In this document: positions 1 to 64,000 of the stretch, piece after piece
Layout of the letters: each line of letters starts with the position of its first letter
Position numbering within the stretch: position 1 is the stretch's first letter
Origin: Anaerovibrio lipolyticus LB2005
Lineage (GTDB): Bacteria > Bacillota > Negativicutes > Selenomonadales > Selenomonadaceae
NCBI RefSeq assembly: GCF_000621545.1
Contig: NZ_JHYA01000006.1
Location: forward strand, 1-64,000
Direction of reading: 5' to 3'
DNA length: 64,000 bases
Program-made: the position numbers and the translations under genes
Notes under the pieces: model-generated
Databases searched by the model: none
What the model was told of the DNA's origin: nothing
Seen by the model: the letters and a program-made list of their open reading frames with translations, nothing else

Positions 1-311
1 TGGAAAAGAAATTCATGAACAAGATGGACGACATGGAACTTGACATGGTGGTCGGCGGCGCGAGGGTATATCTTGTCACAAAAATAAGGAACCATTTGGG
101 TATTGTCGATTATCATGTCGCTCAGGGTAATTATGATGGAGATATGAAAGATTTGGATAAGTTGGCTGAGGTAGGTAAGATAGATGAACTTAGGAAAAAA
201 GCCAAGATGAGAGACAATGGCATGCTCAGACCAGGCGTCGGTTTAGATTTTATTAAGAACATGAGGGAGGAAGGCAAACATGTCATCATAATAGAAGGAC
301 GATATGATTGA
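1..311 (+). CDS. Double-glycine leader peptide (bacteriocin-like precursor), 5' partial
   Basis: The frame is open from the window edge. The first two bases (TG) followed by GAA AAG AAA TTC ATG suggest that the A of the true ATG lies just outside, giving a leader beginning MEKKFMNK. The segment MELDMVVGG matches the double-glycine leader of secreted bacteriocin-like peptides, which a peptidase-containing ABC exporter cleaves after GG. The downstream ~80 residues are charged (Lys, Asp, Arg rich), have no Cys and are not a typical short hydrophobic bacteriocin core, so the cargo is unidentified. An internal ATG at position 15 would keep the GG motif. No exporter or immunity gene is visible in the window. 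Confidence 0.55.
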   Translation, partial: EKKFMNKMDDMELDMVVGGARVYLVTKIRNHLGIVDYHVAQGNYDGDMKDLDKLAEVGKIDELRKKAKMRDNGMLRPGVGLDFIKNMREEGKHVIIIEGRYD

Positions 312-453
312 CAAGGTGGTCGGTGGTACCAATACGACCCTCAAAATTGACGGGCCATTCTACCAAATAATAATCACGGGGCTGTTCTCAGATCAGAGAA
401 TGGCCCTTTATTTTGCCCAAAAGAAAAGCCCTGCACAAGCAGGGAACATATAA
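304..453 (+). CDS. Possible second small double-glycine peptide (49 aa)
   Basis: A frame shifted by one base overlaps the end of the preceding ORF. It begins MIDKVVGGTNTT, and its DNA around GACGATATG...GGTGGTCGGTGG resembles the leader-coding DNA at 27-60, so the GG motif appears twice in this short locus. It could be a degenerate second precursor, the shifted 3' part of one damaged gene, or chance. There is no convincing separate ribosome binding site, and a terminator-like inverted repeat lies inside it, which argues against a full-length product. Confidence 0.25.
   Translation: MIDKVVGGTNTTLKIDGPFYQIIITGLFSDQRMALYFAQKKSPAQAGNI
352..415 (+). terminator. Terminator-like inverted repeat with long loop
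   Basis: GGGCCATTCT at 352-361 is perfectly complementary to AGAATGGCCC at 397-406, and T-rich TTTATTTT follows. The 35-base loop is long for an intrinsic terminator. It would end the leader-peptide transcript. Confidence 0.45.
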
Positions 454-545
454 GGGCCTCCCATCCATATAAACAGTAAGCAGTAATATAGCTAAAAGCC
501 TTCTGGGAAAAAATACACCCTGCTGTTGCAAGGCGTTGCTCAATA

Positions 546-707
546 TTAAATTTCTGGAATTATGAAGTGGTCAACAGAATTAAGTTTATCCCCCACATTG
601 TCAAGCATCCTGTCAAGCTCTGCCATCTCACATTCCAGCTTCCGAATCTCCATCAGGCTGTTATGTATTTGCTCACTTAAATCCTGACAATCCTCAAACC
701 TTACCAA
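546..707 (-). CDS. Small coiled-coil protein (53 aa), TTG start
   Basis: Too short for most gene callers, but well supported. A GGGGAGG ribosome binding site lies 8 bases before a TTG at 705-707, and 53 codons with a coding-like pattern follow. The product is helical and acidic, with a heptad-like run (residues ~12-45, IRKLECEMAELDRMLDNVGD) suggesting a short coiled coil. It contains two Cys and no membrane segment. It is not a clear Spo0E-like phosphatase, because the SQELD motif is absent. Function unknown. Confidence 0.5.
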   Translation of the reverse strand: MVRFEDCQDLSEQIHNSLMEIRKLECEMAELDRMLDNVGDKLNSVDHFIIPEI

Positions 708-807
708 CTAACAATCCTCCCCAGTTTTTTTATTCCGTCGAAATTAATTATATTACAAGATAGGTTTTTTTAAAACGTAAATTTTTATTAGTATTAACTG
801 ACAACAA

Positions 808-816
808 TTATCCACA
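808..816 (+). promoter_or_regulatory. Single DnaA-box-like 9-mer
   Basis: TTATCCACA matches the DnaA box consensus TTATNCACA. It is alone apart from a weak inverted near-match around 852-861, and no dnaA/dnaN genes are nearby. It is not an origin by itself and may be a DnaA-titration or regulatory site, or chance in AT-rich DNA. Confidence 0.25.
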
Positions 817-860
817 GATTATGTATATATTTTTAGTAAAATGTGTATAGAGTGGGGATA

Positions 861-896
861 ACTAGGCAAAAAAAAGAGCCGGTCATACAGACTGGC
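861..896 (-). terminator. Leftward terminator-like hairpin
   Basis: On the minus strand, GCCAGTC and GACCGGC form a 7-bp stem with one mismatch, followed by CTCTTTTTTTT. No intact leftward gene ends here. It may have served the truncated ORF at 1066-1158 or a lost gene. Confidence 0.3.
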
Positions 897-1065
897 AAAG
901 GAAGGAATGGCTACAAAAATGTAGCACATAAAAGGAAAACGTTATACGGAAAGTAATATGATAACCTAATTTTAACATGATTAAACAACTATAACAATGA
1001 ATATTTTTGATGCGAGTAGGGGCTATTTTTTGCCCATATCAATTTTCTGCCAATCAAAATATCTG

Positions 1066-1158
1066 CTACAATATACATATCACCTGAACCGGAACAGGCT
1101 TGTCGGTGCCTTTCTTAATGCGATGCAGCAGTGCATCCTGCGTTTCACGGAAGGACAT
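1066..1158 (-). pseudogene. Truncated leftward ORF, 30 aa remnant
   Basis: An ATG-initiated frame (MSFRETQDALLHRIKKGTDK...) reads like the start of a real protein, divergent from the hydrolase gene. It runs into a TAG after 30 codons and then into AT-rich DNA. The parent family is not recognised. No strong ribosome binding site is seen. It is probably a 5' fragment left by a deletion. Confidence 0.25.
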
Positions 1159-1196
1159 ATTTCAAATAACATGACTTTTGCAGGGAGGAAATCATC

Positions 1197-1997
1197 ATGA
1201 AACTGTTTTTGGGCAAAAAGGTCGGCGTGAGCAAAGAGGAGAAGGCACTTTCTTATTACAAATTCTTTGAGCGGGATATGGCGAACATCCCGGCGGAGAA
1301 AATCGCTCTTCTGGATGCGCCGCAGGAAAAGTCCGCTGTGCCTTTTGAAGAGAAAAACCTCTATTTGGCAGGGAAAGACAAGGACTATGCCCAAGTCGGT
1401 TACGGCACGGCGGCAAACGGCACTGGCTTTGTCTGCAACGAAACCTATATGCCAGGTGTTACCCCGGAAATGCTGGACTGGTGGTTCCCGTGGCACAGCG
1501 TAGGCTCGGATTTGCGCTATAAGATTTGGGATCCAGAAGACCATTATTTTGCTCGCGCCGATAAAGCGGATTATGTTTGTGACCCCAATGTGCCGGTCAA
1601 CGAAAAGACATGGGGAGTCAATCATTATATTTTGGAGGATGTGGGTGGTGGCCCCGGCTTTCTGAAGATTTGCTTCAAAAGCCCTGCTGATTTTGGCTTT
1701 GACACGTCCCTGATTGGCAAGGAAAACTGCGCATCCTTTGTTTGCGGCATCGGTGATGGCTCCTGCGCGGCGGCGATGGTGCATAAATGGTATCCTTATC
1801 AGGACGGCGTGATGCTGTGTTCCCGTTTTTGGATCGGCTACGGCGTGGTGGACGGGGAGATTCGCTGCACTCTGCCTGAGGGTGCGAAAGTTCCCGTGGA
1901 AGTGTCCAAGGGCTTATTTGCCCATAATATCAAAGAGTTTACCAATCTGGCTGCAATCCTGCCGGAAGTTTACGCCGAGAACAAGGATAATTTCTGA
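1197..1997 (+). CDS. DAPG/phloretin hydrolase family protein (PhlG-like)
   Basis: A 266-aa protein with the signature of the PhlG (2,4-diacetylphloroglucinol hydrolase) and phloretin hydrolase family. These are zinc enzymes that cleave a C-C bond next to a carbonyl on acylphloroglucinols. The diagnostic block is at residues ~87-112, with MLDWWFPWHS, RYKIWDP and EDHYFA, and later His/Glu ligand candidates lie in NHYILED and MVHKWYP. A GGGAGG site precedes the ATG. Base composition is clearly more GC-rich than the flanks, suggesting acquisition. A broken LysR gene follows immediately and may once have regulated it. The exact substrate cannot be read from sequence. Confidence 0.75.
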   Translation: MKLFLGKKVGVSKEEKALSYYKFFERDMANIPAEKIALLDAPQEKSAVPFEEKNLYLAGKDKDYAQVGYGTAANGTGFVCNETYMPGVTPEMLDWWFPWHSVGSDLRYKIWDPEDHYFARADKADYVCDPNVPVNEKTWGVNHYILEDVGGGPGFLKICFKSPADFGFDTSLIGKENCASFVCGIGDGSCAAAMVHKWYPYQDGVMLCSRFWIGYGVVDGEIRCTLPEGAKVPVEVSKGLFAHNIKEFTNLAAILPEVYAENKDNF

Positions 1998-1999
1998 AC

Positions 2000-2465
2000 A
2001 TGAACATTCAGCAGCTAAGATATTTCGCAAACGGCGGTTTCCAATCAAATCAAAGCCTTAGAGGAAAAACTGGGCGTGCAGCTTTTTCAGCGGGATAATC
2101 GAAAGGTTCTTCTCACCCCAGCAGGAAAAGTCTTTGTCAAGGAAGCCAAAAGCATCATCACGAGAATCGAGGAAGCCGTCCAACACACCAAGGATGCCGC
2201 CGAGGGATTCGCCGGAGAAATCCATGTGGGTTACCAATGGGGCTTTGAACGTACTGTCTTTCCGAGAGTTTTGCAGGATTTTCAGTACGAATACCCAAAC
2301 ATTGAAATCCTTATCGAACGGGATGAAGTGGCAGCCTTATATGATGGGGTGATGGAAGGAAAGTATGATATTATTTTCAATCTGCCCCTGCCCGGCAAAA
2401 AGAAGTCCGGACTGAAAGAAATGGTGCTTGCCCGTTATCCGCTGTATGGATCATGGAATTTATAG
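2000..2465 (+). pseudogene. LysR-family regulator, internally deleted and truncated
   Basis: Starts MNIQQLRYFA, the usual LysR N-terminus. It then loses about 20 codons of the helix-turn-helix and changes frame near 2031. The restored frame reads TAVSNQIKALEEKLGVQLF and continues through the linker helix into the start of the effector-binding domain (AGEIHVGYQWGFERTVFPR), ending at 2465. A full family member is ~290-300 residues and only about half remains. Two separate lesions mean it is inactive as a DNA-binding regulator. Confidence 0.8.
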
Positions 2466-2481
2466 ATGAAGGAGAACGAAC

Positions 2482-2895
2482 ATGGTAAAGGAAATAGTGA
2501 GGGATTTGATTTTCCTCGGTCAGAAAGCTGAAACAGCAACAAAAGAAGATATACCTATCGCGAGGGATTTGCTGGATACCCTTGCTGCACACAGAGAGCG
2601 ATGTGTGGGTATGGCAGCTAATATGATTGGTGAGCGAAAAGCCATTATTGCTGTAGCTGAAGGGAATGCGCTGACCGCAATGTTAAATCCAGTGATTGTA
2701 AAGAAATCTCCTAGAACCTACAAGGCGCTGGAAGGGTGTCTTTCTATTTCCGGAGAGCGTGAAGCAGAGCGACATGAATGGATTGAGGTAAAATACCGGG
2801 ATATTAATTGGAATAAGGAAAAGCGTAAAATTATGGGCATGGAGGCTGAAATCGTGCAGCATGAAATGGACCATTTGGAGGGTAAATTGATATGA
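2482..2895 (+). CDS. def: Peptide deformylase family protein
   Basis: A 137-aa metal enzyme that removes the N-formyl group from nascent proteins. All three family motifs are visible. Motif 1 is GMAANMIG (residues ~43-50), with Asn where classic enzymes have Gln. Motif 2 is EGCLS, with the metal-ligand Cys. Motif 3 is QHEMDHLEG, with HExxH ligands. A GGAG site precedes the ATG. The protein is slightly short and has the shape of accessory deformylases common in Clostridia. Its stop overlaps the next start (ATGA). It is probably a second, accessory def copy. Confidence 0.8.
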   Translation: MVKEIVRDLIFLGQKAETATKEDIPIARDLLDTLAAHRERCVGMAANMIGERKAIIAVAEGNALTAMLNPVIVKKSPRTYKALEGCLSISGEREAERHEWIEVKYRDINWNKEKRKIMGMEAEIVQHEMDHLEGKLI

Positions 2896-3164
2896 CGAGC
2901 ATTAAGACCGTGTTGGGAGATATTACGGCAAAACACTATGCTGTAGCAATAGTTAATGCTGCCAATGAAAGTCTGCTTGGGGGCGGAGGTGTGGATACCG
3001 AAACGGATGAACAGCTTGTTGTGTATCAGGCTATGTATGGTGATGGTGGTATTTATGCTAGACCACTTGATATGACAGTTATTTACAACAGCCTCTTTTA
3101 TTGTGCAGGAAATTCAAAGTTTTTGCAGAAAGGTAAAAAAAGGATAACACTTGTCGGAAGTTAG
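2892..3164 (+). pseudogene. Deletion chimera: macro-domain start joined to DUF1653 tail
   Basis: Residues 1-35 are the N-terminal half of a macro (ADP-ribose-binding) domain, ending in VNAANESLLGGGGVD. The chain then jumps, without the expected AIHRAAG continuation, to TETDEQLVVYQAMYGDGG and ARPLDM, the C-terminal half of a DUF1653 domain. A last ~30 residues match neither. The reading frame survives, but neither domain is complete. The start overlaps the deformylase stop. It is most likely non-functional. Confidence 0.65.
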
Positions 3165-3273
3165 CTCGGCTGCCTTTGTAGATGACTTTTTTGTATTCAT
3201 ATTATATAATTAACTCAAATATCATGGACGTTTTGTAACCTGTAGAAGAAAAAACAGATGAGGAGGACGAGGT

Positions 3274-4020
3274 ATGAGAAGAATAGTAACCGTATTTTTA
3301 TCATTGGTGATGCTGCTTAGCTGTACTATGGCGTTTGCGGCAACAACTGAGAAGGGGCCTTTACCTCAATTTATGAATGCTGTGGAAGGCTCATGGTGTG
3401 ACCAAAATGGTCATCGTATGGTGGTCTTTGGTGATTACATGATGAATGGCATCCGTGTATCAGAGGCCAATAACGTGGCCGGTGATCAGTTGAACGGCAG
3501 TGCTACGATTACCATTATCGGTAGAACTGGGGTTGATTTTGTCAATGTGTATTGGAACACTGTAGCTGGAAAGAGAACCATAAACATGGGTAGCAGTATG
3601 CCGATGGTGCCATTTGCCGCTGCACCTCAATACCCTGAGACTATTGGTGGACTTCATCTTGACATGACCGAGCCTGAGCTGTCAAATAAATATGGTCCTG
3701 GCACTCTGCTGACTCCTTCTGAAACCATGGCACTGTGTGGCATTAATGCAGAGAGCTGGTACTATAAGGATATTGGTCTTTTGGCTACCTTTGACCAGCA
3801 GACCTTTACTGTTGACCGTCTTATTTTGGTAAAGGGTGCAACTACTGCCTTTGATATCAGTGCACTGAATGCTGATTCTCCATTGTATAAGTATGCTGCA
3901 ATTTATGGCTGGTCTTATACTCCGGCACCTGGTGATGTTGTAGATATGGGACATGGTCAATCCATGAACTTCAAGTATTATCCTCAGGCTGTAATGATTC
4001 AGCTTAGCAGTCTGAATTGA
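3274..4020 (+). CDS. Exported protein of unknown function
   Basis: A 248-aa protein with a clear signal peptide: RR, a hydrophobic core VFLSLVMLLSCTMAF, and cleavage near AFA-A. It lacks a proper lipobox despite the Cys at residue ~18. The mature part is rich in Gly, Met, Tyr and Pro, has only two more Cys, and has no motif I recognise. It is preceded by a strong AGGAGG site and followed by a terminator, so it is a single-gene transcript. Confidence 0.7.
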   Translation: MRRIVTVFLSLVMLLSCTMAFAATTEKGPLPQFMNAVEGSWCDQNGHRMVVFGDYMMNGIRVSEANNVAGDQLNGSATITIIGRTGVDFVNVYWNTVAGKRTINMGSSMPMVPFAAAPQYPETIGGLHLDMTEPELSNKYGPGTLLTPSETMALCGINAESWYYKDIGLLATFDQQTFTVDRLILVKGATTAFDISALNADSPLYKYAAIYGWSYTPAPGDVVDMGHGQSMNFKYYPQAVMIQLSSLN

Positions 4021-4093
4021 TGAAATCAAATAAAAGAATAAATATAGGTCAGTAGCATAGAAGCAAATGAAAGCTGACCATGAAAGAAAAAAA

Positions 4094-4145
4094 GGGGCTG
4101 TCGCTTTGGTGAAAAAATCATCAAATGCAACAGCCCCCATTTTTT
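4094..4145 (+). terminator. Intrinsic terminator after the exported protein
   Basis: GGGGCTGT (4094-4101) pairs with ACAGCCCC (4130-4137), followed by a T-run. An A-run on the left side makes it potentially bidirectional. Confidence 0.75.
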
Positions 4146-4173
4146 AGGTTGAATTATATGAAGATAGAGTTGT

Positions 4174-4309
4174 GAATTACAAAAGCTGTCGGAACATGTT
4201 TTTAAAACTTTTGACTAACTATGACAATGATTGGAGTGATAATTTTATAAATAATTTGACAATTTTGGGATTAGCTTTCGTTTACCAGCTTTCCCGTCAT
4301 GTGTTCTGG
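4174..4309. repeat. Duplicated scar, copy 1 (with fucO 3' remnant)
   Basis: Bases 4200-4309 are nearly identical to 6498-6607 and include the last ~40 bases of the Nim-like gene. Bases 4174-4199 match the 3' end of fucO (5306-5331): read leftward they give MFRQLL-stop against MFRQLM-stop of the intact gene. Fragments of two neighbouring genes therefore lie side by side, the mark of an old duplication followed by deletion. Confidence 0.8.
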
Positions 4310-4747
4310 GATCAATTCAATACACTGCACCCGGGAAAAAGCAGTTTTTAATTCCTTTTCAAGATACTCTTTGTCATCCGTAAATTTTTGTACCAGGTGA
4401 GTGCATATCTTCCGGGCCCTTTCTTCGTCATCGACCAGCTTAACCCGTCCAAAAATGATGACGCTTTTTATATTTAATGCCCATTCGCCCTCTTTGCGGT
4501 ATCCTTCATCATAGGTACAGTAGCTGGCCTTGTCACATGCTTTTATGGCATCCATTTTATGCCCTACCTTTGCACAGTGAAAATAAAGTCTGTTATCTTC
4601 CTCACAATACCAGTGGTCTAAAGGCACACCATAAGGATAGCCATTATCGCCAATGAGAGAAAGGACACCTCTTTTGGAATTGGTTAAAACTTCAATGCAC
4701 TCGGATTTGGAAATTTCCTGTTTAAATCTTCTCATTTCTCTAAACAT
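4271..4747 (-). CDS. Pyridoxamine 5'-phosphate oxidase-fold flavoprotein (Nim family)
   Basis: A 158-aa split-barrel flavin-binding protein of the NimA/5-nitroimidazole-resistance type. The start MRRFKQEISKSEC and the C-terminal signature RVQCIELIPEHMTGK are characteristic, and the central PYGVPLDHWY plus LYFHCA form the FMN-binding strands. Known members reduce nitroimidazoles or act as general flavin reductases, and the substrate here is unknown. GGAGGT precedes the ATG. The gene lies 31 bp behind the guanidinium exporter and is probably co-transcribed. Its 3' end is duplicated at ~6567-6607. Confidence 0.8.
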   Translation of the reverse strand: MFREMRRFKQEISKSECIEVLTNSKRGVLSLIGDNGYPYGVPLDHWYCEEDNRLYFHCAKVGHKMDAIKACDKASYCTYDEGYRKEGEWALNIKSVIIFGRVKLVDDEERARKICTHLVQKFTDDKEYLEKELKTAFSRVQCIELIPEHMTGKLVNES

Positions 4748-4778
4748 AATTGACCTCCACTATGTAATAAATAGTTGT

Positions 4779-5093
4779 TTAACTTAAAAGACGTAATCCT
4801 ACGATGCCAGCAAAAATTAAAAAAATGCATATACCTTGGGCAAGGTTTATGTAATCGTTAAAAAGCACAATGCTGACAATAAAAGTGCCGATGACACCAA
4901 TGCCAGTCCAGACGGCATACCCCATACCCAATTGAATGCCCTTTAGGGCTTTGGCCAAGAAATAAAAACTGGCGACCATTCCAATAAATGTAATAAAGCT
5001 TGGAATTGGGCGGCTAAAGCCCTGAGAGTATTTAAGGGCCACAGCCCAAACTGTTTCAAACATGCCGGCAATAACCAAATATATCCAATACAA
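4779..5093 (-). CDS. gdx: SMR guanidinium exporter (Gdx/SugE type)
   Basis: A 104-aa, four-helix small multidrug resistance protein. The N-terminal E-T-V-W-A-V-A-L-K-Y-S stretch and GMGYAVWTGIG match the SugE/Gdx branch, which exports guanidinium, rather than the EmrE/Qac branch (which has AE..GTT..K). The conserved membrane Glu is in AGMFETVW. I place the start at the TTG at 5091-5093, 8 bases after GAAGGGAG. The upstream TTG at 5109-5111 would have the ribosome binding site inside the gene. A riboswitch-like hairpin lies directly upstream. The Nim-like gene follows in the same operon. Confidence 0.8.
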   Translation of the reverse strand: MYWIYLVIAGMFETVWAVALKYSQGFSRPIPSFITFIGMVASFYFLAKALKGIQLGMGYAVWTGIGVIGTFIVSIVLFNDYINLAQGICIFLIFAGIVGLRLLS

Positions 5094-5108
5094 TATAATA
5101 TCTCCCTT

Positions 5109-5178
5109 CAAAAGAAAAGGGCACGTCCAGCTGTTTCTTCAAAGGCCTAATGAAACAGACATAGGACGTACCCGGCGG
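5109..5178 (-). promoter_or_regulatory. Riboswitch-like attenuator hairpin (possible guanidine riboswitch)
   Basis: On the minus strand, GGGTACGTCC (5164-5173) pairs over 10 bp with GGACGTGCCC (5119-5128). CTGTTTC/GAAACAG forms a second coaxial helix closing the loop, and TTTTCTTTT follows directly. The hairpin therefore looks like a terminator whose sequence carries conserved-looking ACG elements. It sits just upstream of a guanidinium exporter, the usual target of guanidine riboswitches. I think a guanidine-IV (mepA-type) element is the best match, but I cannot confirm the class without a covariance search. Confidence 0.45.
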
Positions 5179-5261
5179 CACAATATATTATGGTACATAA
5201 TATAGCAAAATCATAAATAAGTGTCAATTATCTGGGTAATAAGCAAATAGAACATGAAAGC

Positions 5262-5293
5262 AAAAAAAGGGGACCATTCTGTGAATGGTCCCC
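5262..5293 (-). terminator. fucO terminator
   Basis: GGGGACCATTC (5269-5279) and GAATGGTCCCC (5283-5293) form an 11-bp perfect stem with a 3-base loop. On the minus strand it is followed by seven T. It lies just past the fucO stop. Confidence 0.85.
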
Positions 5294-5309
5294 AATGTTT
5301 TGTAACGAA

Positions 5310-6455
5310 TTACATAAGCTGGCGGAACATGTCAATTACCTGCTGTTCAGTGGCTTCGCATGGATTGCCAGGATAGCAGGCATCAGCCAGGGCATCCTTG
5401 GCCAGAATCTTAAGGTCAGCTTCGGTAATCTTTTCGTTCTTGGCTGGAATTCCAACATCCTCAGACAGCTTCTTTACTGCGGCAATGGCAGCATCGCGGT
5501 ATTCGGCCTGGGACATGGAGTCAACATTAGCGACTCCCATAGCTCTGGCAATTTCACGATAGCGCTCACCAGTATGTTCCTTGTTAAACTCCATAGAAAT
5601 TGGTAGGAGCATAGCACAGGCAACACCATGAGGGGTGTCATAATGTGCGCTGAGAGTATGAGCCATCGCATGGTCTATCCCCAGACCAACGTTGGAAAAG
5701 CCCATTCCTGCGATATACTGTGCCAAAGCCATTCCTTTACGTCCTTCTGGCTTGTTGGCTACTGCATCACGGAGATTCTGGGAAATAAGCTTAATAGCTT
5801 CGAGATGGAACATATCAGTAAGCTCCCAGGCTGCTTTGGTGATATAACCTTCAATAGCATGGGTTAGGGCATCCATACCAGTGGCAGCTGTTAATCCCTT
5901 TGGCATGGAAGCCATCATATCAGGGTCGATGATTGCCACAGCAGGAATATCATTAGGGTCAACACATACGAATTTACGCTGCTTTTCCACATCAGTGATT
6001 ACATAGTTTATAGTAACCTCTGCCGCAGTTCCGGCTGTAGTTGGTACGGCTATAGTAGGTACAGCATGATTCTTGGTTGGAGACAAGCCTTCCAGAGAGC
6101 GAACATCCTCAAATTCAGGATTGTTGATAATAATACCAACAGCTTTTGCTGTGTCCATGGATGAACCGCCGCCAACAGCAACAATGGCGTCAGCATTGCA
6201 GGCCTTAAAAGCTGCCACACCATCCTGTACGTTCTGAATGGTTGGGTTTGGCTTGATTTTGTCGTAAACAGTAAATGGAATATTGTTTTTGCTAAGCAGG
6301 TCCGTAATCTTGGATGTAACCCCAAATTTTACCAGATCCGGATCGGTGCATACAAAGATATGCTTGTAACCGCCCCGTTCTACTTCACCAATGATTTCAT
6401 TGATGGAACCTGAGCCATGGTAAGAAATGGTGTTTAAAACGATTCTGTTTGACAT
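5310..6455 (-). CDS. fucO: Lactaldehyde reductase / iron-containing alcohol dehydrogenase
   Basis: A 381-aa group III alcohol dehydrogenase. Very close agreement with FucO runs through VRSLEGLSPT, PTTAGTAAEVTINYVITD, RKFVCVDPNDIP, TGMDALTHAIEGYI and GMGFSNVGLG. The NAD site is GGGSSMDTAK (residues ~98). Metal ligands are expected in D..H (DALTH) and in the two His of HAMAHTL and TPHG. It reduces lactaldehyde to 1,2-propanediol during fucose or rhamnose fermentation. The start at 6455 follows a GGGGGAT site. No other fucose genes are nearby. Its 3' end is echoed at 4174-4199. Confidence 0.85.
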   Translation of the reverse strand: MSNRIVLNTISYHGSGSINEIIGEVERGGYKHIFVCTDPDLVKFGVTSKITDLLSKNNIPFTVYDKIKPNPTIQNVQDGVAAFKACNADAIVAVGGGSSMDTAKAVGIIINNPEFEDVRSLEGLSPTKNHAVPTIAVPTTAGTAAEVTINYVITDVEKQRKFVCVDPNDIPAVAIIDPDMMASMPKGLTAATGMDALTHAIEGYITKAAWELTDMFHLEAIKLISQNLRDAVANKPEGRKGMALAQYIAGMGFSNVGLGIDHAMAHTLSAHYDTPHGVACAMLLPISMEFNKEHTGERYREIARAMGVANVDSMSQAEYRDAAIAAVKKLSEDVGIPAKNEKITEADLKILAKDALADACYPGNPCEATEQQVIDMFRQLM

Positions 6456-6497
6456 TTGGTAATCCCCCAATCTTTTATAATTAATACACTATGTAAA

Positions 6498-6607
6498 TTT
6501 TAAACCTTTTGACTAACTATGACAATAATTGGAGTAAGAATTTTATAAATTATTTGACAATTTTGGGATTAGCTTTCATTTACCAGCTTTCCCGTCATGT
6601 GTGCTGG
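6498..6607. repeat. Duplicated scar, copy 2
   Basis: About 95% identical to 4200-4309. The last ~40 bases are a dead copy of the 3' end of the Nim-like gene. It lies just upstream of fucO, while copy 1 lies next to a fucO 3' fragment, so the two copies bracket the gdx-fucO segment. Confidence 0.85.
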
Positions 6608-6721
6608 TAGAGTGCAGTCCAAACGGATAAAAATCAACTAGGTTCAGGCTGAGTCAAGTAGTTTAATTTAAAATTATATTATTTCGATATAATATTGATA
6701 GAACTACAGGGAGGTGTTCTT

Positions 6722-7849
6722 ATGCTAGAGGGAATTGGGCGTGTCGGTGCATACGTGCAGCAACGAAATTTGAAAACAGCTGCCAAGTACCGCATAAAAA
6801 CAGGACAGAGTCTAATACCCAATAAGACGGAAAAGCTGCAAAGTGCCTTGCAAAAGATTAGCAGTAATCAAAATACCAAGCACAGTGATCCAATAAGAAC
6901 TGCCACGATTAAAACAAAGCTCAAGGGCGGACGCAAGCTTTCGGCTGATGAAATGAGTTACCTGCGGGAAAATGATCCTGATCTTTATCGCAAGGCCAAA
7001 GGGGCTCAACGGGCACGGGAGGAGCTGGAAAGGGATTTATCAAGCTGCCATACCAAGGCTGAGGCTAGGCAGGCTTTGATGCGGGCACAATTAAAGGCAT
7101 CCAGTGAGGCTTTGGCTGAGTTGACGGCAGCCAAGGGTGGTGGAGCCGGTGCGGTTGGTGGTGCATCCTCATTCTCTGGTGGCATGGGGGATGATATATC
7201 CGCAGACATCAATGCAGAAAGTGCTGATGCAATGGCTGGTACGGATGTAAATGCCGCAGCTAATGTTGATGGAGAAAATAACATTGGGGCAGCTATGGTC
7301 AATGCAGCTCCTATAGAAGCATCTGCCACCAATGGAATGACAAATAGTGAGGCAAGCGGTGAAGCTGCCGTGGTGACAGAAGATGTAGCTCAGGCGGAGG
7401 CCACTGATAAACGGGCATCAGAAACTGTGGCTAAAGAGATTATTTCCTCTGTTATGCGGGAAATTAATACCATTATGTCGGAGTTAAATAAGGCCGACGA
7501 TGGGGATAAAGGCGGCAAACAATTATCAGAGGACAATGGTTCGGATGCTGCTTCCATGGGACAGGCTGCATCCTCAAAGGACAGTGCCAAGGATGCTGCT
7601 TCGGAAATTATCGAAAAGCTTCTCTACAAGCTGCGGGCTATCCAAAATGCCTGGGATGAATTTACCCGTAGCAAGGAATACAAGGAGATGCCGGAGGGGT
7701 ATCTTGACGGTGAGGATAAAAAGACTGGGGCATCTGCGGTGCCAAAGGGCTTTACTGGTGACGGGATAATTGATATGATAAGTCAGTACACCTCGTCCTT
7801 TGATGATGGTTTGGCCATTGGCAGCTCCAGTGTGGATATTAGTCAATAA
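6722..7849 (+). CDS. Ala/Asp-rich protein of unknown function
   Basis: A 375-aa protein started at the ATG at 6722 behind AGGGAGGT. A TATAAT lies at 6688-6693. Residues ~1-110 are basic and helical (Lys/Arg rich, with QRAREELERDL). Residues ~140-240 are low complexity (Ala, Gly, Asp, Asn, Ser), and the C-terminal ~130 are mixed helical. There is no signal peptide, TM segment or known motif. The layout of structured head, flexible linker and helical tail recalls scaffold or surface-organelle accessory proteins, but I do not recognise it. It has its own terminator. Confidence 0.7.
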   Translation: MLEGIGRVGAYVQQRNLKTAAKYRIKTGQSLIPNKTEKLQSALQKISSNQNTKHSDPIRTATIKTKLKGGRKLSADEMSYLRENDPDLYRKAKGAQRAREELERDLSSCHTKAEARQALMRAQLKASSEALAELTAAKGGGAGAVGGASSFSGGMGDDISADINAESADAMAGTDVNAAANVDGENNIGAAMVNAAPIEASATNGMTNSEASGEAAVVTEDVAQAEATDKRASETVAKEIISSVMREINTIMSELNKADDGDKGGKQLSEDNGSDAASMGQAASSKDSAKDAASEIIEKLLYKLRAIQNAWDEFTRSKEYKEMPEGYLDGEDKKTGASAVPKGFTGDGIIDMISQYTSSFDDGLAIGSSSVDISQ

Positions 7850-7880
7850 TATGTGAATTATGAAATAAGTTGTTATGTGA

Positions 7881-7911
7881 ATCGGACTGGCCGACGCAGT
7901 CCGATTTTTTT
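7881..7911 (+). terminator. Intrinsic terminator
   Basis: ATCGGACTG (7881-7889) pairs with CAGTCCGAT (7896-7904), followed by TTTTTTT. The next promoter (-10 TATAAT at 7917-7922) starts right behind it. Confidence 0.9.
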
Positions 7912-7943
7912 CTGGGTATAATATTAAAATGGGGATGAAATTT

Positions 7944-9335
7944 ATGAAGGATTTGTTTATCAGATTGCAAAGCATTGGTAAGGCATTGATGCTGCCGATT
8001 GCAGTATTGCCGGCAGCTGCCCTACTTTTACGCTTGGGGGCACCGGATGTATTGGACATACCATTTATAACCAAGGCCGGTGGGGCTGTTTTTGATAATT
8101 TGGCCCTTATTTTTTCTATCGGTATTGGCGTAGGCCTGGCTAAGGATAGCAATGGAGCGGCTGGCTTAGCCGGTGCTATTGGGTATCTCATCCTGACCTC
8201 GGCATTAAAAACCATAGATGAAACCTTAAACATGAGTGTATTGGCTGGTATTGTAAGCGGTATTGAGGCGGGAGTTATTTATAATCGCTATCACAAGGTT
8301 AAGCTGCCAGAGTATTTGGGCTTTTTCGGCGGACGTCGTTTTGTGCTGATTGTGACTGCATTGGTATCTATTATTTTGGCGGCAATATTTGGCGTCATTT
8401 GGGGTCCTTGTCAGGCCTTTATTCATTCTGTTGGTGAATGGATAATTGGGGCAGGTGCACTGGGAACCTTTGTATATGGCGTGCTAAACCGATTGCTTAT
8501 TCCTGTAGGCCTTCATCATATTCTTAACAGCTTTATTTGGTTTGTCTTTGGTGAATATACCAATCCGGTGACCGGAGCGGTGGTTACTGGTGATTTAAAC
8601 CGTTTCTTTGCCGGTGATCCGTCTGCGGGTATGTTTATGGCGGGCTTCTTCCCTATGATGATGTTTGGTATGCCCGCAGTGGCATTAGCCATGTATCATG
8701 CGGCCAAGTCAGAAAACAGGGCGAAAATCGGTGGTGTACTGGCTTCAGTTGCCTTTACGTCATTTCTTACAGGTATTACTGAGCCCATCGAATTTATGTT
8801 TATGTTCCTGGCACCGGCCCTTTATGTGGTTCATGCCGTGCTTACGGGATTATCCTTGGCTGTAACCTACTCTTTGGGCGTTTTGGATGGATTTGGCTTT
8901 TCAGCGGGCTTCATCGACTATGTAATAGATTGGGGACTGGCAACTAAGCCGGAGCTGATCATTATAATTGGTGCGGTGGTATTTGCCTTGTATTATGGAA
9001 TTTTCAGCTGGGCTATCCGATATTTTGACATTCCAACCATTGGGCGATATGATGAGGATATGCCTGCTGATGATGCGCCTGCCAATATGAGTGATGTATC
9101 ACAGCTTATATTGCAGGGGTTAGGCGGTAACAGTAATCTGACGGAAATCGCTAATTGTGCCACAAGGCTGCGTTGCACAGTACGGGATTTATCCTTGGTG
9201 GATAACGAAGGCTTGAAACGAATTAAGGAAGTGCGTGGCGTACTGGTAGCAGGAAATGCGGTTCAGGTTGTTGTGGGCTTAAAGGCGGAGCAGATTGCCG
9301 ATGAAATTTTGGCAATCAGAGGTAGCAAAGGTTAA
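7944..9335 (+). CDS. nagE: PTS EIICB, N-acetylglucosamine/glucose type
   Basis: A 463-aa membrane permease fused to a cytoplasmic EIIB domain. EIIC spans residues ~1-375, with the family signatures MLPIAVLPAAALLLRLG, GVGLAKDSNGAAGLAG, PVGLHHILNSFIWF and GITEPIEFMFMF. EIIB is C-terminal, with the phosphorylated Cys in NCATRLRC. There is no EIIA domain, so phosphate must come from a separate EIIA. The fit is best to NagE (GlcNAc uptake), though glucose or glucosamine cannot be excluded. The start at 7944 follows GGGGATG. The ATG at 7929 has no site. Confidence 0.85.
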   Translation: MKDLFIRLQSIGKALMLPIAVLPAAALLLRLGAPDVLDIPFITKAGGAVFDNLALIFSIGIGVGLAKDSNGAAGLAGAIGYLILTSALKTIDETLNMSVLAGIVSGIEAGVIYNRYHKVKLPEYLGFFGGRRFVLIVTALVSIILAAIFGVIWGPCQAFIHSVGEWIIGAGALGTFVYGVLNRLLIPVGLHHILNSFIWFVFGEYTNPVTGAVVTGDLNRFFAGDPSAGMFMAGFFPMMMFGMPAVALAMYHAAKSENRAKIGGVLASVAFTSFLTGITEPIEFMFMFLAPALYVVHAVLTGLSLAVTYSLGVLDGFGFSAGFIDYVIDWGLATKPELIIIIGAVVFALYYGIFSWAIRYFDIPTIGRYDEDMPADDAPANMSDVSQLILQGLGGNSNLTEIANCATRLRCTVRDLSLVDNEGLKRIKEVRGVLVAGNAVQVVVGLKAEQIADEILAIRGSKG

Positions 9336-9353
9336 TTAGTTGGAGGCTTATAA

Positions 9354-9641
9354 ATGTTAATTGGTCATTTGGGGGCGCTGTTGTCCTTTATTACGTTTTT
9401 TATATCCGTAATGGCATATTCCTATAGCAATGACGCAGATGAAATAACCTCATTTGAGAAAAAATGTCTGGGCGTGCTTTTGGGTTGCACCATAATCAAC
9501 ATCATTGCGTTGGCCCTGAAGGATTATTCCGTGCTTTATTATTCGGACTATCTGCAATTTTTGGCCAGCTTCGGGGTATTTGCAATGTTTATTGGCTTGT
9601 GCCGGGTATTTTACAAATTAAAAAAAGCCAGCGTCGGATAA
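9354..9641 (+). CDS. Small three-helix membrane protein
   Basis: A 95-aa protein with three hydrophobic stretches (residues ~3-22, 40-58, 64-84) separated by a short acidic loop (NDADEITSFEKK). TGGAGG precedes the ATG. It begins 18 bp after the PTS gene and is probably co-transcribed. Family unknown. Confidence 0.65.
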   Translation: MLIGHLGALLSFITFFISVMAYSYSNDADEITSFEKKCLGVLLGCTIINIIALALKDYSVLYYSDYLQFLASFGVFAMFIGLCRVFYKLKKASVG

Positions 9642-9692
9642 GATAAATGGAAGCATTGTCTGGTGTAGAACAAAAAATTTTGGAGGACTTTT

Positions 9693-10598
9693 ATGCTTGA
9701 TGTTTCCCCGGGAAAAAAGGGGGCAATCCTTGCCATTACTGGCTCAATTCTGTGGGGCATAATGGGGGTAACCTGTCAGTATCTTGTACAAAACAAGGGA
9801 CTGCCTGCCATGTGGGTGGTGACAATCCGCATGTTTTTTGCGGGTATTGTTCTTTTAGGCGCAGATTATTTTATATACAAAAAGAACTTCTTTGCACCTT
9901 GGAAGGGCAGGAAAAATATTATTCAGATGCTGATATTCAGCTTCATCACCTTAATGTGGGTGCAGTATGTTTATCTGTCTGCGGTGAGGCACATGAATGC
10001 TGCCATGGCCACTGTATTTGTAAGTCTGGCACCAATTGCCACTATTTTATGGATGTCCCTGCGCAGTAAGTCTGTACCGAAATTTTACGAAATACTATGC
10101 TGTATTTCTGCCGTTACGGGAGCGGTGGTGATGGCAACCCATGGAGATATGACAACCCTGTCCGTATCTGAGGAGGGAATTATCTACGGGATAATGCTTC
10201 CTATATTTGGCGTAATATACACTGTACAGCCTGGCTATCTTATGAAGAATTTTCGGCCGTCAAATGTGACGGGCTGGGGACTTTTGCTGACTGGTTCCGT
10301 GCTGTTGCCAATAGTTCAGCCATGGACCATTACGGAAACTGTGGAACTGGATACGTTTACCATTTTAAATGTGGTTTACACCGTTCTTTTTGGTACGGCA
10401 ATAGCCTTTTGGACATTTCTGGCCAGTCTGCAATACATTAAGCCTCAGATAGCTGCCATCTATGAGCTGGTGGAGCCTGTCAGCGCAATTTTGCTGTCAG
10501 TATGGCTGTTGGATGTTCTTTATCAAATGCCGGAATTTTTGGGGACAATGATGATTTTGTGTCCGGTACTGTACTTGTCCCTTGTGCATAAAAAATAG
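9693..10598 (+). CDS. DMT-superfamily (EamA) transporter
   Basis: A 301-aa protein with ten predicted helices in two five-helix EamA repeats, each with the usual pattern: SILWGIMGVTCQ near the start of repeat 1, and a repeat 2 ending in ELVEPVSAILLSVWLL, the EamA hallmark. Such proteins export metabolites or amino acids. Substrate unknown. TGGAGGA precedes the ATG, and a terminator follows. Confidence 0.8.
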   Translation: MLDVSPGKKGAILAITGSILWGIMGVTCQYLVQNKGLPAMWVVTIRMFFAGIVLLGADYFIYKKNFFAPWKGRKNIIQMLIFSFITLMWVQYVYLSAVRHMNAAMATVFVSLAPIATILWMSLRSKSVPKFYEILCCISAVTGAVVMATHGDMTTLSVSEEGIIYGIMLPIFGVIYTVQPGYLMKNFRPSNVTGWGLLLTGSVLLPIVQPWTITETVELDTFTILNVVYTVLFGTAIAFWTFLASLQYIKPQIAAIYELVEPVSAILLSVWLLDVLYQMPEFLGTMMILCPVLYLSLVHKK

Positions 10599-10618
10599 AA
10601 AATCACATAATAATATGA

Positions 10619-10660
10619 GCCTGTCATTCACCTGGTTAGGTGGATAGACAGGCTTTTTTG
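10619..10660 (+). terminator. Intrinsic terminator after the EamA gene
   Basis: GCCTGTC (10619-10625) pairs with GACAGGC (10647-10653), with an inner CACCT/AGGTG helix, followed by TTTTTT. Confidence 0.85.
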
Positions 10661-10685
10661 TTGAATACACCATAAAAGATGCTTT

Positions 10686-12068
10686 TTAAAGGTTTGCGGC
10701 CATCTTTATATATTGTTCTTTTACATCGCTTTCATGAATAAATACATATACAATATCACCGTGGAACTTGTTGGCAATACGGCGACCTGAGCAATCCACA
10801 GTTATTTCCTTGCCTTGTTTATTTATGATACGGAACTTTACAAAACCATCCTGATATTCCTTTGAACCATCAGTATTTTTAAGAATACGATACTGATCAT
10901 ATACAGAACGGAGCACATGCTTTAAATCATCGTGATGAATCAAATTGATAAAGCTACCCTCAGAATACAATATCAAGTCCTGCATATTATCGCATCCAAA
11001 TAATTTTATGGCATCATCATTGGCAAAGAGAATATGGCCGTTGGTATCAACTTTGTATACAATGAATGCTCCCGGCAGCCCCTTAACAAGGTCGCCAATA
11101 TTGAAGCCCAGCTGCTCACGGTTTCCTTCCTCAAGACCTTCATAATAAAATTGATAGCCGTCCTTATGGTTCATTTTCACAGCATATAGGGCAGCATCGG
11201 CCATTTCCCGAAGTCTTTTGTAATCATTGGTCTGAACAGGATATTCCGCTGCTCCCATAGACATGGAAAATTCGTGATGTTCATTGTTGGCTTCAAAATA
11301 AGTTCGTTCATTTACAAAGGATTTAAAGAATGGGCGGATTTCCTCCAGGGAAGTATTGGTAAAGAATACAGTGAATTCATCACCACCATTGCGGGCGAGG
11401 AAACAAGGCTTTGGACACTTTTCCCGTAGAATATCAGCTACCTTTATTAATACCTCATCACCTACAATATGTCCAAATACATCATTTATGAGCTTAAAAT
11501 TATCAATGTCCAAGGTCATCAGAACACAGCTGGCGGCAGGGCACATTTTAAGGAAATCCATAATAGAATGTTCCATACCGGCCTGGTTTAAAAGTCCGGT
11601 TAAAGGATCACGAATAGCCTGAGCCTCTTTCCTCAGAGCTTGCTCCTCGGCTTTTCTGATCTGTTCGAGCATGATGCGTTCCCGACGTATCTGTTCGTTA
11701 ATATCTTCCACCATGAATATAGCTTTCTTTGAGGGCTTTTTTTCACATTTGTCACAACGAATGAAGGTGGCTTCACACCAGCCAGTTGCATTGGAAAAGA
11801 AGGAACATCTGATGATATTCTGTTCCTTCAACCGTTCTTCCAAAGTGGAAAGATCAGTGAATTCATTGATAATTTTTTTGGATTCACCTTGGGTCAAATG
11901 GTTCATTACATTGTTCAGAGCCTTTTGGGCACTTGCTTCACCCGCAGAAAATTTATCAATAGCTTCAATGGATTTTACAGCTTCATAACGGTCATTTTTT
12001 ATATCAATAACGTGTATCGATATATATTTTTGGGATATTGTACTTAATATAGCTTCAATGTTTGCCAT
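10686..12068 (-). CDS. Diguanylate cyclase with C-terminal PAS domain
   Basis: A 460-aa cytoplasmic protein. Residues ~1-125 form a PAS-like sensor with two Cys pairs (GWC, RCDKCEKK), perhaps metal-binding. A linker coiled coil lies at ~125-155. The GGDEF domain spans ~155-315, with intact GGDEF and DPLTGLLN, FKLINDVFGH and LDIDNFK. No RxxD inhibitory site is seen upstream of GGDEF. A second PAS domain follows at ~330-455, an uncommon order. It should make cyclic di-GMP in response to an unknown cue. Confidence 0.85.
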   Translation of the reverse strand: MANIEAILSTISQKYISIHVIDIKNDRYEAVKSIEAIDKFSAGEASAQKALNNVMNHLTQGESKKIINEFTDLSTLEERLKEQNIIRCSFFSNATGWCEATFIRCDKCEKKPSKKAIFMVEDINEQIRRERIMLEQIRKAEEQALRKEAQAIRDPLTGLLNQAGMEHSIMDFLKMCPAASCVLMTLDIDNFKLINDVFGHIVGDEVLIKVADILREKCPKPCFLARNGGDEFTVFFTNTSLEEIRPFFKSFVNERTYFEANNEHHEFSMSMGAAEYPVQTNDYKRLREMADAALYAVKMNHKDGYQFYYEGLEEGNREQLGFNIGDLVKGLPGAFIVYKVDTNGHILFANDDAIKLFGCDNMQDLILYSEGSFINLIHHDDLKHVLRSVYDQYRILKNTDGSKEYQDGFVKFRIINKQGKEITVDCSGRRIANKFHGDIVYVFIHESDVKEQYIKMAANL

Positions 12069-12150
12069 ATATCATCTGTCCTTCAAAACATGCATAAATA
12101 AACAGAATTATTGAATTATACGTGGAAAATTTTAGCATAAATTGTAGTTA

Positions 12151-12190
12151 ATAGGCAATAACTTTATAGGCAATAACTTTATAGGTATTA
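12151..12190. repeat. 15-bp tandem repeat, 2.5 copies
   Basis: The unit ATAGGCAATAACTTT occurs perfectly at 12151-12165 and 12166-12180, followed by a partial ATAGGTATTA. Confidence 0.85.
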
Positions 12191-12254
12191 TGATATATTA
12201 ATTTCAAAAAAAGCATATATTGCAAATAACATGAATATAAACTAATAATGATAC

Positions 12255-12310
12255 CAAAAAATCCTATAACGTATGCAAGAGTAATTGCAATAGTTATAGG
12301 ACTTTTGTTT
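12255..12310 (-). terminator. Bidirectional terminator
   Basis: TCCTATAAC (12262-12270) pairs with GTTATAGGA (12293-12301). Six T follow on the minus strand, ending the acyltransferase transcript, and CTTTTGTTTTT follows on the plus strand. Confidence 0.75.
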
Positions 12311-12344
12311 TTAAGCTGCCCTAATTGGCAGTGATATTAATAAA

Positions 12345-13526
12345 TTATTTGGATGATGCTAATATAGGATTGTTTTCAGGAGAAGTAACCTTTGCCTTTT
12401 TGCTGCCGGCAAACAATGAAGAATTAAGCAGCAGCTTGCCGCAGATAAAGGTTATTGGCCAAGTAATGATGACGGCAATAATGAATTTATAGAAGGCATG
12501 AATATTCATATTCATCATATACAGAGATGGCCAGAAGATAAAAATTGTATGGCAGAAATACATGGTGTATGAGGTAGACGCCAGATTTCCCAGGGTATTG
12601 TTGGTGAAATTACAGAAGCGGTAGAATATGCCTAACAGGGCAAAGACACTGGAAGTAAGCAACATGGCATGACTAATGGAAATATAAAAGAGAAATTCCA
12701 ATGGACTGCTTACTATAGCTGGGCTGTGAATGAAGGACCAGTCAATGAAGGCAGCGGAGATGATAAACAATGGAGTCCACTTGGCGGCAGAAGGAACATA
12801 ACAGCCTTCCTCAAACCAGTGGCGGCGCCAAGCGTGAATACCGAGGAAGAAGTAAAGTACATACAATAAGACACGGCTAACCTGAACCTTAAGAATATAG
12901 AAAAAATTTACCCACAGATATTCGTCACCGGTAATCATATCAATGACCATGCCATTTATAAAAGTAAATACGGTAAGTCCCAGGAATAACCAAATTTTTG
13001 GGGAACTAGGAGCCTTTTGCTGAGCATACGATGGACGAATTTTAACAATGAAATAAGCAATAGCATAGAGCAGCAGCAACATTCCAAGATACCAGAATGG
13101 AACCTGATTAAAGAATTCGCCGGCACCGCCAGTAGCTGCATCATACCAGTAATATTTTGTAAGAGCCGTCCAAATGTCATTGCAGAGACCACGGCTATAT
13201 GGCATGATAATGCTGGTAAGTGGAGCAATAATCAATATGCCGATGAGCCATGGTATACCTATACGGGTCCACTTTGGCATCCAGAAATCCTTGCCAGTTT
13301 TCTTGGCCAGTGAGCGGATGGCAAAATATCCTGATATAAAAAACATTATTGGCATAATAACCATGTCGGTAATCATAACAAAATAATTTAAGCCGACGCT
13401 CGGCTGGGGATCAAGGACATACCACCAGGGAAGTGGCATAACAATATAGCATAAAGCTATGTGTAGCAAAATCATCCAATTGACCACGAAGGCTTTTAGA
13501 TTATCCAAGAAAAATAAACGTTGCAT
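12345..13526 (-). CDS. Acyltransferase family 3 membrane protein
   Basis: A 393-aa integral membrane protein with about ten helices. The N-terminal RLFFLDNLKAFVVNWMILLH carries the acyltransferase-3 signature (R..xLDxLR with a downstream membrane His), and FFISGYFA matches the family. Members transfer acetyl or succinyl groups to glycans, lipids or antibiotics. Substrate unknown. AAGGAG precedes the ATG. It lies behind a MarR gene in the same direction, with a shared palindrome in the gap, suggesting MarR control. Confidence 0.75.
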   Translation of the reverse strand: MQRLFFLDNLKAFVVNWMILLHIALCYIVMPLPWWYVLDPQPSVGLNYFVMITDMVIMPIMFFISGYFAIRSLAKKTGKDFWMPKWTRIGIPWLIGILIIAPLTSIIMPYSRGLCNDIWTALTKYYWYDAATGGAGEFFNQVPFWYLGMLLLLYAIAYFIVKIRPSYAQQKAPSSPKIWLFLGLTVFTFINGMVIDMITGDEYLWVNFFYILKVQVSRVLLYVLYFFLGIHAWRRHWFEEGCYVPSAAKWTPLFIISAAFIDWSFIHSPAIVSSPLEFLFYISISHAMLLTSSVFALLGIFYRFCNFTNNTLGNLASTSYTMYFCHTIFIFWPSLYMMNMNIHAFYKFIIAVIITWPITFICGKLLLNSSLFAGSKKAKVTSPENNPILASSK

Positions 13527-13562
13527 AAATAAAGCTCCTTTTTAAATAATGTGTTGATTTGT

Positions 13563-13590
13563 GGTATTTGGTGCATATACATCAAATACC
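13563..13590. promoter_or_regulatory. Perfect palindrome, candidate MarR operator
   Basis: GGTATTTG and CAAATACC form 8-bp inverted arms around TGCATATACA. No T-run follows on either strand, so it is not a good terminator. It lies just upstream of the acyltransferase. The central TGTATATGCA (minus strand) recurs at 14054-14063, upstream of the MarR gene. Confidence 0.45.
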
Positions 13591-13598
13591 TTATAGAA

Positions 13599-14027
13599 TT
13601 AATCATCCTCTAATCGCTTTAATAATTCCAGAGTTGAGTCGAATTTTTCCAGCTCCTCTTTGGTGAATAGCTTTGCAAAATCCTCCTGAGCCTTATTCCA
13701 GGATTTTGATGACTCGTTAAATACTTCTTCACCGCGTTCCGTAAGCCAGATACTGCTGTTGCGTTGACCTTCAGCTTTGCGGTCTTCCAGCAATCCTTTT
13801 TTCAGTAAGGGCTGAATGGAGCGGTTAATAGTGGATCTGTCCAAATTCATCATATCGCCCAATTCGCTTAGGGAGCTGCCACCGTTGTATTTTATTATGA
13901 AAAGCAGAGTGAACTGCCTGCCGGTGATACCACAATCCATCATTCTTTTGTTATAAAATTTTCTGCTGAGCATCTCAGCCCAACGGAGCTTAAGATAATA
14001 GCAGGGAATGTCCTTAAAAGATAACAT
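13599..14027 (-). CDS. MarR-family transcriptional regulator
   Basis: A 142-aa winged-helix protein. The wHTH runs through ITGRQFTLLFIIKYN, LSELGDMMNLDRSTINRSI (recognition helix) and LLEDRKAEGQRNSSIWLTERG (wing). GGGAGG precedes the ATG. It is divergent from the hydrolase at 14176 and upstream of the acyltransferase. It probably represses one or both, perhaps through the TGTATATGCA motif. Confidence 0.85.
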   Translation of the reverse strand: MLSFKDIPCYYLKLRWAEMLSRKFYNKRMMDCGITGRQFTLLFIIKYNGGSSLSELGDMMNLDRSTINRSIQPLLKKGLLEDRKAEGQRNSSIWLTERGEEVFNESSKSWNKAQEDFAKLFTKEELEKFDSTLELLKRLEDD

Positions 14028-14053
14028 CCAGTTTTCCTCCCTTCGACTTTTGT

Positions 14054-14063
14054 TGTATATGCA
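14054..14063 (+). promoter_or_regulatory. Second TGTATATGCA motif
   Basis: The same 10-mer as the centre of the palindrome at 13563-13590, here in the divergent MarR/hydrolase intergenic region about 26 bp before the MarR start. It is a plausible autoregulatory site. Confidence 0.4.
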
Positions 14064-14175
14064 TCATTTTAGATGACAAACGTTTTTTTTGCAACTAATT
14101 TTTTAGTTTATGAATTAAGTCGTTTCGCGGTATAATTTTATGCAGATGTATTATTGTTGAGGGGGAGTATATATT

Positions 14176-14700
14176 ATGTCAAGTAAATGTATTGTTATCG
14201 TGGATATGCAGAATGATTTTATTGATGGGGCATTGGGAACCAAAGAGGCACAGGAGATGCTGCCTAAGATGGTGGAAAAGCTGGGGAATGTACAGGATGC
14301 AGACCTGATTTTTACCCAGGATACCCATCATAAGGATTATCTTTCCACCCAGGAGGGGAAGAACCTTCCTGTTGAGCACTGTATTGAAGGTGAAAAGGGA
14401 TGGGAGATATGTTCAGCCTTGCAGCCATATATTGATAAGGCAAAGGCTGTAATAAAAAAGCCGGCATTCGGTTCCATGGAGCTGCCATCATTGGTGAAGG
14501 AATATGATGAGGTTGAATTAGTGGGGCTTTGCACAGATATATGCGTTATTTCCAATGCCATGATATTGAAGGCCGCCAGTCCGGAACAGAAAATTGCCGT
14601 GGATGCCTCCTGCTGTGCGGGAGTTACCCCGGAAAGCCACGAGGGAGCATTAAAGGCCATGAAAATGTGCCAGATAGAGATACGTAATATTGAACTGTAA
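14176..14700 (+). CDS. Isochorismatase-family cysteine hydrolase (nicotinamidase-like)
   Basis: A 174-aa protein with the catalytic triad of the family: Asp in VDMQNDFIDG, Lys in AVIKKPAFGS and Cys in LVGLCTDICV. The length and TQDTHHKDY (metal-binding His pair region) fit nicotinamidase-type amidohydrolases, which convert nicotinamide to nicotinate, but the substrate is not certain. GAGGGGGAG precedes the ATG. Confidence 0.75.
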   Translation: MSSKCIVIVDMQNDFIDGALGTKEAQEMLPKMVEKLGNVQDADLIFTQDTHHKDYLSTQEGKNLPVEHCIEGEKGWEICSALQPYIDKAKAVIKKPAFGSMELPSLVKEYDEVELVGLCTDICVISNAMILKAASPEQKIAVDASCCAGVTPESHEGALKAMKMCQIEIRNIEL

Positions 14701-14819
14701 AATCAAAGCTCTATGAATAATTAATAAAAGTTCTATGAAAAATGCAAGAGATGCTGCAAAAGTAATAGATAAAATATACAGCGTCAGACGTCGGTATAAT
14801 TGAATAGGAGGCCTGTAGT

Positions 14820-15773
14820 ATGAGAAAGATTATTTCGGCAACAATAGTATGGGCGATGATGTTTCTTGTCCTTTTTCTGAACATAACGGCAGAAGCCGCT
14901 GGAAATAAGCCATTAGTCGGTGTAGCATGGCGGGGGGATACATCGGAAACCTTTGAGGCAGCTTGTAAGGCCATTGAAGCTGCGGGTGGCACCCCCGTTG
15001 TTTTGGATCAGGTTCGTTCGGCGGATTTGGAATATACGGCAGATGGGAAAATAATCGGCTACAAGGATGAAAATGGTGCTCTGACATTGGAGGGCGGAAA
15101 GCTGGTAAGGTGCAATACTTGGCAAAATTCCAATGTACAAATGGCCATAGGAAAACTAGGGGCCGTTGTTTTTCCCGGTGGCCAGGACATCAGTCCATCA
15201 TTGTATTATACGCCGCAGCCTGTTCTTAGCAAGGAGGGCTTTAACGCTGAGCGTGATGTGTCGGATTATCTGCTGATGTCTTACTGTCTGGAAAAGGATA
15301 TTCCGATTCTCGCTATTTGTCGAGGGATGCAGATGCTCGCCGTTGTTTCTGGAGCCGATCTTATACAGGATATACCCGACTATATGGCGGGTCTTGGAAA
15401 AAATTATAAATATGAGCATCGCAATGAACCAAATGAGCAGGGCTATAGGGATTTTGCCTTTCATGATGTCATTGTGACGGAAAAGAATTCGGTACTTGCG
15501 CAGCTCACCAAGAGAAATATTATTTCAAATGTGCCAAGCTGGCATCATCAGGCGGTAAAAAGTATAGATGGGACCCGCCTGAAAACAACCGGTATTTCTA
15601 AAACAAACGGAACAGATATTATCGAGGCCGTTGAAAGACCGGATAAAACATTCGTTTTAGGGTTGCAGTACCATCCGGAAATTGCCGTGGTCCGCCACTT
15701 GGATGAAAATTCCATTGTGTATTTCAAGGCCATTGTCAATTTGGCAAAAGAAAATTCCTCCGAAGTAATTTAA
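14820..15773 (+). CDS. Exported class I glutamine amidotransferase-fold hydrolase (peptidase C26)
   Basis: A 317-aa protein. Residues ~1-26 are a signal peptide (WAMMFLVLFLNITAEAA), which is unusual because C26 gamma-glutamyl hydrolases such as PuuD are normally cytoplasmic. The catalytic Cys is in AICRGMQM (oxyanion/nucleophile elbow) and His-Glu is in GLQYHPE. VVFPGGQDISPSLY is the usual substrate-loop motif. It likely cleaves gamma-glutamyl bonds outside the cytoplasm, and the target is unknown. AGGAGG precedes the ATG. Confidence 0.75.
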   Translation: MRKIISATIVWAMMFLVLFLNITAEAAGNKPLVGVAWRGDTSETFEAACKAIEAAGGTPVVLDQVRSADLEYTADGKIIGYKDENGALTLEGGKLVRCNTWQNSNVQMAIGKLGAVVFPGGQDISPSLYYTPQPVLSKEGFNAERDVSDYLLMSYCLEKDIPILAICRGMQMLAVVSGADLIQDIPDYMAGLGKNYKYEHRNEPNEQGYRDFAFHDVIVTEKNSVLAQLTKRNIISNVPSWHHQAVKSIDGTRLKTTGISKTNGTDIIEAVERPDKTFVLGLQYHPEIAVVRHLDENSIVYFKAIVNLAKENSSEVI

Positions 15774-15799
15774 TAAATTCCGTGAGGTGACGTGAGATT

Positions 15800-17749
15800 A
15801 TGATTGTTTATGATGGTGTAAAAAGTGATTTTTTGCATAGTGTTGAACAGGATACTATTGCTTTGGAAATAGAAGACAATATCAGAAGGATTATGGGCAT
15901 CAATACACCTCAAAATCAGTTTAGAGCCTGGGTTAATTCGTTGCATTATATGTATAAGGTTATGACGGATGCTGAAATACCTGCAAATGCTGGTATCGCC
16001 ATAGAGTATAATGTTCCTCAAACTGCTAAGCGTGTGGATTTTATGATTAGTGGTTATGATACTGATAGTAAACCAGGAATGGTCATTATCGAACTTAAAC
16101 AATGGAGTGAATTAACCAAAGTTGATTCGGTAGATGCATTGGTTGAGACATTTACTGGTGGTGCAGTTAGGAGAGTGGTTCATCCATCTTATCAGGCGTG
16201 GTCATATGCCCAATTAATATCAGATTATAATGCCACAGTTCAAGATAAAAATATTCAGTTAAAACCATGTGCATTTTTGCATAATTATAGAAGGTCAATC
16301 AATGATCCATTGGATGACATACAGTACGAATTTTATACTAATGAAGCACCTGCATTTACTATGGGGCAGGTTGATGATTTAAGGTCTTTTATAAAAAAGT
16401 ATGTAAAGTATGGCGATGACAAAGAAATACTTTATGAAGTAGACAATGGGAAGATAAGACCTTCAAAAAGTTTGCAGGATTCATTGGCATCTATGATAAA
16501 AGGCAATGATGAGTTTGTGATGATAGATGAACAGAAGGTCGTTTATGAGAAAATTTTGGCAGTGGCAAAACAATGTCAAAAGGATCATAAGAAAAGAACG
16601 ATTATTTGTCAGGGCGGCCCTGGGACAGGGAAGAGCGTAATAGCAATTAATTTACTTGCAAAACTGACACAATATGGACAGGTAGTACAATATGTGTCAA
16701 AAAATACTGCGCCGCGTCAGGTATATGCAGAAAAATTAAAGGGTACCACAACTAAGAAAAATGTGGACAATATGTTTAAAGGATCTGGAAGCTATATTGA
16801 AGCAAATAATAATATTATTCATACCATACTAGCAGATGAGGCTCACAGACTAAATGCAAAATCAGGTATATACCGCAATTTGGGAGAAAACCAAATTAAA
16901 GAAATAATACATGCAGCTGCTTGTTCCGTTTTTTTCATAGACGAAAATCAAAGAGTTACCATACATGATATAGGCTCTGTCGGTGAAATAAAGAAATGGG
17001 CAGAGGTGGAGAAATCCGAAGTTGTGGAAATGGAATTGATTTCTCAGTTTAGATGTAATGGGTCCAATGGATATTTGGCATGGCTTGACGATGTTTTAGA
17101 AATTCGTAAAACTGCAAATTACAATTTAGAGGGGCTTGATTATGATTTTAGGGTTTGTTCCAGTCCCCATGAGCTCCGTAATTTGATAGTCGAAAAAAAC
17201 AAAATAAACAACAAATCAAGAATTTTAGCTGGATACTGTTGGGAGTGGCCGAATGATGCAAGACGGAATGACAGTAATCATCATGATATTGTAATAGACG
17301 ATTTTGGGATTAGCTGGAATTTAAATAATGGCAAGGCTTTTGCTACCAGTGAAAGCTCAATTAATGAAGCTGGTTGTATACATACAACTCAGGGCTTGGA
17401 GTTTGATTATGTTGGTGTAATAATAGGCGATGATTTGCGGTTTGAAAACGGCTGCATCGTAACGGATTTTAATAAAAGGGCATCTACAGATAAATCGCTA
17501 TTCGGAATAAAGTCTATGTACAGGAAAAATCCGGAAAAGGCCTTAGCACTTGCTGATGAAATCATAAAGAATACATACCGGACCTTGATGACGCGTGGAA
17601 TGAAGGGATGTTATGTTTACTGTACAGATAATGAATTAAGCAAATATTTCAAAAAGCGGTTGTTTATGTCACCACAAACCATTTATCCGTTTTCCGTAGG
17701 TGAAACCAAGGTAGCGGCAGAGGATGAGGAGATATATGGTAAGGAATAA
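15800..17749 (+). CDS. DUF2075 P-loop ATPase with N-terminal nuclease-like region
   Basis: A 649-aa protein. Residues ~77-103 read RVDFMISG ... MVIIELKQWSE, the D...ExK pattern of PD-(D/E)XK nucleases. Walker A is GGPGTGKSVIAINLL (~residue 272). Walker B is ILADEAHRLN (~343), with downstream helicase-type motifs (SQFRCNG, IHTTQGLEFDYVGVI, TRGMKGCYVYC) characteristic of superfamily 1-like DUF2075 proteins. It is AT-richer than its neighbours. Such proteins are often found in defence contexts. Function is unproven. It sits next to a type I toxin-antitoxin array. Confidence 0.75.
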   Translation: MIVYDGVKSDFLHSVEQDTIALEIEDNIRRIMGINTPQNQFRAWVNSLHYMYKVMTDAEIPANAGIAIEYNVPQTAKRVDFMISGYDTDSKPGMVIIELKQWSELTKVDSVDALVETFTGGAVRRVVHPSYQAWSYAQLISDYNATVQDKNIQLKPCAFLHNYRRSINDPLDDIQYEFYTNEAPAFTMGQVDDLRSFIKKYVKYGDDKEILYEVDNGKIRPSKSLQDSLASMIKGNDEFVMIDEQKVVYEKILAVAKQCQKDHKKRTIICQGGPGTGKSVIAINLLAKLTQYGQVVQYVSKNTAPRQVYAEKLKGTTTKKNVDNMFKGSGSYIEANNNIIHTILADEAHRLNAKSGIYRNLGENQIKEIIHAAACSVFFIDENQRVTIHDIGSVGEIKKWAEVEKSEVVEMELISQFRCNGSNGYLAWLDDVLEIRKTANYNLEGLDYDFRVCSSPHELRNLIVEKNKINNKSRILAGYCWEWPNDARRNDSNHHDIVIDDFGISWNLNNGKAFATSESSINEAGCIHTTQGLEFDYVGVIIGDDLRFENGCIVTDFNKRASTDKSLFGIKSMYRKNPEKALALADEIIKNTYRTLMTRGMKGCYVYCTDNELSKYFKKRLFMSPQTIYPFSVGETKVAAEDEEIYGKE

Positions 17750-17810
17750 ATATCAAGAAATTGCTGATGTTTTGTAGTTATATCTACAGATAATTATTTT
17801 TGAGTGAAAC

Positions 17811-17945
17811 TTGTCAAAAAAATGCTGTAATATATAATAGACACAAGGCAAATGGTGTTTTAATGATATGTGTTTTTATTTCACCAAAAAAGAACCCCTG
17901 TGATGAGGTCTGGTACACTTACATCTCAGGGGTTCTTGCACATTT
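17811..17945 (+). ncRNA. Type I antitoxin-like RNA, module A (toxin lost)
   Basis: A good promoter, TTGTCA (17811-17816), 16 bp, TATAAT (17833-17838), drives a short RNA with the shared motif AAGGCAAATGGTGTTT. The RNA ends in a hairpin, AGAACCCCTG (17891-17900) with CAGGGGTTCT (17927-17936). The same motif and hairpin occur in module C. No toxin ORF is left between A and B. Confidence 0.5.
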
Positions 17946-18015
17946 ATTGACTTTTTTCTGAAAAATCTATAATTGTTGTAGGAAAGATTGACTAACGACA
18001 TATAGGCACAAAAAG

Positions 18016-18064
18016 AGACCCTCGATAGATGAATGGCCTGGAAAACTATCATCTTCGAGGGTCT
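18016..18064. terminator. Shared hairpin of module B
   Basis: AGACCCTCGA (18016-18025) pairs with TCGAGGGTCT (18055-18064), followed by TGCACTTTTT as in modules A and C. It is probably a bidirectional terminator between toxin mRNA and antitoxin RNA. Confidence 0.55.
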
Positions 18065-18102
18065 TGCACTTTTTACGGCCGTGCTCAGTCGGGGGTGGCT
18101 GC

Positions 18103-18180
18103 TTATAACAGGTGTCTGTCAAGCCACTTGCAAATATAGTAAGCAACTATACTTGCCAGGTAATGTTTTGTGGGGTATAA
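18103..18180 (-). pseudogene. Degenerate toxin copy, module B
   Basis: Read leftward, the frame gives LASIVAYYICKWLDRHLL-stop, plainly homologous to the intact toxin of module C (AGIVAFYICKWLDRFLK). No ATG, GTG or TTG start precedes it before an in-frame stop at 18181-18183, so the N-terminus is lost. The antitoxin promoter of module C overlaps it. Confidence 0.7.
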
Positions 18181-18285
18181 TTATTGCAAGGCAAATGGTG
18201 TTTAAGAAGGTTGATGGTTCATATTCACCAAAAGATGAACCCCTGTGATGAGTCTGCTACACTTATCACAGGGGTTCTTGCACGT
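18153..18285 (+). ncRNA. Type I antitoxin RNA of the intact module C
   Basis: The promoter is TTGCCA (18153-18158), 17 bp, TATAAT (18176-18181). The RNA runs toward the toxin gene and ends at the hairpin GAACCCCTGTGAT (18237-18249)/ATCACAGGGGTTC (18265-18277). It carries GAAGGTTGATGGTTCAT (18206-18222), a direct repeat of the DNA over the toxin start (18387-18404). The RNA is therefore complementary to the toxin start region, as in Fst/RNAII. Confidence 0.6.
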
Positions 18286-18317
18286 TTATAGACCGTGCTC
18301 AGTCTTCGGCTGACTGC

Positions 18318-18404
18318 TTATTTTAAGAATCTGTCCAGCCATTTACAAATATAGAAGGCTACTATACCTGCAATAACAGATTCAAGGAAGGTTAAATGGT
18401 TCAT
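18318..18404 (-). CDS. Type I (Fst/par-like) membrane toxin peptide, 28 aa
   Basis: ATG at 18402-18404 behind GGGAGGTG. The peptide has a short N-terminus, one hydrophobic helix (ESVIAGIVAFYICKWL) and a charged tail (KWLDRFLK), the standard layout of Fst/holin-like type I toxins, which insert into the membrane. A -10 TATAAT lies at 18453-18458 (minus). Convergent antitoxin RNA and the shared terminator hairpin support the assignment. Confidence 0.75.
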   Translation of the reverse strand: MNHLTFLESVIAGIVAFYICKWLDRFLK

Positions 18405-18638
18405 AAGACACCTCCCTCTGCTACCGTAGTATAGAGGAAAAGCAGCAACATAATTATAACATATTTGTGAAAATACATAAAAGAAATTAGGAAATTTTTT
18501 ATAAAATATTACATAATTCAACAAAAGAAGTATATAAAATATAAAATTAAAGCAACCTATCAAAAAACACACATCATACACCACAGTTATTAGAAAATAT
18601 CGAATAATTGGAAATTTAGAATATAAAGGAGCAGAATT

Positions 18639-19064
18639 ATGGCTATAGATTTTGATCGGAAAGAGCTTATACAAAAGGCACTAGATAATATATCCCATGC
18701 CTATGCGCCGTACTCTCATTTTCATGTGGCAGCGGCGGTGCTGATGTCTGATGGTAAGGTGTATACCGGGGTGAATGTGGAAAATGCTTCCTATCCGGCA
18801 GGGATATGTGCGGAGAGGAATGCTATTTTCCATGCCATAGCCCAGGATAAATCAGCCAAGCTGGTGGCAGTGGCCATAGTGGGGGGGCCAGATGGGAAAA
18901 TAGAGGATTATTGTACTCCTTGCGGCGTGTGCCGGCAGGTAATGAGGGAGTTTGGCAATCCTGAAGAGATTACGGTCATTATAGGAAAATCCACGGAAGA
19001 TTATAAGGAAATGACCTTGGCGGAGCTTCTTCCCATGAGCTTCGGCCCTGAATTTTTAAAGTAA
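18639..19064 (+). CDS. cdd: Cytidine deaminase
   Basis: A 141-aa tetrameric-type cytidine deaminase: APYSHFHVAAAVL, NVENASYPAGICAERNA (zinc ligand Cys and catalytic Glu) and the second zinc pair in CTPCGVCRQVMREF. It converts cytidine and deoxycytidine to uridine forms in pyrimidine salvage. AAGGAG precedes the ATG. Confidence 0.9.
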   Translation: MAIDFDRKELIQKALDNISHAYAPYSHFHVAAAVLMSDGKVYTGVNVENASYPAGICAERNAIFHAIAQDKSAKLVAVAIVGGPDGKIEDYCTPCGVCRQVMREFGNPEEITVIIGKSTEDYKEMTLAELLPMSFGPEFLK

Positions 19065-19080
19065 AAAGAGGCATAATAAA

Positions 19081-19127
19081 AAGGGGCATCGCAACTAATT
19101 TTTTTTTAGCGCGACAGCCCCTTTTGT
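19081..19127. terminator. Bidirectional terminator between cdd and the kinase
   Basis: AAGGGGC (19081-19087) pairs with GCCCCTT (19117-19123), with inner CGC/GCG. It is T-rich to the right and A-rich to the left, and serves two converging genes. Confidence 0.65.
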
Positions 19128-19139
19128 CGTGGTATCTGC

Positions 19140-22100
19140 CTATTTTTCGTCTTTTTCCAATAATATTTCCTTTAGAGTACCGAAGACCTTGCCAATGTTA
19201 ATCGGCTTGGCCAGATGACCGTTCATGCCCATATCCAATGCACGCTGCTGGTCTTCCTTAAAAGCATTGGCTGTCATGGCTACTATAGGGATATTGGCTT
19301 TTATTGGATCAGACATTTTCCTTATTTGTTGTGTAGTGTCATAGCCATTTAGATTTGGCATCTGCACATCCATAAGAATCATGTCATAATAATTGGCATC
19401 GTGCTCTGTCAGCATATCGATGCATTCCAGACCATCCTTGGCCCGCTCTACAGCGACCCCACTGTTTTCCAACAGGGTCATGGCAATTTCTGCATTTAGC
19501 TCATTATCCTCGGCCATCAAAATCCGCTTTCCGCTGAAATCAAGTACCTCTGGATGAACACTGCTTTCATCAGCCTCCTGAGGTGCTTCACCAATTCTAA
19601 GAGGCAGCCTGAAGGTCATTTCTGTTCCTTCTCCCAGCTTACTCTTGACTGTAATGGTACCACCCATTAAATCTATCATACTTTTTACAATGGCCATCCC
19701 CAGACCAGTACCCTGAATACCGCTTTGGGAGGTAGTGCGGGCACGAGAGAACTGTTCAAAGATTTGGCTTACAAATTCCTCGGACATACCAATACCATTA
19801 TCACGAATGGTAAATTCCAAGATACACTCGCCAGCGTTGTTTCCTGGCAGCTCTCTGACACCAGCAAAGATATTTCCACCCTCCTGGGTATACTTTACGG
19901 AGTTACTGAAGATGTTCATTATAATCTCTGCCACATGGGTCCTGTCTATATACAGGTACTGATGCTTGATGTCGCAGGAGCTGGTAAAATGTTGATTTTT
20001 GTTTTTCATCTCGCCTTCGAAAATGGCAAGGCAGGACTCAAACAGCTCTATAGCATCAGTCAGCCCTTCTTCAATAACCAGCTTTTTGCTTTCAATGCGG
20101 GACATTTCCAGAACATTGTTTAGAATATCCAGCAGCTGATGGCTGGCCATCTTGATTTTCTTGCGGTATTGCTTATTTTTTATGGTGCTTTCCGATGACC
20201 GTTCCTCCAGCTCCGTAAAGCCGATTATGGCATTGAGTGGTGTACGGATATCGTGGCTCATATTGAACAAAAATGCAGTTTTGGCATCATTGGCCTTGTT
20301 TGCTGCATCCCGTGCCTCTTGAAGCTCCGCATGCTGGTCCTGAAGCTGCTGATTTAGAATCTTGGTTTTTGCCAGCTGGAAATCCTTTTCCTCTGAAAGC
20401 TCCTCCAGAAGTGCTTCACGGGCCTGCAGCTCCTCATTCATGGCAGTTAGCTCTTCATTCAGTATAGAAATCTCTTCCACCTGATCCGCCAGCTTTTGCC
20501 GCTGTTCCTCCGTGGTGCGGAGAAATGCAGTCTTTTTCTTACTTTCTCTGGAAATAAAGAAGATAATCACCAGGAAGAACAGGCTCAGTATGCCAATAGG
20601 AATCCAGAAGTTTTTACGGAAAAATTCCGTCACTGTAATATCATCCTTTGGCATATAGTTATAGGCATGGGAGAGGGCAAAATCCTTATCTATCAGGCTT
20701 AGACCGTGATTTATCACCTGCATTCCCTCAATATTTTCCTGCAGTCCGGCAAAGCCCAGGGTACCTTCATTTAAAAGCTGGGCTGTATTCAAATCCTTAT
20801 ATCTGTCTTTACTCCTTAAGAGATATTCTGTTCTAAGGTCGCTGACAAATACCGCATCAGCTTTGCCATCTAAAACAGCATCAAGACAGTCATAAGCATT
20901 TTTATAATAAGTGAACTTACTATTTGGATAATATACTACTCTGTAGTCATCCATTATGCCGTTGCGCTTTGATACAGCAATTTTGGAATTGGCCAGGTCA
21001 GGGTATTCACCTGCATATAAAACATTAAAGTATGAGCTTACAGCTGGAACACTTGGCACAACATCGTGCATTTCAGTGATCCAATAATTGGACACCACCG
21101 GGAATATCACATCCACATCATGATTATGCAAGGCTTCATTGAGATCAGTGACATTATCGTAGCCCTTGTAGGAGACTTTAATATTTAAAAATCCCAAAGA
21201 CTTAAATATTTCAGGAACAATATCCTTTACAACACCTGTAACGTTGCCGTCACTGTCAGTAGTGCAGTATGGCAGATAATCATTTAGATAGCCCACGGTA
21301 ATGCTGTCATGCTCCGCCAGCCATTTCTTCTCAACCTTGGATAGGGTAGTGGTGAAGGAGGTTCGCTTAAACCACTTATTCGTAAGATCAGCAATAAAAT
21401 CTGGACTTTCCCTGTATAATCTGTGCTGGGACCGGTTTACATCTGACAAAATATCAGGCCGGGATTTATTGACGGCTAAATAATAATCAGAGGTGCCGGC
21501 TTCCAGACAATTTTCGATTCCCATATTTTTGAAGGAATTATATCCCTCGGCAATCATTATATCTACATCGCCTTTTTTCAGGGCCTCATCACGTTCCTTG
21601 AGGTCATTGTACTGAATGAGTTCTGCCTGAATATTGTGATCTGCTAAGAATTTTAAGGCAAGGTTATATTGGGCTCCAGTAAGGGCTGCGATCTTTTTCC
21701 CATTAAAGGAGCTGGGCTCTGAAGTGACAGAATCATCAGAGGATCGCTTGAAGAACAAATATTGAATGTAGCCCATAGGTTCATCAGGGAAGCTGATAAC
21801 CGTTTCACGGTCAGGAGTGTGGGCCAGTCCTGCCAAAAAGTCAATTTCTCCATTTAGGAGCTTATCATAAAGCTCTCCATAGGTACCATATACATACTCG
21901 TATTTCCAGGAATTTAATAATTTAAGGCGCTGTAAATAATCGTAGGCATAGCCGCTTTTTACAATATTGTCCCCAGTTCCCATCTGGAAGCCGTTTTCCT
22001 CATAATATCCCACCCGAATGACCTTTTCGTTGTTGGCTTCCGCGGGCAATGCAGACATCATTTTGGCCCCGACAAAAATACAGGCCAGTATGGCTGTAAG

Positions 22101-22157
22101 GCAAAACAGTGCCTTCATATTAAGCTGTTTTATAAATTTCCCCCATATATTACGCAC
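19140..22157 (-). CDS. BvgS-like hybrid sensor histidine kinase
   Basis: A 1005-aa protein (GTG start at 22157 behind GGGAGGT). In order: signal anchor; two periplasmic solute-binding (SBP_bac_3) domains at ~45-265 and ~285-510 ([10 protein letters not shown]..., [14 protein letters not shown]...); TM helix ~520-540; coiled coil ~560-640; HisKA with [14 protein letters not shown]; HATPase with [10 protein letters not shown] and [12 protein letters not shown]; and a receiver domain with Asp in [12 protein letters not shown] and Lys in LAKPIN. It probably senses a small solute. No Hpt domain or partner response regulator adjoins it, so its output is off-site. Confidence 0.9.
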
Positions 22158-22309
22158 TTTCTGCACCTCCCAGAGCACAAAGTCGGATTAATATCTCTAA
22201 TTAGGTAATATTCTTTACTGTTCGCTTAAAATCCTTTTACCAATGCCAAAAAAAAGATGTATACAAGTGAGAAATTTGAATAAGAATATTGCTCGTATAA
22301 AATAATGTA

Positions 22310-22359
22310 AAAAGCCCATGAACATGAACAGCATGTAGCCGCCATATCCATGGGCTTTT
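22310..22359 (-). terminator. Terminator after the CNB-fold gene
   Basis: AAAAGCCCATG (22310-22320) pairs with CATGGGCTTTT (22349-22359). On the minus strand it follows the stop at 22369 and ends in T-rich DNA. Confidence 0.75.
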
Positions 22360-22368
22360 GTAGTGTTT

Positions 22369-24477
22369 TTACAGCTTTGCAAATTCGATTTCAGCAGGAA
22401 CCTCCGGAGCCACGCCGTCTGGATTTATGCTCTTCATCTTTCTGAGAGTCAGATCCAGATTGTGGAGACGGTTAGCCTGGGATAGCTTAAAGGCCTCGCA
22501 CAGCTGTGAGTATTGTGGTGTACTGCCACGTAGACTGCGGTATTTAGCAGAGAAGGTGCAGTATTTAAAGAGTATTTCACGGGCCTCCTTGTTAAGGCGG
22601 GACATACCCTGAGCCTCATTGAGGATGTATTTCTCATAGTCAGCCACAAATACTACCTTATAATCGTTGCGGGCCTTCTGCAGTGCCATCTTAATGCTTT
22701 CCTTGGCGTCACTGGAGAGGTAACCGTTCTTGCGGTAGAACTGGAGATAGTTGGTATACTCGGAAGTGAGGGATGGCTCGGAAATATCAGAGTAGCGTAC
22801 ACCCATGATACGACGGCACATCTCCCAACGGAAGAAGGCACACATCCTCACGACAGTTGCATCCAGCTCTTCAGTGTGGAAAATGGACAGCATCATGTGA
22901 GCCGGAGTCTCCTTGCGAGGCCCTTCCACCTCCTGCCACATAAGACCGCGGATACCAATATTTGGCATAAGAATGATATATGGCTTGATTTCAGTGTTGT
23001 ACATAAAATGCTGAATCTTAAATTCAGGATAGGATTTCAGCGCCGGACGATAGAACAGGCTGTAATCAATGTCCAAAACCTTCTGGAAGGATGCTCTTAC
23101 ATTCGATGGGGTAAGGAGACACTTATCCAGTGGACGAATCACATCCTGAGAGTTGAACATTGGCACGAATGAGGCCAGATGACCATGGGTGGTTTTGTTG
23201 GCACCCATGAACATATTGTGAATCTCGTAATCTACCTTGGCACGACCATCTTCCTTCAGCTTATCGGCCTCTTTCTGGGTCATTCTGTTGTTACGGACCT
23301 CTTCACGGAGATAATCCAGCCAGTCACTGTCAAACTCATTCTTGGAAGGCATTGCCTCGCCCTTGTAGATTTTTACAAGCCAATCGTAGAATGAGAGGAT
23401 GCGACCATGTGGATCCTTCTCCCAACCAACTACGGTCTTGTAAAGAAATTCGGTATTAGCTTCACCGGCCATCACCTCATCAACGAAGCCAAAGTAGAAG
23501 AACATCTGAACCTCTACAGGCAGGTGGTCAGTTTCCAGGCTCTTATAGAATGCTTCCTCGTAAATCTTATAGAAGCCATCGCAAAGATTTCTGCGGAGAC
23601 GACGCATCTCATCAGAGTGAGAATGACGGTCTTCAACATCTATATATGCCTTAACATCCTTGCGGAAGTTATCAGCCACCTCAGAATCCACACCGGAGAA
23701 TGCCAAAATCATATCAATTGCATTTTTGATGGTAGGAGCAGCACCGGATGAAGCAGAGCTGTCGCCGCCAATACGTGATTTAACATCATAGAATTCTGAA
23801 GTGAAGTCAGCAGATGTATACTTAGTGGTGTTAATAAAGTTCAGAACAGAAAGAAGCTCCTGTATGAAGTAACGGCCAAGAGAAGCGGCACGCATAACAG
23901 TTTCAACACAGAAGTTTACATTGAGCGGGTAGAAGCTCTTTTCCAGCTCCTCCTTGTTATCACAGAAGGCATTACAAATATCTGCCTGCCAGCCGGAAAG
24001 GGCCTCAGAAGCCTCCGGAGCAGCCAAAACATCCAGCATAGGATATTTTGATGGAGCTTTTCCCAGCTGTACACACATAAACTGATACTCATTGTAGTTG
24101 TATTTTAGTTCCCTGCAGAGAGCATTGGCGGCATCTGTAGCCTCAGATAAAGCAGTGAGTGTGTTTTTTGCAGCCTCCATGCTGGTGGCTGCAATAGCAG
24201 GGGCCACAGCAGGTGTACTGGTTACGGCAGTTACAATATCATCCTCGGATTCATAATCAAAGCGCAGAATGATGGTAGTGTCCTTTGCCACATAATTAAA
24301 GCTGTATCCTTCGCCCGGCTTGTAGGTTGCCCCTATCACGGAACCATTGGTGAGACTTACCTCTGTATTGGTGCCGTCAGTCATGGCAATTTCACCAGTC
24401 AGGACGATATCCAAATATTCTACTGGCTCGTCACACTGGTAAAGGGTTTGACCCTTTTCAATTTTAATTTTCTCCAA
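22369..24477 (-). CDS. Large protein with N-terminal cyclic-nucleotide-binding-like domain
   Basis: A 702-aa protein (TTG start 7 bases after GGGAGG). Residues ~1-85 match a cNMP-binding/cupin-like beta-roll (GQTLYQCDEPVEYLDIVLTGEIAM, NGSVIGA). Residues ~95-135 are an Ala/Thr-rich helix, and the remaining ~560 residues form a soluble, mostly helical region I do not recognise, with many aromatic and charged residues and no Walker or HD motif. There is no DNA-binding domain at the C-terminus, so it is not a CRP-type regulator. It has its own terminator. It may be a second-messenger-controlled effector; that is inference. Confidence 0.65.
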   Translation of the reverse strand: MEKIKIEKGQTLYQCDEPVEYLDIVLTGEIAMTDGTNTEVSLTNGSVIGATYKPGEGYSFNYVAKDTTIILRFDYESEDDIVTAVTSTPAVAPAIAATSMEAAKNTLTALSEATDAANALCRELKYNYNEYQFMCVQLGKAPSKYPMLDVLAAPEASEALSGWQADICNAFCDNKEELEKSFYPLNVNFCVETVMRAASLGRYFIQELLSVLNFINTTKYTSADFTSEFYDVKSRIGGDSSASSGAAPTIKNAIDMILAFSGVDSEVADNFRKDVKAYIDVEDRHSHSDEMRRLRRNLCDGFYKIYEEAFYKSLETDHLPVEVQMFFYFGFVDEVMAGEANTEFLYKTVVGWEKDPHGRILSFYDWLVKIYKGEAMPSKNEFDSDWLDYLREEVRNNRMTQKEADKLKEDGRAKVDYEIHNMFMGANKTTHGHLASFVPMFNSQDVIRPLDKCLLTPSNVRASFQKVLDIDYSLFYRPALKSYPEFKIQHFMYNTEIKPYIILMPNIGIRGLMWQEVEGPRKETPAHMMLSIFHTEELDATVVRMCAFFRWEMCRRIMGVRYSDISEPSLTSEYTNYLQFYRKNGYLSSDAKESIKMALQKARNDYKVVFVADYEKYILNEAQGMSRLNKEAREILFKYCTFSAKYRSLRGSTPQYSQLCEAFKLSQANRLHNLDLTLRKMKSINPDGVAPEVPAEIEFAKL

Positions 24478-24687
24478 GAAGAAACCTCCCTAACGTCATA
24501 TAAAATACACATTATCCATTAATTCAATTCTACCTAAATTGCAATATGTAAGCAAGGGAAAAGAGTCCAATCTTTTAGGCGGAAAAACAGCATATAAAAG
24601 TTAATAAATAATTATTTTTAATATACAGATATTTTGTTGTATAATAACAGAAGTTTTATTTTTAAATTAAGGTTTGGTGTAGTAAAT

Positions 24688-25227
24688 ATGTTTTCGGTTA
24701 ATAATAGTCATTATTCAGCGCAGATAATTTCACGCACAGCTCTGGTTATTACCATGACAATAGTGCTTAATCAGATTCGTTTTTTCAAGATGCCTCAAGG
24801 GGGCGATGTGGGTTTTGGTACTATGATACCTCTCATATTGCTGGCCTGCTGTTATGGTGGTCGTATTACTCTTTTGGCTGGTTTTATTTGTGGAATTATT
24901 GGACTTATGATGGATCCGTATTTTTATCATCCGGTTCAGGTATTGTTTGATTATCCATTCCCTTATATGGCCATGGCAGTGGTGTCCATATTTAAAAAGC
25001 GAATTATTCTAGGAACTATTGTAGCTTTTTTTGTTAAGTTCCTGCTTCACTTTATTTCCGGGGTGGTGTTTTTTGGCTCATACGCACCAGAAGGAACATC
25101 TCCTGTGATGTATTCTGCTATTTATAACGGATGCACTGTTGTACCTGAGATGATAATTTGCTGTCTTATTCTTCATTTTTTGCCAACGAAGCGAATTATT
25201 GCGGCTATGCAAAATGATTCTGTTTAA
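24688..25227 (+). CDS. thiT: Thiamine ECF transporter S component
   Basis: A 179-aa membrane protein with six hydrophobic segments. ThiT-type features are present: FKMPQGGDVGFGTMIP, LLAGFICGIIGLMMDPYF, VLFDYPFPYMAMA and FVKFLLHFISGVVFF. It binds thiamine and docks to a shared EcfAAT module encoded elsewhere. The ribosome binding site is weak (AAGG). No TPP riboswitch is visible in the ~200-bp leader, which is unusual for thiT. Confidence 0.75.
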   Translation: MFSVNNSHYSAQIISRTALVITMTIVLNQIRFFKMPQGGDVGFGTMIPLILLACCYGGRITLLAGFICGIIGLMMDPYFYHPVQVLFDYPFPYMAMAVVSIFKKRIILGTIVAFFVKFLLHFISGVVFFGSYAPEGTSPVMYSAIYNGCTVVPEMIICCLILHFLPTKRIIAAMQNDSV

Positions 25228-25394
25228 AATGTAATAATGTATCTTCGTAGTGGACTATACAGAATATTGTCCTGGAAAACAGGATAATTTGCACACAATT
25301 GTCTGACAGTTCGCTGTTTTTATAAAAAAATATTACAAAATCAAATATTTTTCTTGACCTATATTAGGGATAGTGTTACTATATGTCACAACAA
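25228..25394. other. Intergenic stretch carrying the cstA leader promoter
   Basis: AT-rich. CCTGGAAAACAGG forms a short hairpin near 25270. Otherwise only the promoter listed separately is supported. Confidence 0.5.
25354..25382 (+). promoter_or_regulatory. Sigma-70-type promoter of the T-box leader
   Basis: TTGACC (25354-25359), 17-bp spacer, TACTAT (25377-25382). It lies just upstream of the start of the T-box RNA. Confidence 0.65.
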
Positions 25395-25677
25395 AACAAC
25401 ACAAATGCAAAGACTCAGGACGCGAGTGCAGATGTAGTGCTTTTCAGCGAGCTTCAATATGGTGTGAGTGGGGCAAAGCGGATTCTGTATTTTATCACCT
25501 GTCAGCAGAGGGCTGAACCCAATATAGGTTTGGGATAAGTTTCTCCGGTGTCTTCACCGTTATCAAAAAGGGCAGATGATGGTCTGTTATAAAGTGGCTG
25601 TCTGTACAGACAGCAAGAGAAGTGGTACCGCGGAGTTAATCCTTCGTCTTCAGGAAACTGGAGATGGAGGATTTTTT
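25395..25677 (+). promoter_or_regulatory. T-box leader (tRNA-sensing riboswitch) of cstA
   Basis: The conserved antiterminator core AAGTGGTACCGCGG lies at 25620-25633. It is followed by a terminator, AATCCTTCGTCTTC pairing with GAGATGGAGGATT, then T7 (to ~25677). Upstream, 25418-25505 fold as Stem I, with the distal GCGAG...GGTGTGAG elements typical of T-box Stem I and helices TGCTTT/AAAGCG and GTGCAGA/TCTGTAT around the specifier loop near 25481-25487. The T-box variable base is U, which fits a tRNA with A73. I could not settle the specifier codon. Uncharged tRNA should raise cstA expression. Confidence 0.85.
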
Positions 25678-25734
25678 TGTTGGTGTTGTGAGGCCTAATG
25701 TTTCTATTATTAATCTGGAAAGAAGGAATTATTT

Positions 25735-27435
25735 ATGAATGGATTAATGGTCGTTGGTTTTGCAATTGTATTCTTTACAGCTGCATATCTGGTTTACGGC
25801 AGATGGCTGGTCAGGACCTGGGGTATTGACGTGGATGCCAAAACTCCAGCCCATGAATTCGAGGATGGCAAGGATTATTCTCCTGCATCAAAGTTTACAG
25901 TATTTGCCGATCAGTTTTCGTCCATCGCAGGAGCAGGCCCTATCACTGGACCAATTATTGCCGCTATGTTTGGCTGGCTTCCTGCACTTCTCTGGCTGCT
26001 GGTGGGTGGTGTGTTCTTCGGTGCAGTTCAGGATTTCACCGCTCTTTATGCTTCTGTGAAAAATCAGGGCAAGTCAATGGGTATGCTTATTGAACAGTAT
26101 GTAGGTAAAACAGGTCGTCGCCTGTTTCTGCTGTTCTGCTGGCTGTTCACCTTGTTGGTAATCGCCGCTTTTGCTGATATCGTAGCCAATACCTTCAATG
26201 GCTTTGCCAAGGATGGCAGTCTGGCAGTTCCGAATGCCTCCGCAGCATCTATTTCTATGCTGTACATTTTCGTGGCCATGGGCTTTGGCTTCTTCATCCG
26301 TAAATTCCAGCCTAAGGAGGGTGTAAAGCTGGCTGTGGGCTTTGTTCTTTTCCTGGCCATGATGGCTGCTGGTATAGCATTCCCTATATATTTTGATGCC
26401 ACTGTATGGCGTTATGTGGTATTTGGTTATTGCTTCATTGCTTCTGTACTTCCTATGTGGCTTTTGATGCAGCCTCGTGATTATCTTTCTTCCTTCCTGC
26501 TTCTGGGGATGCTTGCAGGAGCTGTTATTGGTGTACTGGTTGCAAATCCTACTATCAACATGCCAGCCTTTGTTGGCTTCGAGGTAAATGGTCTGAGCTT
26601 GTTCCCAATTCTCTTTATCACCATTGCCTGTGGTGCAGTGTCTGGCTTCCATAGCCTCGTTTCCTCCGGTACTTCTTCCAAGACTGTCGATAATGAAAAG
26701 GATATGCTGTCCGTAGGTTATGGTGCCATGCTCGTTGAATCCCTGCTTGGTGTTGTGGCCTTGGTAATCGTTTGCTCTGCTGCAACTGATGGCGTACTGC
26801 CACAGGGCACTCCTTTCCAGACTTTTGCCGGGGCAGTTGGTGGCTTCTTTATGATGTTCGGTCTTCCTCAGCATGTGGCAGTTTGCTTTATGACCATGTG
26901 TGTATCCGCTTTGGCCATGACTACTATTGATTCTGTTGCCCGTATCGGCCGTATGTCCCTGCAGGAGCTGTTTGCGGCTGATGAAGGTGAAGAACAGAAT
27001 GCAGTAGCAAAATTCTTTAGTAATAATTATGTATCTACCGCAGTTACCCTTGTATTGGCTTATCTCCTGTGTCTGGCAGGGTATATGAACATCTGGCCTC
27101 TCTTTGGTGCAGCCAATCAGCTTCTGTCTGCCCTTGTTCTTATCGCTTTGGCTGTGTTCCTCCGTACTACCGGCCGCAAGGGCTGGATGCTCTATGTGCC
27201 AATGACCTTTATGTTCCTGGTTACCATGAGTGCATTGGTTCTTAGTGTTATGGGAATTTATACCAAGCTGGGTACTGGTGACTTCGTATTTATGGTGGAT
27301 GGTCTCCAGCTTATTTTGGCTCTGGCCCTTATGACATTGGCAGTCCTTGTGGTTGAGCACTGTGGCAAGGAGCTTATTACAGGTCATGTTGAGGACGATG
27401 AGGAAGAGTCAAAAGAGCCTGTGGCAGGCATGTAA
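25735..27435 (+). CDS. cstA: CstA-family transporter (pyruvate/peptide carrier)
   Basis: A 566-aa protein with ~16 membrane helices. CstA hallmarks are DGKDYSPASKFTVFADQFSSIAGAGPITGP at ~45-75 (part quoted only to locate it), QDFTALYASVKNQGKSMG, SGFHSLVSSGTSSKT and MTTIDSVARIGRMSLQE, and a C-terminal LFGAANQLLSALVLIAL. Family members import pyruvate or peptides during starvation. T-box control implies it responds to shortage of one amino acid, favouring a peptide or amino-acid role here. GAAGGA precedes the ATG. Confidence 0.9.
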   Translation: MNGLMVVGFAIVFFTAAYLVYGRWLVRTWGIDVDAKTPAHEFEDGKDYSPASKFTVFADQFSSIAGAGPITGPIIAAMFGWLPALLWLLVGGVFFGAVQDFTALYASVKNQGKSMGMLIEQYVGKTGRRLFLLFCWLFTLLVIAAFADIVANTFNGFAKDGSLAVPNASAASISMLYIFVAMGFGFFIRKFQPKEGVKLAVGFVLFLAMMAAGIAFPIYFDATVWRYVVFGYCFIASVLPMWLLMQPRDYLSSFLLLGMLAGAVIGVLVANPTINMPAFVGFEVNGLSLFPILFITIACGAVSGFHSLVSSGTSSKTVDNEKDMLSVGYGAMLVESLLGVVALVIVCSAATDGVLPQGTPFQTFAGAVGGFFMMFGLPQHVAVCFMTMCVSALAMTTIDSVARIGRMSLQELFAADEGEEQNAVAKFFSNNYVSTAVTLVLAYLLCLAGYMNIWPLFGAANQLLSALVLIALAVFLRTTGRKGWMLYVPMTFMFLVTMSALVLSVMGIYTKLGTGDFVFMVDGLQLILALALMTLAVLVVEHCGKELITGHVEDDEEESKEPVAGM

Positions 27436-27588
27436 TATGACTTTAGAGGATAAAAAATAAAGACATTTTTTTAGGAGCACTTGCTTTTTATCAAGTGTTC
27501 CTTTTTTTTGCAGGACTTTTCTTTTTGGTGGAGAATTAATGTAAGTGTATATATGTGTGATATCATCACAGATTTTGGGGGAGAAGTT

Positions 27589-28710
27589 ATGTACGGTGAC
27601 TTGCTGAGTAAGGAGAAAGAAATACTTCAGACTTACTCAAAGAACATTGATACCTATAATGAATTAGGTGAAATCCTTCATAATAAATTAACGGAGATGA
27701 TAAAAAAGCATAATTTCTTCACGATGGAAGTCAGCCACCGTATAAAGACAGTTGACAGTCTGGCAGATAAGTTGCGCCGCAAAAGTGGTAAGTATTCATC
27801 TATTTACGATATAACAGACCTTTGTGGTGCCCGTATTATTTGTTACCTAAATGATACTGTGGACAAGATTTCCGATGCTTTGCGAGAGACCTTTGTGGTG
27901 GATGAGGAAAATTCCGTGGACAAAAGGGCTGCCCTTACGGCAACCCAGTTTGGTTATCTTTCTCTCCATAATATTGTATCTTTGCGCCCTGAGGATGGCT
28001 ATAATGAGGAGCTTTGCAAAATTCGCTGTGAGATTCAGATACGTACAGTTTTGCAGCATGCCTGGGCTGAAATAGAGCATGATTTGGGTTACAAGAGCTC
28101 TTTTGGTGTCCCTAGTACAATACGCCGTGAGTTTTCCCGAATTGCGGGACTTTTGGAGATAGCCGACAACCAGTTTGTGGAGCTGAGTGAAAATATTCAG
28201 AAATACAAGGATGGAATCATTCATCAGATTGCCCATGGGGAGTACCAGATATTGCCTTTGGATGAGGTAACTCTTAACGAGTACCTTTCCAAGAATGATG
28301 AGTATCATGAGTTCATTGAAATGTATAGCACAGCTTTGCAGCTGGAATATTTGCCAACGCCGGCCTACAATCATTTGCGGCACCTTTTCTGGTTTGAACT
28401 CAAGACTTTGGGAGATTTGTATGGAGCCTTGCTTGAATACAGTGATACCATGCTAAAACTCACAAGGTATTTTGCCCGTGAAACCCATACGGAATTTTTC
28501 ACTACCAATATGCTGTTTAATAACTTGTGTCAGGCTATTCTTATAAAGAATAAATACACAAGAGAGCAGGTGAAGCGTTTTTACGCCTTGTCTGCCAGTG
28601 GAAATGATAAAAAGGTTAAGCAAGATACGGATGAGCTTTTTGAAATCAGTCGCAAGCTGCGTCTGGTTAATGAAAGCAAATGGATTTCCGGTATTTGGGG
28701 TGATGTATAA
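27589..28710 (+). CDS. RelA/SpoT-domain alarmone synthetase
   Basis: A 373-aa protein started at the ATG at 27589 (GGGGGAGAAG site). The synthetase domain lies at residues ~10-190: RIKTVDSLADKLRRK, YDITDLCGARIICY, TATQFGYLSLH and CEIQIRTVLQHAWAEIEHDLGYK. There is no N-terminal HD hydrolase and no TGS/ACT region, so it is a small-alarmone-synthetase type with an extra helical C-terminal ~180 residues. It transfers pyrophosphate from ATP to GDP/GTP. The extra C-terminal region may be regulatory. Tight spacing with rubredoxin suggests co-transcription. Confidence 0.85.
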   Translation: MYGDLLSKEKEILQTYSKNIDTYNELGEILHNKLTEMIKKHNFFTMEVSHRIKTVDSLADKLRRKSGKYSSIYDITDLCGARIICYLNDTVDKISDALRETFVVDEENSVDKRAALTATQFGYLSLHNIVSLRPEDGYNEELCKIRCEIQIRTVLQHAWAEIEHDLGYKSSFGVPSTIRREFSRIAGLLEIADNQFVELSENIQKYKDGIIHQIAHGEYQILPLDEVTLNEYLSKNDEYHEFIEMYSTALQLEYLPTPAYNHLRHLFWFELKTLGDLYGALLEYSDTMLKLTRYFARETHTEFFTTNMLFNNLCQAILIKNKYTREQVKRFYALSASGNDKKVKQDTDELFEISRKLRLVNESKWISGIWGDV

Positions 28711-28751
28711 TTTATTTATATACATGTTTTATTTAAGAGAGGAGAGTTATT

Positions 28752-28910
28752 ATGGACAAGTATCAGTGTGGACCATGCGGTTATATTTATGATCCTGAGG
28801 TGGGGGATCCAGATGGCGGTATCGCTCCAGGCACACCTTTCGAGGATATTCCTGATGATTGGGTATGCCCAATTTGCGGTGTCACCAAGGATATGTTTGA
28901 AAAAGTATAA
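28752..28910 (+). CDS. Rubredoxin
   Basis: A 52-aa classic rubredoxin: two Cys pairs, [10 protein letters not shown] near the start and [12 protein letters not shown] near the end, with the conserved [20 protein letters not shown] core in between. It binds one Fe in a Cys4 site and carries electrons to peroxide- or superoxide-reducing partners in anaerobes. GAGAG precedes the ATG. It lies 41 bp after the alarmone synthetase. Confidence 0.95.
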
Positions 28911-28933
28911 AAGGTCATAAGGAAAAGCATAAG

Positions 28934-28970
28934 AAAAGCAGGGTCCCAATAACAGGAATCCTGCTTTTTG
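28934..28970 (+). terminator. Rubredoxin terminator
   Basis: AAAAGCAGG (28934-28942) pairs with CCTGCTTTT (28960-28968). Confidence 0.85.
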
Positions 28971-28990
28971 ATTCACAAATTATACTAATT

Positions 28991-29064
28991 CGGTAGTTAA
29001 TAAAACGGCAATTAATAACACGATAGTTAATAACACGGTAGTTAATAATTCGGCAGTTAATAAT
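28991..29064. repeat. 15-bp tandem repeat, 5 copies
   Basis: The unit CGGTAGTTAATAACA repeats at 28991, 29006, 29021, 29036 and 29051 with 1-3 changes per copy. Two plus-strand frames have stops in each unit. The third is open but lacks a start codon, so it is treated as non-coding. Confidence 0.85.
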
Positions 29065-29427
29065 CGGCAAAAACATCAACTTTCGACGACTGCTTACCGG
29101 TCTACTTCCACGTTTTCCAGAAGGTCGTCTATTATTCCATCACCTTCTACCATAAAATCTCATACCAAATAGCATCCGTTTTGAATTTCACCTATGCACC
29201 CCCTTTTTTGTTAGAAAAAAGAGTCAGACTTTATTGAATATTTTGTCTGTATCTTTATTATACTTATTTTGGGTACCTTTGTGAAGGGACTTAAAAAAAT
29301 GCGAATAAATATCATTTAAATAGGAATTATTGGAAAAATCTGCAAATGAAAAGTGTATTTTTATTAAAAATTTAATACCAATAAAGGATATTTTATATAT
29401 CGTAGCGAATTTTACAAATGTGAAGTT
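29065..29427. other. Intergenic stretch, no gene supported
   Basis: Pyrimidine-rich DNA, then very AT-rich DNA upstream of the chemoreceptor. A 19-codon leftward ORF near 29090-29150 has no ribosome binding site. No riboswitch or canonical promoter was recognised. Confidence 0.5.
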
Positions 29428-29484
29428 GTGAACGAAAATGCAAGTCAGATTATTAGGCTCAATTCGCCGAAAAGAGGGAAGAGT

Positions 29485-30993
29485 ATGAAGTTAAAAACAC
29501 AGGCAGTAATATTTGTAGATGGTTGTTTGCTGGTTGCGTGTGTATTGCTGGGGATTCTGGCTTACATAAATTCAGCAAAGGGCTTTGATGAAGCCTATAT
29601 CAGCAAGGTGGCTGATGTGGCTGAGAGGGTAGAGCAGCTGATTGAAGTTAAGTACCCCGGTGAGTGGAATATCAAGGATGGCAAGCTGTATAAGGGCTCA
29701 ACCTTGATGGAGGGCCTTTCCAGCGAATTGGATGCTCTGGCTGGGGAAGAGGCTGTTACAATTTTCAATAATGATACCCGTGTTTCCACCAATGTTATGA
29801 AGGACGGTCAGCGGGCAGTTGGTACCAAGGCTAACGATGATATTGTTGCCACAGTAATGGGCAAGGGTGAGGTTGCCAATGTGGAGGCGGATGTAATCGG
29901 CGTACCATATTACACCTGCTATCAGCCTATTGTTGACGGCAGTGGCAAGCGTGTGGGCATGCTTTTTGTTGGTGCTCCAAGTGCGCCTGTTATTGCTCAG
30001 GAACGGGAATTTTTGGTTAAGATGGCAATGGCCGCAGTTGTTTTGTTCCTCATTGTTGGTGCAGTTTCCATTTATATCATCAACCGCAAGATGAATGCAG
30101 TATATGATGTTACGGAGACAATGACCAGAATTGCATCTGGTGATCTTACTACCAATGATATTACAGTTGTTGGCAGTGATGAGCTGGCTCAGCTGGCAAT
30201 AAATACCAATAAGATGAAGAACACCATGCACGAGCTAATGAAGAGTATTGGTGTTTCGGCATCACAGGTGGCTGCAGGGTCCAAAAATATTTCCGACAGT
30301 GGCAATATGCTGGCCCAGGGTGCTACCACCCAAGCGGCTTCTGTGGAACAGCTATCCGCCACGATTCAGGAGATTACAAACCAGACAGCCCAGAACGCCC
30401 AGAAGGCTGAACACGCCAACAATATTACCCGTGATGCCAACGGCAAAGCAGATATGGGTAACAGGCGCATGAATGAAATGTTAAAAGCCATGGGAGATAT
30501 AAATGAATCCTCCAACAATATAGCCAAGATTATTAAGGTAATTGATGAGATTGCCTTCCAGACCAATATCTTGGCCCTTAATGCAGCTGTCGAGGCGGCC
30601 AGGGCCGGCCAGCACGGCAAGGGCTTTGCAGTGGTAGCAGAGGAGGTCAGAAATCTGGCTGCCAGAAGCGCCAAGGCTGCCAAGGAAACCACGGATATTA
30701 TTGAGGAATCCATTACCAAGGTTAATCTCGGAACCCAGCTGGCCAATGAAACCTCTGAGGCTTTAAAGAGTATCAAGGATGGCGTAGGTCAGGTGGCATC
30801 TCTTGTCAGCGAAATTGCCGATGCTTCTGTAAAGCAGAATTCATCACTGCAAATGCTTAATCAAGGGGTTGTACAGGTATCAAATGTAGTGCAGACAAAT
30901 TCTGCCACGGCTGAAGAAAGCGCTTCTGCATCTGTGGAGCTCAGTGCCCAGGCAGAGCTGTTGCAGGAGGCTGTAAGACAGTTTAAGGTTTAA
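29485..30993 (+). CDS. Methyl-accepting chemotaxis protein with single Cache domain
   Basis: A 502-aa protein. TM1 at ~7-28; extracytoplasmic single Cache-type sensor at ~30-170 (TIFNNDTRVSTNVMKDG, GKRVGMLFVGAP); TM2 at ~178-200; HAMP (ETMTRIASGDLTTND); and a cytoplasmic signalling coil with the conserved tip EIAFQTNILALNAAVEAARA. I start at the ATG at 29485 behind GAGGG. It signals to CheA/CheW, encoded elsewhere. The ligand is probably a small carboxylate or amine, but is not determined. Confidence 0.9.
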   Translation: MKLKTQAVIFVDGCLLVACVLLGILAYINSAKGFDEAYISKVADVAERVEQLIEVKYPGEWNIKDGKLYKGSTLMEGLSSELDALAGEEAVTIFNNDTRVSTNVMKDGQRAVGTKANDDIVATVMGKGEVANVEADVIGVPYYTCYQPIVDGSGKRVGMLFVGAPSAPVIAQEREFLVKMAMAAVVLFLIVGAVSIYIINRKMNAVYDVTETMTRIASGDLTTNDITVVGSDELAQLAINTNKMKNTMHELMKSIGVSASQVAAGSKNISDSGNMLAQGATTQAASVEQLSATIQEITNQTAQNAQKAEHANNITRDANGKADMGNRRMNEMLKAMGDINESSNNIAKIIKVIDEIAFQTNILALNAAVEAARAGQHGKGFAVVAEEVRNLAARSAKAAKETTDIIEESITKVNLGTQLANETSEALKSIKDGVGQVASLVSEIADASVKQNSSLQMLNQGVVQVSNVVQTNSATAEESASASVELSAQAELLQEAVRQFKV

Positions 30994-31021
30994 AAACAGC
31001 ATAAGATTAAAATAAAATTAA

Positions 31022-31060
31022 AATAGGTGAAAGCATGGATTTTCACCTATTTTTGTTTTA
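31022..31060 (+). terminator. Chemoreceptor terminator
   Basis: AATAGGTGAAA (31022-31032) pairs with TTTCACCTATT (31041-31051), then TTTTGTTTT. Confidence 0.85.
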
Positions 31061-31164
31061 TTATTAGGGTAATAAAAATTAAGTTAAAATTCAATAATTA
31101 CGATAAAAAGGTAACAGAAGGGTGTTTAATGAAAGACATAATGTTTATAGAGAGGTGATTCATT

Positions 31165-31887
31165 ATGTTGATGAATGTAAGAGATATGAAAAAACAAAAG
31201 GGACAGGGTATAGTGGAGTATGCCTTGTTGCTGGCGTTTATTCTGGCTATTGCTATAGCTATGCAGGGGAGTGGAATTGATACTGCCATTGCCAATACCT
31301 TTACTAGAGTGGCTCAGGCTTTGGGATTTGAGACAGATCAGGATAAATGGAGTACGATGAATGCCAATGATCTTTTAAATGACAGTGCATCTGCTGCGGC
31401 ACGACTGGCATCTGACCGGGATTTTTTGTCCAATATTGGCAATCATTTTATTGGCATGGATAAAGCAACACTGGCGAGTATTTTAAAAGTAAATGTAAGC
31501 AAGCTAGATAAAATAGATTCTAATGGTATTTTATTAGGACATTTCACTGAAGACACGGATGCAGATGGTAATTTTATTAAAACAAATTTTGATAATCAAA
31601 TATCTGCTTCGGGTAATGACTTATTTAATTGGGCTACAAAATCCCCGGACGGCACAGCATTTGATTCTTCCCGTCGCTATCTTTTTTCTGATTATGCTCT
31701 TTCCAATAGTCAGGAGTTCTACAATAATGGTAAGAAAAAGACTGGTAATGGTATAAAAATAATGAATATAGGATTTGACAGTGATGGTAAAGTCACAAGT
31801 GTAAATTTAGCAGTTAATCCAAATTCGGGTAAAGAAATTGATGGGCGAACCAGTAGAGCAGATCTTAATGTCACAGTAACTAAGTAA
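31165..31887 (+). CDS. Flp/type IVb pilin-like protein, copy 1
   Basis: A 240-aa protein. A short basic leader (MLMNVRDMKKQKG) is followed by QGIVEYALLLAFILAIAIAM. If the prepilin peptidase cuts after Gly, the conserved Glu falls at +5, as in class IVb pilins. Flp pilins are normally ~60-80 residues, whereas this has an extra ~180-residue polar C-terminal domain (SSRRYLFSDYALSN, DLNVTVTK). It could be a pseudopilin, minor pilin or adhesin on a pilus stalk. No tad/pil assembly genes are in the window. Confidence 0.7.
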   Translation: MLMNVRDMKKQKGQGIVEYALLLAFILAIAIAMQGSGIDTAIANTFTRVAQALGFETDQDKWSTMNANDLLNDSASAAARLASDRDFLSNIGNHFIGMDKATLASILKVNVSKLDKIDSNGILLGHFTEDTDADGNFIKTNFDNQISASGNDLFNWATKSPDGTAFDSSRRYLFSDYALSNSQEFYNNGKKKTGNGIKIMNIGFDSDGKVTSVNLAVNPNSGKEIDGRTSRADLNVTVTK

Positions 31888-31905
31888 AAAATAAGAAAAA
31901 CAAAA

Positions 31906-31936
31906 GAGGTTAGCAAAAAAGCTAACCTCAATTTTT
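31906..31936 (+). terminator. Terminator between the pilin-like genes
   Basis: GAGGTTAGC (31906-31914) pairs with GCTAACCTC (31921-31929), then AATTTTT. Each gene is thus its own transcript. Confidence 0.9.
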
Positions 31937-32069
31937 ATAAATAATGAAAATTGGTTTGATGAATAAAATTTTTTAATTTATAATTAAGTATAAAGTACTG
32001 GCTGACGATAATAAGGTAACAGGAATGTGATTAATCAGAGGCATAATGTACTTAGAGAGGTGATTCATT

Positions 32070-32747
32070 ATGTTGAAAAGATTAAGTGTTGGAAGAAGAC
32101 AAAATGGTCAGGGGATAGTGGAGTATGCTCTGCTTTTGGCGTTTATTTTGGCTATTGCTATAGCTATGCAGGGCAGTGGAATTGATGAAGCCATTTCCAA
32201 TACCTTTACCAGAGTAGCCCAGGCTCTTGGGGTTGAAACAGAGCAGGATAGATGGGCATCAATGAGTGTAGAAGATCTGAAGAATGTTCCTAATAGTGAG
32301 CGTTTGGCTGTGGATGTAAAGTATTTGAAAAGTATTAAAGATAAGCTTATTGGTAATGGTAATAGGTCCAAGGCTGAAGTTGAAAGTATACTGGGGACTG
32401 CGGCTTCAGGAAGTGTTTTGTTGGGAACTTTTTCTTATGATGAAAATGGATATAATTTCTCCTTGACACGGGGCGGTAATGCTAGTAACACTACGCTTCA
32501 AGATCTTAGTATTTTTGGATTTTCGTCTGTAGAGGACGGCTCAACCCATAGATACTTTTACTCCGATTATGCTTTGGATAACGTTAGTAATCCTACAACA
32601 AATAGTCTTGGAGTTAAGGCAGAGAAGTTCAAATTTGAAAATGGTAAATTAACAGATGTTGAGATTGTAATTAATCCTAACTATAAAACTAATGGTAATA
32701 GTGGTACGACTGGTAGACAGGCCGGTCTTACGACGGGACTCAACTAA
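32070..32747 (+). CDS. Flp/type IVb pilin-like protein, copy 2
   Basis: A 225-aa paralogue of the upstream gene. Residues ~10-60 are almost identical (QGIVEYALLLAFILAIAIAM, then NTFTRVAQALGVETEQD). The C-terminal domain is diverged but keeps RYFYSDYALDN, so the common core is recognisable. The prepilin cleavage pattern NG-QGIVE is the same. It is followed by its own terminator. Confidence 0.7.
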   Translation: MLKRLSVGRRQNGQGIVEYALLLAFILAIAIAMQGSGIDEAISNTFTRVAQALGVETEQDRWASMSVEDLKNVPNSERLAVDVKYLKSIKDKLIGNGNRSKAEVESILGTAASGSVLLGTFSYDENGYNFSLTRGGNASNTTLQDLSIFGFSSVEDGSTHRYFYSDYALDNVSNPTTNSLGVKAEKFKFENGKLTDVEIVINPNYKTNGNSGTTGRQAGLTTGLN

Positions 32748-32779
32748 AATTAATATTAAACGTAGTACCAAATAAAAAA

Positions 32780-32811
32780 GAGGTTAGCCAATCGGCTAAC
32801 CTCAATTTTTT
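32780..32811 (+). terminator. Terminator of the second pilin-like gene
   Basis: GAGGTTAGCC (32780-32789) pairs with GGCTAACCTC (32794-32803), then T7. A second small stem, GCCCC/GGGGC, lies at 32813-32828. Confidence 0.9.
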
Positions 32812-32837
32812 TGCCCCAATTAAGGGGCAATTATTTT

Positions 32838-33959
32838 TTATTTGTTTTCAGCAACGGTTTTTACGATTTCCAAGGTCCATCTTGCAGAGTCGTACAAATC
32901 CTTAATTTCAATGTACTCATCCTTGGTGTGGGCCTTTTCCATTCCAACAGAGAGAACTACAGTAGGGACACCGTAGGTGTTGAAGTGGTTGGCATCGGAG
33001 CCACCGCCTGATTCCTCAAGATTTACAGGCAGTCCCAGCTTTTCAGCGGCTTTAACTGCTGTCTTGATAGCCGGGGAGTCCTTTTCGTGGCAATATGGGC
33101 CGTAATCAGGACTAACCTCTGCAGTAATCTTGCAATGTGTCTTGGCTGCACCATTTACGAAGTGGTCGCAAATGTCCTTGGTAATCTTATCCAGCTTTGC
33201 CTTGTCACGGCTGCGGCTTTCGTAGAATACATCACAGCTTTCAGCCACCACATTGGTAGCGGATCCACCGACGATTTTACCAAGGTTACAGGTGGTTTCC
33301 TCGTCAATGCGTCCCTGAGGAGCATCAGCTATAAGCATACCAGCAGCGCAGATAGCATTAATACCTGCATCCGGGTCAACACCTGCATGGCTTGCCTTGC
33401 CCTCAATATGAATCTTAATCTGATTCTTGCCAGGAGCCATAAAGGTCATGGAACCAGGATGATTATGAGTATCAAGGGTAAAGCCAAAATCAGAGTGGAG
33501 GAGACTGGTATCCAGATTCTGTGAGCCATGAACACCATTTTCCTCAGCCACGGTGAACACCACCTGAAGTGGGCCGTGAGGAAGATTATTCTCCTTGAGC
33601 TGACGTAATGTTTCTAAAATAGCCACCACACCGGCCTTGTCATCGCCACCAAGGATAGTAGTACCGTCAGAATAGATGATACCATCCTTTATTACAGGCT
33701 TAACGCCTTCGCATGGCTCAACACAGTCCATGTGGGCTGTAAGCATTACAGTAGGAGCCTCAATAGTACCAGGGAAATCTGCCACCAAATTACCGGTGTT
33801 GCCACCGATTTTACTGCCGGCATTATCTTCCTTTACAGTACCACCTAAGGTCTCCAAACGCTTTGTCAACAGGTCAGCTATCTCACGCTCATCATGAGTG
33901 GAACAGCGAATCTGCACCAATTCCAAAAACTCATCCAGCACACGCTGTTCATTAATCAT
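32838..33959 (-). CDS. pepT: M20 metallopeptidase, tripeptidase T-like
   Basis: A 373-aa dizinc aminopeptidase. Metal-site motifs are LTAHMDCVEP, ILGGDDKAGVVAI (bridging Asp), TVAEENGVHGS (catalytic Glu), DTHNHPGS and the C-terminal ESGGGSDANHFN. A dimerisation insert with GKASHAGVDPDAGINA is present. It is closest to PepT-like/PepT2 proteins that trim tripeptides. The carrier gene lies upstream in the same direction, so peptide or dicarboxylate uptake and breakdown may be linked. Confidence 0.8.
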   Translation of the reverse strand: MINEQRVLDEFLELVQIRCSTHDEREIADLLTKRLETLGGTVKEDNAGSKIGGNTGNLVADFPGTIEAPTVMLTAHMDCVEPCEGVKPVIKDGIIYSDGTTILGGDDKAGVVAILETLRQLKENNLPHGPLQVVFTVAEENGVHGSQNLDTSLLHSDFGFTLDTHNHPGSMTFMAPGKNQIKIHIEGKASHAGVDPDAGINAICAAGMLIADAPQGRIDEETTCNLGKIVGGSATNVVAESCDVFYESRSRDKAKLDKITKDICDHFVNGAAKTHCKITAEVSPDYGPYCHEKDSPAIKTAVKAAEKLGLPVNLEESGGGSDANHFNTYGVPTVVLSVGMEKAHTKDEYIEIKDLYDSARWTLEIVKTVAENK

Positions 33960-33993
33960 GGAAATTCCTTCTTCCGTTTAATTCATTAATCAA

Positions 33994-35268
33994 TTACAAG
34001 AAAAGCATCAGTGCAATTGCTGCTGCAATACAAGGCAGAGCATTGCGCTTGGTTACTTCCATAGGGTTAACCTTGGCCAAACCAGCGCAGATAATAGCAG
34101 CACCAGCCACTGGGGACATGGAACGGCCCATTGCACCGGCAATTTGTGCCAGAGAACCGAGGTTCATAATGCTGAGACCGAACTGCTCAGCAAATGGAGT
34201 TACTGCACCATTGAATGCAAAGGCAGCAGCATCACCTGAACCGGAAATAACAGCAATAAGGAAAGGACCAAAGGTGCCGGCAGCAGCTGCTGCGGACTGA
34301 GAGCCCTCCATGAGCTCAGTCATGGCTTTGGTAAGACCTATAGCGGACATACCAGTGGTAAAGATGCTGGCGCAGACGATAAGACCAATTACATCGCTGT
34401 AAGCATCGCCCATGCCTCTAAAGAAGTTCTTGCAAACCTGCTGTGCGTTGGACCAGGTAACTAAAAGACCAAGAACAACACCGAGAATCATGGAAAGAGC
34501 AACGCTCATTTCTGGCAGCACAGCAATCTGCTTGGAGCTGAGAATCAAAAGTACAAGTGGTACCAGTGGTACAATAGCCTTGAGAGGATTAACCTTGAAG
34601 GAATCAAAATCATGTACACCATCATTTTCAATAGATGCACGATACGCCTCACTGCGCTCCTCATTAGCGCCTTCCTTCATAATAACAGCATAAGCAGTCA
34701 TTACTGCAACGCAGGCGAAGGATGCAATGATGGAAGCTGGGGTCTCGTTGATGATAACAGTCATCATATCGGTGCCAGCCAAGTCAGCAACAAATGGATT
34801 ATGAGCATTACCAGGGCTGATGGCACTACCCCAAGTACCAGCCAATACGGTGGCAGCAGCCATGGCTGGATGAACACCAGCTGCAATAAGAGTTGGAATC
34901 AAAATACTACCAACAGCTGCAGAACAACCAGATGCAGATGGGATAGCCAAGCTGATCCACCAGGTCAGGAAGAAGGACAATGGAACAAGAATAACGCGAC
35001 CCTTCTTAAGAACTCCTGAGATGGACTGAACCAGATGCTGGTCGCACTCGGTCAGCTTCATAACATAGGAAAAACCCATTACGGTACAGATGGTTGGTAC
35101 GAGAGAATTATTAGTCATAGCTTTGATAAAAGCAGGCATAATATCCTCTGGCATATTACCAATCAGGCACATGATAATACCAGCCAAGAACAGTACCAGG
35201 CGCGCCTCAACCTTTTTGATAATCAGCGCAAATGTAAGAATAACAATAATAATTCCAGCGAGTAACAT
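33994..35268 (-). CDS. DcuC-like C4-dicarboxylate carrier
   Basis: A 424-aa protein with ~12 membrane helices (ATG at 35268 behind AGGAGGT). ISGSGDAAAFAFNGAVTPFA and IAGAMGRSMSPVAGAAIICAGLA match the DcuC family, which exchanges fumarate, succinate or aspartate under anaerobiosis. PSASGCSAAVGSILIPTLIAAG is the N-half counterpart. Adjacency to a PepT-like gene could mean a different, peptide- or amino-acid-derived substrate. Confidence 0.7.
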   Translation of the reverse strand: MLLAGIIIVILTFALIIKKVEARLVLFLAGIIMCLIGNMPEDIMPAFIKAMTNNSLVPTICTVMGFSYVMKLTECDQHLVQSISGVLKKGRVILVPLSFFLTWWISLAIPSASGCSAAVGSILIPTLIAAGVHPAMAAATVLAGTWGSAISPGNAHNPFVADLAGTDMMTVIINETPASIIASFACVAVMTAYAVIMKEGANEERSEAYRASIENDGVHDFDSFKVNPLKAIVPLVPLVLLILSSKQIAVLPEMSVALSMILGVVLGLLVTWSNAQQVCKNFFRGMGDAYSDVIGLIVCASIFTTGMSAIGLTKAMTELMEGSQSAAAAAGTFGPFLIAVISGSGDAAAFAFNGAVTPFAEQFGLSIMNLGSLAQIAGAMGRSMSPVAGAAIICAGLAKVNPMEVTKRNALPCIAAAIALMLFL

Positions 35269-35560
35269 TTTTCTACCTCCTAATCTCACTGTATAAAAAA
35301 ATTCCTTAGTAATTATAAGCTAAACTTATATATTTTTCAAATTTGCAGAAAAATCATTTGCACTTTTAAGTAAGTGACGTAAATAAATAAAACTATATTT
35401 CTTATTTCAAAAAATCTTTTCATAGAATAATCAGAAAATACCCTCATAATAAATGCAAATGGGATGAAAAAAAAGAACATTTAGGGTATAATGTATTCCG
35501 TATGCAAACAAATACATCATACATGTCGAGAATATATATAGAAATAGAGGGATATAAGCT
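35269..35560. other. Divergent intergenic region carrier/mqn
   Basis: AT-rich. A TATAAT (35487-35492) about 70 bp before the mqn start is a likely -10 box, without a clear -35. Nothing else was recognised. Confidence 0.4.
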
Positions 35561-36655
35561 TTGTACGCAACTGATGAATATGCAGATATTGAGCAAAAGA
35601 TATTAAATGGAGAAAGACTTACCAGAGAAGATGGTATCCGTCTTTTTAACTGCCATGATATTGCCTGGTTGGGCAATATGGCGGATATGGTGAGAAAAAA
35701 GAAGTGCGGCGATATTGTTTACTACAATGTGAATTGCCATGTAAATCTTACGAATATATGCACCTCCCATTGTAAGTTTTGCGCCTTTGGCAAGGATAAG
35801 GACAGCAAGGGAGCATATGCCTTTTCCATTGAGGAGGCCCTTAATGTTGTTCGTGATGCCAAAAAGGACCCAAATTTGGCAGGACTTCATGTGGTAAGTG
35901 GACTTCATCCGGACTGGACCTTTGAGGATTATTTGGAGCGGCTTCAGGCCCTGCATAATGAATTTCCGGAGCTTTATTTAAAGGGCTTTACAGGGGTTGA
36001 GATTACCCATTTTTCTAAGATTTCCGGCCTCAGTGTTGAGGAAGTGCTTAAAAAATTAAAGGCCGCTGGCCTTAAAGCCATTGCGGGAGGCGGTGCAGAA
36101 ATTCTTTCCGACAGAGTAAGAACTGAGCTGTGCCCAAAGAAAGCCACTGCTGATGAATGGATTGAGGTAGCCAGAACTGCCCATAAGCTGGGTATCAAAA
36201 CAAATGCCAGCATGCTGTACGGTCATATTGAGACCATTGAGGAGCGGGTGGATCACCTTATAAAATTACGTGATCTTCAGGATGAAACGGGAGGCCTTCA
36301 GACCTTTATATGTTTCCCATTCCTGCCTAAAAATACAGAGCTGGGAAAGAATGTAAAGCAGACCTCCATGTGGGATGACCTGAGAACCATGGCCATTTCC
36401 CGTTTGATGTTGGATAACATTAAGAATATCAAGGCCTATTGGGTAATGCTTACAGTTCCAGTGGCCCAAATAGCTCTGGGCTTTGGTGCCAACGATATTG
36501 ATGGCACTGTTCATAAGGAAACTATTCTTCACGATGCTGGGGCAACCAGTCCTACGGCTCTTAGTGAGGATCATATTATTAAGATTATTCGTGATGCAGG
36601 CCGTATTCCGGCTGCCTGTGACTGCAATTTCAATATATTGCGTCGCTTCGATTGA
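35561..36655 (+). CDS. mqnE: Aminodeoxyfutalosine synthase (MqnE-like), copy 1
   Basis: A 364-aa radical SAM protein (TTG start behind AGAGGGATA). The cluster motif is NLTNICTSHCKFCAF. The GLHPDWTFEDYL, GFTGVEITHFSKISG, AGGGAEIL and MLYGHIETIEER blocks match MqnE, which joins the enolpyruvyl-benzoate precursor to SAM-derived adenosyl radical in the futalosine route to menaquinone. It is the first of four tightly spaced genes. A second homologue follows at once, so which of the two is the true MqnE cannot be decided by eye. Confidence 0.8.
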   Translation: MYATDEYADIEQKILNGERLTREDGIRLFNCHDIAWLGNMADMVRKKKCGDIVYYNVNCHVNLTNICTSHCKFCAFGKDKDSKGAYAFSIEEALNVVRDAKKDPNLAGLHVVSGLHPDWTFEDYLERLQALHNEFPELYLKGFTGVEITHFSKISGLSVEEVLKKLKAAGLKAIAGGGAEILSDRVRTELCPKKATADEWIEVARTAHKLGIKTNASMLYGHIETIEERVDHLIKLRDLQDETGGLQTFICFPFLPKNTELGKNVKQTSMWDDLRTMAISRLMLDNIKNIKAYWVMLTVPVAQIALGFGANDIDGTVHKETILHDAGATSPTALSEDHIIKIIRDAGRIPAACDCNFNILRRFD

Positions 36656-36688
36656 GCATCAGTTTAGTTCTTAAGGAGATTTACCAAA

Positions 36689-37777
36689 ATGACTGAAGAA
36701 GCTATAAAAATTGCAAGGGCAAAGGCTGAAAACGGGGATCGTCTGACCCTTCAGGATGCCCTTGCCCTTTACGAAGATAATGACCTTCTTTTTCTGGCCT
36801 CCAGTGCCCGCAAAATGAAGGAAAAGAAAAGTGGCAAAAATGTTTATTATAATGTAAACAGACATATAAATCTGACCAATATCTGCACCTCCGGCTGTCC
36901 TCTGTGTGCTTTCCAGTGTGAGGAGGGGGACAAGCGGGGCTATGTTATGGAACCGGAGGATATTGCCAAGGTCCTTGAGGATGCCAAAAAAGTCAAAAAT
37001 CTTGGGGAAATCCATATTGTAAGTGCGCTGCATCCAACCAAGACCTTCGATTATTATTTGAATGTGGTGCGCCAGGTGAAGGCGGCCCTTCCAAATGTGG
37101 ACATTAAGGCCTTTACCCCTGTTGAGGTGGTGCATTTTAGCCAGATGACAGGAAAATCTGTAAAGGAAATTTTGAAGATTTTGCAGGAGGCAGGCTTGTC
37201 CTCCTTGCCAGGTGGCGGTGCAGAAATTCTTAATGATCGTGTGCGCAAGGAAATTTGCCCTAAAAAGGCCACCACAGCCCAGTGGATAGAAACAATAAAA
37301 GCGGCTCATGAGCTTGGTATTAGAACAAACTGCTCCATTATGTACGGTCACATTGAAACCATTGAGGAGCGGCTTCAGCACCTCTTTACCCTACGGGATA
37401 TTCAGGACGAAACAGGTGGCTTCCAGGCCTTTATTGCCTTCCCGTTTCATCCAGCCAATACCCAGCTTAGTCACCTAAAGCGTGTGGGCTCATGGGAGGA
37501 TATGAAGATGATAGCTATGTCCCGCCTGATTTTGGATAATATTGATCACGTCAAGGCCTTCTGGATTATGCTGACAACACCGTTGGCACAGCTGGCCCTC
37601 GGTTTTGGTGCCGATGATTTGGATGGTACCATCGGTGAGGAGAAGATTATCCATGAGGCCGGTGCCAAGACCGGTACCGGTACAACCAGAGAGCGTCTTA
37701 GAAAGCTTATTACTGAGACGGGGATGGTTCCTGTGGAAAGAGATACCTTCTATCATCCAATAAAGGAGGCGGAATAA
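36689..37777 (+). CDS. MqnE-like radical SAM protein, copy 2
   Basis: A 362-aa paralogue of the preceding gene. The cluster is NLTNICTSGCPLCAFQ, and the GGGAEILNDRVRKEICPKKA and MYGHIETIEERLQHL blocks are shared. It differs in the cluster loop (GCPLCAFQCEEG, an extra Cys) and in SALHPTKTFDYY. AAGGAG precedes the ATG. It may be a specialised second enzyme (for example acting on a different enolpyruvyl substrate) or the subunit partner of copy 1. Confidence 0.75.
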   Translation: MTEEAIKIARAKAENGDRLTLQDALALYEDNDLLFLASSARKMKEKKSGKNVYYNVNRHINLTNICTSGCPLCAFQCEEGDKRGYVMEPEDIAKVLEDAKKVKNLGEIHIVSALHPTKTFDYYLNVVRQVKAALPNVDIKAFTPVEVVHFSQMTGKSVKEILKILQEAGLSSLPGGGAEILNDRVRKEICPKKATTAQWIETIKAAHELGIRTNCSIMYGHIETIEERLQHLFTLRDIQDETGGFQAFIAFPFHPANTQLSHLKRVGSWEDMKMIAMSRLILDNIDHVKAFWIMLTTPLAQLALGFGADDLDGTIGEEKIIHEAGAKTGTGTTRERLRKLITETGMVPVERDTFYHPIKEAE

Positions 37778-38800
37778 ATGCGTATGAAATCCAAGGAGGC
37801 CGTGGAACTTCTAAATAACGGCGATCCAATAGAAATGGGCCGTGCGGCTGATGCAGAACGCCGCAAGCGGTTTGATGATACCGTAACCTTTATTGTGGAC
37901 AGAAATATAAATTATACCAATGTGTGCAAAAATGAGTGTCGTTTTTGCGCCTTTTTCCGTCGCAAGGACCACAAGGATGCCTATCTTCTGACCAATGAGG
38001 AAATCTTGGCAAAGGTGCAGGAGACCGTGGATGCGGGTGGTACCCAGCTGATGATTCAGGGGGGACTGTACCCTGATTTGGGCCTTAAATATTATGAGGA
38101 TATGCTAAAGGCCATTAAGAGCAAATATGATATAACCATTCATTCCTTTACAGCCACGGAAATCCAGCATTTTGCCTATCAGGAGGGTATTTCCATATTG
38201 GAATGCCTTAAAAGATTGCAGGCTGCGGGGCTGGACAGCCTCCCGGGTGGCGGTGCTGAAATCCTGGTGGATGAGGTGCGCAAGCGGGTCAGCCCTAAGA
38301 AAATAATGACTGATGATTGGCTTCATGTTATGGAGTGTGCCCATTCCATTGGTATGGAATCAACGGCAACTATGGTTATCGGTTTGGGTGAAACCATGGC
38401 TCAGCGCATTGAACACATGGACAGAATTCGTCAGCTTCAGGATAAGACAGGTGGCTTCAGAGCCTTTATTTCCTGGACATTCCAGCCTCACAACACTGAA
38501 ATGGGTGGGGAGAAGGTATCTGGTTGGGATTATATGCGCAATCTGGCCATGAGCCGTCTGTATATGGATAATATCAAGCACATTCAGGGCTCCTGGGTAA
38601 CCCAGGGGGAGCGTATCGGCCAGCTGACTCTTGGCTTTGGTGCAGATGATTTGGGCAGCATTATGCTGGAGGAAAATGTGGTGAGGGCCGCAGGAACAGC
38701 TTATGATATGTCCATTAATAAGATGGTTGAAATGATTAAAGGGGCAGGCAAAAAGCCAGCCCAGAGAAATACCAAATATGAGATTTTACGGAGATTCTGA
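37778..38800 (+). CDS. mqnC: Cyclic dehypoxanthinyl futalosine synthase
   Basis: A 340-aa radical SAM protein. NYTNVCKNECRFCAFFRR is the MqnC cluster motif, and GGTQLMIQGGLYPDLGLKYYEDML, LPGGGAEILVDEVRK and MVIGLGETMAQRIEHM support it. It cyclises dehypoxanthine futalosine to the spiro/cyclic intermediate of menaquinone synthesis. The start follows GGAGGCGG. It starts right after copy 2 of MqnE and abuts the phosphorylase, so one operon is likely. Confidence 0.85.
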   Translation: MRMKSKEAVELLNNGDPIEMGRAADAERRKRFDDTVTFIVDRNINYTNVCKNECRFCAFFRRKDHKDAYLLTNEEILAKVQETVDAGGTQLMIQGGLYPDLGLKYYEDMLKAIKSKYDITIHSFTATEIQHFAYQEGISILECLKRLQAAGLDSLPGGGAEILVDEVRKRVSPKKIMTDDWLHVMECAHSIGMESTATMVIGLGETMAQRIEHMDRIRQLQDKTGGFRAFISWTFQPHNTEMGGEKVSGWDYMRNLAMSRLYMDNIKHIQGSWVTQGERIGQLTLGFGADDLGSIMLEENVVRAAGTAYDMSINKMVEMIKGAGKKPAQRNTKYEILRRF

Positions 38801-38801
38801 T

Positions 38802-39650
38802 ATGGCTGATAATATGATTCCCAAGGCAGATTATGCTGTGGTGGGTGGTTCCGGCACTCTTTCCTCAAATTTTCCTGCCAATGTGAAGGATGAAGATGTT
38901 AAAATAGTGGCAGAGAACCTTTATTTTGATACTCCATACGGCAAAAGTCCGGCCTTCCGTCATTTTACTGTAGGGGAGAAGCACGTTCTCACAGTAAGAA
39001 TGCACGGCTGGCGCAGTGGTGTCACCAGAGCAGATGCCTCCCGTCAGGTGTTCTGGGTGTTCCGTGAGGCGGGAGTAAAGCGTATTATTTCCGAGGGAGG
39101 CGTAGGAACAGTAAATAAGCTCCTGGATATCCGTGATTTTATGGTACCGGATGATTACCTTGATATGTCTATGCGCAAGGATGTTATGCTGGATGGCAGA
39201 TATTTGCTCGTAATGCGTGATGCCCTTTGCCCGGAGCTTCGTGAGGCCCTTATTAAGGCTACCAAAAAGCGCTTTGATGGACGTATCTTCACCAGAGGTA
39301 CATACGCTGTAACCGACGGCCGACATTTTGAAAGTCCTGCTGAGGTGGCTATGCTTAACGGCCATGCAGATATTGTGGGCCAGAGCATGTGCCCTGAGGT
39401 GTATCTTGCCCGTGAGATAGGTGCCTGCTATGCGGGGTTGTATTTTACCGTTAATTATGGCGAGGGCATAAAAAAATGGTCCCATCAGGACATGACAGAC
39501 ATTTTCTATGACGACGCACCTATGATTGGTGAGATTATTTTGGAAACCATAAGAAATGTTGATGCGGAGGACAGAAAGTGCGAATGTCTTGAGCTGCGCA
39601 AGGAAACCCTGTTAAAGGATGTGTACAATCAGGAGTCAGCCAAGGGCTGA
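38802..39650 (+). CDS. MTAP/PNP-type nucleoside phosphorylase
   Basis: A 282-aa protein of the 5'-methylthioadenosine/purine nucleoside phosphorylase family: VVGGSGTLSSNFP, FDTPYGKSPAF, MHGWRSG, the long AGVKRIISEGGVGTVNKLLD block and QSMCPEVYLAREIGACYAGL. It starts one base past the mqnC stop. In a menaquinone operon this strongly suggests it removes adenine (or hypoxanthine) from aminodeoxyfutalosine, replacing MqnB. Replacing MTAP residues such as TACGSL by SEGGVG hints at a changed substrate. The role is inferred. Confidence 0.75.
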   Translation: MADNMIPKADYAVVGGSGTLSSNFPANVKDEDVKIVAENLYFDTPYGKSPAFRHFTVGEKHVLTVRMHGWRSGVTRADASRQVFWVFREAGVKRIISEGGVGTVNKLLDIRDFMVPDDYLDMSMRKDVMLDGRYLLVMRDALCPELREALIKATKKRFDGRIFTRGTYAVTDGRHFESPAEVAMLNGHADIVGQSMCPEVYLAREIGACYAGLYFTVNYGEGIKKWSHQDMTDIFYDDAPMIGEIILETIRNVDAEDRKCECLELRKETLLKDVYNQESAKG

Positions 39651-39678
39651 TGATTTGATGTGAAATGGCGGTGATAAT

Positions 39679-41799
39679 ATGGTCTTTGTGAAATTTAAAA
39701 TGAAGCTATTGGCTTTGGCAATGGCCTGCGCCTTTGTATTTTTACCTAATGCCTCTGAAGCATCAAAGATAAATGATGTTCAGCAGACCACGGTTATCCT
39801 GGAGAAGGAGGAGCCAAAGGGGGCAGCTGATCAAAAGTATGTCAGTGCCAACAAGCCTATTGCTGATGGTGGCAGTCCTTGGATGGATGTCAGCGTTATC
39901 GACAAGAAGCATGAGGTGCCCAGCTTTTCTGCCAAGGATAATTTCTATTCCTACAACAACGATTATTGGATAAAGCAAATGGGTGAGTATGGTATCAGCT
40001 CATCCTATGATGTGTTTAATGAAGTGAACAGCAAGGTGGACTATAACATTGCCAATCTGCTGGAAACTCCTGTCCAGTTTTCCCACGACGGTTCAATTTG
40101 CCAGAAGGTTTATAAAATGGTGAAGAACTGGAACAAGCGTGATAAAATTGGTCTGCAGCCTCTGATGGATGATGTGAACAAAATAGAGGCCATACAGACA
40201 TTGGAGGACATGGATAATTACATTATTGGTGATGAGGTTCCCAACAGTGCCTTCTGTGAGCCGGATTTGCAGCCGGATCTGAATGATACCAAACATTATG
40301 CCATGAATATTATTCCTATGGGCCTTACCCTGGGAGATGCGGCGGAATATTCCAATATGACGGTGCTGGGCAAGCGTATTAAGAATGCCAATGATGTGGC
40401 GGCCAAGAAGATGATGATGCTGGCAAAGTACGATGAGGAAACTGCCAAGGCAAAAATCGAGGCCATGTATCGTTTGGAATATGCTTTGGCTGGTACCATG
40501 TATACCCGTGAGGAGGCCTCCAAGGCGGATTATCTCCAAAAGACCAACAATCCAGTAACTCTTGATGAGCTGAAGGAAATGGCTGGCCGCTATCCTATTA
40601 TGGCGTACCTTAATAAATATGGCCTTGATCAAGCAGAGCGGTTTTCCGTTCCAAATCCTGCCTATATAAAGGCTTTGGCGGCATATTACAACGAGGAGCA
40701 CCTTCAGGATATGAAGGATACCCTTATTGTTTATCGTATGCTGGAAAATATGGAAATGCTTAATTCCGCCGCCAATGATATTGCCATGGAGCATAATCTG
40801 GCAGTACGGGGATATAAAGGAAGTGTACCAGACTGGGTACGGGGTGTGGAATATGTAAAGGCTGTATTACCAGGACCGCTCTCCAATCTTTATGCCGAGG
40901 CCTATTGCAGCAAGGAAGTAAAGCAGGATATTGAAGGTATAATAGCTGATGTAACCAATTACTATAAGGCTATGCTTCAAGATGAAACCTTCTTTTCACC
41001 TGAGGTCCGTCAAAAGGCTATTACTAAGCTGGATAATCTGAAGGTTCGTGCCGTTATGCCGGATAAGCCTAAGAAGTGGAATGATATTAAGCTGAACAAG
41101 TGCAAGAATCTTATTGATGTGCGTAATGCCCTTTTAAAATGGGAGATTGGTGAGTACATCAAGAAGATGAACGGCGAGGTGGAAATCAATTGGGTTCCGT
41201 CTTACACCGTTAATGCCATGTATAATATTGCTGACAATTCCATTAATATTCCAGCTGGTATTCTCAATGGTGTATTCTATTACAGCGACTACACCTATGA
41301 GGAGAAGATGGGGGGCATAGGCATGATTATTGCCCATGAGATTTCCCATGGCTTTGATACCACCGGCTCCCAGTTTGACGAAAACGGCAACCTGAAGGAG
41401 TGGTGGACTCCTGAGGATAAGGCCGCCTACAATGAGCGGGCCAAGAAGGTGGTGGACTACCTTAATAGTATTACCGTATATGAAGGACTTCATTGCAACG
41501 GTGAAATCAATAAGGGAGAGACCATTGCGGATATTGGTGGCATGCAGTGCATATTGTCAATTGCCAAGAATAAGCCGGATTTTAATTACAAGCAATTCTT
41601 CAACCAATATGGCAAACTGTGGCAAAGCATATATACCAAAGAGTTTGGCGAGCTTCAGGTGAATACTGATCCTCATCCGTTGCCATACCTAAGGGTCAAC
41701 GTTATATTGCAGCAATTTGATAAATTCAATGAGACCTACGACATAAAGCCTGGGGACAAAATGTATCTGGCTCCTGAAAAGCGGATTCTTGTATGGTAG
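39679..41799 (+). CDS. Exported M13 (neprilysin-family) metallopeptidase
   Basis: A 706-aa protein with a signal peptide (LLALAMACAFVFLPNASEA). The zinc site is IIAHEISHGFD (HExxH) with the third ligand Glu in GETIADIGG. The substrate-binding NAMYN and the exosite region are typical of M13. It is a large secreted or periplasmic endopeptidase that cuts short peptides. It has its own terminator and a GGCGGTG site. Confidence 0.9.
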   Translation: MVFVKFKMKLLALAMACAFVFLPNASEASKINDVQQTTVILEKEEPKGAADQKYVSANKPIADGGSPWMDVSVIDKKHEVPSFSAKDNFYSYNNDYWIKQMGEYGISSSYDVFNEVNSKVDYNIANLLETPVQFSHDGSICQKVYKMVKNWNKRDKIGLQPLMDDVNKIEAIQTLEDMDNYIIGDEVPNSAFCEPDLQPDLNDTKHYAMNIIPMGLTLGDAAEYSNMTVLGKRIKNANDVAAKKMMMLAKYDEETAKAKIEAMYRLEYALAGTMYTREEASKADYLQKTNNPVTLDELKEMAGRYPIMAYLNKYGLDQAERFSVPNPAYIKALAAYYNEEHLQDMKDTLIVYRMLENMEMLNSAANDIAMEHNLAVRGYKGSVPDWVRGVEYVKAVLPGPLSNLYAEAYCSKEVKQDIEGIIADVTNYYKAMLQDETFFSPEVRQKAITKLDNLKVRAVMPDKPKKWNDIKLNKCKNLIDVRNALLKWEIGEYIKKMNGEVEINWVPSYTVNAMYNIADNSINIPAGILNGVFYYSDYTYEEKMGGIGMIIAHEISHGFDTTGSQFDENGNLKEWWTPEDKAAYNERAKKVVDYLNSITVYEGLHCNGEINKGETIADIGGMQCILSIAKNKPDFNYKQFFNQYGKLWQSIYTKEFGELQVNTDPHPLPYLRVNVILQQFDKFNETYDIKPGDKMYLAPEKRILVW

Positions 41800-41842
41800 G
41801 TCTGAAATAAGCTAAATAAAGCAATTAATTAAGCAATAAGAA

Positions 41843-41890
41843 AACTCTGCTGTTAGTCAGTTAAACTGATTAATAGCAGAGTTATTTTTT
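41843..41890 (+). terminator. Terminator between convergent genes
   Basis: AACTCTGCT (41843-41851) pairs with AGCAGAGTT (41875-41883), then ATTTTTTT. Confidence 0.8.
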
Positions 41891-41913
41891 TAGCCAGTTA
41901 TTAAGTTTAAAAA

Positions 41914-43227
41914 TTAATCCTCATCTATGCTTGGAAGGAAGACAAAGAGTATGGAGCTTACTAATAACAGATAAGGGTAAAGAAGATAAGGCAGTACGTG
42001 AAAAGCGGAAATTTCCCAGCCAAGGCTGGCTGCAATGGAAAGGGCCACCAGCATCTGGGCACCGTATGGAAGAATACCCTGGAATATACATGAGAAGGTA
42101 TCCAGCAAGGAAGCGGATTCCTTGGCTGAAATATTAAAGCTCTCGGAAATTTTCTTGGCAATAGGGTTGGTCATTACGATAGCGACGGTATTATTGGCAG
42201 TGGCAATATCCATAAAGCCAACCAGCATACCTATGCCCAGCATACCACCCTTTTTGGTGCTGAAAATCTTATGTACTGTAGAAAGAAGGGCATTAAATCC
42301 ACCATTATAAGCTATAAGACCACCAATGCAGGATACCAGAATGGCCACCATGGAGGTTTCGAACATTCCGGCAGTACCCTTGCCGATATTTGCCAGGTAG
42401 TCCAAATATGATACTTCACCCATGCCCAGCATGAGAATAGAACCACTGAAAATGCCCACAAGAAGCACTAAAAATACGTTAAAGCCCATTACTCCGCCAA
42501 TGAGTACCAGAAGATATGGAATAATTTTAATAAGGTTATATTCCTCAATATGAAGGTCACCTGTCGGGCGTTCCAGCGTGAGGAAGTAGAGAACTATTAT
42601 GGTTAAAATGGCTGCTGGAACAGCGATTTTAAAGTTAGCCTTGAATTTGTCCTGCATTTTACAGCCTTGACCGTTGCAGGCAGCGATGGTGGTGTCAGAA
42701 ATAAAGGAAAGGTTGTCACCAAACATGGCTCCTCCCATAACGGTGCCCACACAAAGTGGCATAGGATAGCCAGTGCAGCCACCAATGGCTATTGCAATAG
42801 GCGTTATAAGTGTAATAGTTCCTACAGAGGTACCCATAGCCAATGATACAAAGGCACTGATAAGGAAAAGCACAGGAATAGCATAATCTGCCGGGATAAG
42901 GGACAGGATAAAATACGCCACACTTTCAGCACTGCTTCTTCCCAAAACGCCAACAAAAACGCCTGCCATAAGGAAAATTAAAATCATGGTGATAATATTG
43001 GGGTCAGCCATGCTGTTGGCCATGATTTTTAATTTTTCATTCATATTAATGCCATTTGCCTGTATGCAGGCCACCAGAAGGGCTATCATAAATACAACCA
43101 CTACTGAAACATTATAAAAACCCATGGGTACATCCATTATGTACTCCAGGGTAATACCCAGTCCCAGATAAAGGAACACAAAAACTGCTATAGGCAGCAG
43201 TGCTCCAAAGCTTTTTTTATTTTCCAA
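41914..43227 (-). CDS. NhaC-family Na+/H+ antiporter
   Basis: A 437-aa protein with ~12 helices (TTG start behind AGGAGG). SLAMGTSVGTITLITPIAIAI, GAMFGDNLSFISDTTIAA and MDIATANNTVAIVMTNPIAK are NhaC signatures. It exchanges Na+ for H+ (or in some members amino-acid pairs). No amino-acid metabolism gene adjoins it. Confidence 0.8.
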   Translation of the reverse strand: MENKKSFGALLPIAVFVFLYLGLGITLEYIMDVPMGFYNVSVVVVFMIALLVACIQANGINMNEKLKIMANSMADPNIITMILIFLMAGVFVGVLGRSSAESVAYFILSLIPADYAIPVLFLISAFVSLAMGTSVGTITLITPIAIAIGGCTGYPMPLCVGTVMGGAMFGDNLSFISDTTIAACNGQGCKMQDKFKANFKIAVPAAILTIIVLYFLTLERPTGDLHIEEYNLIKIIPYLLVLIGGVMGFNVFLVLLVGIFSGSILMLGMGEVSYLDYLANIGKGTAGMFETSMVAILVSCIGGLIAYNGGFNALLSTVHKIFSTKKGGMLGIGMLVGFMDIATANNTVAIVMTNPIAKKISESFNISAKESASLLDTFSCIFQGILPYGAQMLVALSIAASLGWEISAFHVLPYLLYPYLLLVSSILFVFLPSIDED

Positions 43228-43443
43228 TTTCGTTCCTCCTAAACAAGATGAAGATTTACTTTACTAAGTTTTTCCAGTAAATAAAAAGTCCTTGAACATT
43301 ATACCCTATTTGTTAAAAATATTCTATTTTTCTGTGCTTTAAGCAGGAAAAATAGGGGGGAAGGGAGAAATAAACTGAAGGTACAAAATAGAAGTAGTCG
43401 GATTATGTTTTTTTAGTTTATGCGTTTTAAATAGGTAATAAAA

Positions 43444-44790
43444 ATGGGCAATTCACATAGGCTAATGGATAATTTAATGAATAGCAGTATGGAAATGAGC
43501 TTTGACTGTGAGGCAAATCTGCGGGAACAGCTGGCAGTTGTTGATTCCATGTCAAAATTCTATATTTACATATATTCCTTTGACCTGGTGACAGAAATGT
43601 ATAGGGAAATATATGTGGATGAGGCTCATGTCCATACTATTATGGGAAGTACCGGAAATATCAGTATTTCTGTCAAGGATATGTGCCGGATGTTGGTTAA
43701 ACCGGAGTATATTTCTGGCATGGTGGATTTTACGGAAATCAGCACCATGGGGTATCGTTTGCGGGATAAAAAGTATATTACCTATCAATATGAAGGAATT
43801 AATACCGGCTGGCTGGAGGCTATTCTTTTTCCTGGGCAGGTGGATGAGGATGGCGTTCTTAAAAAGGCTATTTTTGCAGTCCGTGATATAAACTATGAGA
43901 AGAACAAGGAATCACAGCTTATTTATAATTCCTATATTGATGGTCTTACTCAGCTTTATAATCGCAAGATGTACAATGAAAATCTGCAGGAATATGATAA
44001 TTCAAAGCTGCAAACTAACATGGTATTTCTGTCCGTTGATGTTAACGGTCTTAAAATTGTAAATGATACATTGGGTCATGATGCTGGAGATGAGCTGATT
44101 ATTGGGGTTGCGGATTGCCTCAGACAGTGCTTTTCGCAGTATGGTCGGGTATATAGGCTTGGTGGCGATGAGTTTGCTGCGGTTATTTATATTTCTCCGG
44201 CTAATCTTCCACGTTTTATTTGCCAATTTAACAGTGTGGTGGAAGGCTGGCACGGCAAGCTGGTTGATAGCATGTCCATATCATTGGGTTACGTTACCCA
44301 AACAGAGTGCCGCGAGAAAGATATATATGAAATGGCCAAGATTGCCGATGAGCGCATGTATCGTGATAAGGAGCAATACTATGCTCTCAAGGGAGTAGAC
44401 CGCACCGGCAGACAGAGTGCCCACAATGCCCTCAGCTGTATGTATGAAAAGGTCTTGAAGCTGAATCTTACAACTAACAGCTACCAGATTATTCATATTG
44501 ATGAGGAGGAGTTTAAAAATTTCAATGGTACCAGATATTCTCTTTCTGTAGATATAAAGCGTTACGTTGAGGCTGGGTATATTCATACCGATGATCAGGA
44601 AACGTATTTAAAGTACATGGATATAGAATTTGTTAAGGAATTTTTTGAAGGCAAAAAGAATTATTATTCATTTCCATATAAAAGGCTTGTAGGAGGGAAA
44701 TATATTCCGGTTACTACTGAGATGCTGCGGGCTGATGATTATTCAAAGGATAATCGGACCATATTTTTGTTTGTAAAAAAGTATAAATAA
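43444..44790 (+). CDS. GGDEF diguanylate cyclase
   Basis: A 448-aa soluble protein. Residues ~15-155 are a PAS-like sensor. The GGDEF domain spans ~160-320, with DGLTQLYNRKMY, LSVDVNGLKIVNDTLGHDAGD and intact RLGGDEFAAV. Residues ~325-448 form a second sensor-like domain similar in tone to the N-terminal one, so the cyclase sits in the middle as in the gene at 10686-12068. No RxxD I-site is evident. The ribosome binding site is weak. Confidence 0.85.
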   Translation: MGNSHRLMDNLMNSSMEMSFDCEANLREQLAVVDSMSKFYIYIYSFDLVTEMYREIYVDEAHVHTIMGSTGNISISVKDMCRMLVKPEYISGMVDFTEISTMGYRLRDKKYITYQYEGINTGWLEAILFPGQVDEDGVLKKAIFAVRDINYEKNKESQLIYNSYIDGLTQLYNRKMYNENLQEYDNSKLQTNMVFLSVDVNGLKIVNDTLGHDAGDELIIGVADCLRQCFSQYGRVYRLGGDEFAAVIYISPANLPRFICQFNSVVEGWHGKLVDSMSISLGYVTQTECREKDIYEMAKIADERMYRDKEQYYALKGVDRTGRQSAHNALSCMYEKVLKLNLTTNSYQIIHIDEEEFKNFNGTRYSLSVDIKRYVEAGYIHTDDQETYLKYMDIEFVKEFFEGKKNYYSFPYKRLVGGKYIPVTTEMLRADDYSKDNRTIFLFVKKYK

Positions 44791-44805
44791 ATCGTAGAAA
44801 AAGAA

Positions 44806-44841
44806 ATATCCCCCTAAGCCATATGGTGCTCAGGGGGATAT
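44806..44841. terminator. Bidirectional terminator
   Basis: ATATCCCCCT (44806-44815) pairs with AGGGGGATAT (44832-44841), between convergent genes. Confidence 0.75.
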
Positions 44842-44855
44842 ATTAGGTTTAGATG

Positions 44856-45641
44856 TTATTTGAAAGCCCTGTAGGAATCCCATAACATATTAAAGGATTT
44901 CTTTTCCTGAAGCTGGGTCAATAATTCCTTGGTATCCATCCAGCCAATGGCTCCCTGTTGAATTTGGCCACCGCCCAAGTGCTCCTGTAAGAGATTGTCA
45001 TATCTTGATTTATCAATTTCTACAGGAGGCTGATCTGCGGTATGATTTTCTGCTTCGCTGTTTAGCCATCCAGGCAGATAATAGTGATTTGTTTCCGTGC
45101 CATCATAGCCGGATAATTGCCATTTCTTTATAGCAAATTCATCAATAAGCAAATCGCCAATCAGGCGTATAGCATAAGTTTTGGTGGTGTTCTCAAATTC
45201 TGTTTGCCATTTTACGCTGTCAAATATGTAATAATAAATCCCTTCCCCAGGATTTGCATATATTTGAGGATTTTTTGCTGAATCTGGCGCGCTGAAAATA
45301 TCCGGATAATCCGATCCACCAGTAAGATATACACCCCAACGGCGTTCCAAGGTTTTTGCGTCCATTTCCTCACACTGGATATAAGCTGCCCCATCCAGGC
45401 CTGCCTCCTTGGCCTTGAATAGCTCGACATTGCCGTCATGATCAAGATCTGTTATGGCATAATGCCATTTTTCCCAATCCTTGTCCTTTGCCGGCGTTAC
45501 GAACCAGCCTTTACTTCCCATACCTGTCTGGGACAAAATATCGATTTGGTGCGCCTGCTGCATAGGGGCTGCCAGAGCCGCTGTAGCAGCAACGGATGCC
45601 AATAATGTTATGGCTAATGATTTAAACATAATTTTTCCCAT
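44856..45641 (-). CDS. Exported protein with EF-hand-like loop
   Basis: A 261-aa protein with a signal peptide (MFKSLAITLLASVAATAALAA). The mature part includes DLDHDGNVELF, an EF-hand/FG-GAP-like calcium loop, then an aromatic-rich region. No enzyme motif is recognised. GGGAGG precedes the ATG. It is a single-gene transcript. Confidence 0.65.
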   Translation of the reverse strand: MGKIMFKSLAITLLASVAATAALAAPMQQAHQIDILSQTGMGSKGWFVTPAKDKDWEKWHYAITDLDHDGNVELFKAKEAGLDGAAYIQCEEMDAKTLERRWGVYLTGGSDYPDIFSAPDSAKNPQIYANPGEGIYYYIFDSVKWQTEFENTTKTYAIRLIGDLLIDEFAIKKWQLSGYDGTETNHYYLPGWLNSEAENHTADQPPVEIDKSRYDNLLQEHLGGGQIQQGAIGWMDTKELLTQLQEKKSFNMLWDSYRAFK

Positions 45642-45796
45642 CGGTTTTAACCTCCCTTAAAGCACTTTCCTACACTTTAATCAAATTCGACAAAAATATC
45701 TGTCTTTCCTTCAATAAAAAAACATTTATTATATGAAGAATGATATACTATAGAAAAAATATTATGCATAGAAAATGATGAATGCGAGGTGTTGTT

Positions 45797-45997
45797 ATGG
45801 GAAGTCCTCCTAATATCGAAACTTCAACTACTGCGGAGCGGGAGAAGTATATATATGATAATTTTTATTGTCGCGCTAATTGTGAAAGCTGTGGAATATG
45901 TCAGATTTATCATGGTAAATCACCGGAAATTGTATATGCCGATTATATTGATGGCAAAAGAACATTTCAGGAGATTGCCAATGAATATAACAAATAA
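45797..45997 (+). CDS. Small Cys-rich protein (66 aa)
   Basis: Starts at the ATG at 45797 behind GAGGTG. CRANCESCGICQIYHG holds four Cys spaced like a metal-binding knuckle, followed by a helical acidic tail. No family recognised. Its stop is 26 bp from lemA, so co-transcription is possible. Confidence 0.55.
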   Translation: MGSPPNIETSTTAEREKYIYDNFYCRANCESCGICQIYHGKSPEIVYADYIDGKRTFQEIANEYNK

Positions 45998-46022
45998 TAA
46001 ATAAGGTTCAGGGGGGATTATT

Positions 46023-46580
46023 TTGCTTAGAGTTAGCGGTATTCTTTCAATTGTGCTGTTGGCGGTTATTATTTTTGGGGGAATTGGAACCTATAACAGC
46101 ATAAAGGAAGCACGGATTAACGTCGATGCCCAATATGGTCAGGTGGAAAATCAGATTCAACGACGGGCGGATTTAATACCTAATCTGGTGAACACCGTAA
46201 AGGGGTATATGAAGTACGAGGAAAAGGTTCTTACGGAGGTAACAGCCGCCAGAGCCAAGGTGGCCGGGGCCAGCTCCCCAGAGGAAATGGCAGCTGCTGA
46301 TGCTGCGTTATCAGGGGCATTGGGCCATCTGTTTGCAGTGGTGGAAAACTATCCGGAGTTAAAGGCGGATGCTCATTTTACTGAGCTTATGCGGGAAGTA
46401 TCCGGATCAGAAAATCGTATTGCTGTGGCCCGCAAGGACTACAATAATGCCATTAAGGACTACAATGTTATTGTCAGCACCTTCCCGGGAATTATGTTTG
46501 CTGGAATGATGGGTTATTCTCCTATTGCATCATTTGCGGCTGAGGAATCGGCCCATAGTGTGCCACAGGTGGCATTCTGA
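46023..46580 (+). CDS. lemA: LemA-family membrane protein
   Basis: A 185-aa protein (TTG start behind GGGGGG). One N-terminal TM helix, then the LemA coiled-coil body: NVDAQYGQVENQIQRRADLIPNL (part) and SENRIAVARKDYNNAIKDYN. The C-terminal tail is short. Function is poorly known in the family. It overlaps the next start by one base, and LemA-TPM pairs are common. Confidence 0.85.
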   Translation: MLRVSGILSIVLLAVIIFGGIGTYNSIKEARINVDAQYGQVENQIQRRADLIPNLVNTVKGYMKYEEKVLTEVTAARAKVAGASSPEEMAAADAALSGALGHLFAVVENYPELKADAHFTELMREVSGSENRIAVARKDYNNAIKDYNVIVSTFPGIMFAGMMGYSPIASFAAEESAHSVPQVAF

Positions 46581-47545
46581 TGTGGGGGAAGCGTACCCTT
46601 TGGCATTCGTTGCTGGTTTTGGTTTTGTTTGTGTGTCAGGTAATATTGGGACAATTTGTAAATTGTGGAACGGCCCTGGCAGCAGACATTCCCGCACCGC
46701 CAACGAGAGAAATTTATGTGGCTGATTATGCCGGCATGGTGATGTCAGAGGAAAAGCAGGAAATTTTAACCATCGGCCAGGATTTGGACAAGCGTTTTGG
46801 TGCCCAGCTGGTGGTGGTAACCATTGTTTCCTTGAAGGGGGAATCCATCGAGGAATACGCCAACGAGCTGTTTCGTAAATGGGGAATAGGAGACAGAAAA
46901 AAGAATAATGGAGTGTTGCTTCTGATTTCCAAGGAAGACAGAAGATTTCGTGTAGAAGTGGGCTACGGGCTGGAGGGTGCCTTAACGGACGGCTACACAG
47001 GTGAGGTCCTGGATGGTATGGTGCCATACTTTAGAAATGGCGATTATTCCGTAGGTATAGCTGATGCTTACTTCAAGCTGGCCGGAAAAACATACGAGGA
47101 ATATGGAGCGGCACCGCCAGAGGGCTTTGTAATTGAAAATTCTTCATCTTCTGATGCAAAAAGTACGGCATTGGGCAATGATACTGCAGTAAAGGACAAT
47201 CCAGCTGCAAGTGTCAATACAGGGACAGGTGCCAATGTAGAGGATGAAGAATATACATGGTGGGAATATATTCTCTACGGAACATTTGGGCTTGCTCTTG
47301 GCGTGGGACTTTTTTATGTTTTGATATGTTATGTCCTGTTGCCAATGCTGAATTTAACTATTTTTGCGTTTATGGCTATTTTATATATAGTTTCCTTTGG
47401 CCATCTGGGTTCCCTTGACTACAAGGGCATGTTTAGTGGCGGAGGTGGCGGCTTCGGTGGTGGAGGCGGCTTCGGCGGTGGCGGCGGAGGAGGCGGCTTC
47501 GGTGGAGGCTCCTCTGGAGGCGGCGGCTCATCCGGCGGCTGGTAA
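46580..47545 (+). CDS. TPM-domain membrane protein (YgcG type)
   Basis: A 321-aa protein. Signal peptide (WHSLLVLVLFVCQVILGQF), extracytoplasmic TPM domain at ~45-180 (YVADYAGMVMSEE, RVEVGYGLEGALTDGYTGEVLD), TM helices at ~235-275 and a Gly/Phe-rich tail ending in GGSSGGW. It usually pairs with LemA, as here, in envelope maintenance. The Gly-rich tail is typical of the family. Confidence 0.85.
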   Translation: MWGKRTLWHSLLVLVLFVCQVILGQFVNCGTALAADIPAPPTREIYVADYAGMVMSEEKQEILTIGQDLDKRFGAQLVVVTIVSLKGESIEEYANELFRKWGIGDRKKNNGVLLLISKEDRRFRVEVGYGLEGALTDGYTGEVLDGMVPYFRNGDYSVGIADAYFKLAGKTYEEYGAAPPEGFVIENSSSSDAKSTALGNDTAVKDNPAASVNTGTGANVEDEEYTWWEYILYGTFGLALGVGLFYVLICYVLLPMLNLTIFAFMAILYIVSFGHLGSLDYKGMFSGGGGGFGGGGGFGGGGGGGGFGGGSSGGGGSSGGW

Positions 47546-47551
47546 AAAGGA

Positions 47552-48140
47552 TTAATCAGACAATGTAATTTCCCAGAGGAACGTTTCGTTTTTCAATGTT
47601 TCCAATTTACGGTACTGTTCGATGTTAAACCCTTTGGCGCAACGCAAGGTGACGGGCTTTTTAAACAGTGGAATCCGCTTCACTTTCAGCCCCTGGGACT
47701 CGATAAAGGCTTGCGCTTATTCTCTTGACTTCCGCAATCGCTGGAGCAAGATCCGCCCCAACGAAATATATTCCGCGGCGCGACATGGCAAGACTACGCG
47801 GGGCAAATCCGCAAGCGATGTCAAGCGTGTTCCGATAATCGTTTTGTATTATGTATTCGTTGAGCGCAGCGTAGCGCATCTCAATGTAAAGCTGATTCAC
47901 CGGTGCCAGCTCATCGTAATTTTGAACGGTATCTTTCGCAAGGCTAACTTTCTTGTCACCAATGGCGTTTGCAAATTCAGCCGCCTCTGGAACGCCCGCC
48001 TCGCGTAACCAATAAAGGGATGTGTACGCCGTGTATGTAACTGGCGCCATATTTTCCGCTGCACACACACCGCTCAAAACATAGCACAGTAAAGTGACAA
48101 GCACGAATAGCCTTGTAAGTGACAATTTTAAATGTAACAT
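47552..48140 (-). pseudogene. LCMT-type methyltransferase pseudogene with signal peptide
   Basis: Reads from 48140 as a signal-peptide-bearing protein, then YIEMRYAALNEYI and LDIACGFAPRSLAM (SAM-binding motif I) and GADLAPAIAEV, as in leucine-carboxyl-methyltransferase-like proteins. The frame then ends at 47661. The remaining C-terminus (AFIESQGLKVKRIPLF ... WEITLSD) continues in another frame to a stop at 47552-47554. A frameshift plus an internal deletion of the middle of the fold therefore broke the gene. Confidence 0.75.
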
Positions 48141-48332
48141 AATCTTTTTCTCCGTCTTAATATGGCCCTGCTATATCAAGCAGCCACACTTCAAAATTAT
48201 AACGCCATTGTTCAAATTTTTCTTCTTTAAGAAGAAAAATCTTCCAATTAGCGTTTCCCTAAAGGACTAACTCACTTCGTTCGTGTCGCAACGAGCTGGG
48301 AGATATGCTCGCTAGCTGTTAAAGTTTGTTTC

Positions 48333-48354
48333 CCCCCACCTAAAGAGGTGGGGG
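48333..48354. repeat. Perfect hairpin CCCCCACCT-AAAG-AGGTGGGGG
   Basis: A nine-bp stem with a four-base loop and no T-run. Similar hairpins mark ends of IS200/IS605-type elements, but no transposase or subterminal partner is present, so the origin is open. Confidence 0.5.
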
Positions 48355-48547
48355 ACATCTTAAAGCTCGTTATATATTCTTGCAGAAATTATAGCATTAT
48401 ATATCAGTTCTTACTAACAATTTATTTTGGTGCTTTTTCGCAGTCTCTTTTTAAATATGAAAATGTATTGCGAATTGCGTCACTTTTGTATTTTTTTTGG
48501 ATAGATGAAGAAAAGATATTGTACATTTTGCAGTATTTCATATTTAA

Positions 48548-48566
48548 TAATACAAATACAAATATC
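48548..48566 (+). repeat. Left 19-bp direct repeat, candidate attachment-site element
   Basis: TAATACAAATACAAATATC is identical to 63889-63907, and weaker similarity continues for ~15 bp (CTTGAyAT). It brackets the 15.3-kb element with a Tn916-type integrase. Confidence 0.5.
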
Positions 48567-48635
48567 CGCTTGATATTTATGCCTTTTGTCGGTAAGTCTT
48601 GCAAATAAAGGATTTCAAACTGTTTTGATATTGAC

Positions 48636-48655
48636 TTTTATACCAATTTTATACC
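48636..48655 (+). repeat. Left arm-type repeats TTTTATACC x2
   Basis: TTTTATACC and AATTTTATACC in tandem, matching the pair at 63762-63784 beside the integrase. They resemble arm-type binding sites of a tyrosine integrase at both element ends. Confidence 0.45.
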
Positions 48656-48682
48656 TTTAGAAGAATGTCTTGAATAATATAG

Positions 48683-48708
48683 CTGCTCTCAAACGAGGGC
48701 AGTTTTTT
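48683..48708 (+). terminator. Terminator (copy 1)
   Basis: CTGCTCTC-AAAC-GAGGGCAG then TTTTTT. The gene it once ended is missing on this side, and the identical copy at 53653 ends the UPF0178 gene. Confidence 0.8.
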
Positions 48709-48769
48709 ATTTTGGCCGCTTACAAGGAGCCCAAACCACGACATAATGTTGGTGAGGAGGTCATGCTAT

Positions 48770-48979
48770 ATGAGAAAAGCTATTGAACAGGCCAAGGCAA
48801 CATACCTGGCAGGAATGAGAGTCCGTTTGGTCAAGATGGATGATATCCAGGCACCACCGATAGGCATCGAGGGAACGGTAATAGGTGTGGATGACATCGG
48901 TTCGGTTATGGTGGCATGGGATAACGGCTCGGGATTAAATGTGGTTCTGGGTGAGGATGAAATCGAGGTGGTGAAGTAA
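48770..48979 (+). CDS. DUF4314 protein (phage-associated), copy 1
   Basis: A 69-aa SH3-like small protein: AGMRVRLVKMDDIQAPPIG, GTVIGVDDIGS, VAWDNGSGLNVV. These occur beside terminase genes in Firmicute prophages; function unknown. Start at 48770 behind GAGGAGG. Near-identical to 53738-53947. Its stop overlaps the next start. Confidence 0.75.
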   Translation: MRKAIEQAKATYLAGMRVRLVKMDDIQAPPIGIEGTVIGVDDIGSVMVAWDNGSGLNVVLGEDEIEVVK

Positions 48980-49239
48980 TGAGACTATGTCCAATTTGCG
49001 GCAAGGAGTACGACAGCTATCCGGCATTGTCAAGGAAAGACAACCGTACTGAGATCTGTCCAGATTGCGGTAATAGGGAAGCAGTGGAGGTGTATACCCT
49101 TTATTCTAAGGAGGGTGACATTACCTTCATAATGGAGGATAAGAAGAATATGACTTCAGTGGTGGGCTTCTATTATGGTGATCCTGATGAGGAGGCGACA
49201 AAGATATTCAGAGGTAAGCTGACAGCGGAGTTTGAGTAA
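48979..49239 (+). CDS. Small zinc-ribbon phage protein, copy 1
   Basis: An 86-aa protein with CPICGKEYDSYPALSR and ICPDCGNREAVE, a Cys4 zinc ribbon, then an acidic tail. Closely similar to 54159-54437. Overlaps the DUF4314 stop (TAATG). Function unknown. Confidence 0.7.
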   Translation: MRLCPICGKEYDSYPALSRKDNRTEICPDCGNREAVEVYTLYSKEGDITFIMEDKKNMTSVVGFYYGDPDEEATKIFRGKLTAEFE

Positions 49240-49538
49240 AAATCAATAAGGGGTTAGATTTTTTGTTGCAACATTTTATTAAATAGTTGGATATGATAAT
49301 TCAATAAAAAAAGCTGAAAGTGCCTGACTGCCTTTTATTGTAGGCTGTCAGGCACTTTCAGCGTATCACTTGAATACATATAGTCATGTCAAAAAAGTGT
49401 TTTAATTTAAAGATTCAAAGCATATAATTCAAAGCTCATAATATGCAATGATAAATGAAATTGTTTTAAAGGATTTGTGTAATAAATGTAGAATTAATCA
49501 AGGGTGAAGGAAAAAATAAGCAGGAAAGTGATTTATAC
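49240..49538. other. Intergenic stretch before the cargo operon
   Basis: Contains a long perfect inverted repeat, GCTGAAAGTGCCTGAC (49313-49328)/GTCAGGCACTTTCAGC (49347-49362), with T-rich DNA on its left side when read leftward. The rest is AT-rich and presumably holds the cargo promoter, which I could not define. Confidence 0.6.
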
Positions 49539-50600
49539 ATGAATGAGATATTTGCTAAAAAATGTGAAGATCCAGTTCAGTTTGATAAAATACGTTATCT
49601 GGTTCATTCCTTGGAAACAGAGAGAATGCACCAGACTATACTTGAAATGTGTAAAGTTAATCCTTACTTAGCGGTTCTTTGTTATAATACAGCAGAACAG
49701 AATGATATTTTAAGAGAAGACATTATAAATAAACTGGATGACACAAAGATAAATAGTCTTCACGAAGCAGTTATGTTATGTTTAGCTTGGGATGCTATTG
49801 ACCAACCTCAAAAATATTATCGACATATAAAGGATCATAGACATAAAATAAACAAAAAATGTATGTTGGGGATAAAAGGGATTTTTGTTCCGTGTAAAAA
49901 GAATAAGTTTAAAAATAGTGAATGGAAGAAAGAACCTTCTTATTGGGTAGATGAGTTTTTAAAATTGATATTGAGACGCAGAAGGAGAAACTATTTAACA
50001 AAATTATTAAATCTAACAGGAATCAATATTGAAAACTACACGGAAGAGCTTTTAGATAGCGGTATGTTTCCTAAAAAACCTACGCAAAGAAGTATTTATA
50101 GCTGGCTTCGCTTTATTGAATATTTTGGTTTATATGGAAAAATAAGCAGTTTGGAATTTGATTATTCGAGAGATTATGAAAAAATTATTGAAACTTTTTT
50201 TAATTTAGACGATGAAAAAAAGAAGATTAGATTATTTGGTGCTATATATAAATTGAGTATATTAGGATTTAAGCAAGAACCACATGCGATAGAAATTGCA
50301 AAAAAATATACAGAAAAAGGTGGCTGGATGGGAGAAATACTAAATAGTCTGGAAGGTATATTGCAAAATAATGACCACAGAAAAACACGTTATGATGAAT
50401 ATGCGGCAGCAAAATGGTGGGATGAAGAAAAAAATGGAATGCCATTTCACGAGTTTGTTGGCCTTGAGATGAAGATAGTATGGGTTTGGTGGAAATGTTC
50501 ATGTGGATATTCGTGGTTAGGTAGTTCAATAACTAAGAGAATGGAATGTTCTAAATGTGGTGAGCGTAGTCTTATCATAATACGTAGAAAGAAAAAGTAA
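49539..50600 (+). CDS. Unknown protein with C-terminal PF14311-like zinc ribbon
   Basis: A 353-aa, Lys-rich, very AT-rich gene. Residues ~1-285 are helical and may form HEAT-like repeats, with a basic patch KLILRRRRRNYL at ~143-154. Residues ~293-344 read WWDEEKNGMPF, then WWKCSCGYSW, ITKRMECSKCGERS. This matches the zinc-ribbon-containing domain PF14311 (W-x-C-x-C ... CxxC), which is often attached to nucleases and other nucleic-acid proteins. It is only 13 bp ahead of the NACHT gene and certainly reads with it. Likely a nucleic-acid-binding partner or sensor. Role inferred. Confidence 0.65.
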   Translation: MNEIFAKKCEDPVQFDKIRYLVHSLETERMHQTILEMCKVNPYLAVLCYNTAEQNDILREDIINKLDDTKINSLHEAVMLCLAWDAIDQPQKYYRHIKDHRHKINKKCMLGIKGIFVPCKKNKFKNSEWKKEPSYWVDEFLKLILRRRRRNYLTKLLNLTGINIENYTEELLDSGMFPKKPTQRSIYSWLRFIEYFGLYGKISSLEFDYSRDYEKIIETFFNLDDEKKKIRLFGAIYKLSILGFKQEPHAIEIAKKYTEKGGWMGEILNSLEGILQNNDHRKTRYDEYAAAKWWDEEKNGMPFHEFVGLEMKIVWVWWKCSCGYSWLGSSITKRMECSKCGERSLIIIRRKKK

Positions 50601-50613
50601 AAGAAGGTTTAAT

Positions 50614-52230
50614 ATGGAAAAGGAAATCATTGATTTTATAGTAAAAGAGGTTCGTCCTCGTTATGATGAAAATATTGAAGAAGCGGCGAAGGTATTTTTG
50701 GATACTCTTAAATATGACATAGATGAGGACGATTTAAATGGTCTTGGAACGCGACTGATACCAACTCTAGATGCCCTTGCCACAGAAAGTCAACCTCTAC
50801 ATACGCTTTTTCCTGCTATTAATAAAGTTGAACCATATGCAAGAAAAGTGCTATGTATCGTTAATCGAGTTAAATATAATTCTATTAAAGAAGAGCAAGG
50901 AGGTTTTTCTCCAATTTTAAGTGCTTTGGGAATAAGAGCAAAACAAATCCAGAGAGCATATGATTTGAGAAATTTAGAAGCCCATGCTTGTAAAGATTGG
51001 ACCAGAGGACAATCTTATGAGAAAATATTGGATATTTTGATTGCTTGTTTAAAAATAACAAACGAGCAAATAGGCCAATTGAAGAAAGTGATTTATCAAT
51101 CCGGAGGATCAAAGGAAAACACTTTTGAGTATATTAATGCCGTTATCCGTCAGTACAAGGATAAGATTAACAAAATTGTGCAGCTGGACTCGGAGGAAGA
51201 TGTTTCTCTGTTAGATATAAATGCAGTCGAAAATGATACTGGAGAAAAAGTCGCTCGAAAAGGATCTGTACGAGAATTAATAGCTTCTATCGAGGAAAAA
51301 CGCATGATTCTTTGGGGAGATGCAGGAGCGGGAAAAACAACTACTTTAGAATATATTGTTTATCTTGATGCTAAAGATTATAAAGCTGGAAAAAGTAGCA
51401 AAATTCCTGTGTTAATATATCTTGGAATGGCGACAGATGAACATTTGACTTTGGAAGACTATATTGCAGATAAATTGAATATTAAATTAGATGAATTGAA
51501 GGCTTTATTGAAAAATGGAAGGATAAATCTTTATTTTGACGGATATAATGAAATCCCCTACACTGAAAGGAATATGTTAAAAACAAAGCGTCGGCGTGAG
51601 TTAACAAATATTCTTGAGAATTATCCTGATACTTTTATTATTCTTACAAATCGCCCACAGGATGGTAAGGAATTCTCGAGAATCCCTGTATTTAATCTTC
51701 TTGAAATGGACAACGGGAAAGTTGAGGAATTCATACAGAAGAATACAGCATCTGAAGGTGAAAAAAATAAGGTAAGGGAAGCGATTGACCAGGATGAAAA
51801 TTTGTTCCAGCTCATAAAAAAACCGTTAATTCTTAAAAGTCTATTGTTTATTGTTAAAACAACGGGAGCTGTTCCAAGACGTGAAGGAAGAATTATTGGT
51901 GATTTTTTGAAAGCACTGTTTGTCCGCGAACAGCAGGAAAAATATGATGAGTATCTTGATGAGGAAAGGATACATTTGCTTTTAAGACGTATTGGCTATG
52001 AAACCTTTGAAAATAATAAAACAAATTCTGGTATTTCTAAAGAAATAATCATGGATATTATGAATCGTTGTCAGAAAGATTATAATTTCTCCTATGATAA
52101 TTTATATGCTTTAAACCTCATTGTTCATCTCGGAATTATGGACAAGAGGGATAACCAATATGTTTTTGCGCATCAATCTTATCAGGATTACTATGCAGCC
52201 CAGGAAGAAAAAGCAGTTTTAGATATGTAA
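50614..52230 (+). CDS. Predicted HEPN-NACHT STAND NTPase (candidate anti-phage effector)
   Basis: A 538-aa protein. Residues ~1-165 are all-helical with RNLEAH at 119-124, an Rx4H motif with Asn after Arg, as in Swt1-like HEPN ribonuclease domains. The NACHT NTPase starts at ~200: Walker A GDAGAGKTT at ~235, Walker B INLYFDGYNEIP at ~305, sensor ILTNRPQD at ~343 and the winged-helix end FAHQSYQDYYAAQEE. It stops there. The C-terminal repeat sensor usual in STAND proteins is missing, so sensing may be done by the partner upstream. Base composition is AT-rich like a recent arrival. Confidence 0.7.
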   Translation: MEKEIIDFIVKEVRPRYDENIEEAAKVFLDTLKYDIDEDDLNGLGTRLIPTLDALATESQPLHTLFPAINKVEPYARKVLCIVNRVKYNSIKEEQGGFSPILSALGIRAKQIQRAYDLRNLEAHACKDWTRGQSYEKILDILIACLKITNEQIGQLKKVIYQSGGSKENTFEYINAVIRQYKDKINKIVQLDSEEDVSLLDINAVENDTGEKVARKGSVRELIASIEEKRMILWGDAGAGKTTTLEYIVYLDAKDYKAGKSSKIPVLIYLGMATDEHLTLEDYIADKLNIKLDELKALLKNGRINLYFDGYNEIPYTERNMLKTKRRRELTNILENYPDTFIILTNRPQDGKEFSRIPVFNLLEMDNGKVEEFIQKNTASEGEKNKVREAIDQDENLFQLIKKPLILKSLLFIVKTTGAVPRREGRIIGDFLKALFVREQQEKYDEYLDEERIHLLLRRIGYETFENNKTNSGISKEIIMDIMNRCQKDYNFSYDNLYALNLIVHLGIMDKRDNQYVFAHQSYQDYYAAQEEKAVLDM

Positions 52231-52319
52231 AAGGATGATGGTATTATAACCTGATTCCAGGATTAAGTATCAATATATCAGTTCCTATAAATTCCCGTTA
52301 TCGGAAGGCATAAAAATAC

Positions 52320-52365
52320 ATCCCCCGGAGGTAGCAGTTTTGCTATTTTCGGGGGATTTTGTATT
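52320..52365 (+). terminator. Terminator after the NACHT operon
   Basis: ATCCCCCG (52320-52327) pairs with CGGGGGAT (52350-52357), extended by AAAATAC/GTATTTT. T-rich to the right. Confidence 0.75.
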
Positions 52366-52452
52366 TTTAGGGTTATTAGGTGGATTTGGCGGTATGGTGA
52401 ATAGGGGATACAGGAAAATGAGAGATTATTCGTAGAAATATTAAGTTTATGC

Positions 52453-52575
52453 TTGCACGTGGAGACTGTGGTAATTTTGCGCAACGAATTTAATAGACAC
52501 GATGAGGATGGAGTCGTTGAAGTCAGCGTCAATGCTGATGATCACCGCAAAATAAAGGGTAAAAAGAAAAAGTGA
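52453..52575 (+). pseudogene. Coding remnant, 40 aa
   Basis: The frame is open from a TTG at 52453 (or GTG at 52459) and reads ILRNEFNRHDEDGVVEVSV, then NADDHRKIKGKKKK and a stop. It has coding-like codon use but no upstream gene body and no good ribosome binding site. It is probably the 3' end of a deleted phage gene. Confidence 0.35.
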
Positions 52576-52648
52576 TTTTATAAACGGAGATACCCACAAA
52601 TGATATGTACCCTCTTTTCTGGACAACCAGGAAGGAGGGGATATTTTT

Positions 52649-52708
52649 ATGGGCGCAATAAAAAAGGAGCCGCATATGCAGCCCCTATGTAAACGGGATG
52701 TAGTGTAA
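52649..52708 (+). CDS. Tiny ORF (19 aa) with strong ribosome binding site
   Basis: GGAAGGAGGGG precedes an ATG by ~7 bases, and MGAIKKEPHMQPLCKRDVV then stops. Either a real micro-peptide, a leader, or the 5' stump of a deleted phage gene. I cannot choose. Confidence 0.25.
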   Translation: MGAIKKEPHMQPLCKRDVV

Positions 52709-52831
52709 GTAATTTGTATCCCGGCTTACATCATAAAGAAAGTTGGGCCGCTGGGTGGCAGCCCACAGTGTATTGGACTATTGTGAAGGAAGAAACAGTA
52801 GCCCATACAGAAAGGAGTGTTAAGGTTTATA

Positions 52832-53038
52832 TCAGAAATTATCGTCAACCATGTGTTTGTCCGGAATTTCGTTGAGGTGCTGTTTTATAGCCTGAAAGCG
52901 TTGTGCTTCCAACTCATATCTTTCTACTTCTTGCAAAAACTGTTTTGATAGATTATTGTCTTGTCCGTTCAAAGAAGGTACAGGAATATGATCTAAAAGC
53001 CCGTCAAAGAAAGACACTATAGGATTGTTGTCGGTCAT
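52832..53038 (-). CDS. Small acidic protein (68 aa), unknown
   Basis: Starts at the ATG at 53038 behind GAGGGGGG, a strong site. MTDNNPIVSFFDGLLDHIP, then a helical, charged region (LSKQFLQEVERYELEAQRF). No TM segment. Reversed relative to its neighbours in the element. Function unknown. Confidence 0.5.
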   Translation of the reverse strand: MTDNNPIVSFFDGLLDHIPVPSLNGQDNNLSKQFLQEVERYELEAQRFQAIKQHLNEIPDKHMVDDNF

Positions 53039-53197
53039 ATATAAGCCCCCCTCACATATCTTACGGACCAATTATACCATTTATTTCGGTTATTTTATAA
53101 TACATTTTAGTTATGATGATGGTATGGATGTACAGTTTTTGGTTATTAAGTATTGTGTTATAATACAAGCCAAAGATAAATGAAAGAGACGGATAAT

Positions 53198-53644
53198 ATG
53201 AGAATATTTGTTGATGCAGATGGATGCCCGGTAGTTAGGCAGACTGAGGAAGTGGCCGTGAAATATGGTGTTCCAGTGACACTTCTGTGTGATACTAATC
53301 ATATACTTAAATCAGACTACAGTGAGGTAAAGATAATTGGAGCAGGGGCGGATGCGGTGGATTTTGCCCTTGTTAATCTGTGCCACGAAGGTGATGTGGT
53401 GGTTACTCAGGACTACGGTGTTGCAGCTATGACTCTGGGTAAGAAGGCGTATGCTATCCATCAGAATGGTTGGCTGTATACCAATGAAAATATAGATAGG
53501 CTACTTATGGAACGTCACATTACCAAGAAGGCGCGCAGGGCATCTGGGAAACATCACCTAAGGGGACCAAGGAAACGCTTGGAAGATGATGACATAAAGT
53601 TCAAGGAGTCATTGGCAAGGTTGTTGGCAAGTATAACAGATTAA
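53198..53644 (+). CDS. yaiI: UPF0178 (YaiI/YqxD) PIN-like domain protein
   Basis: A 148-aa protein. MRIFVDADGCPVVRQ, TNHILKSDYSEVKIIGAGADAVDFALVN, VTQDYGVAAMTL and RGPRKRLEDDD are the standard UPF0178/DUF188 blocks, a PIN-like fold with conserved acidic residues. Molecular role not established. It is normally chromosomal, so finding it inside the element is unusual. The duplicated terminator follows directly. Confidence 0.85.
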   Translation: MRIFVDADGCPVVRQTEEVAVKYGVPVTLLCDTNHILKSDYSEVKIIGAGADAVDFALVNLCHEGDVVVTQDYGVAAMTLGKKAYAIHQNGWLYTNENIDRLLMERHITKKARRASGKHHLRGPRKRLEDDDIKFKESLARLLASITD

Positions 53645-53652
53645 TAATATAG

Positions 53653-53678
53653 CTGCTCTCAAATGAGGGCAGTTTTTT
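53653..53678 (+). terminator. Terminator (copy 2)
   Basis: CTGCTCTC-AAAT-GAGGGCAG followed by TTTTTT, 9 bp past the UPF0178 stop. Confidence 0.85.
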
Positions 53679-53737
53679 ATTTTGGCCGCTTACAAGAAGC
53701 CCAAACCACGACATAATGATGGTGAGGAGGTCATGCT

Positions 53738-53947
53738 ATGAGAGATGAGATTGCAAAGGCCAAGGCTACATACCTGGCAGGAATGAGGGTACGATTGGTA
53801 AAGATGGATGATATTCAGGCACCGCCGATAGGCACAGAGGGAACGGTAAGAGGCGTGGATGACATCGGTTCGGTTATGGTGGCATGGGATAACGGCTCGG
53901 GATTAAATGTGGTTCTGGGTGAGGATGAGATCGAGGTGGTTAAATAA
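53738..53947 (+). CDS. DUF4314 protein, copy 2
   Basis: 69 aa, differing from the 48770 copy mainly in the first residues (MRDEIAKAKATYL) and at IGTEGTVRG. GAGGAGG precedes the ATG. Its stop overlaps the next start (TAATG). Confidence 0.75.
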   Translation: MRDEIAKAKATYLAGMRVRLVKMDDIQAPPIGTEGTVRGVDDIGSVMVAWDNGSGLNVVLGEDEIEVVK

Positions 53948-54162
53948 TGAAAAGCGACAAGGAAGTAAGCCGTATTGAAAGAACCTATCAACCTGGAATG
54001 AGGGTAAAGCTTCTTAAGAAGTACGGACCACAGTCACCACCGGTTGGAACCATGGGGACCGTCAGGACAGTGGATGTTTTTGGATATATCCAGATTTCAT
54101 GGGATAACATATCGGGAGTAATTGTTGTTTTGGATGAGGATGATTTTGAGGTGGTGGAATGA
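53947..54162 (+). CDS. DUF4314 protein, diverged third copy
   Basis: 71 aa: PGMRVKLLKKYGPQSPPVG, GTMGTVRTVDVFGYIQISWDN. The same SH3-like pattern as the other DUF4314 copies, but only about half identical. Overlaps both neighbours by a few bases, so the three are translationally coupled. Confidence 0.7.
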   Translation: MKSDKEVSRIERTYQPGMRVKLLKKYGPQSPPVGTMGTVRTVDVFGYIQISWDNISGVIVVLDEDDFEVVE

Positions 54163-54437
54163 TGAGAGTATGTCCAATTTGCGGCAAGGAGTATGATGGT
54201 TATCCGGCACTGTCAAGGAAAGACAACTGTACTGAGATCTGTCCAGATTGCGGTACTAGGGAAGCAGTGGAGGTTTATACGCTTTATTCTCAGGAAGGTG
54301 ACATCACCTTCATAATGGAGGATAAGAAGAATACAACTTCAGTGGTTGGCTTCTATTATGGTGAGCCTAATAAGGAGAACACGAGAGAATTCAGAGGAAA
54401 ACTAACAGCGGAGTTTGATGAAGGGGAGGGTGCATAA
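54159..54437 (+). CDS. Small zinc-ribbon phage protein, copy 2
   Basis: 92 aa (start at 54159 or the adjacent ATG at 54162). CPICGKEYDGYPALSR and CPDCGTREAVEVYTLYS match the 48979 copy, with a longer acidic tail. Overlaps the upstream stop and the downstream start. Confidence 0.7.
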   Translation: MMRVCPICGKEYDGYPALSRKDNCTEICPDCGTREAVEVYTLYSQEGDITFIMEDKKNTTSVVGFYYGEPNKENTREFRGKLTAEFDEGEGA

Positions 54438-54670
54438 TGATAGAAGAACAGGTTTGCATTGATATTGTGGCTAAGTGTTCTTGTTGCGGTAATGTAGAAA
54501 TATATACCTTAAACGAGGAAGAGTCACTTATGTACGTCAAATACCTAGATTACGGCAGAAAAATGGGATACTTACAAGATCTATTTCCTAATGTGCCTGC
54601 ATGGATAAGAAGTGGTGGAATAGATCAGTACAGTAACGGATTTTGCATATGTCCACATTGTTATGAATGA
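54437..54670 (+). CDS. Cys-rich small protein (77 aa)
   Basis: Starts on the last base of the upstream stop. CSCCGNVEIYTL and CICPHCYE give two Cys clusters at the ends, a likely zinc-binding pair, with an aromatic middle. Last gene of the small-protein cluster. No family known. Confidence 0.6.
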   Translation: MIEEQVCIDIVAKCSCCGNVEIYTLNEEESLMYVKYLDYGRKMGYLQDLFPNVPAWIRSGGIDQYSNGFCICPHCYE

Positions 54671-54675
54671 GTAAA

Positions 54676-54711
54676 GGCCAGTTTCTATAATTAAGGAGCT
54701 GGCCATTTTTT
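54676..54711 (+). terminator. Terminator of the small-gene cluster
   Basis: GGCCAG (54676-54681) pairs with CTGGCC (54699-54704), then ATTTTTTATTT. Confidence 0.75.
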
Positions 54712-54726
54712 ATTTGTAATTATAAT

Positions 54727-54807
54727 TTACTCACCAAAATAATCGATTTTCCCAAATCCGCCCCAAACTGCACCTTTTGAGGCCATCCCTATTTTTTCGC
54801 CTTTCAT
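54727..54807 (-). pseudogene. Leftward 26-codon remnant
   Basis: ATG AAA GGC ... reads MKGEKIGMASKGAVWGGFGK then IDYFGE-stop. It has a protein-like sequence but no ribosome binding site, and overlaps the broken 5' end of the terminase. Probably debris from a rearrangement. Confidence 0.25.
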
Positions 54808-55430
54808 TTTATGGAGGTCTTGACCTATCCAGTACCACGGATATAACGGCCTTTGTGCTGGTGTTTCCGCCTTTGGACGAAGATGATAAATACTATATTC
54901 TTCCTTATTTCTGGATTCCTGAGGACAACGTTGATGTAAGAGTAAGGCGCGACCATGTGCCTTATGATGTGTGGGAGAAGCAGGGAAAATTGCTGACAAC
55001 TGAGGGCAATGTGGTCCATTACGGCTACATTGAGCAGTTCATTGATAAGCTGAATGAAAGGTTTAATATCCGGGAAATCGCATACGACCGCTGGGGAGCT
55101 GTGCAGATGGTACAGAACCTTGAAGGGATGGGCTTTACAGTGGTCCCATTTGGTCAGGGTTTTAAGGATATGAACCCACCAACCAAGGAGCTTATGAAGC
55201 TGACGTTGGAGGAGAAAATAGCTCATGGAGGGCATCCGGTACTTAGATGGATGATGGATAACATCTTCATAAAGACAGACCCGGCCGGTAACATAAAGCC
55301 GGACAAAGAAAAATCCACAGAGAAGATTGACGGTGTTGTGGCCACAATAATGGCCCTTGACCGAGCAATCCGCTGTGGATTGGATAATGGTGAAAGTGTG
55401 TATGATGGGCGTGGGCTGCTGTTGATTTAA
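54777..55430 (+). pseudogene. terL: Terminase large subunit, C-terminal nuclease part only
   Basis: About 205 residues homologous to the RNase H-like nuclease half of phage TerL: YGGLDLSSTTDITAFVLVFP (first Asp), IREIAYDRWGAVQMVQNLEG, and PDKEKSTEKIDGVVATIMALDRA near the end (last Asp). The whole N-terminal ATPase (~300 residues) is missing, and no proper start or ribosome binding site exists. The packaging motor is therefore dead. Confidence 0.8.
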
Positions 55431-55623
55431 GACACAACAGGTGCTACAGCCTTTTTGCCAATAACTCAAGCAGATGGATAGTCTGTTTGGGGTGTTTCTG
55501 CCAGATTTCCATGCTTCTATAGTTTTGCTTAAGCATAAAAAGGGACAATGTTTTTTTCAGTTTTGGATAGGTTTTCCATCTCATTTTTTTTATGGTGACA
55601 TATTTTGAAATGATTTTTATTAG

Positions 55624-57483
55624 TTACTCATGGCTTAAAATCTTATGAGTATAATAAAGCACCAAAGTGCTATATATAAATAGAATAATTACAAATATCC
55701 ACTGTACTTCTTCATCAAAAATACTAATGATTTGAGATTCTGCAACTATGTATACCAATGGTATACTACTAGCTACAAAGAGCAGCCGGCCAGGGTGTAA
55801 GATGTAATTTCTCTTTATGGTTTTTTTTAGCTCCTTAAATAAAGGGGGAAATAAAACACCCAAACCCTCATTTTTAATATATTTAATTCTTGAAATTGCA
55901 TCTCTTATGTATTCAGGAGTTTTTAAAAGTTTATTTTGTATTTTTATAATAAAATTTAAGATACCTTCAGGTATGATTAATCCTAGTAGGCCAGTTATAT
56001 TAAAGGCTAATATTACTGCAAAAATGCATATCAAGGTTATCCATTGCCCAGGAACTTCTTTTTTATTAATATTAAAATTTTCTAAAAGTTGCGGTAGTTT
56101 ATCTTTTGCATCAAAGAACTGGTCACAAAAAGATAATGAATCAGCAAAAACTGAACATATCCCGAAAAATGCTAATATACCTACTACACGCTCAACCTTT
56201 TTCAGCCTTTTAGTATTGTTTTCGGCCATTACCTGCTGACTCATCTCTGCTATAGCATCAACACCCTTTTCAAGGTTCCCAGAAATTTCACTTATATTAC
56301 ATTCTTTTTTCGCATAGAGATAAATATCATTGATAGATTTTTCATAACTGACAAACGAAGTTGTGTTTAACAAATAAAATAAATTAATTTTTAATCTAAG
56401 TTCCTTTATTTTTTTATATAGATCATCTGATAAATTACCTGAGTATGCCTGTGGGTCTTTGGGCAATTTTTCATATGCATATAACTGACTTAAACTCTTT
56501 AAAAAGTAATATTGTTGTAATACATCCGTATACACTCTCTGAATCATTTTATATTTAATAAATCCAGAAAAATAATTACTAAATCGCTCAGAATGAAGCG
56601 TAGGCATCTTTAGTTCAAAAAATGGATTACATGAAAAAAATATCATGCAATTAATATCCGTATAGCAAAATAAATCGTTTGTAATCATTTCTGGTTCTTT
56701 GCAACCATTATATTCTAGTACAAAATCTGGCAATACATTTTTGACATATTCCATATTTATCCCTGGTTTATATAGAGCAAAATAATTCCTACATGCATAA
56801 TAATCAAAAAAATGATACGACGATAAACTTGAGGATGATATTAGTTCAATTAAATTATCTAATAGTTTTTCAATAAAGTCTGTAAAGGAAAAAGAACTCA
56901 TATTTTGTAAATCATATGAGTTTGAATAGATATTAGCAATCAATTCATTTATATTATCGTTCTCTGAAAAATCGAAAGATTTTTTTATTTCGCTTGGCAT
57001 AATAAAATATGGCTTATAAACACCAATCCACAAGAAATGGCGATATTTTTTACAAAACTCAGATATATTTTTTGCAGAATCTCCAAATTCAGCTTTACTT
57101 CCTATATCATAAGATAAAAAACCTATCCCATTTCCATACAAAGTTATAGTGATATCATGAATGGATATCACTTGTTTATCACTAAACAAGAATATTGGGA
57201 TATCGCTAAGCACTCCATCTTTATTGGTAAGTAGTAAAGAGAATTCAAAAGCATCCCTTTCACTCGCACTTAAGTAATCATGCTCTTTATTCAACAGATT
57301 AGGGCGTTCGATCAAACTATCAAACCTATAGTATATAGATTCCTCGTTAACGTCAAAATAAAATATTTTGTTTAATATTTTGGTACAATTCCAACTATCA
57401 TATAAGTCTTTTCGATCTACAGTATGATAAAAAGGAACAATGTGTGTATGTTGTCTGATGTACAACTTTTCGTTATTACTCAT
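55624..57483 (-). CDS. Large four-TM protein of unknown function (element cargo)
   Basis: A 619-aa protein (ATG at 57483 behind GGGAGTG). Residues ~1-430 are predicted cytoplasmic, aromatic and Ser/Asn rich. A short coiled coil (AIAEMSQQVMAENNTKRLKK) precedes four hydrophobic helices at ~440-460, 490-515, 570-590 and 597-617. The soluble head plus C-terminal TM bundle resembles CorA-like or abortive-infection membrane effectors in layout only. It is strongly AT-rich and transcribed opposite to the phage genes between which it lies, which is typical of an inserted cargo gene. Family not recognised. Confidence 0.6.
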   Translation of the reverse strand: MSNNEKLYIRQHTHIVPFYHTVDRKDLYDSWNCTKILNKIFYFDVNEESIYYRFDSLIERPNLLNKEHDYLSASERDAFEFSLLLTNKDGVLSDIPIFLFSDKQVISIHDITITLYGNGIGFLSYDIGSKAEFGDSAKNISEFCKKYRHFLWIGVYKPYFIMPSEIKKSFDFSENDNINELIANIYSNSYDLQNMSSFSFTDFIEKLLDNLIELISSSSLSSYHFFDYYACRNYFALYKPGINMEYVKNVLPDFVLEYNGCKEPEMITNDLFCYTDINCMIFFSCNPFFELKMPTLHSERFSNYFSGFIKYKMIQRVYTDVLQQYYFLKSLSQLYAYEKLPKDPQAYSGNLSDDLYKKIKELRLKINLFYLLNTTSFVSYEKSINDIYLYAKKECNISEISGNLEKGVDAIAEMSQQVMAENNTKRLKKVERVVGILAFFGICSVFADSLSFCDQFFDAKDKLPQLLENFNINKKEVPGQWITLICIFAVILAFNITGLLGLIIPEGILNFIIKIQNKLLKTPEYIRDAISRIKYIKNEGLGVLFPPLFKELKKTIKRNYILHPGRLLFVASSIPLVYIVAESQIISIFDEEVQWIFVIILFIYSTLVLYYTHKILSHE

Positions 57484-57616
57484 TAAAATCACTCCCGTTA
57501 ATGGTATTGAGATGCTTATTTAAAATAATATTTTTAGATACAGAATAAATCATTATCCATAACGTTTTTAAATATTCTCGTTTTCTATCAAATTTCCTTT
57601 AAAGGAGGCATCATTT

Positions 57617-59590
57617 ATGAATCTATTTTCTAAACTGTTTCGTTCAAGAGACAAGCCAAAGAATTACCTTTCAAGCCACTGGCCGTTTGTTTGGGGAGCA
57701 ACCCCAGCGGGCAAGAATGTAACTGAACGGACAGCGATGCAGGTAACAGCTGTTTATGCCTGTGTGAGAATACTGGCAGAGGCAATAGCAAGCCTTCCGC
57801 TTCATGTGTATCAGTACAGACCTGATGGCAGCAAGGAAAAGCTATATAGTCACTGCCTTTACAGGCTCCTTCACGATGAGCCTAATCCTGAAATGACCAG
57901 CTTTGTGTTCAGGGAGACAATGATGAGCCACCTTCTGCTTTGGGGCAACGCTTATGCCCAGATTATAAGGAATGGCAGGGGAGAGGTAACTGCACTGTAT
58001 CCACTTCTTCCAAACAAGATGGATGTAAGCCGTGATTCATCGGGGCAGCTTGTCTATACCTATACACGCAATGCCGATGAGTCTGGGAGTAATCAGAAGT
58101 TTGAGCAGGTGGTTCTTCCAAGGGAGGATGTCCTTCATATCCCCGGCCTTGGCTTTGATGGCCTTATCGGCTACAGTCCAATTACCATGGCCAAGAATGC
58201 AATAGGCATAGCAATAGCTACCGAGGAATATGGGGCAGCCTTCTTTGCCAACGGTGCAACCCCGGGAGGTATCCTGGAGCATCCGGGAGTAGTAAAGGAC
58301 CCGGATAAGCTTCGAAAAAGCTGGCAGGCACAGTTTACGGGCAGGAAAGCCCACAGCGTGGCCGTGCTTGAAGAAGGAATGACATACAAGCAGATGGGCA
58401 TACCGCCCAACGAGGCACAGTTTTTAGAGACAAGAAAATTTCAAATCAATGAGATAGCTCGAATTTTCAGAGTTCCACCGCACATGGTTGGGGACCTTGA
58501 AAAGTCGAGCTTTTCTAATATTGAGCAGCAGTCACTGGATTTTGTTATGTACACGCTTAATCCGTGGATTGCTCGATGGGAACAGGCTCTGCAGCAGGCA
58601 CTATTACTTCCGGCTGAAAAGAGCCATTTGTTTTTCAGGTTCAATGTGGATGGTCTCCTGCGTGGTGACTACCAGAGCCGGATGAACGGGTATGTGCAGT
58701 ATGTTATGGAGCAGTACATGGAGGCAAGGAGAAGCTGCACCGACCCTATCATCCTCATTGAGCAGAGACTTGATTTCTCATGCTATGTGCCTGATGGGTT
58801 CGGTACAGGTGACTGTGTTATTGTTTCGGATGACAGACTTCATATTATTGATTTTAAGTATGGCTTAGGGGTTCTGGTAGAAGCTGAGAACAATCCCCAG
58901 ATGAAGCTTTATGCATTGGGTGCACTTGCCATCTATGACAGCCTTTATGATATTAAGGAAGTTTCCATGACAATTTTCCAGCCACGTCGGGAGAATGTAA
59001 GCACTTGGACTATTAGCACTAAGGCTCTTAAGGAATGGGCTGAGAACGAGCTTGTTCCAAAGGCTGAACTTGCCTTCAAGGGTGAAGGAGAATATCAGCC
59101 GGGTGAATGGTGTACCTTCTGCAGGGCTGCAGTAAAATGCCGTGCCAGGGCGGAGGAAAAACTCAATCTTGCCAGGAAGGATTTCAGGCTGCCGCCGCTT
59201 CTTACTGATGCCGAGATTGAGGAGGTCTTGGAAAAGCTCCCTGATCTTACCAGATGGGCCAATGCAATCACTGCCTATGCAACGGATGCAGCAGTTAATC
59301 ATGGCAAGGTTTGGAACGGGTTCAAGGTAGTGGAAGGACGCTCAGTTCGAAAGTACATTGATGAGGAAAAGGTGGCAGATGCTGCCAGGAAAAACGGATA
59401 CTCTGATATCTACCGTCAGTCCCTTATTCCGATGACCGAAATGCAGAAGCTGATGGGCAAAAAGAACTTTGAGGAAATCCTCGGTGAACTTATATACAAG
59501 CCACCGGGAAAGCCGACTCTTGTACCTGTTTCTGACAAGAGGCCGGCAATGAATATTTCAGATGCAAAACATGATTTTGACGAAATTTAG
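57617..59590 (+). CDS. In-frame fusion: HK97-type portal protein + DUF2800 nuclease
   Basis: A 657-aa chimera (AAAGGAGG site). Residues ~1-355 are a phage portal protein (TAMQVTAVYACVRILAEAIA, LWGNAYAQI, FSNIEQQSLDFVMYTLNPW, RGDYQSRMNGY). From ~356 the chain becomes the C-terminal two thirds of DUF2800, a PD-(D/E)XK phage exonuclease: EQRLDFSCYVPDGFGTGD, IIDFKYGLG, ENNPQMKLYALGAL and the CxxC-type EWCTFCRAAVKC. The portal tail and the DUF2800 head are both missing. The ORF is open and may be expressed, but portal function is unlikely. Confidence 0.85.
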   Translation: MNLFSKLFRSRDKPKNYLSSHWPFVWGATPAGKNVTERTAMQVTAVYACVRILAEAIASLPLHVYQYRPDGSKEKLYSHCLYRLLHDEPNPEMTSFVFRETMMSHLLLWGNAYAQIIRNGRGEVTALYPLLPNKMDVSRDSSGQLVYTYTRNADESGSNQKFEQVVLPREDVLHIPGLGFDGLIGYSPITMAKNAIGIAIATEEYGAAFFANGATPGGILEHPGVVKDPDKLRKSWQAQFTGRKAHSVAVLEEGMTYKQMGIPPNEAQFLETRKFQINEIARIFRVPPHMVGDLEKSSFSNIEQQSLDFVMYTLNPWIARWEQALQQALLLPAEKSHLFFRFNVDGLLRGDYQSRMNGYVQYVMEQYMEARRSCTDPIILIEQRLDFSCYVPDGFGTGDCVIVSDDRLHIIDFKYGLGVLVEAENNPQMKLYALGALAIYDSLYDIKEVSMTIFQPRRENVSTWTISTKALKEWAENELVPKAELAFKGEGEYQPGEWCTFCRAAVKCRARAEEKLNLARKDFRLPPLLTDAEIEEVLEKLPDLTRWANAITAYATDAAVNHGKVWNGFKVVEGRSVRKYIDEEKVADAARKNGYSDIYRQSLIPMTEMQKLMGKKNFEEILGELIYKPPGKPTLVPVSDKRPAMNISDAKHDFDEI

Positions 59591-59603
59591 GGGGAAATTA
59601 ATT

Positions 59604-60155
59604 ATGACAAATTCTAACACCAAAACAAAAGTTATCACCGGTTTGAACACAAGACTCTCTTACTTTCACGGTTGGGAGCCGGTATCAATCAATGGCGGAG
59701 CGGCAAAGTATTCCGTGTCTGTTCTTATTCCAAAGGATGATAAGACTACCATCGATGCAATCAACGCAGCAGTGGATGCAGCAATTGATGAAGGGATTGC
59801 GAAATTCGGGGGCAAGAAGCCTAACAAAAAAGCTCTTAAGCTTCCACTCCGTGACGGTGATCTGGAGCGTGATGATGAGGCATACAAGGGACATTATTTC
59901 TTGAATGCAAACAGCAATACCCCGCCTGATATTGTTGACCGTAGAAATACTCGTATTAGTGATCACAGTGAGGTTTATTCAGGCTGTTATGCAAGGGTAT
60001 CGCTTAACTTCTATGCCTTCAATTCCAACGGGAACAAGGGGATTGCATGCGGTCTTGGGAACATCCAGAAGGTCCGTGATGGTGAGCCTCTTGGCGGAAG
60101 ATCGTCTGCAGCGGATGACTTCACCACAATAGATGATGATGATTTCCTCGAGTAA
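59604..60155 (+). CDS. DUF2815 phage replication protein (ssDNA-binding-like)
   Basis: A 183-aa protein started at 59604 behind AGGGGG. TRLSYFHGWEPVSINGGAAKYSVSVLIPK (part), KLPLRDGDLERDDEAYKGHYF and an acidic tail TIDDDDFLE, typical of SSB-like proteins. DUF2815 normally lies between DUF2800 and the phage polymerase, exactly as here. It probably coats single-stranded DNA in phage replication. Confidence 0.8.
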   Translation: MTNSNTKTKVITGLNTRLSYFHGWEPVSINGGAAKYSVSVLIPKDDKTTIDAINAAVDAAIDEGIAKFGGKKPNKKALKLPLRDGDLERDDEAYKGHYFLNANSNTPPDIVDRRNTRISDHSEVYSGCYARVSLNFYAFNSNGNKGIACGLGNIQKVRDGEPLGGRSSAADDFTTIDDDDFLE

Positions 60156-60215
60156 TAAAGTGTTTATGGGGCGGTATGGAGGCATTCCATGCCGTCTTTT
60201 CTTAGGAGGCATCAA

Positions 60216-62156
60216 ATGAAGAATCTTGAGATTGATCTGGAAACCTATTCATCGGTGAAGCTTAAAAAGAGCGGCGTTTACCCGTATGCTGAGTCACCCG
60301 ATTTTGAAATTCTTCTGTTCGGATACAGTGTGGACGGAGGGGAAGTCAAGGTGATTGACCTTGCCCTGGGTGAAAAGATCCCTGATGAAATAATTGCAGC
60401 ACTGACCGATGAGAAAGTCACAAAGTGGGCCTTCAACGCACAGTTCGAGCGTATTTGTTTATCAAGATATCTGGGCCTTAAAACGGGTGAATATCTTTCT
60501 CCAAAACAGTGGAAATGCAGCATGGTCTGGTCAGCCTATATGGGGCTTCCGCTTTCCCTGGAAGGAGTAGGTATAATACTTGGACTTGAAAAGCAGAAGC
60601 TGGCTGCCGGAAAGGATTTGATAAAGTATTTCTGTGAGCCTTGCACGCCCACAAAGTCAAATGGTGGAAGAACAAGAAACCTTCCGAAGCATGATATGGA
60701 AAAGTGGAGGCTTTTCAAGGAGTACAATGCAAGGGATGTTGAGGCGGAAATGCAGATACAGTCAAGACTGGCAAAGTTTCCCGTGCCGGATAATGTATGG
60801 GACGAGTACCATCTTGACCAGGAAATAAACGACAGGGGAATACTTGTTGATATGGAATTTGCGAGAATTGCCATCGCAATTGATGGGAAATCTCATAGTA
60901 TGCTGATTGAAATGCTGAAGAGCAAGACAGGACTCGATAATCCAAACTCCGTATTACAGATGAAGTCGTGGCTTGCGGATAACGGTGTTTTAACAGATAC
61001 ACTTGGCAAAAAGGCTGTTGCTGAACTGATAAAGGAGACTGATAGTGATGTGGCCGATGTACTTTTAATGAGGCAAAAGATTGCCAGATCATCGGTAAAG
61101 AAGTATCAGGCAATGCAGAATGCGGCCTGCAGCGATCACAGGGTACGAGGGATGTTCATGTTTTATGGGGCAAACAGGACAGGACGTTTCAGTTCAAGGC
61201 TTGTGCAGCTGCAGAATCTTCCCAAGAACTATATATCTGATCTGGATGAGGCACGGGGACTTGTAAGAAGCGGCAATTACGAAGCACTGGATATTCTTTA
61301 TGAGGATATTCCGGATACCCTTTCACAGCTGATACGCACTGCTTTTATTCCTGGTAACGGTAAGGTGTTTATTGTTGCTGACTTTTCTGCAATCGAAGCA
61401 AGGGTAATTGCATGGTATGCGGGAGAACAGTGGCGAATTGAAGCTTTTGAGGACGGAGAGGACATCTATTGTGCCTCGGCCTCACAGATGTTTGGGATAC
61501 CGGTAGAAAAGCACGGGGTGAATGGGCATCTCAGACAGAAAGGTAAAATCGCAGAACTTGCCCTGGGCTATGGAGGATCAGTTGGTGCATTGAAGGAAAT
61601 GGGAGCTATTGATATGGGATTAAACGAGGATGAGCTTCCTGACCTGGTAAATGCGTGGAGAAGTGCCAATCCGCATATAGTAAGATTTTGGTGGGATGTT
61701 GACCGCGCAGTAAAGAAAGCTATCAAGGAAAAAACGGTTACAAATGTGAAAGGTATAAGCTTCACATGCAGAAGCGGAATGCTGTTTATAAAACTTCCTT
61801 CGGGGAGAGTTCTCTCCTATGTCAAACCAAAAATAGGAATAAACAGATTTGGCGGGGAGTCAGTAAACTTTGAAGGCATTGGTACAGCAAAGAAATGGGA
61901 AAGACTGGAAAGCTACGGTCCAAAGTTTGTGGAGAATATTGTTCAGGCCACAAGCAGGGATTTACTGATGCACGCAATGAAGACTCTCAGGAATTTAAGA
62001 ATAGTGGCCCATGTCCATGATGAAGTAATTATAGAGGCTGATACCGGCATAAGCCTTGATGCAGTTTGCAAGAAAATGGCTGAGGTTCCGTCCTGGGCAA
62101 ATGGATTGAACCTTAGGGCTGATGGATATATTTGCAAATTTTATAAAAAAGATTAA
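60216..62156 (+). CDS. Phage-type family A DNA polymerase
   Basis: A 646-aa protein started at 60216 behind TTAGGAGG. The N-terminal 3'-5' exonuclease begins EIDLETYSSV (catalytic D/E), with KWAFNAQFERICL next. The polymerase domain has GANRTGRFSSRLVQLQNLPK (part), motif A FIVADFSAIEARVIAWYAG (part), a motif-B region with KGKIAELALGYGG and motif C VAHVHDEVIIE. The length and lack of a 5' nuclease are usual for phage PolA. Appears intact. Confidence 0.9.
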   Translation: MKNLEIDLETYSSVKLKKSGVYPYAESPDFEILLFGYSVDGGEVKVIDLALGEKIPDEIIAALTDEKVTKWAFNAQFERICLSRYLGLKTGEYLSPKQWKCSMVWSAYMGLPLSLEGVGIILGLEKQKLAAGKDLIKYFCEPCTPTKSNGGRTRNLPKHDMEKWRLFKEYNARDVEAEMQIQSRLAKFPVPDNVWDEYHLDQEINDRGILVDMEFARIAIAIDGKSHSMLIEMLKSKTGLDNPNSVLQMKSWLADNGVLTDTLGKKAVAELIKETDSDVADVLLMRQKIARSSVKKYQAMQNAACSDHRVRGMFMFYGANRTGRFSSRLVQLQNLPKNYISDLDEARGLVRSGNYEALDILYEDIPDTLSQLIRTAFIPGNGKVFIVADFSAIEARVIAWYAGEQWRIEAFEDGEDIYCASASQMFGIPVEKHGVNGHLRQKGKIAELALGYGGSVGALKEMGAIDMGLNEDELPDLVNAWRSANPHIVRFWWDVDRAVKKAIKEKTVTNVKGISFTCRSGMLFIKLPSGRVLSYVKPKIGINRFGGESVNFEGIGTAKKWERLESYGPKFVENIVQATSRDLLMHAMKTLRNLRIVAHVHDEVIIEADTGISLDAVCKKMAEVPSWANGLNLRADGYICKFYKKD

Positions 62157-62173
62157 TAGAAACGTCCTTTTTT

Positions 62174-62211
62174 ACCTCCTTTCGTGGCTTAACGATAGGA
62201 GGTGTTTTTTT
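62174..62211 (+). promoter_or_regulatory. Hairpin that hides the excisionase ribosome binding site
   Basis: ACCTCCT (62174-62180) is perfectly complementary to AGGAGGT (62197-62203), which is the xis Shine-Dalgarno, and T7 follows before the ATG. The same hairpin can act as a terminator behind the polymerase. It could therefore both limit read-through and sequester the xis start. Confidence 0.5.
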
Positions 62212-62421
62212 ATGGCAGATAAAAATGCGTATATCCCTATATGGGAAAAGTATTCTCTCAGTATGGAGGAAGCAGCAGCATATTATGGAATCGGCGTTAA
62301 AAAGCTTTACGGCTTAATCCGTAGTAACCCAAATGCTGATTTTATTCTTGAAATTGGGGCGCATTGCAGAATTAAAAGGGTAATGTTTGAAAAATATCTT
62401 GATGAAACTACAGCCATATAA
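62212..62421 (+). CDS. xis: Excisionase (Tn916 Xis type)
   Basis: A 69-aa winged-helix protein: YIPIWEKYSLSMEEAAAYYGIG followed by KKLYGLI and RIKRVMFEKYL. The pattern matches Tn916 Xis (IPIWERYTLTIEEASKYF...). It bends DNA to favour excision with Int. Start at 62212 behind AGGAGGTG. Confidence 0.85.
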   Translation: MADKNAYIPIWEKYSLSMEEAAAYYGIGVKKLYGLIRSNPNADFILEIGAHCRIKRVMFEKYLDETTAI

Positions 62422-62434
62422 AAATAGCATTTTG

Positions 62435-62489
62435 AAAAGAAGATTTCCTGACGATATTATTAAATTAATATTCAAGACAATCTTCTTTT
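62435..62489 (+). terminator. Inverted repeat between xis and int
   Basis: AAAAGAAGATT (62435-62445) pairs with AATCTTCTTTT (62479-62489). AT-rich loop. A possible weak terminator or attenuator controlling int. Confidence 0.4.
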
Positions 62490-62511
62490 CTTCATGAAAG
62501 GAGAGATTATT

Positions 62512-63714
62512 GTGAGCGAGAAAAGAAGAGACAAAAAAGGTCGTATTTTACATAATGGCGAGATACAGATGCCTGACGGGCGCTATAGATTTAAATATCT
62601 TGGCCCAAATGGGAAAGAAATAGCAATTTATAGTTGGAGACTCGTCAGTACCGATATTACTCCTGCAGGAAAAAAAGATTCAGAACCTTTAAGAGAATTA
62701 GAAAAACAGATTCAGAAAGACATCTTTGATAATATTGATACGCGTGCAAGTAATATTACTGTACTGCAACTTGTAAAAAAGTATATTGCAACCAAGAAGG
62801 GGGTCAGACGAAACACTCAAAATGGTTATCATACAGTTCTTACTCTGTTAGAAAATGATTCTTTTGGTAGAAAAATTATTGCAAATGTAAAAAAATCTGA
62901 TGCTAAAACATGGTTGATAAAGCTCCAGGAAGACGACGGAAGGAGTTATAATAGTGTTCGTGTTGTTGGTGGGGTACTTAGACCAGCGTTTCAGCTTGCA
63001 GTTGATGATGATTTCATTCGAAAGAATCCGTTTTCATTTTCTTTAAAAGATGTAATTGTTAATGAAAGTTTGAAACGAGAGGCTCTTTCGGAGGATGATG
63101 AGAAGAAATTTCTCGAATTTATCAAAGTAGATGGAGTTTACAAGAAATATTATGAGGTTATCTACATTCTCTTTAAGACCGGAATGCGTATTTCTGAATT
63201 TTGTGGTCTTACAATGGATGATATTAATTTTGATGATCATTCAATCAATATAGATCATCAGTTATTGAAGACCTCAAAGGTTGGGTACTATATTGAAAAA
63301 ACAAAAACCAAAAATGGTACTAGGGTAATACCGATGACAGACGATGTTGAGGAATGTTTCAGGACACTTATTGCAAAAAGAAAAACTCCACTTAAAGAAC
63401 CTATAGTAGATGGATATTCTGGTTTTTTATTTTTCAACAGAGAAAGAAGTATAACACATGCATATCTGTGGAATCAGTATTTCAAGAGAATTGTTGAGAA
63501 ATATAATAGACTTAACAAGGATTCTCAGATACCAAAGGTTACTCCTCATATTTGCAGGCATACTTATTGTTCAAATATGGCAAAAAGTGGAATAAATCCG
63601 AAGGCACTTCAGTATCTTATGGGCCATTCAAGCATAAGTGTAACATTAAATATTTATACCCATTTGAATTATAACGACATAAAGGAAGAGGTACACAGAA
63701 TAAATAATGCGTGA
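62512..63714 (+). CDS. int: Tyrosine integrase (Tn916 Int type)
   Basis: A 400-aa protein started at the GTG at 62512 (AAGGAGAG site), giving MSEKRRDKKGRIL as in Tn916 Int. AP2-like arm-binding N-terminus (QMPDGRYRFKYLGPNG), SAM-like core-binding domain, and catalytic domain with Arg in FKTGMRISEFCG, His-x-x-Arg in TPHICRHTYCS, His in LMGHSSI and the nucleophile Tyr in LNIYTHLNY. Apparently intact. It should integrate and excise the element. Confidence 0.9.
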   Translation: MSEKRRDKKGRILHNGEIQMPDGRYRFKYLGPNGKEIAIYSWRLVSTDITPAGKKDSEPLRELEKQIQKDIFDNIDTRASNITVLQLVKKYIATKKGVRRNTQNGYHTVLTLLENDSFGRKIIANVKKSDAKTWLIKLQEDDGRSYNSVRVVGGVLRPAFQLAVDDDFIRKNPFSFSLKDVIVNESLKREALSEDDEKKFLEFIKVDGVYKKYYEVIYILFKTGMRISEFCGLTMDDINFDDHSINIDHQLLKTSKVGYYIEKTKTKNGTRVIPMTDDVEECFRTLIAKRKTPLKEPIVDGYSGFLFFNRERSITHAYLWNQYFKRIVEKYNRLNKDSQIPKVTPHICRHTYCSNMAKSGINPKALQYLMGHSSISVTLNIYTHLNYNDIKEEVHRINNA

Positions 63715-63761
63715 CATTCAGGCATATGGTGAAATTCCTGGTATAAAGATGTTTTTCTAAC

Positions 63762-63784
63762 AATTTTATACCGAATTTTATACC
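63762..63784 (+). repeat. Right arm-type repeats AATTTTATACC x2
   Basis: AATTTTATACC at 63762-63772 and 63774-63784, matching the pair at the left end (48636-48655). Confidence 0.5.
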
Positions 63785-63888
63785 TTTTGGTGACAAAAAT
63801 ATGCCAAATTATGCCAGAATATGGCAATAATCATATATGCTTCAATCCTTGGTAAATAAGGGATTATGGGAGAAATAGGGGGATTGGC

Positions 63889-63907
63889 TAATACAAATAC
63901 AAATATC
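63889..63907 (+). repeat. Right 19-bp direct repeat, candidate attachment-site element
   Basis: TAATACAAATACAAATATC, identical to 48548-48566. Lies ~170 bp past the integrase stop. Confidence 0.5.
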
Positions 63908-63910
63908 TCC

Positions 63911-63939
63911 TTGACATGAACATAAAACAGTAGTATATT
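63911..63939 (+). promoter_or_regulatory. Consensus promoter for the gene beyond the window
   Basis: TTGACA (63911-63916), 17-bp spacer, TATATT (63934-63939). It directly follows the right direct repeat, so the element sits just upstream of a host promoter. Confidence 0.65.
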
Positions 63940-64000
63940 ACTCTATGTTAACTACATTAATCCGAAGAAGTCATCAGAATGCTTAGCAGACTGGTGATGG

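Follow-up and report, generated by a model that had tools for sequence, protein, structure and literature searches.

The portal-DUF2800 fusion in the window (the whole stretch of 64,000 nucleotides analysed here, which is the start of the 192,729-base contig C6 in a 2.68 Mb draft assembly of 31 contigs) is real: a single open frame of 657 amino acids at 57617-59590 encodes residues 1-359 of an HK97-type portal protein followed, in frame, by the last 298 amino acids of a DUF2800 protein. The fused ORF is probably the scar of a deletion in a defective prophage with DUF2800-DUF2815-polA and terL-portal genes, and it looks like ordinary prophage decay and not like a new functional protein. From left to right, the region holds a DUF188/YaiI gene, small genes with PHROG matches, a terL fragment, a reverse-strand orphan gene, the fusion, DUF2815, pol, an excisionase, a Tn916-like integrase and the symporter flank. 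Its features are as follows (window positions, strand):

53180..53644, +, DUF188/YaiI gene, the chromosomal left flank common with sister species G001 (PF02639, E 3e-38; 91% DNA match to G001:C21)
54806..55430, +, terL fragment reduced to its nuclease end (Pfam TerL_nuclease profile 96-282; ATPase part without a match)
55430..55541, -, probable 3′ end of an HTH antitoxin-like gene (DNA homology to the C1 prophage and G001 continues to 55541)
55624..57492, -, 622-aa orphan gene, no family match
57617-59590, +, fused portal-DUF2800 ORF, one open frame
57617..58694, +, portal 5′ part, residues 1-359 (Pfam and NCBIfam portal; DNA homology stops at 58694)
58686..58694, +, junction microhomology, 4-9 nt, TATG to ACGGGTATG (24 relatives compared)
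58691..59590, +, DUF2800 3′ part, N-terminal part absent (Pfam DUF2800 profile 74-368 of 368)
59562..60155, +, DUF2815 / Gp2.5-like single-strand annealing or ssDNA-binding protein (PF10991, E 4e-75; phrog_112)
60189..62156, +, full-length phage DNA polymerase of family A (PF00476; aligns with relatives along its length)
62157..62214, +, post-pol leader, common to phages with a recombinase after pol
62212..62421, +, Tn916-like excisionase (PF09035, E 4e-24)
62494..63714, +, Tn916-like tyrosine integrase (PF00589, PF02920)
63765..63828, no strand, probable attR region (homology to the sodium:alanine symporter flank begins at 63801)

The ORF has the coordinates, frame and length given in the first-pass annotation, and both of its families are borne out by Pfam. 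The Phage_portal match spans residues 45-368 (E 1e-122) and the DUF2800 match residues 350-643 (E 5e-132; 441 bits, cut-off 21), the latter covering only profile positions 74-368 of 368, and the portal core scores above cut-off with both PF04860 (409.7 bits, cut-off 39.1) and TIGR01537 (294 bits, cut-off 112.05). At the change-over the protein reads M356-N-G-Y359-V360 with the frame running through Y359-V360, in agreement with the earlier reading of a switch at about residue 356 around a shared Tyr-Val. At the DNA level, portal homology stops at 58694 in all portal rows among the 70 matches listed, and DUF2800 rows start at 58679 (gapped) or later and, without gaps, fit best from 58686-58691 on. 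Aligning the halves to relatives, the check for microhomology that had been suggested, found 4-9 nt and placed the junction at 58686-58694: the bases common to both sides of the join are TATG in several DUF2800 relatives and fewer in others, and the longest overlap among the 24 relatives compared is ACGGGTATG, in L159. No unusual hairpin was found at the break (z -0.24, -0.52 and -0.31).

On its sequence, the remnant at 53-64 kb is a damaged prophage, because terL lacks its front: the homology of most relatives starts only at 54805-54810, and only the nuclease domain is matched. The reverse-strand piece beside it is probably the leftover of a RelE/HTH pair found here in G001 and in the C1 prophage of the same genome, where the pair lies in the terL-portal gap and matches RelE (below cut-off) and HTH_3 in Pfam. 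The 622-aa orphan has no match in Pfam, PHROG, PADLOC or NCBIfam and no relative in the viral scan or in 397 other genomes of the phylum, and is probably accessory cargo in the terL-portal gap. In G004:C19 a stretch like the attR region adjoins a fragment of an integrase gene. We found no attL to match it in the window, and no exact direct repeat longer than 12 nt between the flanks tested. To the left of the remnant lies a gene for a NACHT-domain NTPase (50614-52230; Pfam E 3e-10), possibly a defence gene. The small genes phrog_3782, phrog_2431 and phrog_2945, at 53738-54670 and 48673-49235 and in G000:C14 and C23, recur at several places in the genome.

The first-pass annotation took replication upstream of packaging to be the order of normal phages, which does not hold for one lineage of relatives on the DUF2800 side. 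We searched the records of 27 of 80 viral loci for a portal gene and found one in 13; judged from coordinates, nine of these (G192, G198, G199, G202, G204, G205, G207, G208 and G210) have the portal 12.1-20.1 kb upstream of DUF2800 and on its strand, and four (G212-G215) have it downstream. These viral records are linear contigs of uncertain completeness that may begin and end at arbitrary points. The gene order of G192 is terL, portal, Clp protease, a putative capsid-like ORF, minor tail protein, DUF2800, DUF2815/ssb, pol and int, and this record is itself damaged, with stops in portal and int, a split pol and an odd DUF2800 start. In L119, L132 and L136, Pfam confirms that DUF2800 is preceded by an amidase and pol followed by a resolvase-type recombinase; in L119 and L132 it also confirms a holin. 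A portal upstream of DUF2800 thus occurs in related viral records and is, alone, no sign of rearrangement.

The two halves have their nearest relatives in different places, at 84-91% identity in Selenomonadaceae genomes for the portal and at 78-80% in other viral records for DUF2800, whose identity within the host family is at most 64%. DUF2800s equally close (78%) are present in the canonical phages G627, G629 and G630, and DUF2800 identity was ruled out as a marker of gene order, as relatives at 78% occur in both orders. We used the post-pol leader and the pol-xis-int arrangement as markers instead. Of 56 distinct loci, 24 score 17-34 for the 58-base leader (mean 8 and maximum 14 in 300 shuffles, scored against one sequence), including all seven late-genes-first records with a readable pol end; the canonical-order loci tested score 5-15. 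In G191 and G192 homologous xis-int genes follow pol as they do in the window, with integrases 51-52% identical.

In the reading that we favour, the parent prophage would have begun with the late genes and ended on the right, beside attR, with DUF2800-DUF2815-pol-xis-int, and the parent phage would have been a mosaic of a Selenomonad-type head and the right end of the late-genes-first lineage. One illegitimate deletion, presumably of about 12-20 kb, would then have run from a stretch with TATG in portal codons 357-360 to one in DUF2800, taking out the protease, capsid, tail and lysis genes and keeping the frame by chance. Because the leader-sharing lineage has late genes before DUF2800 and a recombinase after pol, one internal deletion suffices. 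The order terL-portal-DUF2800-DUF2815-pol had been read as a sign of tandem phage copies or of a circular-junction deletion; neither is needed in a late-genes-first lineage that shares the leader and the pol-xis-int end. The fusion most likely arose when illegitimate recombination took place within a damaged prophage, at a short sequence common to both genes. Counting against a single deletion are the mostly canonical order in the host family, the damaged state of G192, a break that coincides with one in Pectinatus, and the lack of decay at conserved sites. We found no intact phage that combines a Selenomonad-type portal (84-91%) with late-genes-first order.

A serious though less probable alternative is that two different prophages were neighbours, a Selenomonad-type one of canonical order on the left and one ending in pol-xis-int on the right, and that a deletion joined the left portal to the right DUF2800. 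The different nearest relatives of the halves are what such a history would leave, although phage mosaicism explains mixed ancestry equally well. DUF2800 is upstream of the portal in most host-family prophages: within 40 kb we counted 20 canonical same-strand pairs (17 genomes), four portal-first pairs (G030, G033, G036 and G043) and five opposite-strand pairs. On the portal side, 20 of 30 records have a DUF2800, 18 of them in canonical order and two (G637 and G644) not classable. Since the DUF2800s of G030, G036 and G043 each have their own portal downstream as well, the upstream portal belongs to a neighbouring prophage. In Pectinatus (G043:C14) a cut portal indeed stands 8.4 kb upstream, on the same strand, of a separate canonical prophage's DUF2800, with reverse-strand recombinase ORFs between them; in G030 and G036, too, a portal precedes the DUF2800 of a neighbouring prophage. 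Against this, two neighbouring prophages would require two integrations and a larger deletion, and the ORFs from 53 to 64 kb hold no second late-gene set.

The Pectinatus remnant deserves description in its own right. The nearest portal relative (91%), from Pectinatus cerevisiiphilus, is cut at the same codon as the window portal; it adjoins another reverse-strand gene and has a different short ending, AIDKCS-stop, similar to an ending in L360 that we take to be the end of a transposase. The locus (L329, 1830-12171 of G043:C14) has this cut portal remnant left of the canonical prophage's DUF2800, and we provisionally label some of its ORFs as insertion-sequence-like and as reverse-strand recombinases. 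With the window's own copy left out, 198 distinct portal sites could be read beyond residue 358; that of Pectinatus alone lacks the usual follow-on, and a general hot spot of breakage is ruled out at one cut site in 198. No third portal ending near residue 360 was found among close portals in 189 family and 398 phylum genomes, which leaves the window and Pectinatus. By an estimate made after the fact, two independent breaks falling within a few bases of each other amount to a coincidence of about 1%. In G033, portals are interrupted near residue 366: the portal in G033:C8 (L378) is broken by inserts of about 100 bp at residues ~188-209 and 366, and that in G033:C10 (L379) by an insert of about 100 bp at residues ~366-371.

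The terL-portal gap often carries accessory genes. In 109 distinct gaps, 44 were shorter than 200 bp, 38 measured 200-1000 bp and 27 were longer, with varied ORFs on either strand. Several genomes keep such genes between stubs of terL and portal: G016, G022, G026, G033 and G035 (L368-L372) retain a terL 3′ stub, a reverse two-gene pair of ~126-140 and 81-86 codons, and portal codons from 1-77 to 1-109; the pair in L371 has no Pfam match. Such genes may therefore persist in the gap after the phage around them has decayed, and the portal stub of the window fits the pattern of gap genes left between terL and portal stubs. Three small reverse ORFs with a GG-type leader, which we take to resemble bacteriocin precursors, lie beside two portal 5′ stubs in L366 (~1394-3380).

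The same chromosomal site carries remnants in sister species. Between YaiI and the symporter, G001 has a terL fragment, a RelE/HTH-like pair and about 43 portal codons that join the symporter flank directly, at the base matching window position 63801. G002 has the same join after further loss of portal codons, with other genes in the gap; read by eye, the join in G001 and G002 also lies at a short shared sequence. The site thus carries two different deletions across three species, with the remnants all in one orientation. At this site G001:C21 also has an island of about 10 kb (L333, 7417-17382), whose genes we presumptively label methylase, helicase, ATPase and restriction-like.

What the join removed bears on what the fused protein could do. 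The C-terminal part of the portal is incomplete, with 18 residues past 359 that are near-invariant in 164 homologs gone (R363 to G404). The nuclease half had been credited with keeping its D-x-K and Cys motifs, and this stands for D130-x-K132, along with D117 and Q146, and for three of four cysteines (Cys217, Cys220 and Cys226); Cys18 is gone, as are His43 and Glu47, which we take to be RecB-type motif I. His43 and Glu47 are present in all 50 full-length DUF2800 homologs and Cys18 in 48; the two homologs without Cys18 also lack Cys220 and Cys226, which points to a single four-cysteine cluster formed by C18 and C217/C220/C226. If made, the fused protein should, by the residues it has lost, work neither as a portal, because the 18 C-terminal residues are gone, nor as a nuclease, because His43, Glu47 and one of the four conserved cysteines are gone. 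An AlphaFold2 model of the fusion has low confidence (mean pLDDT 51.3), and promoter-like sites at 54600-60300 are at chance level (19 found, 17.5 expected).

We consider it very improbable that selection maintains the remnant as a satellite or domesticated locus in which portal core and nuclease remnant would, for example, poison the portal rings of incoming related phages. In its favour, the ORF is intact, none of 130 portal and 112 DUF2800-half near-invariant columns is changed, dN/dS of the portal half against the truncated Pectinatus portal is 0.039, and both portals are cut at the same codon, each beside a reverse-strand gene. However, the terL fragment, although without its ATPase, is as clean (0 of 87 columns; dN/dS 0.034-0.039, and 0.039 against the G001 fragment), so the clean conserved sites of the fusion may reflect youth rather than function. 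The chance level of promoter-like sites and the lack of a conserved copy in the genomes searched also argue against selection. In the same decay test, which left out rows below the identity limits, rows with <90% coverage and rows within 3% of one already kept, ssb had no change, pol had two at 206 near-invariant columns (7 of 47 other sequences have as many) and int had 30, in an uninformative alignment of five rows; for most pairs of the DUF2800 half, ssb and pol, dS was either saturated or could not be defined. More doubtful still is the idea that the codon-359-cut portal is a maintained, moving unit, with the window and Pectinatus sharing one truncated ancestor kept by purifying selection and acting against related phages, for example by spoiling portal rings; such common descent would need selection on the truncated portal.

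The fusion appears to be confined to this genome among those searched. In the phage and plasmid records, 3325 and 517 had a match, none with a place covering 80% of the fused query, and no fused relative was found in the 15 other genomes of the genus or in the other genomes searched, including 189 of the family and 398 of the phylum (a sample drawn from a larger group). The best 80 of 577 genome-contig relatives of the fused query are portal matches; three alignments (L056, L076 and H1) extend past the join, to residue 383 or 428, and L056 and L076 are not among the sites without the usual portal follow-on. A literature search gave no report that we recognised as a portal-DUF2800 fusion, and among solved structures we found none for DUF2800, the portal matching portals such as 8cez_A. 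The same genome was ruled out as the source of the halves, the C1 prophage portal being 84% and its DUF2800 52% identical in protein. An assembly chimera, in which separate intact portal and DUF2800 genes were joined by the assembler, is conceivable in a draft of 31 contigs and is most improbable, as <10 nt are shared at the join, which is internal to a contig of 192,729 bases, and further copies of the halves noticed in the assembly reach no more than ~80% (portal) and ~66% (DUF2800) DNA identity.

Three known systems offer comparison. The Candidatus Heliusviridae are described as having nine shared genes (PMC9226167), of which five are recognisable in the window (DUF2800, DUF2815, pol I, terL and portal). 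The window differs in that three of its five are truncated and its order starts with terL-portal, and a reading of the ORFs near the remnant showed no VRR-NUC, SNF2 helicase, Clp protease or capsid gene, so that the full set of nine is lacking. With the duf2800-gp2.5-polA module (PMC8093625), the window shares the same three genes in the same order, except that its duf2800 has no 5′ part and is fused to the portal.

Defective prophages with deletion-fusion pseudogenes are a known general kind. The remnant resembles them in its truncated genes, the microhomology at its join, the integrase it has kept and the other deletion at the same site in its sister species, and differs in that its join happens to keep the frame, for 657 codons.
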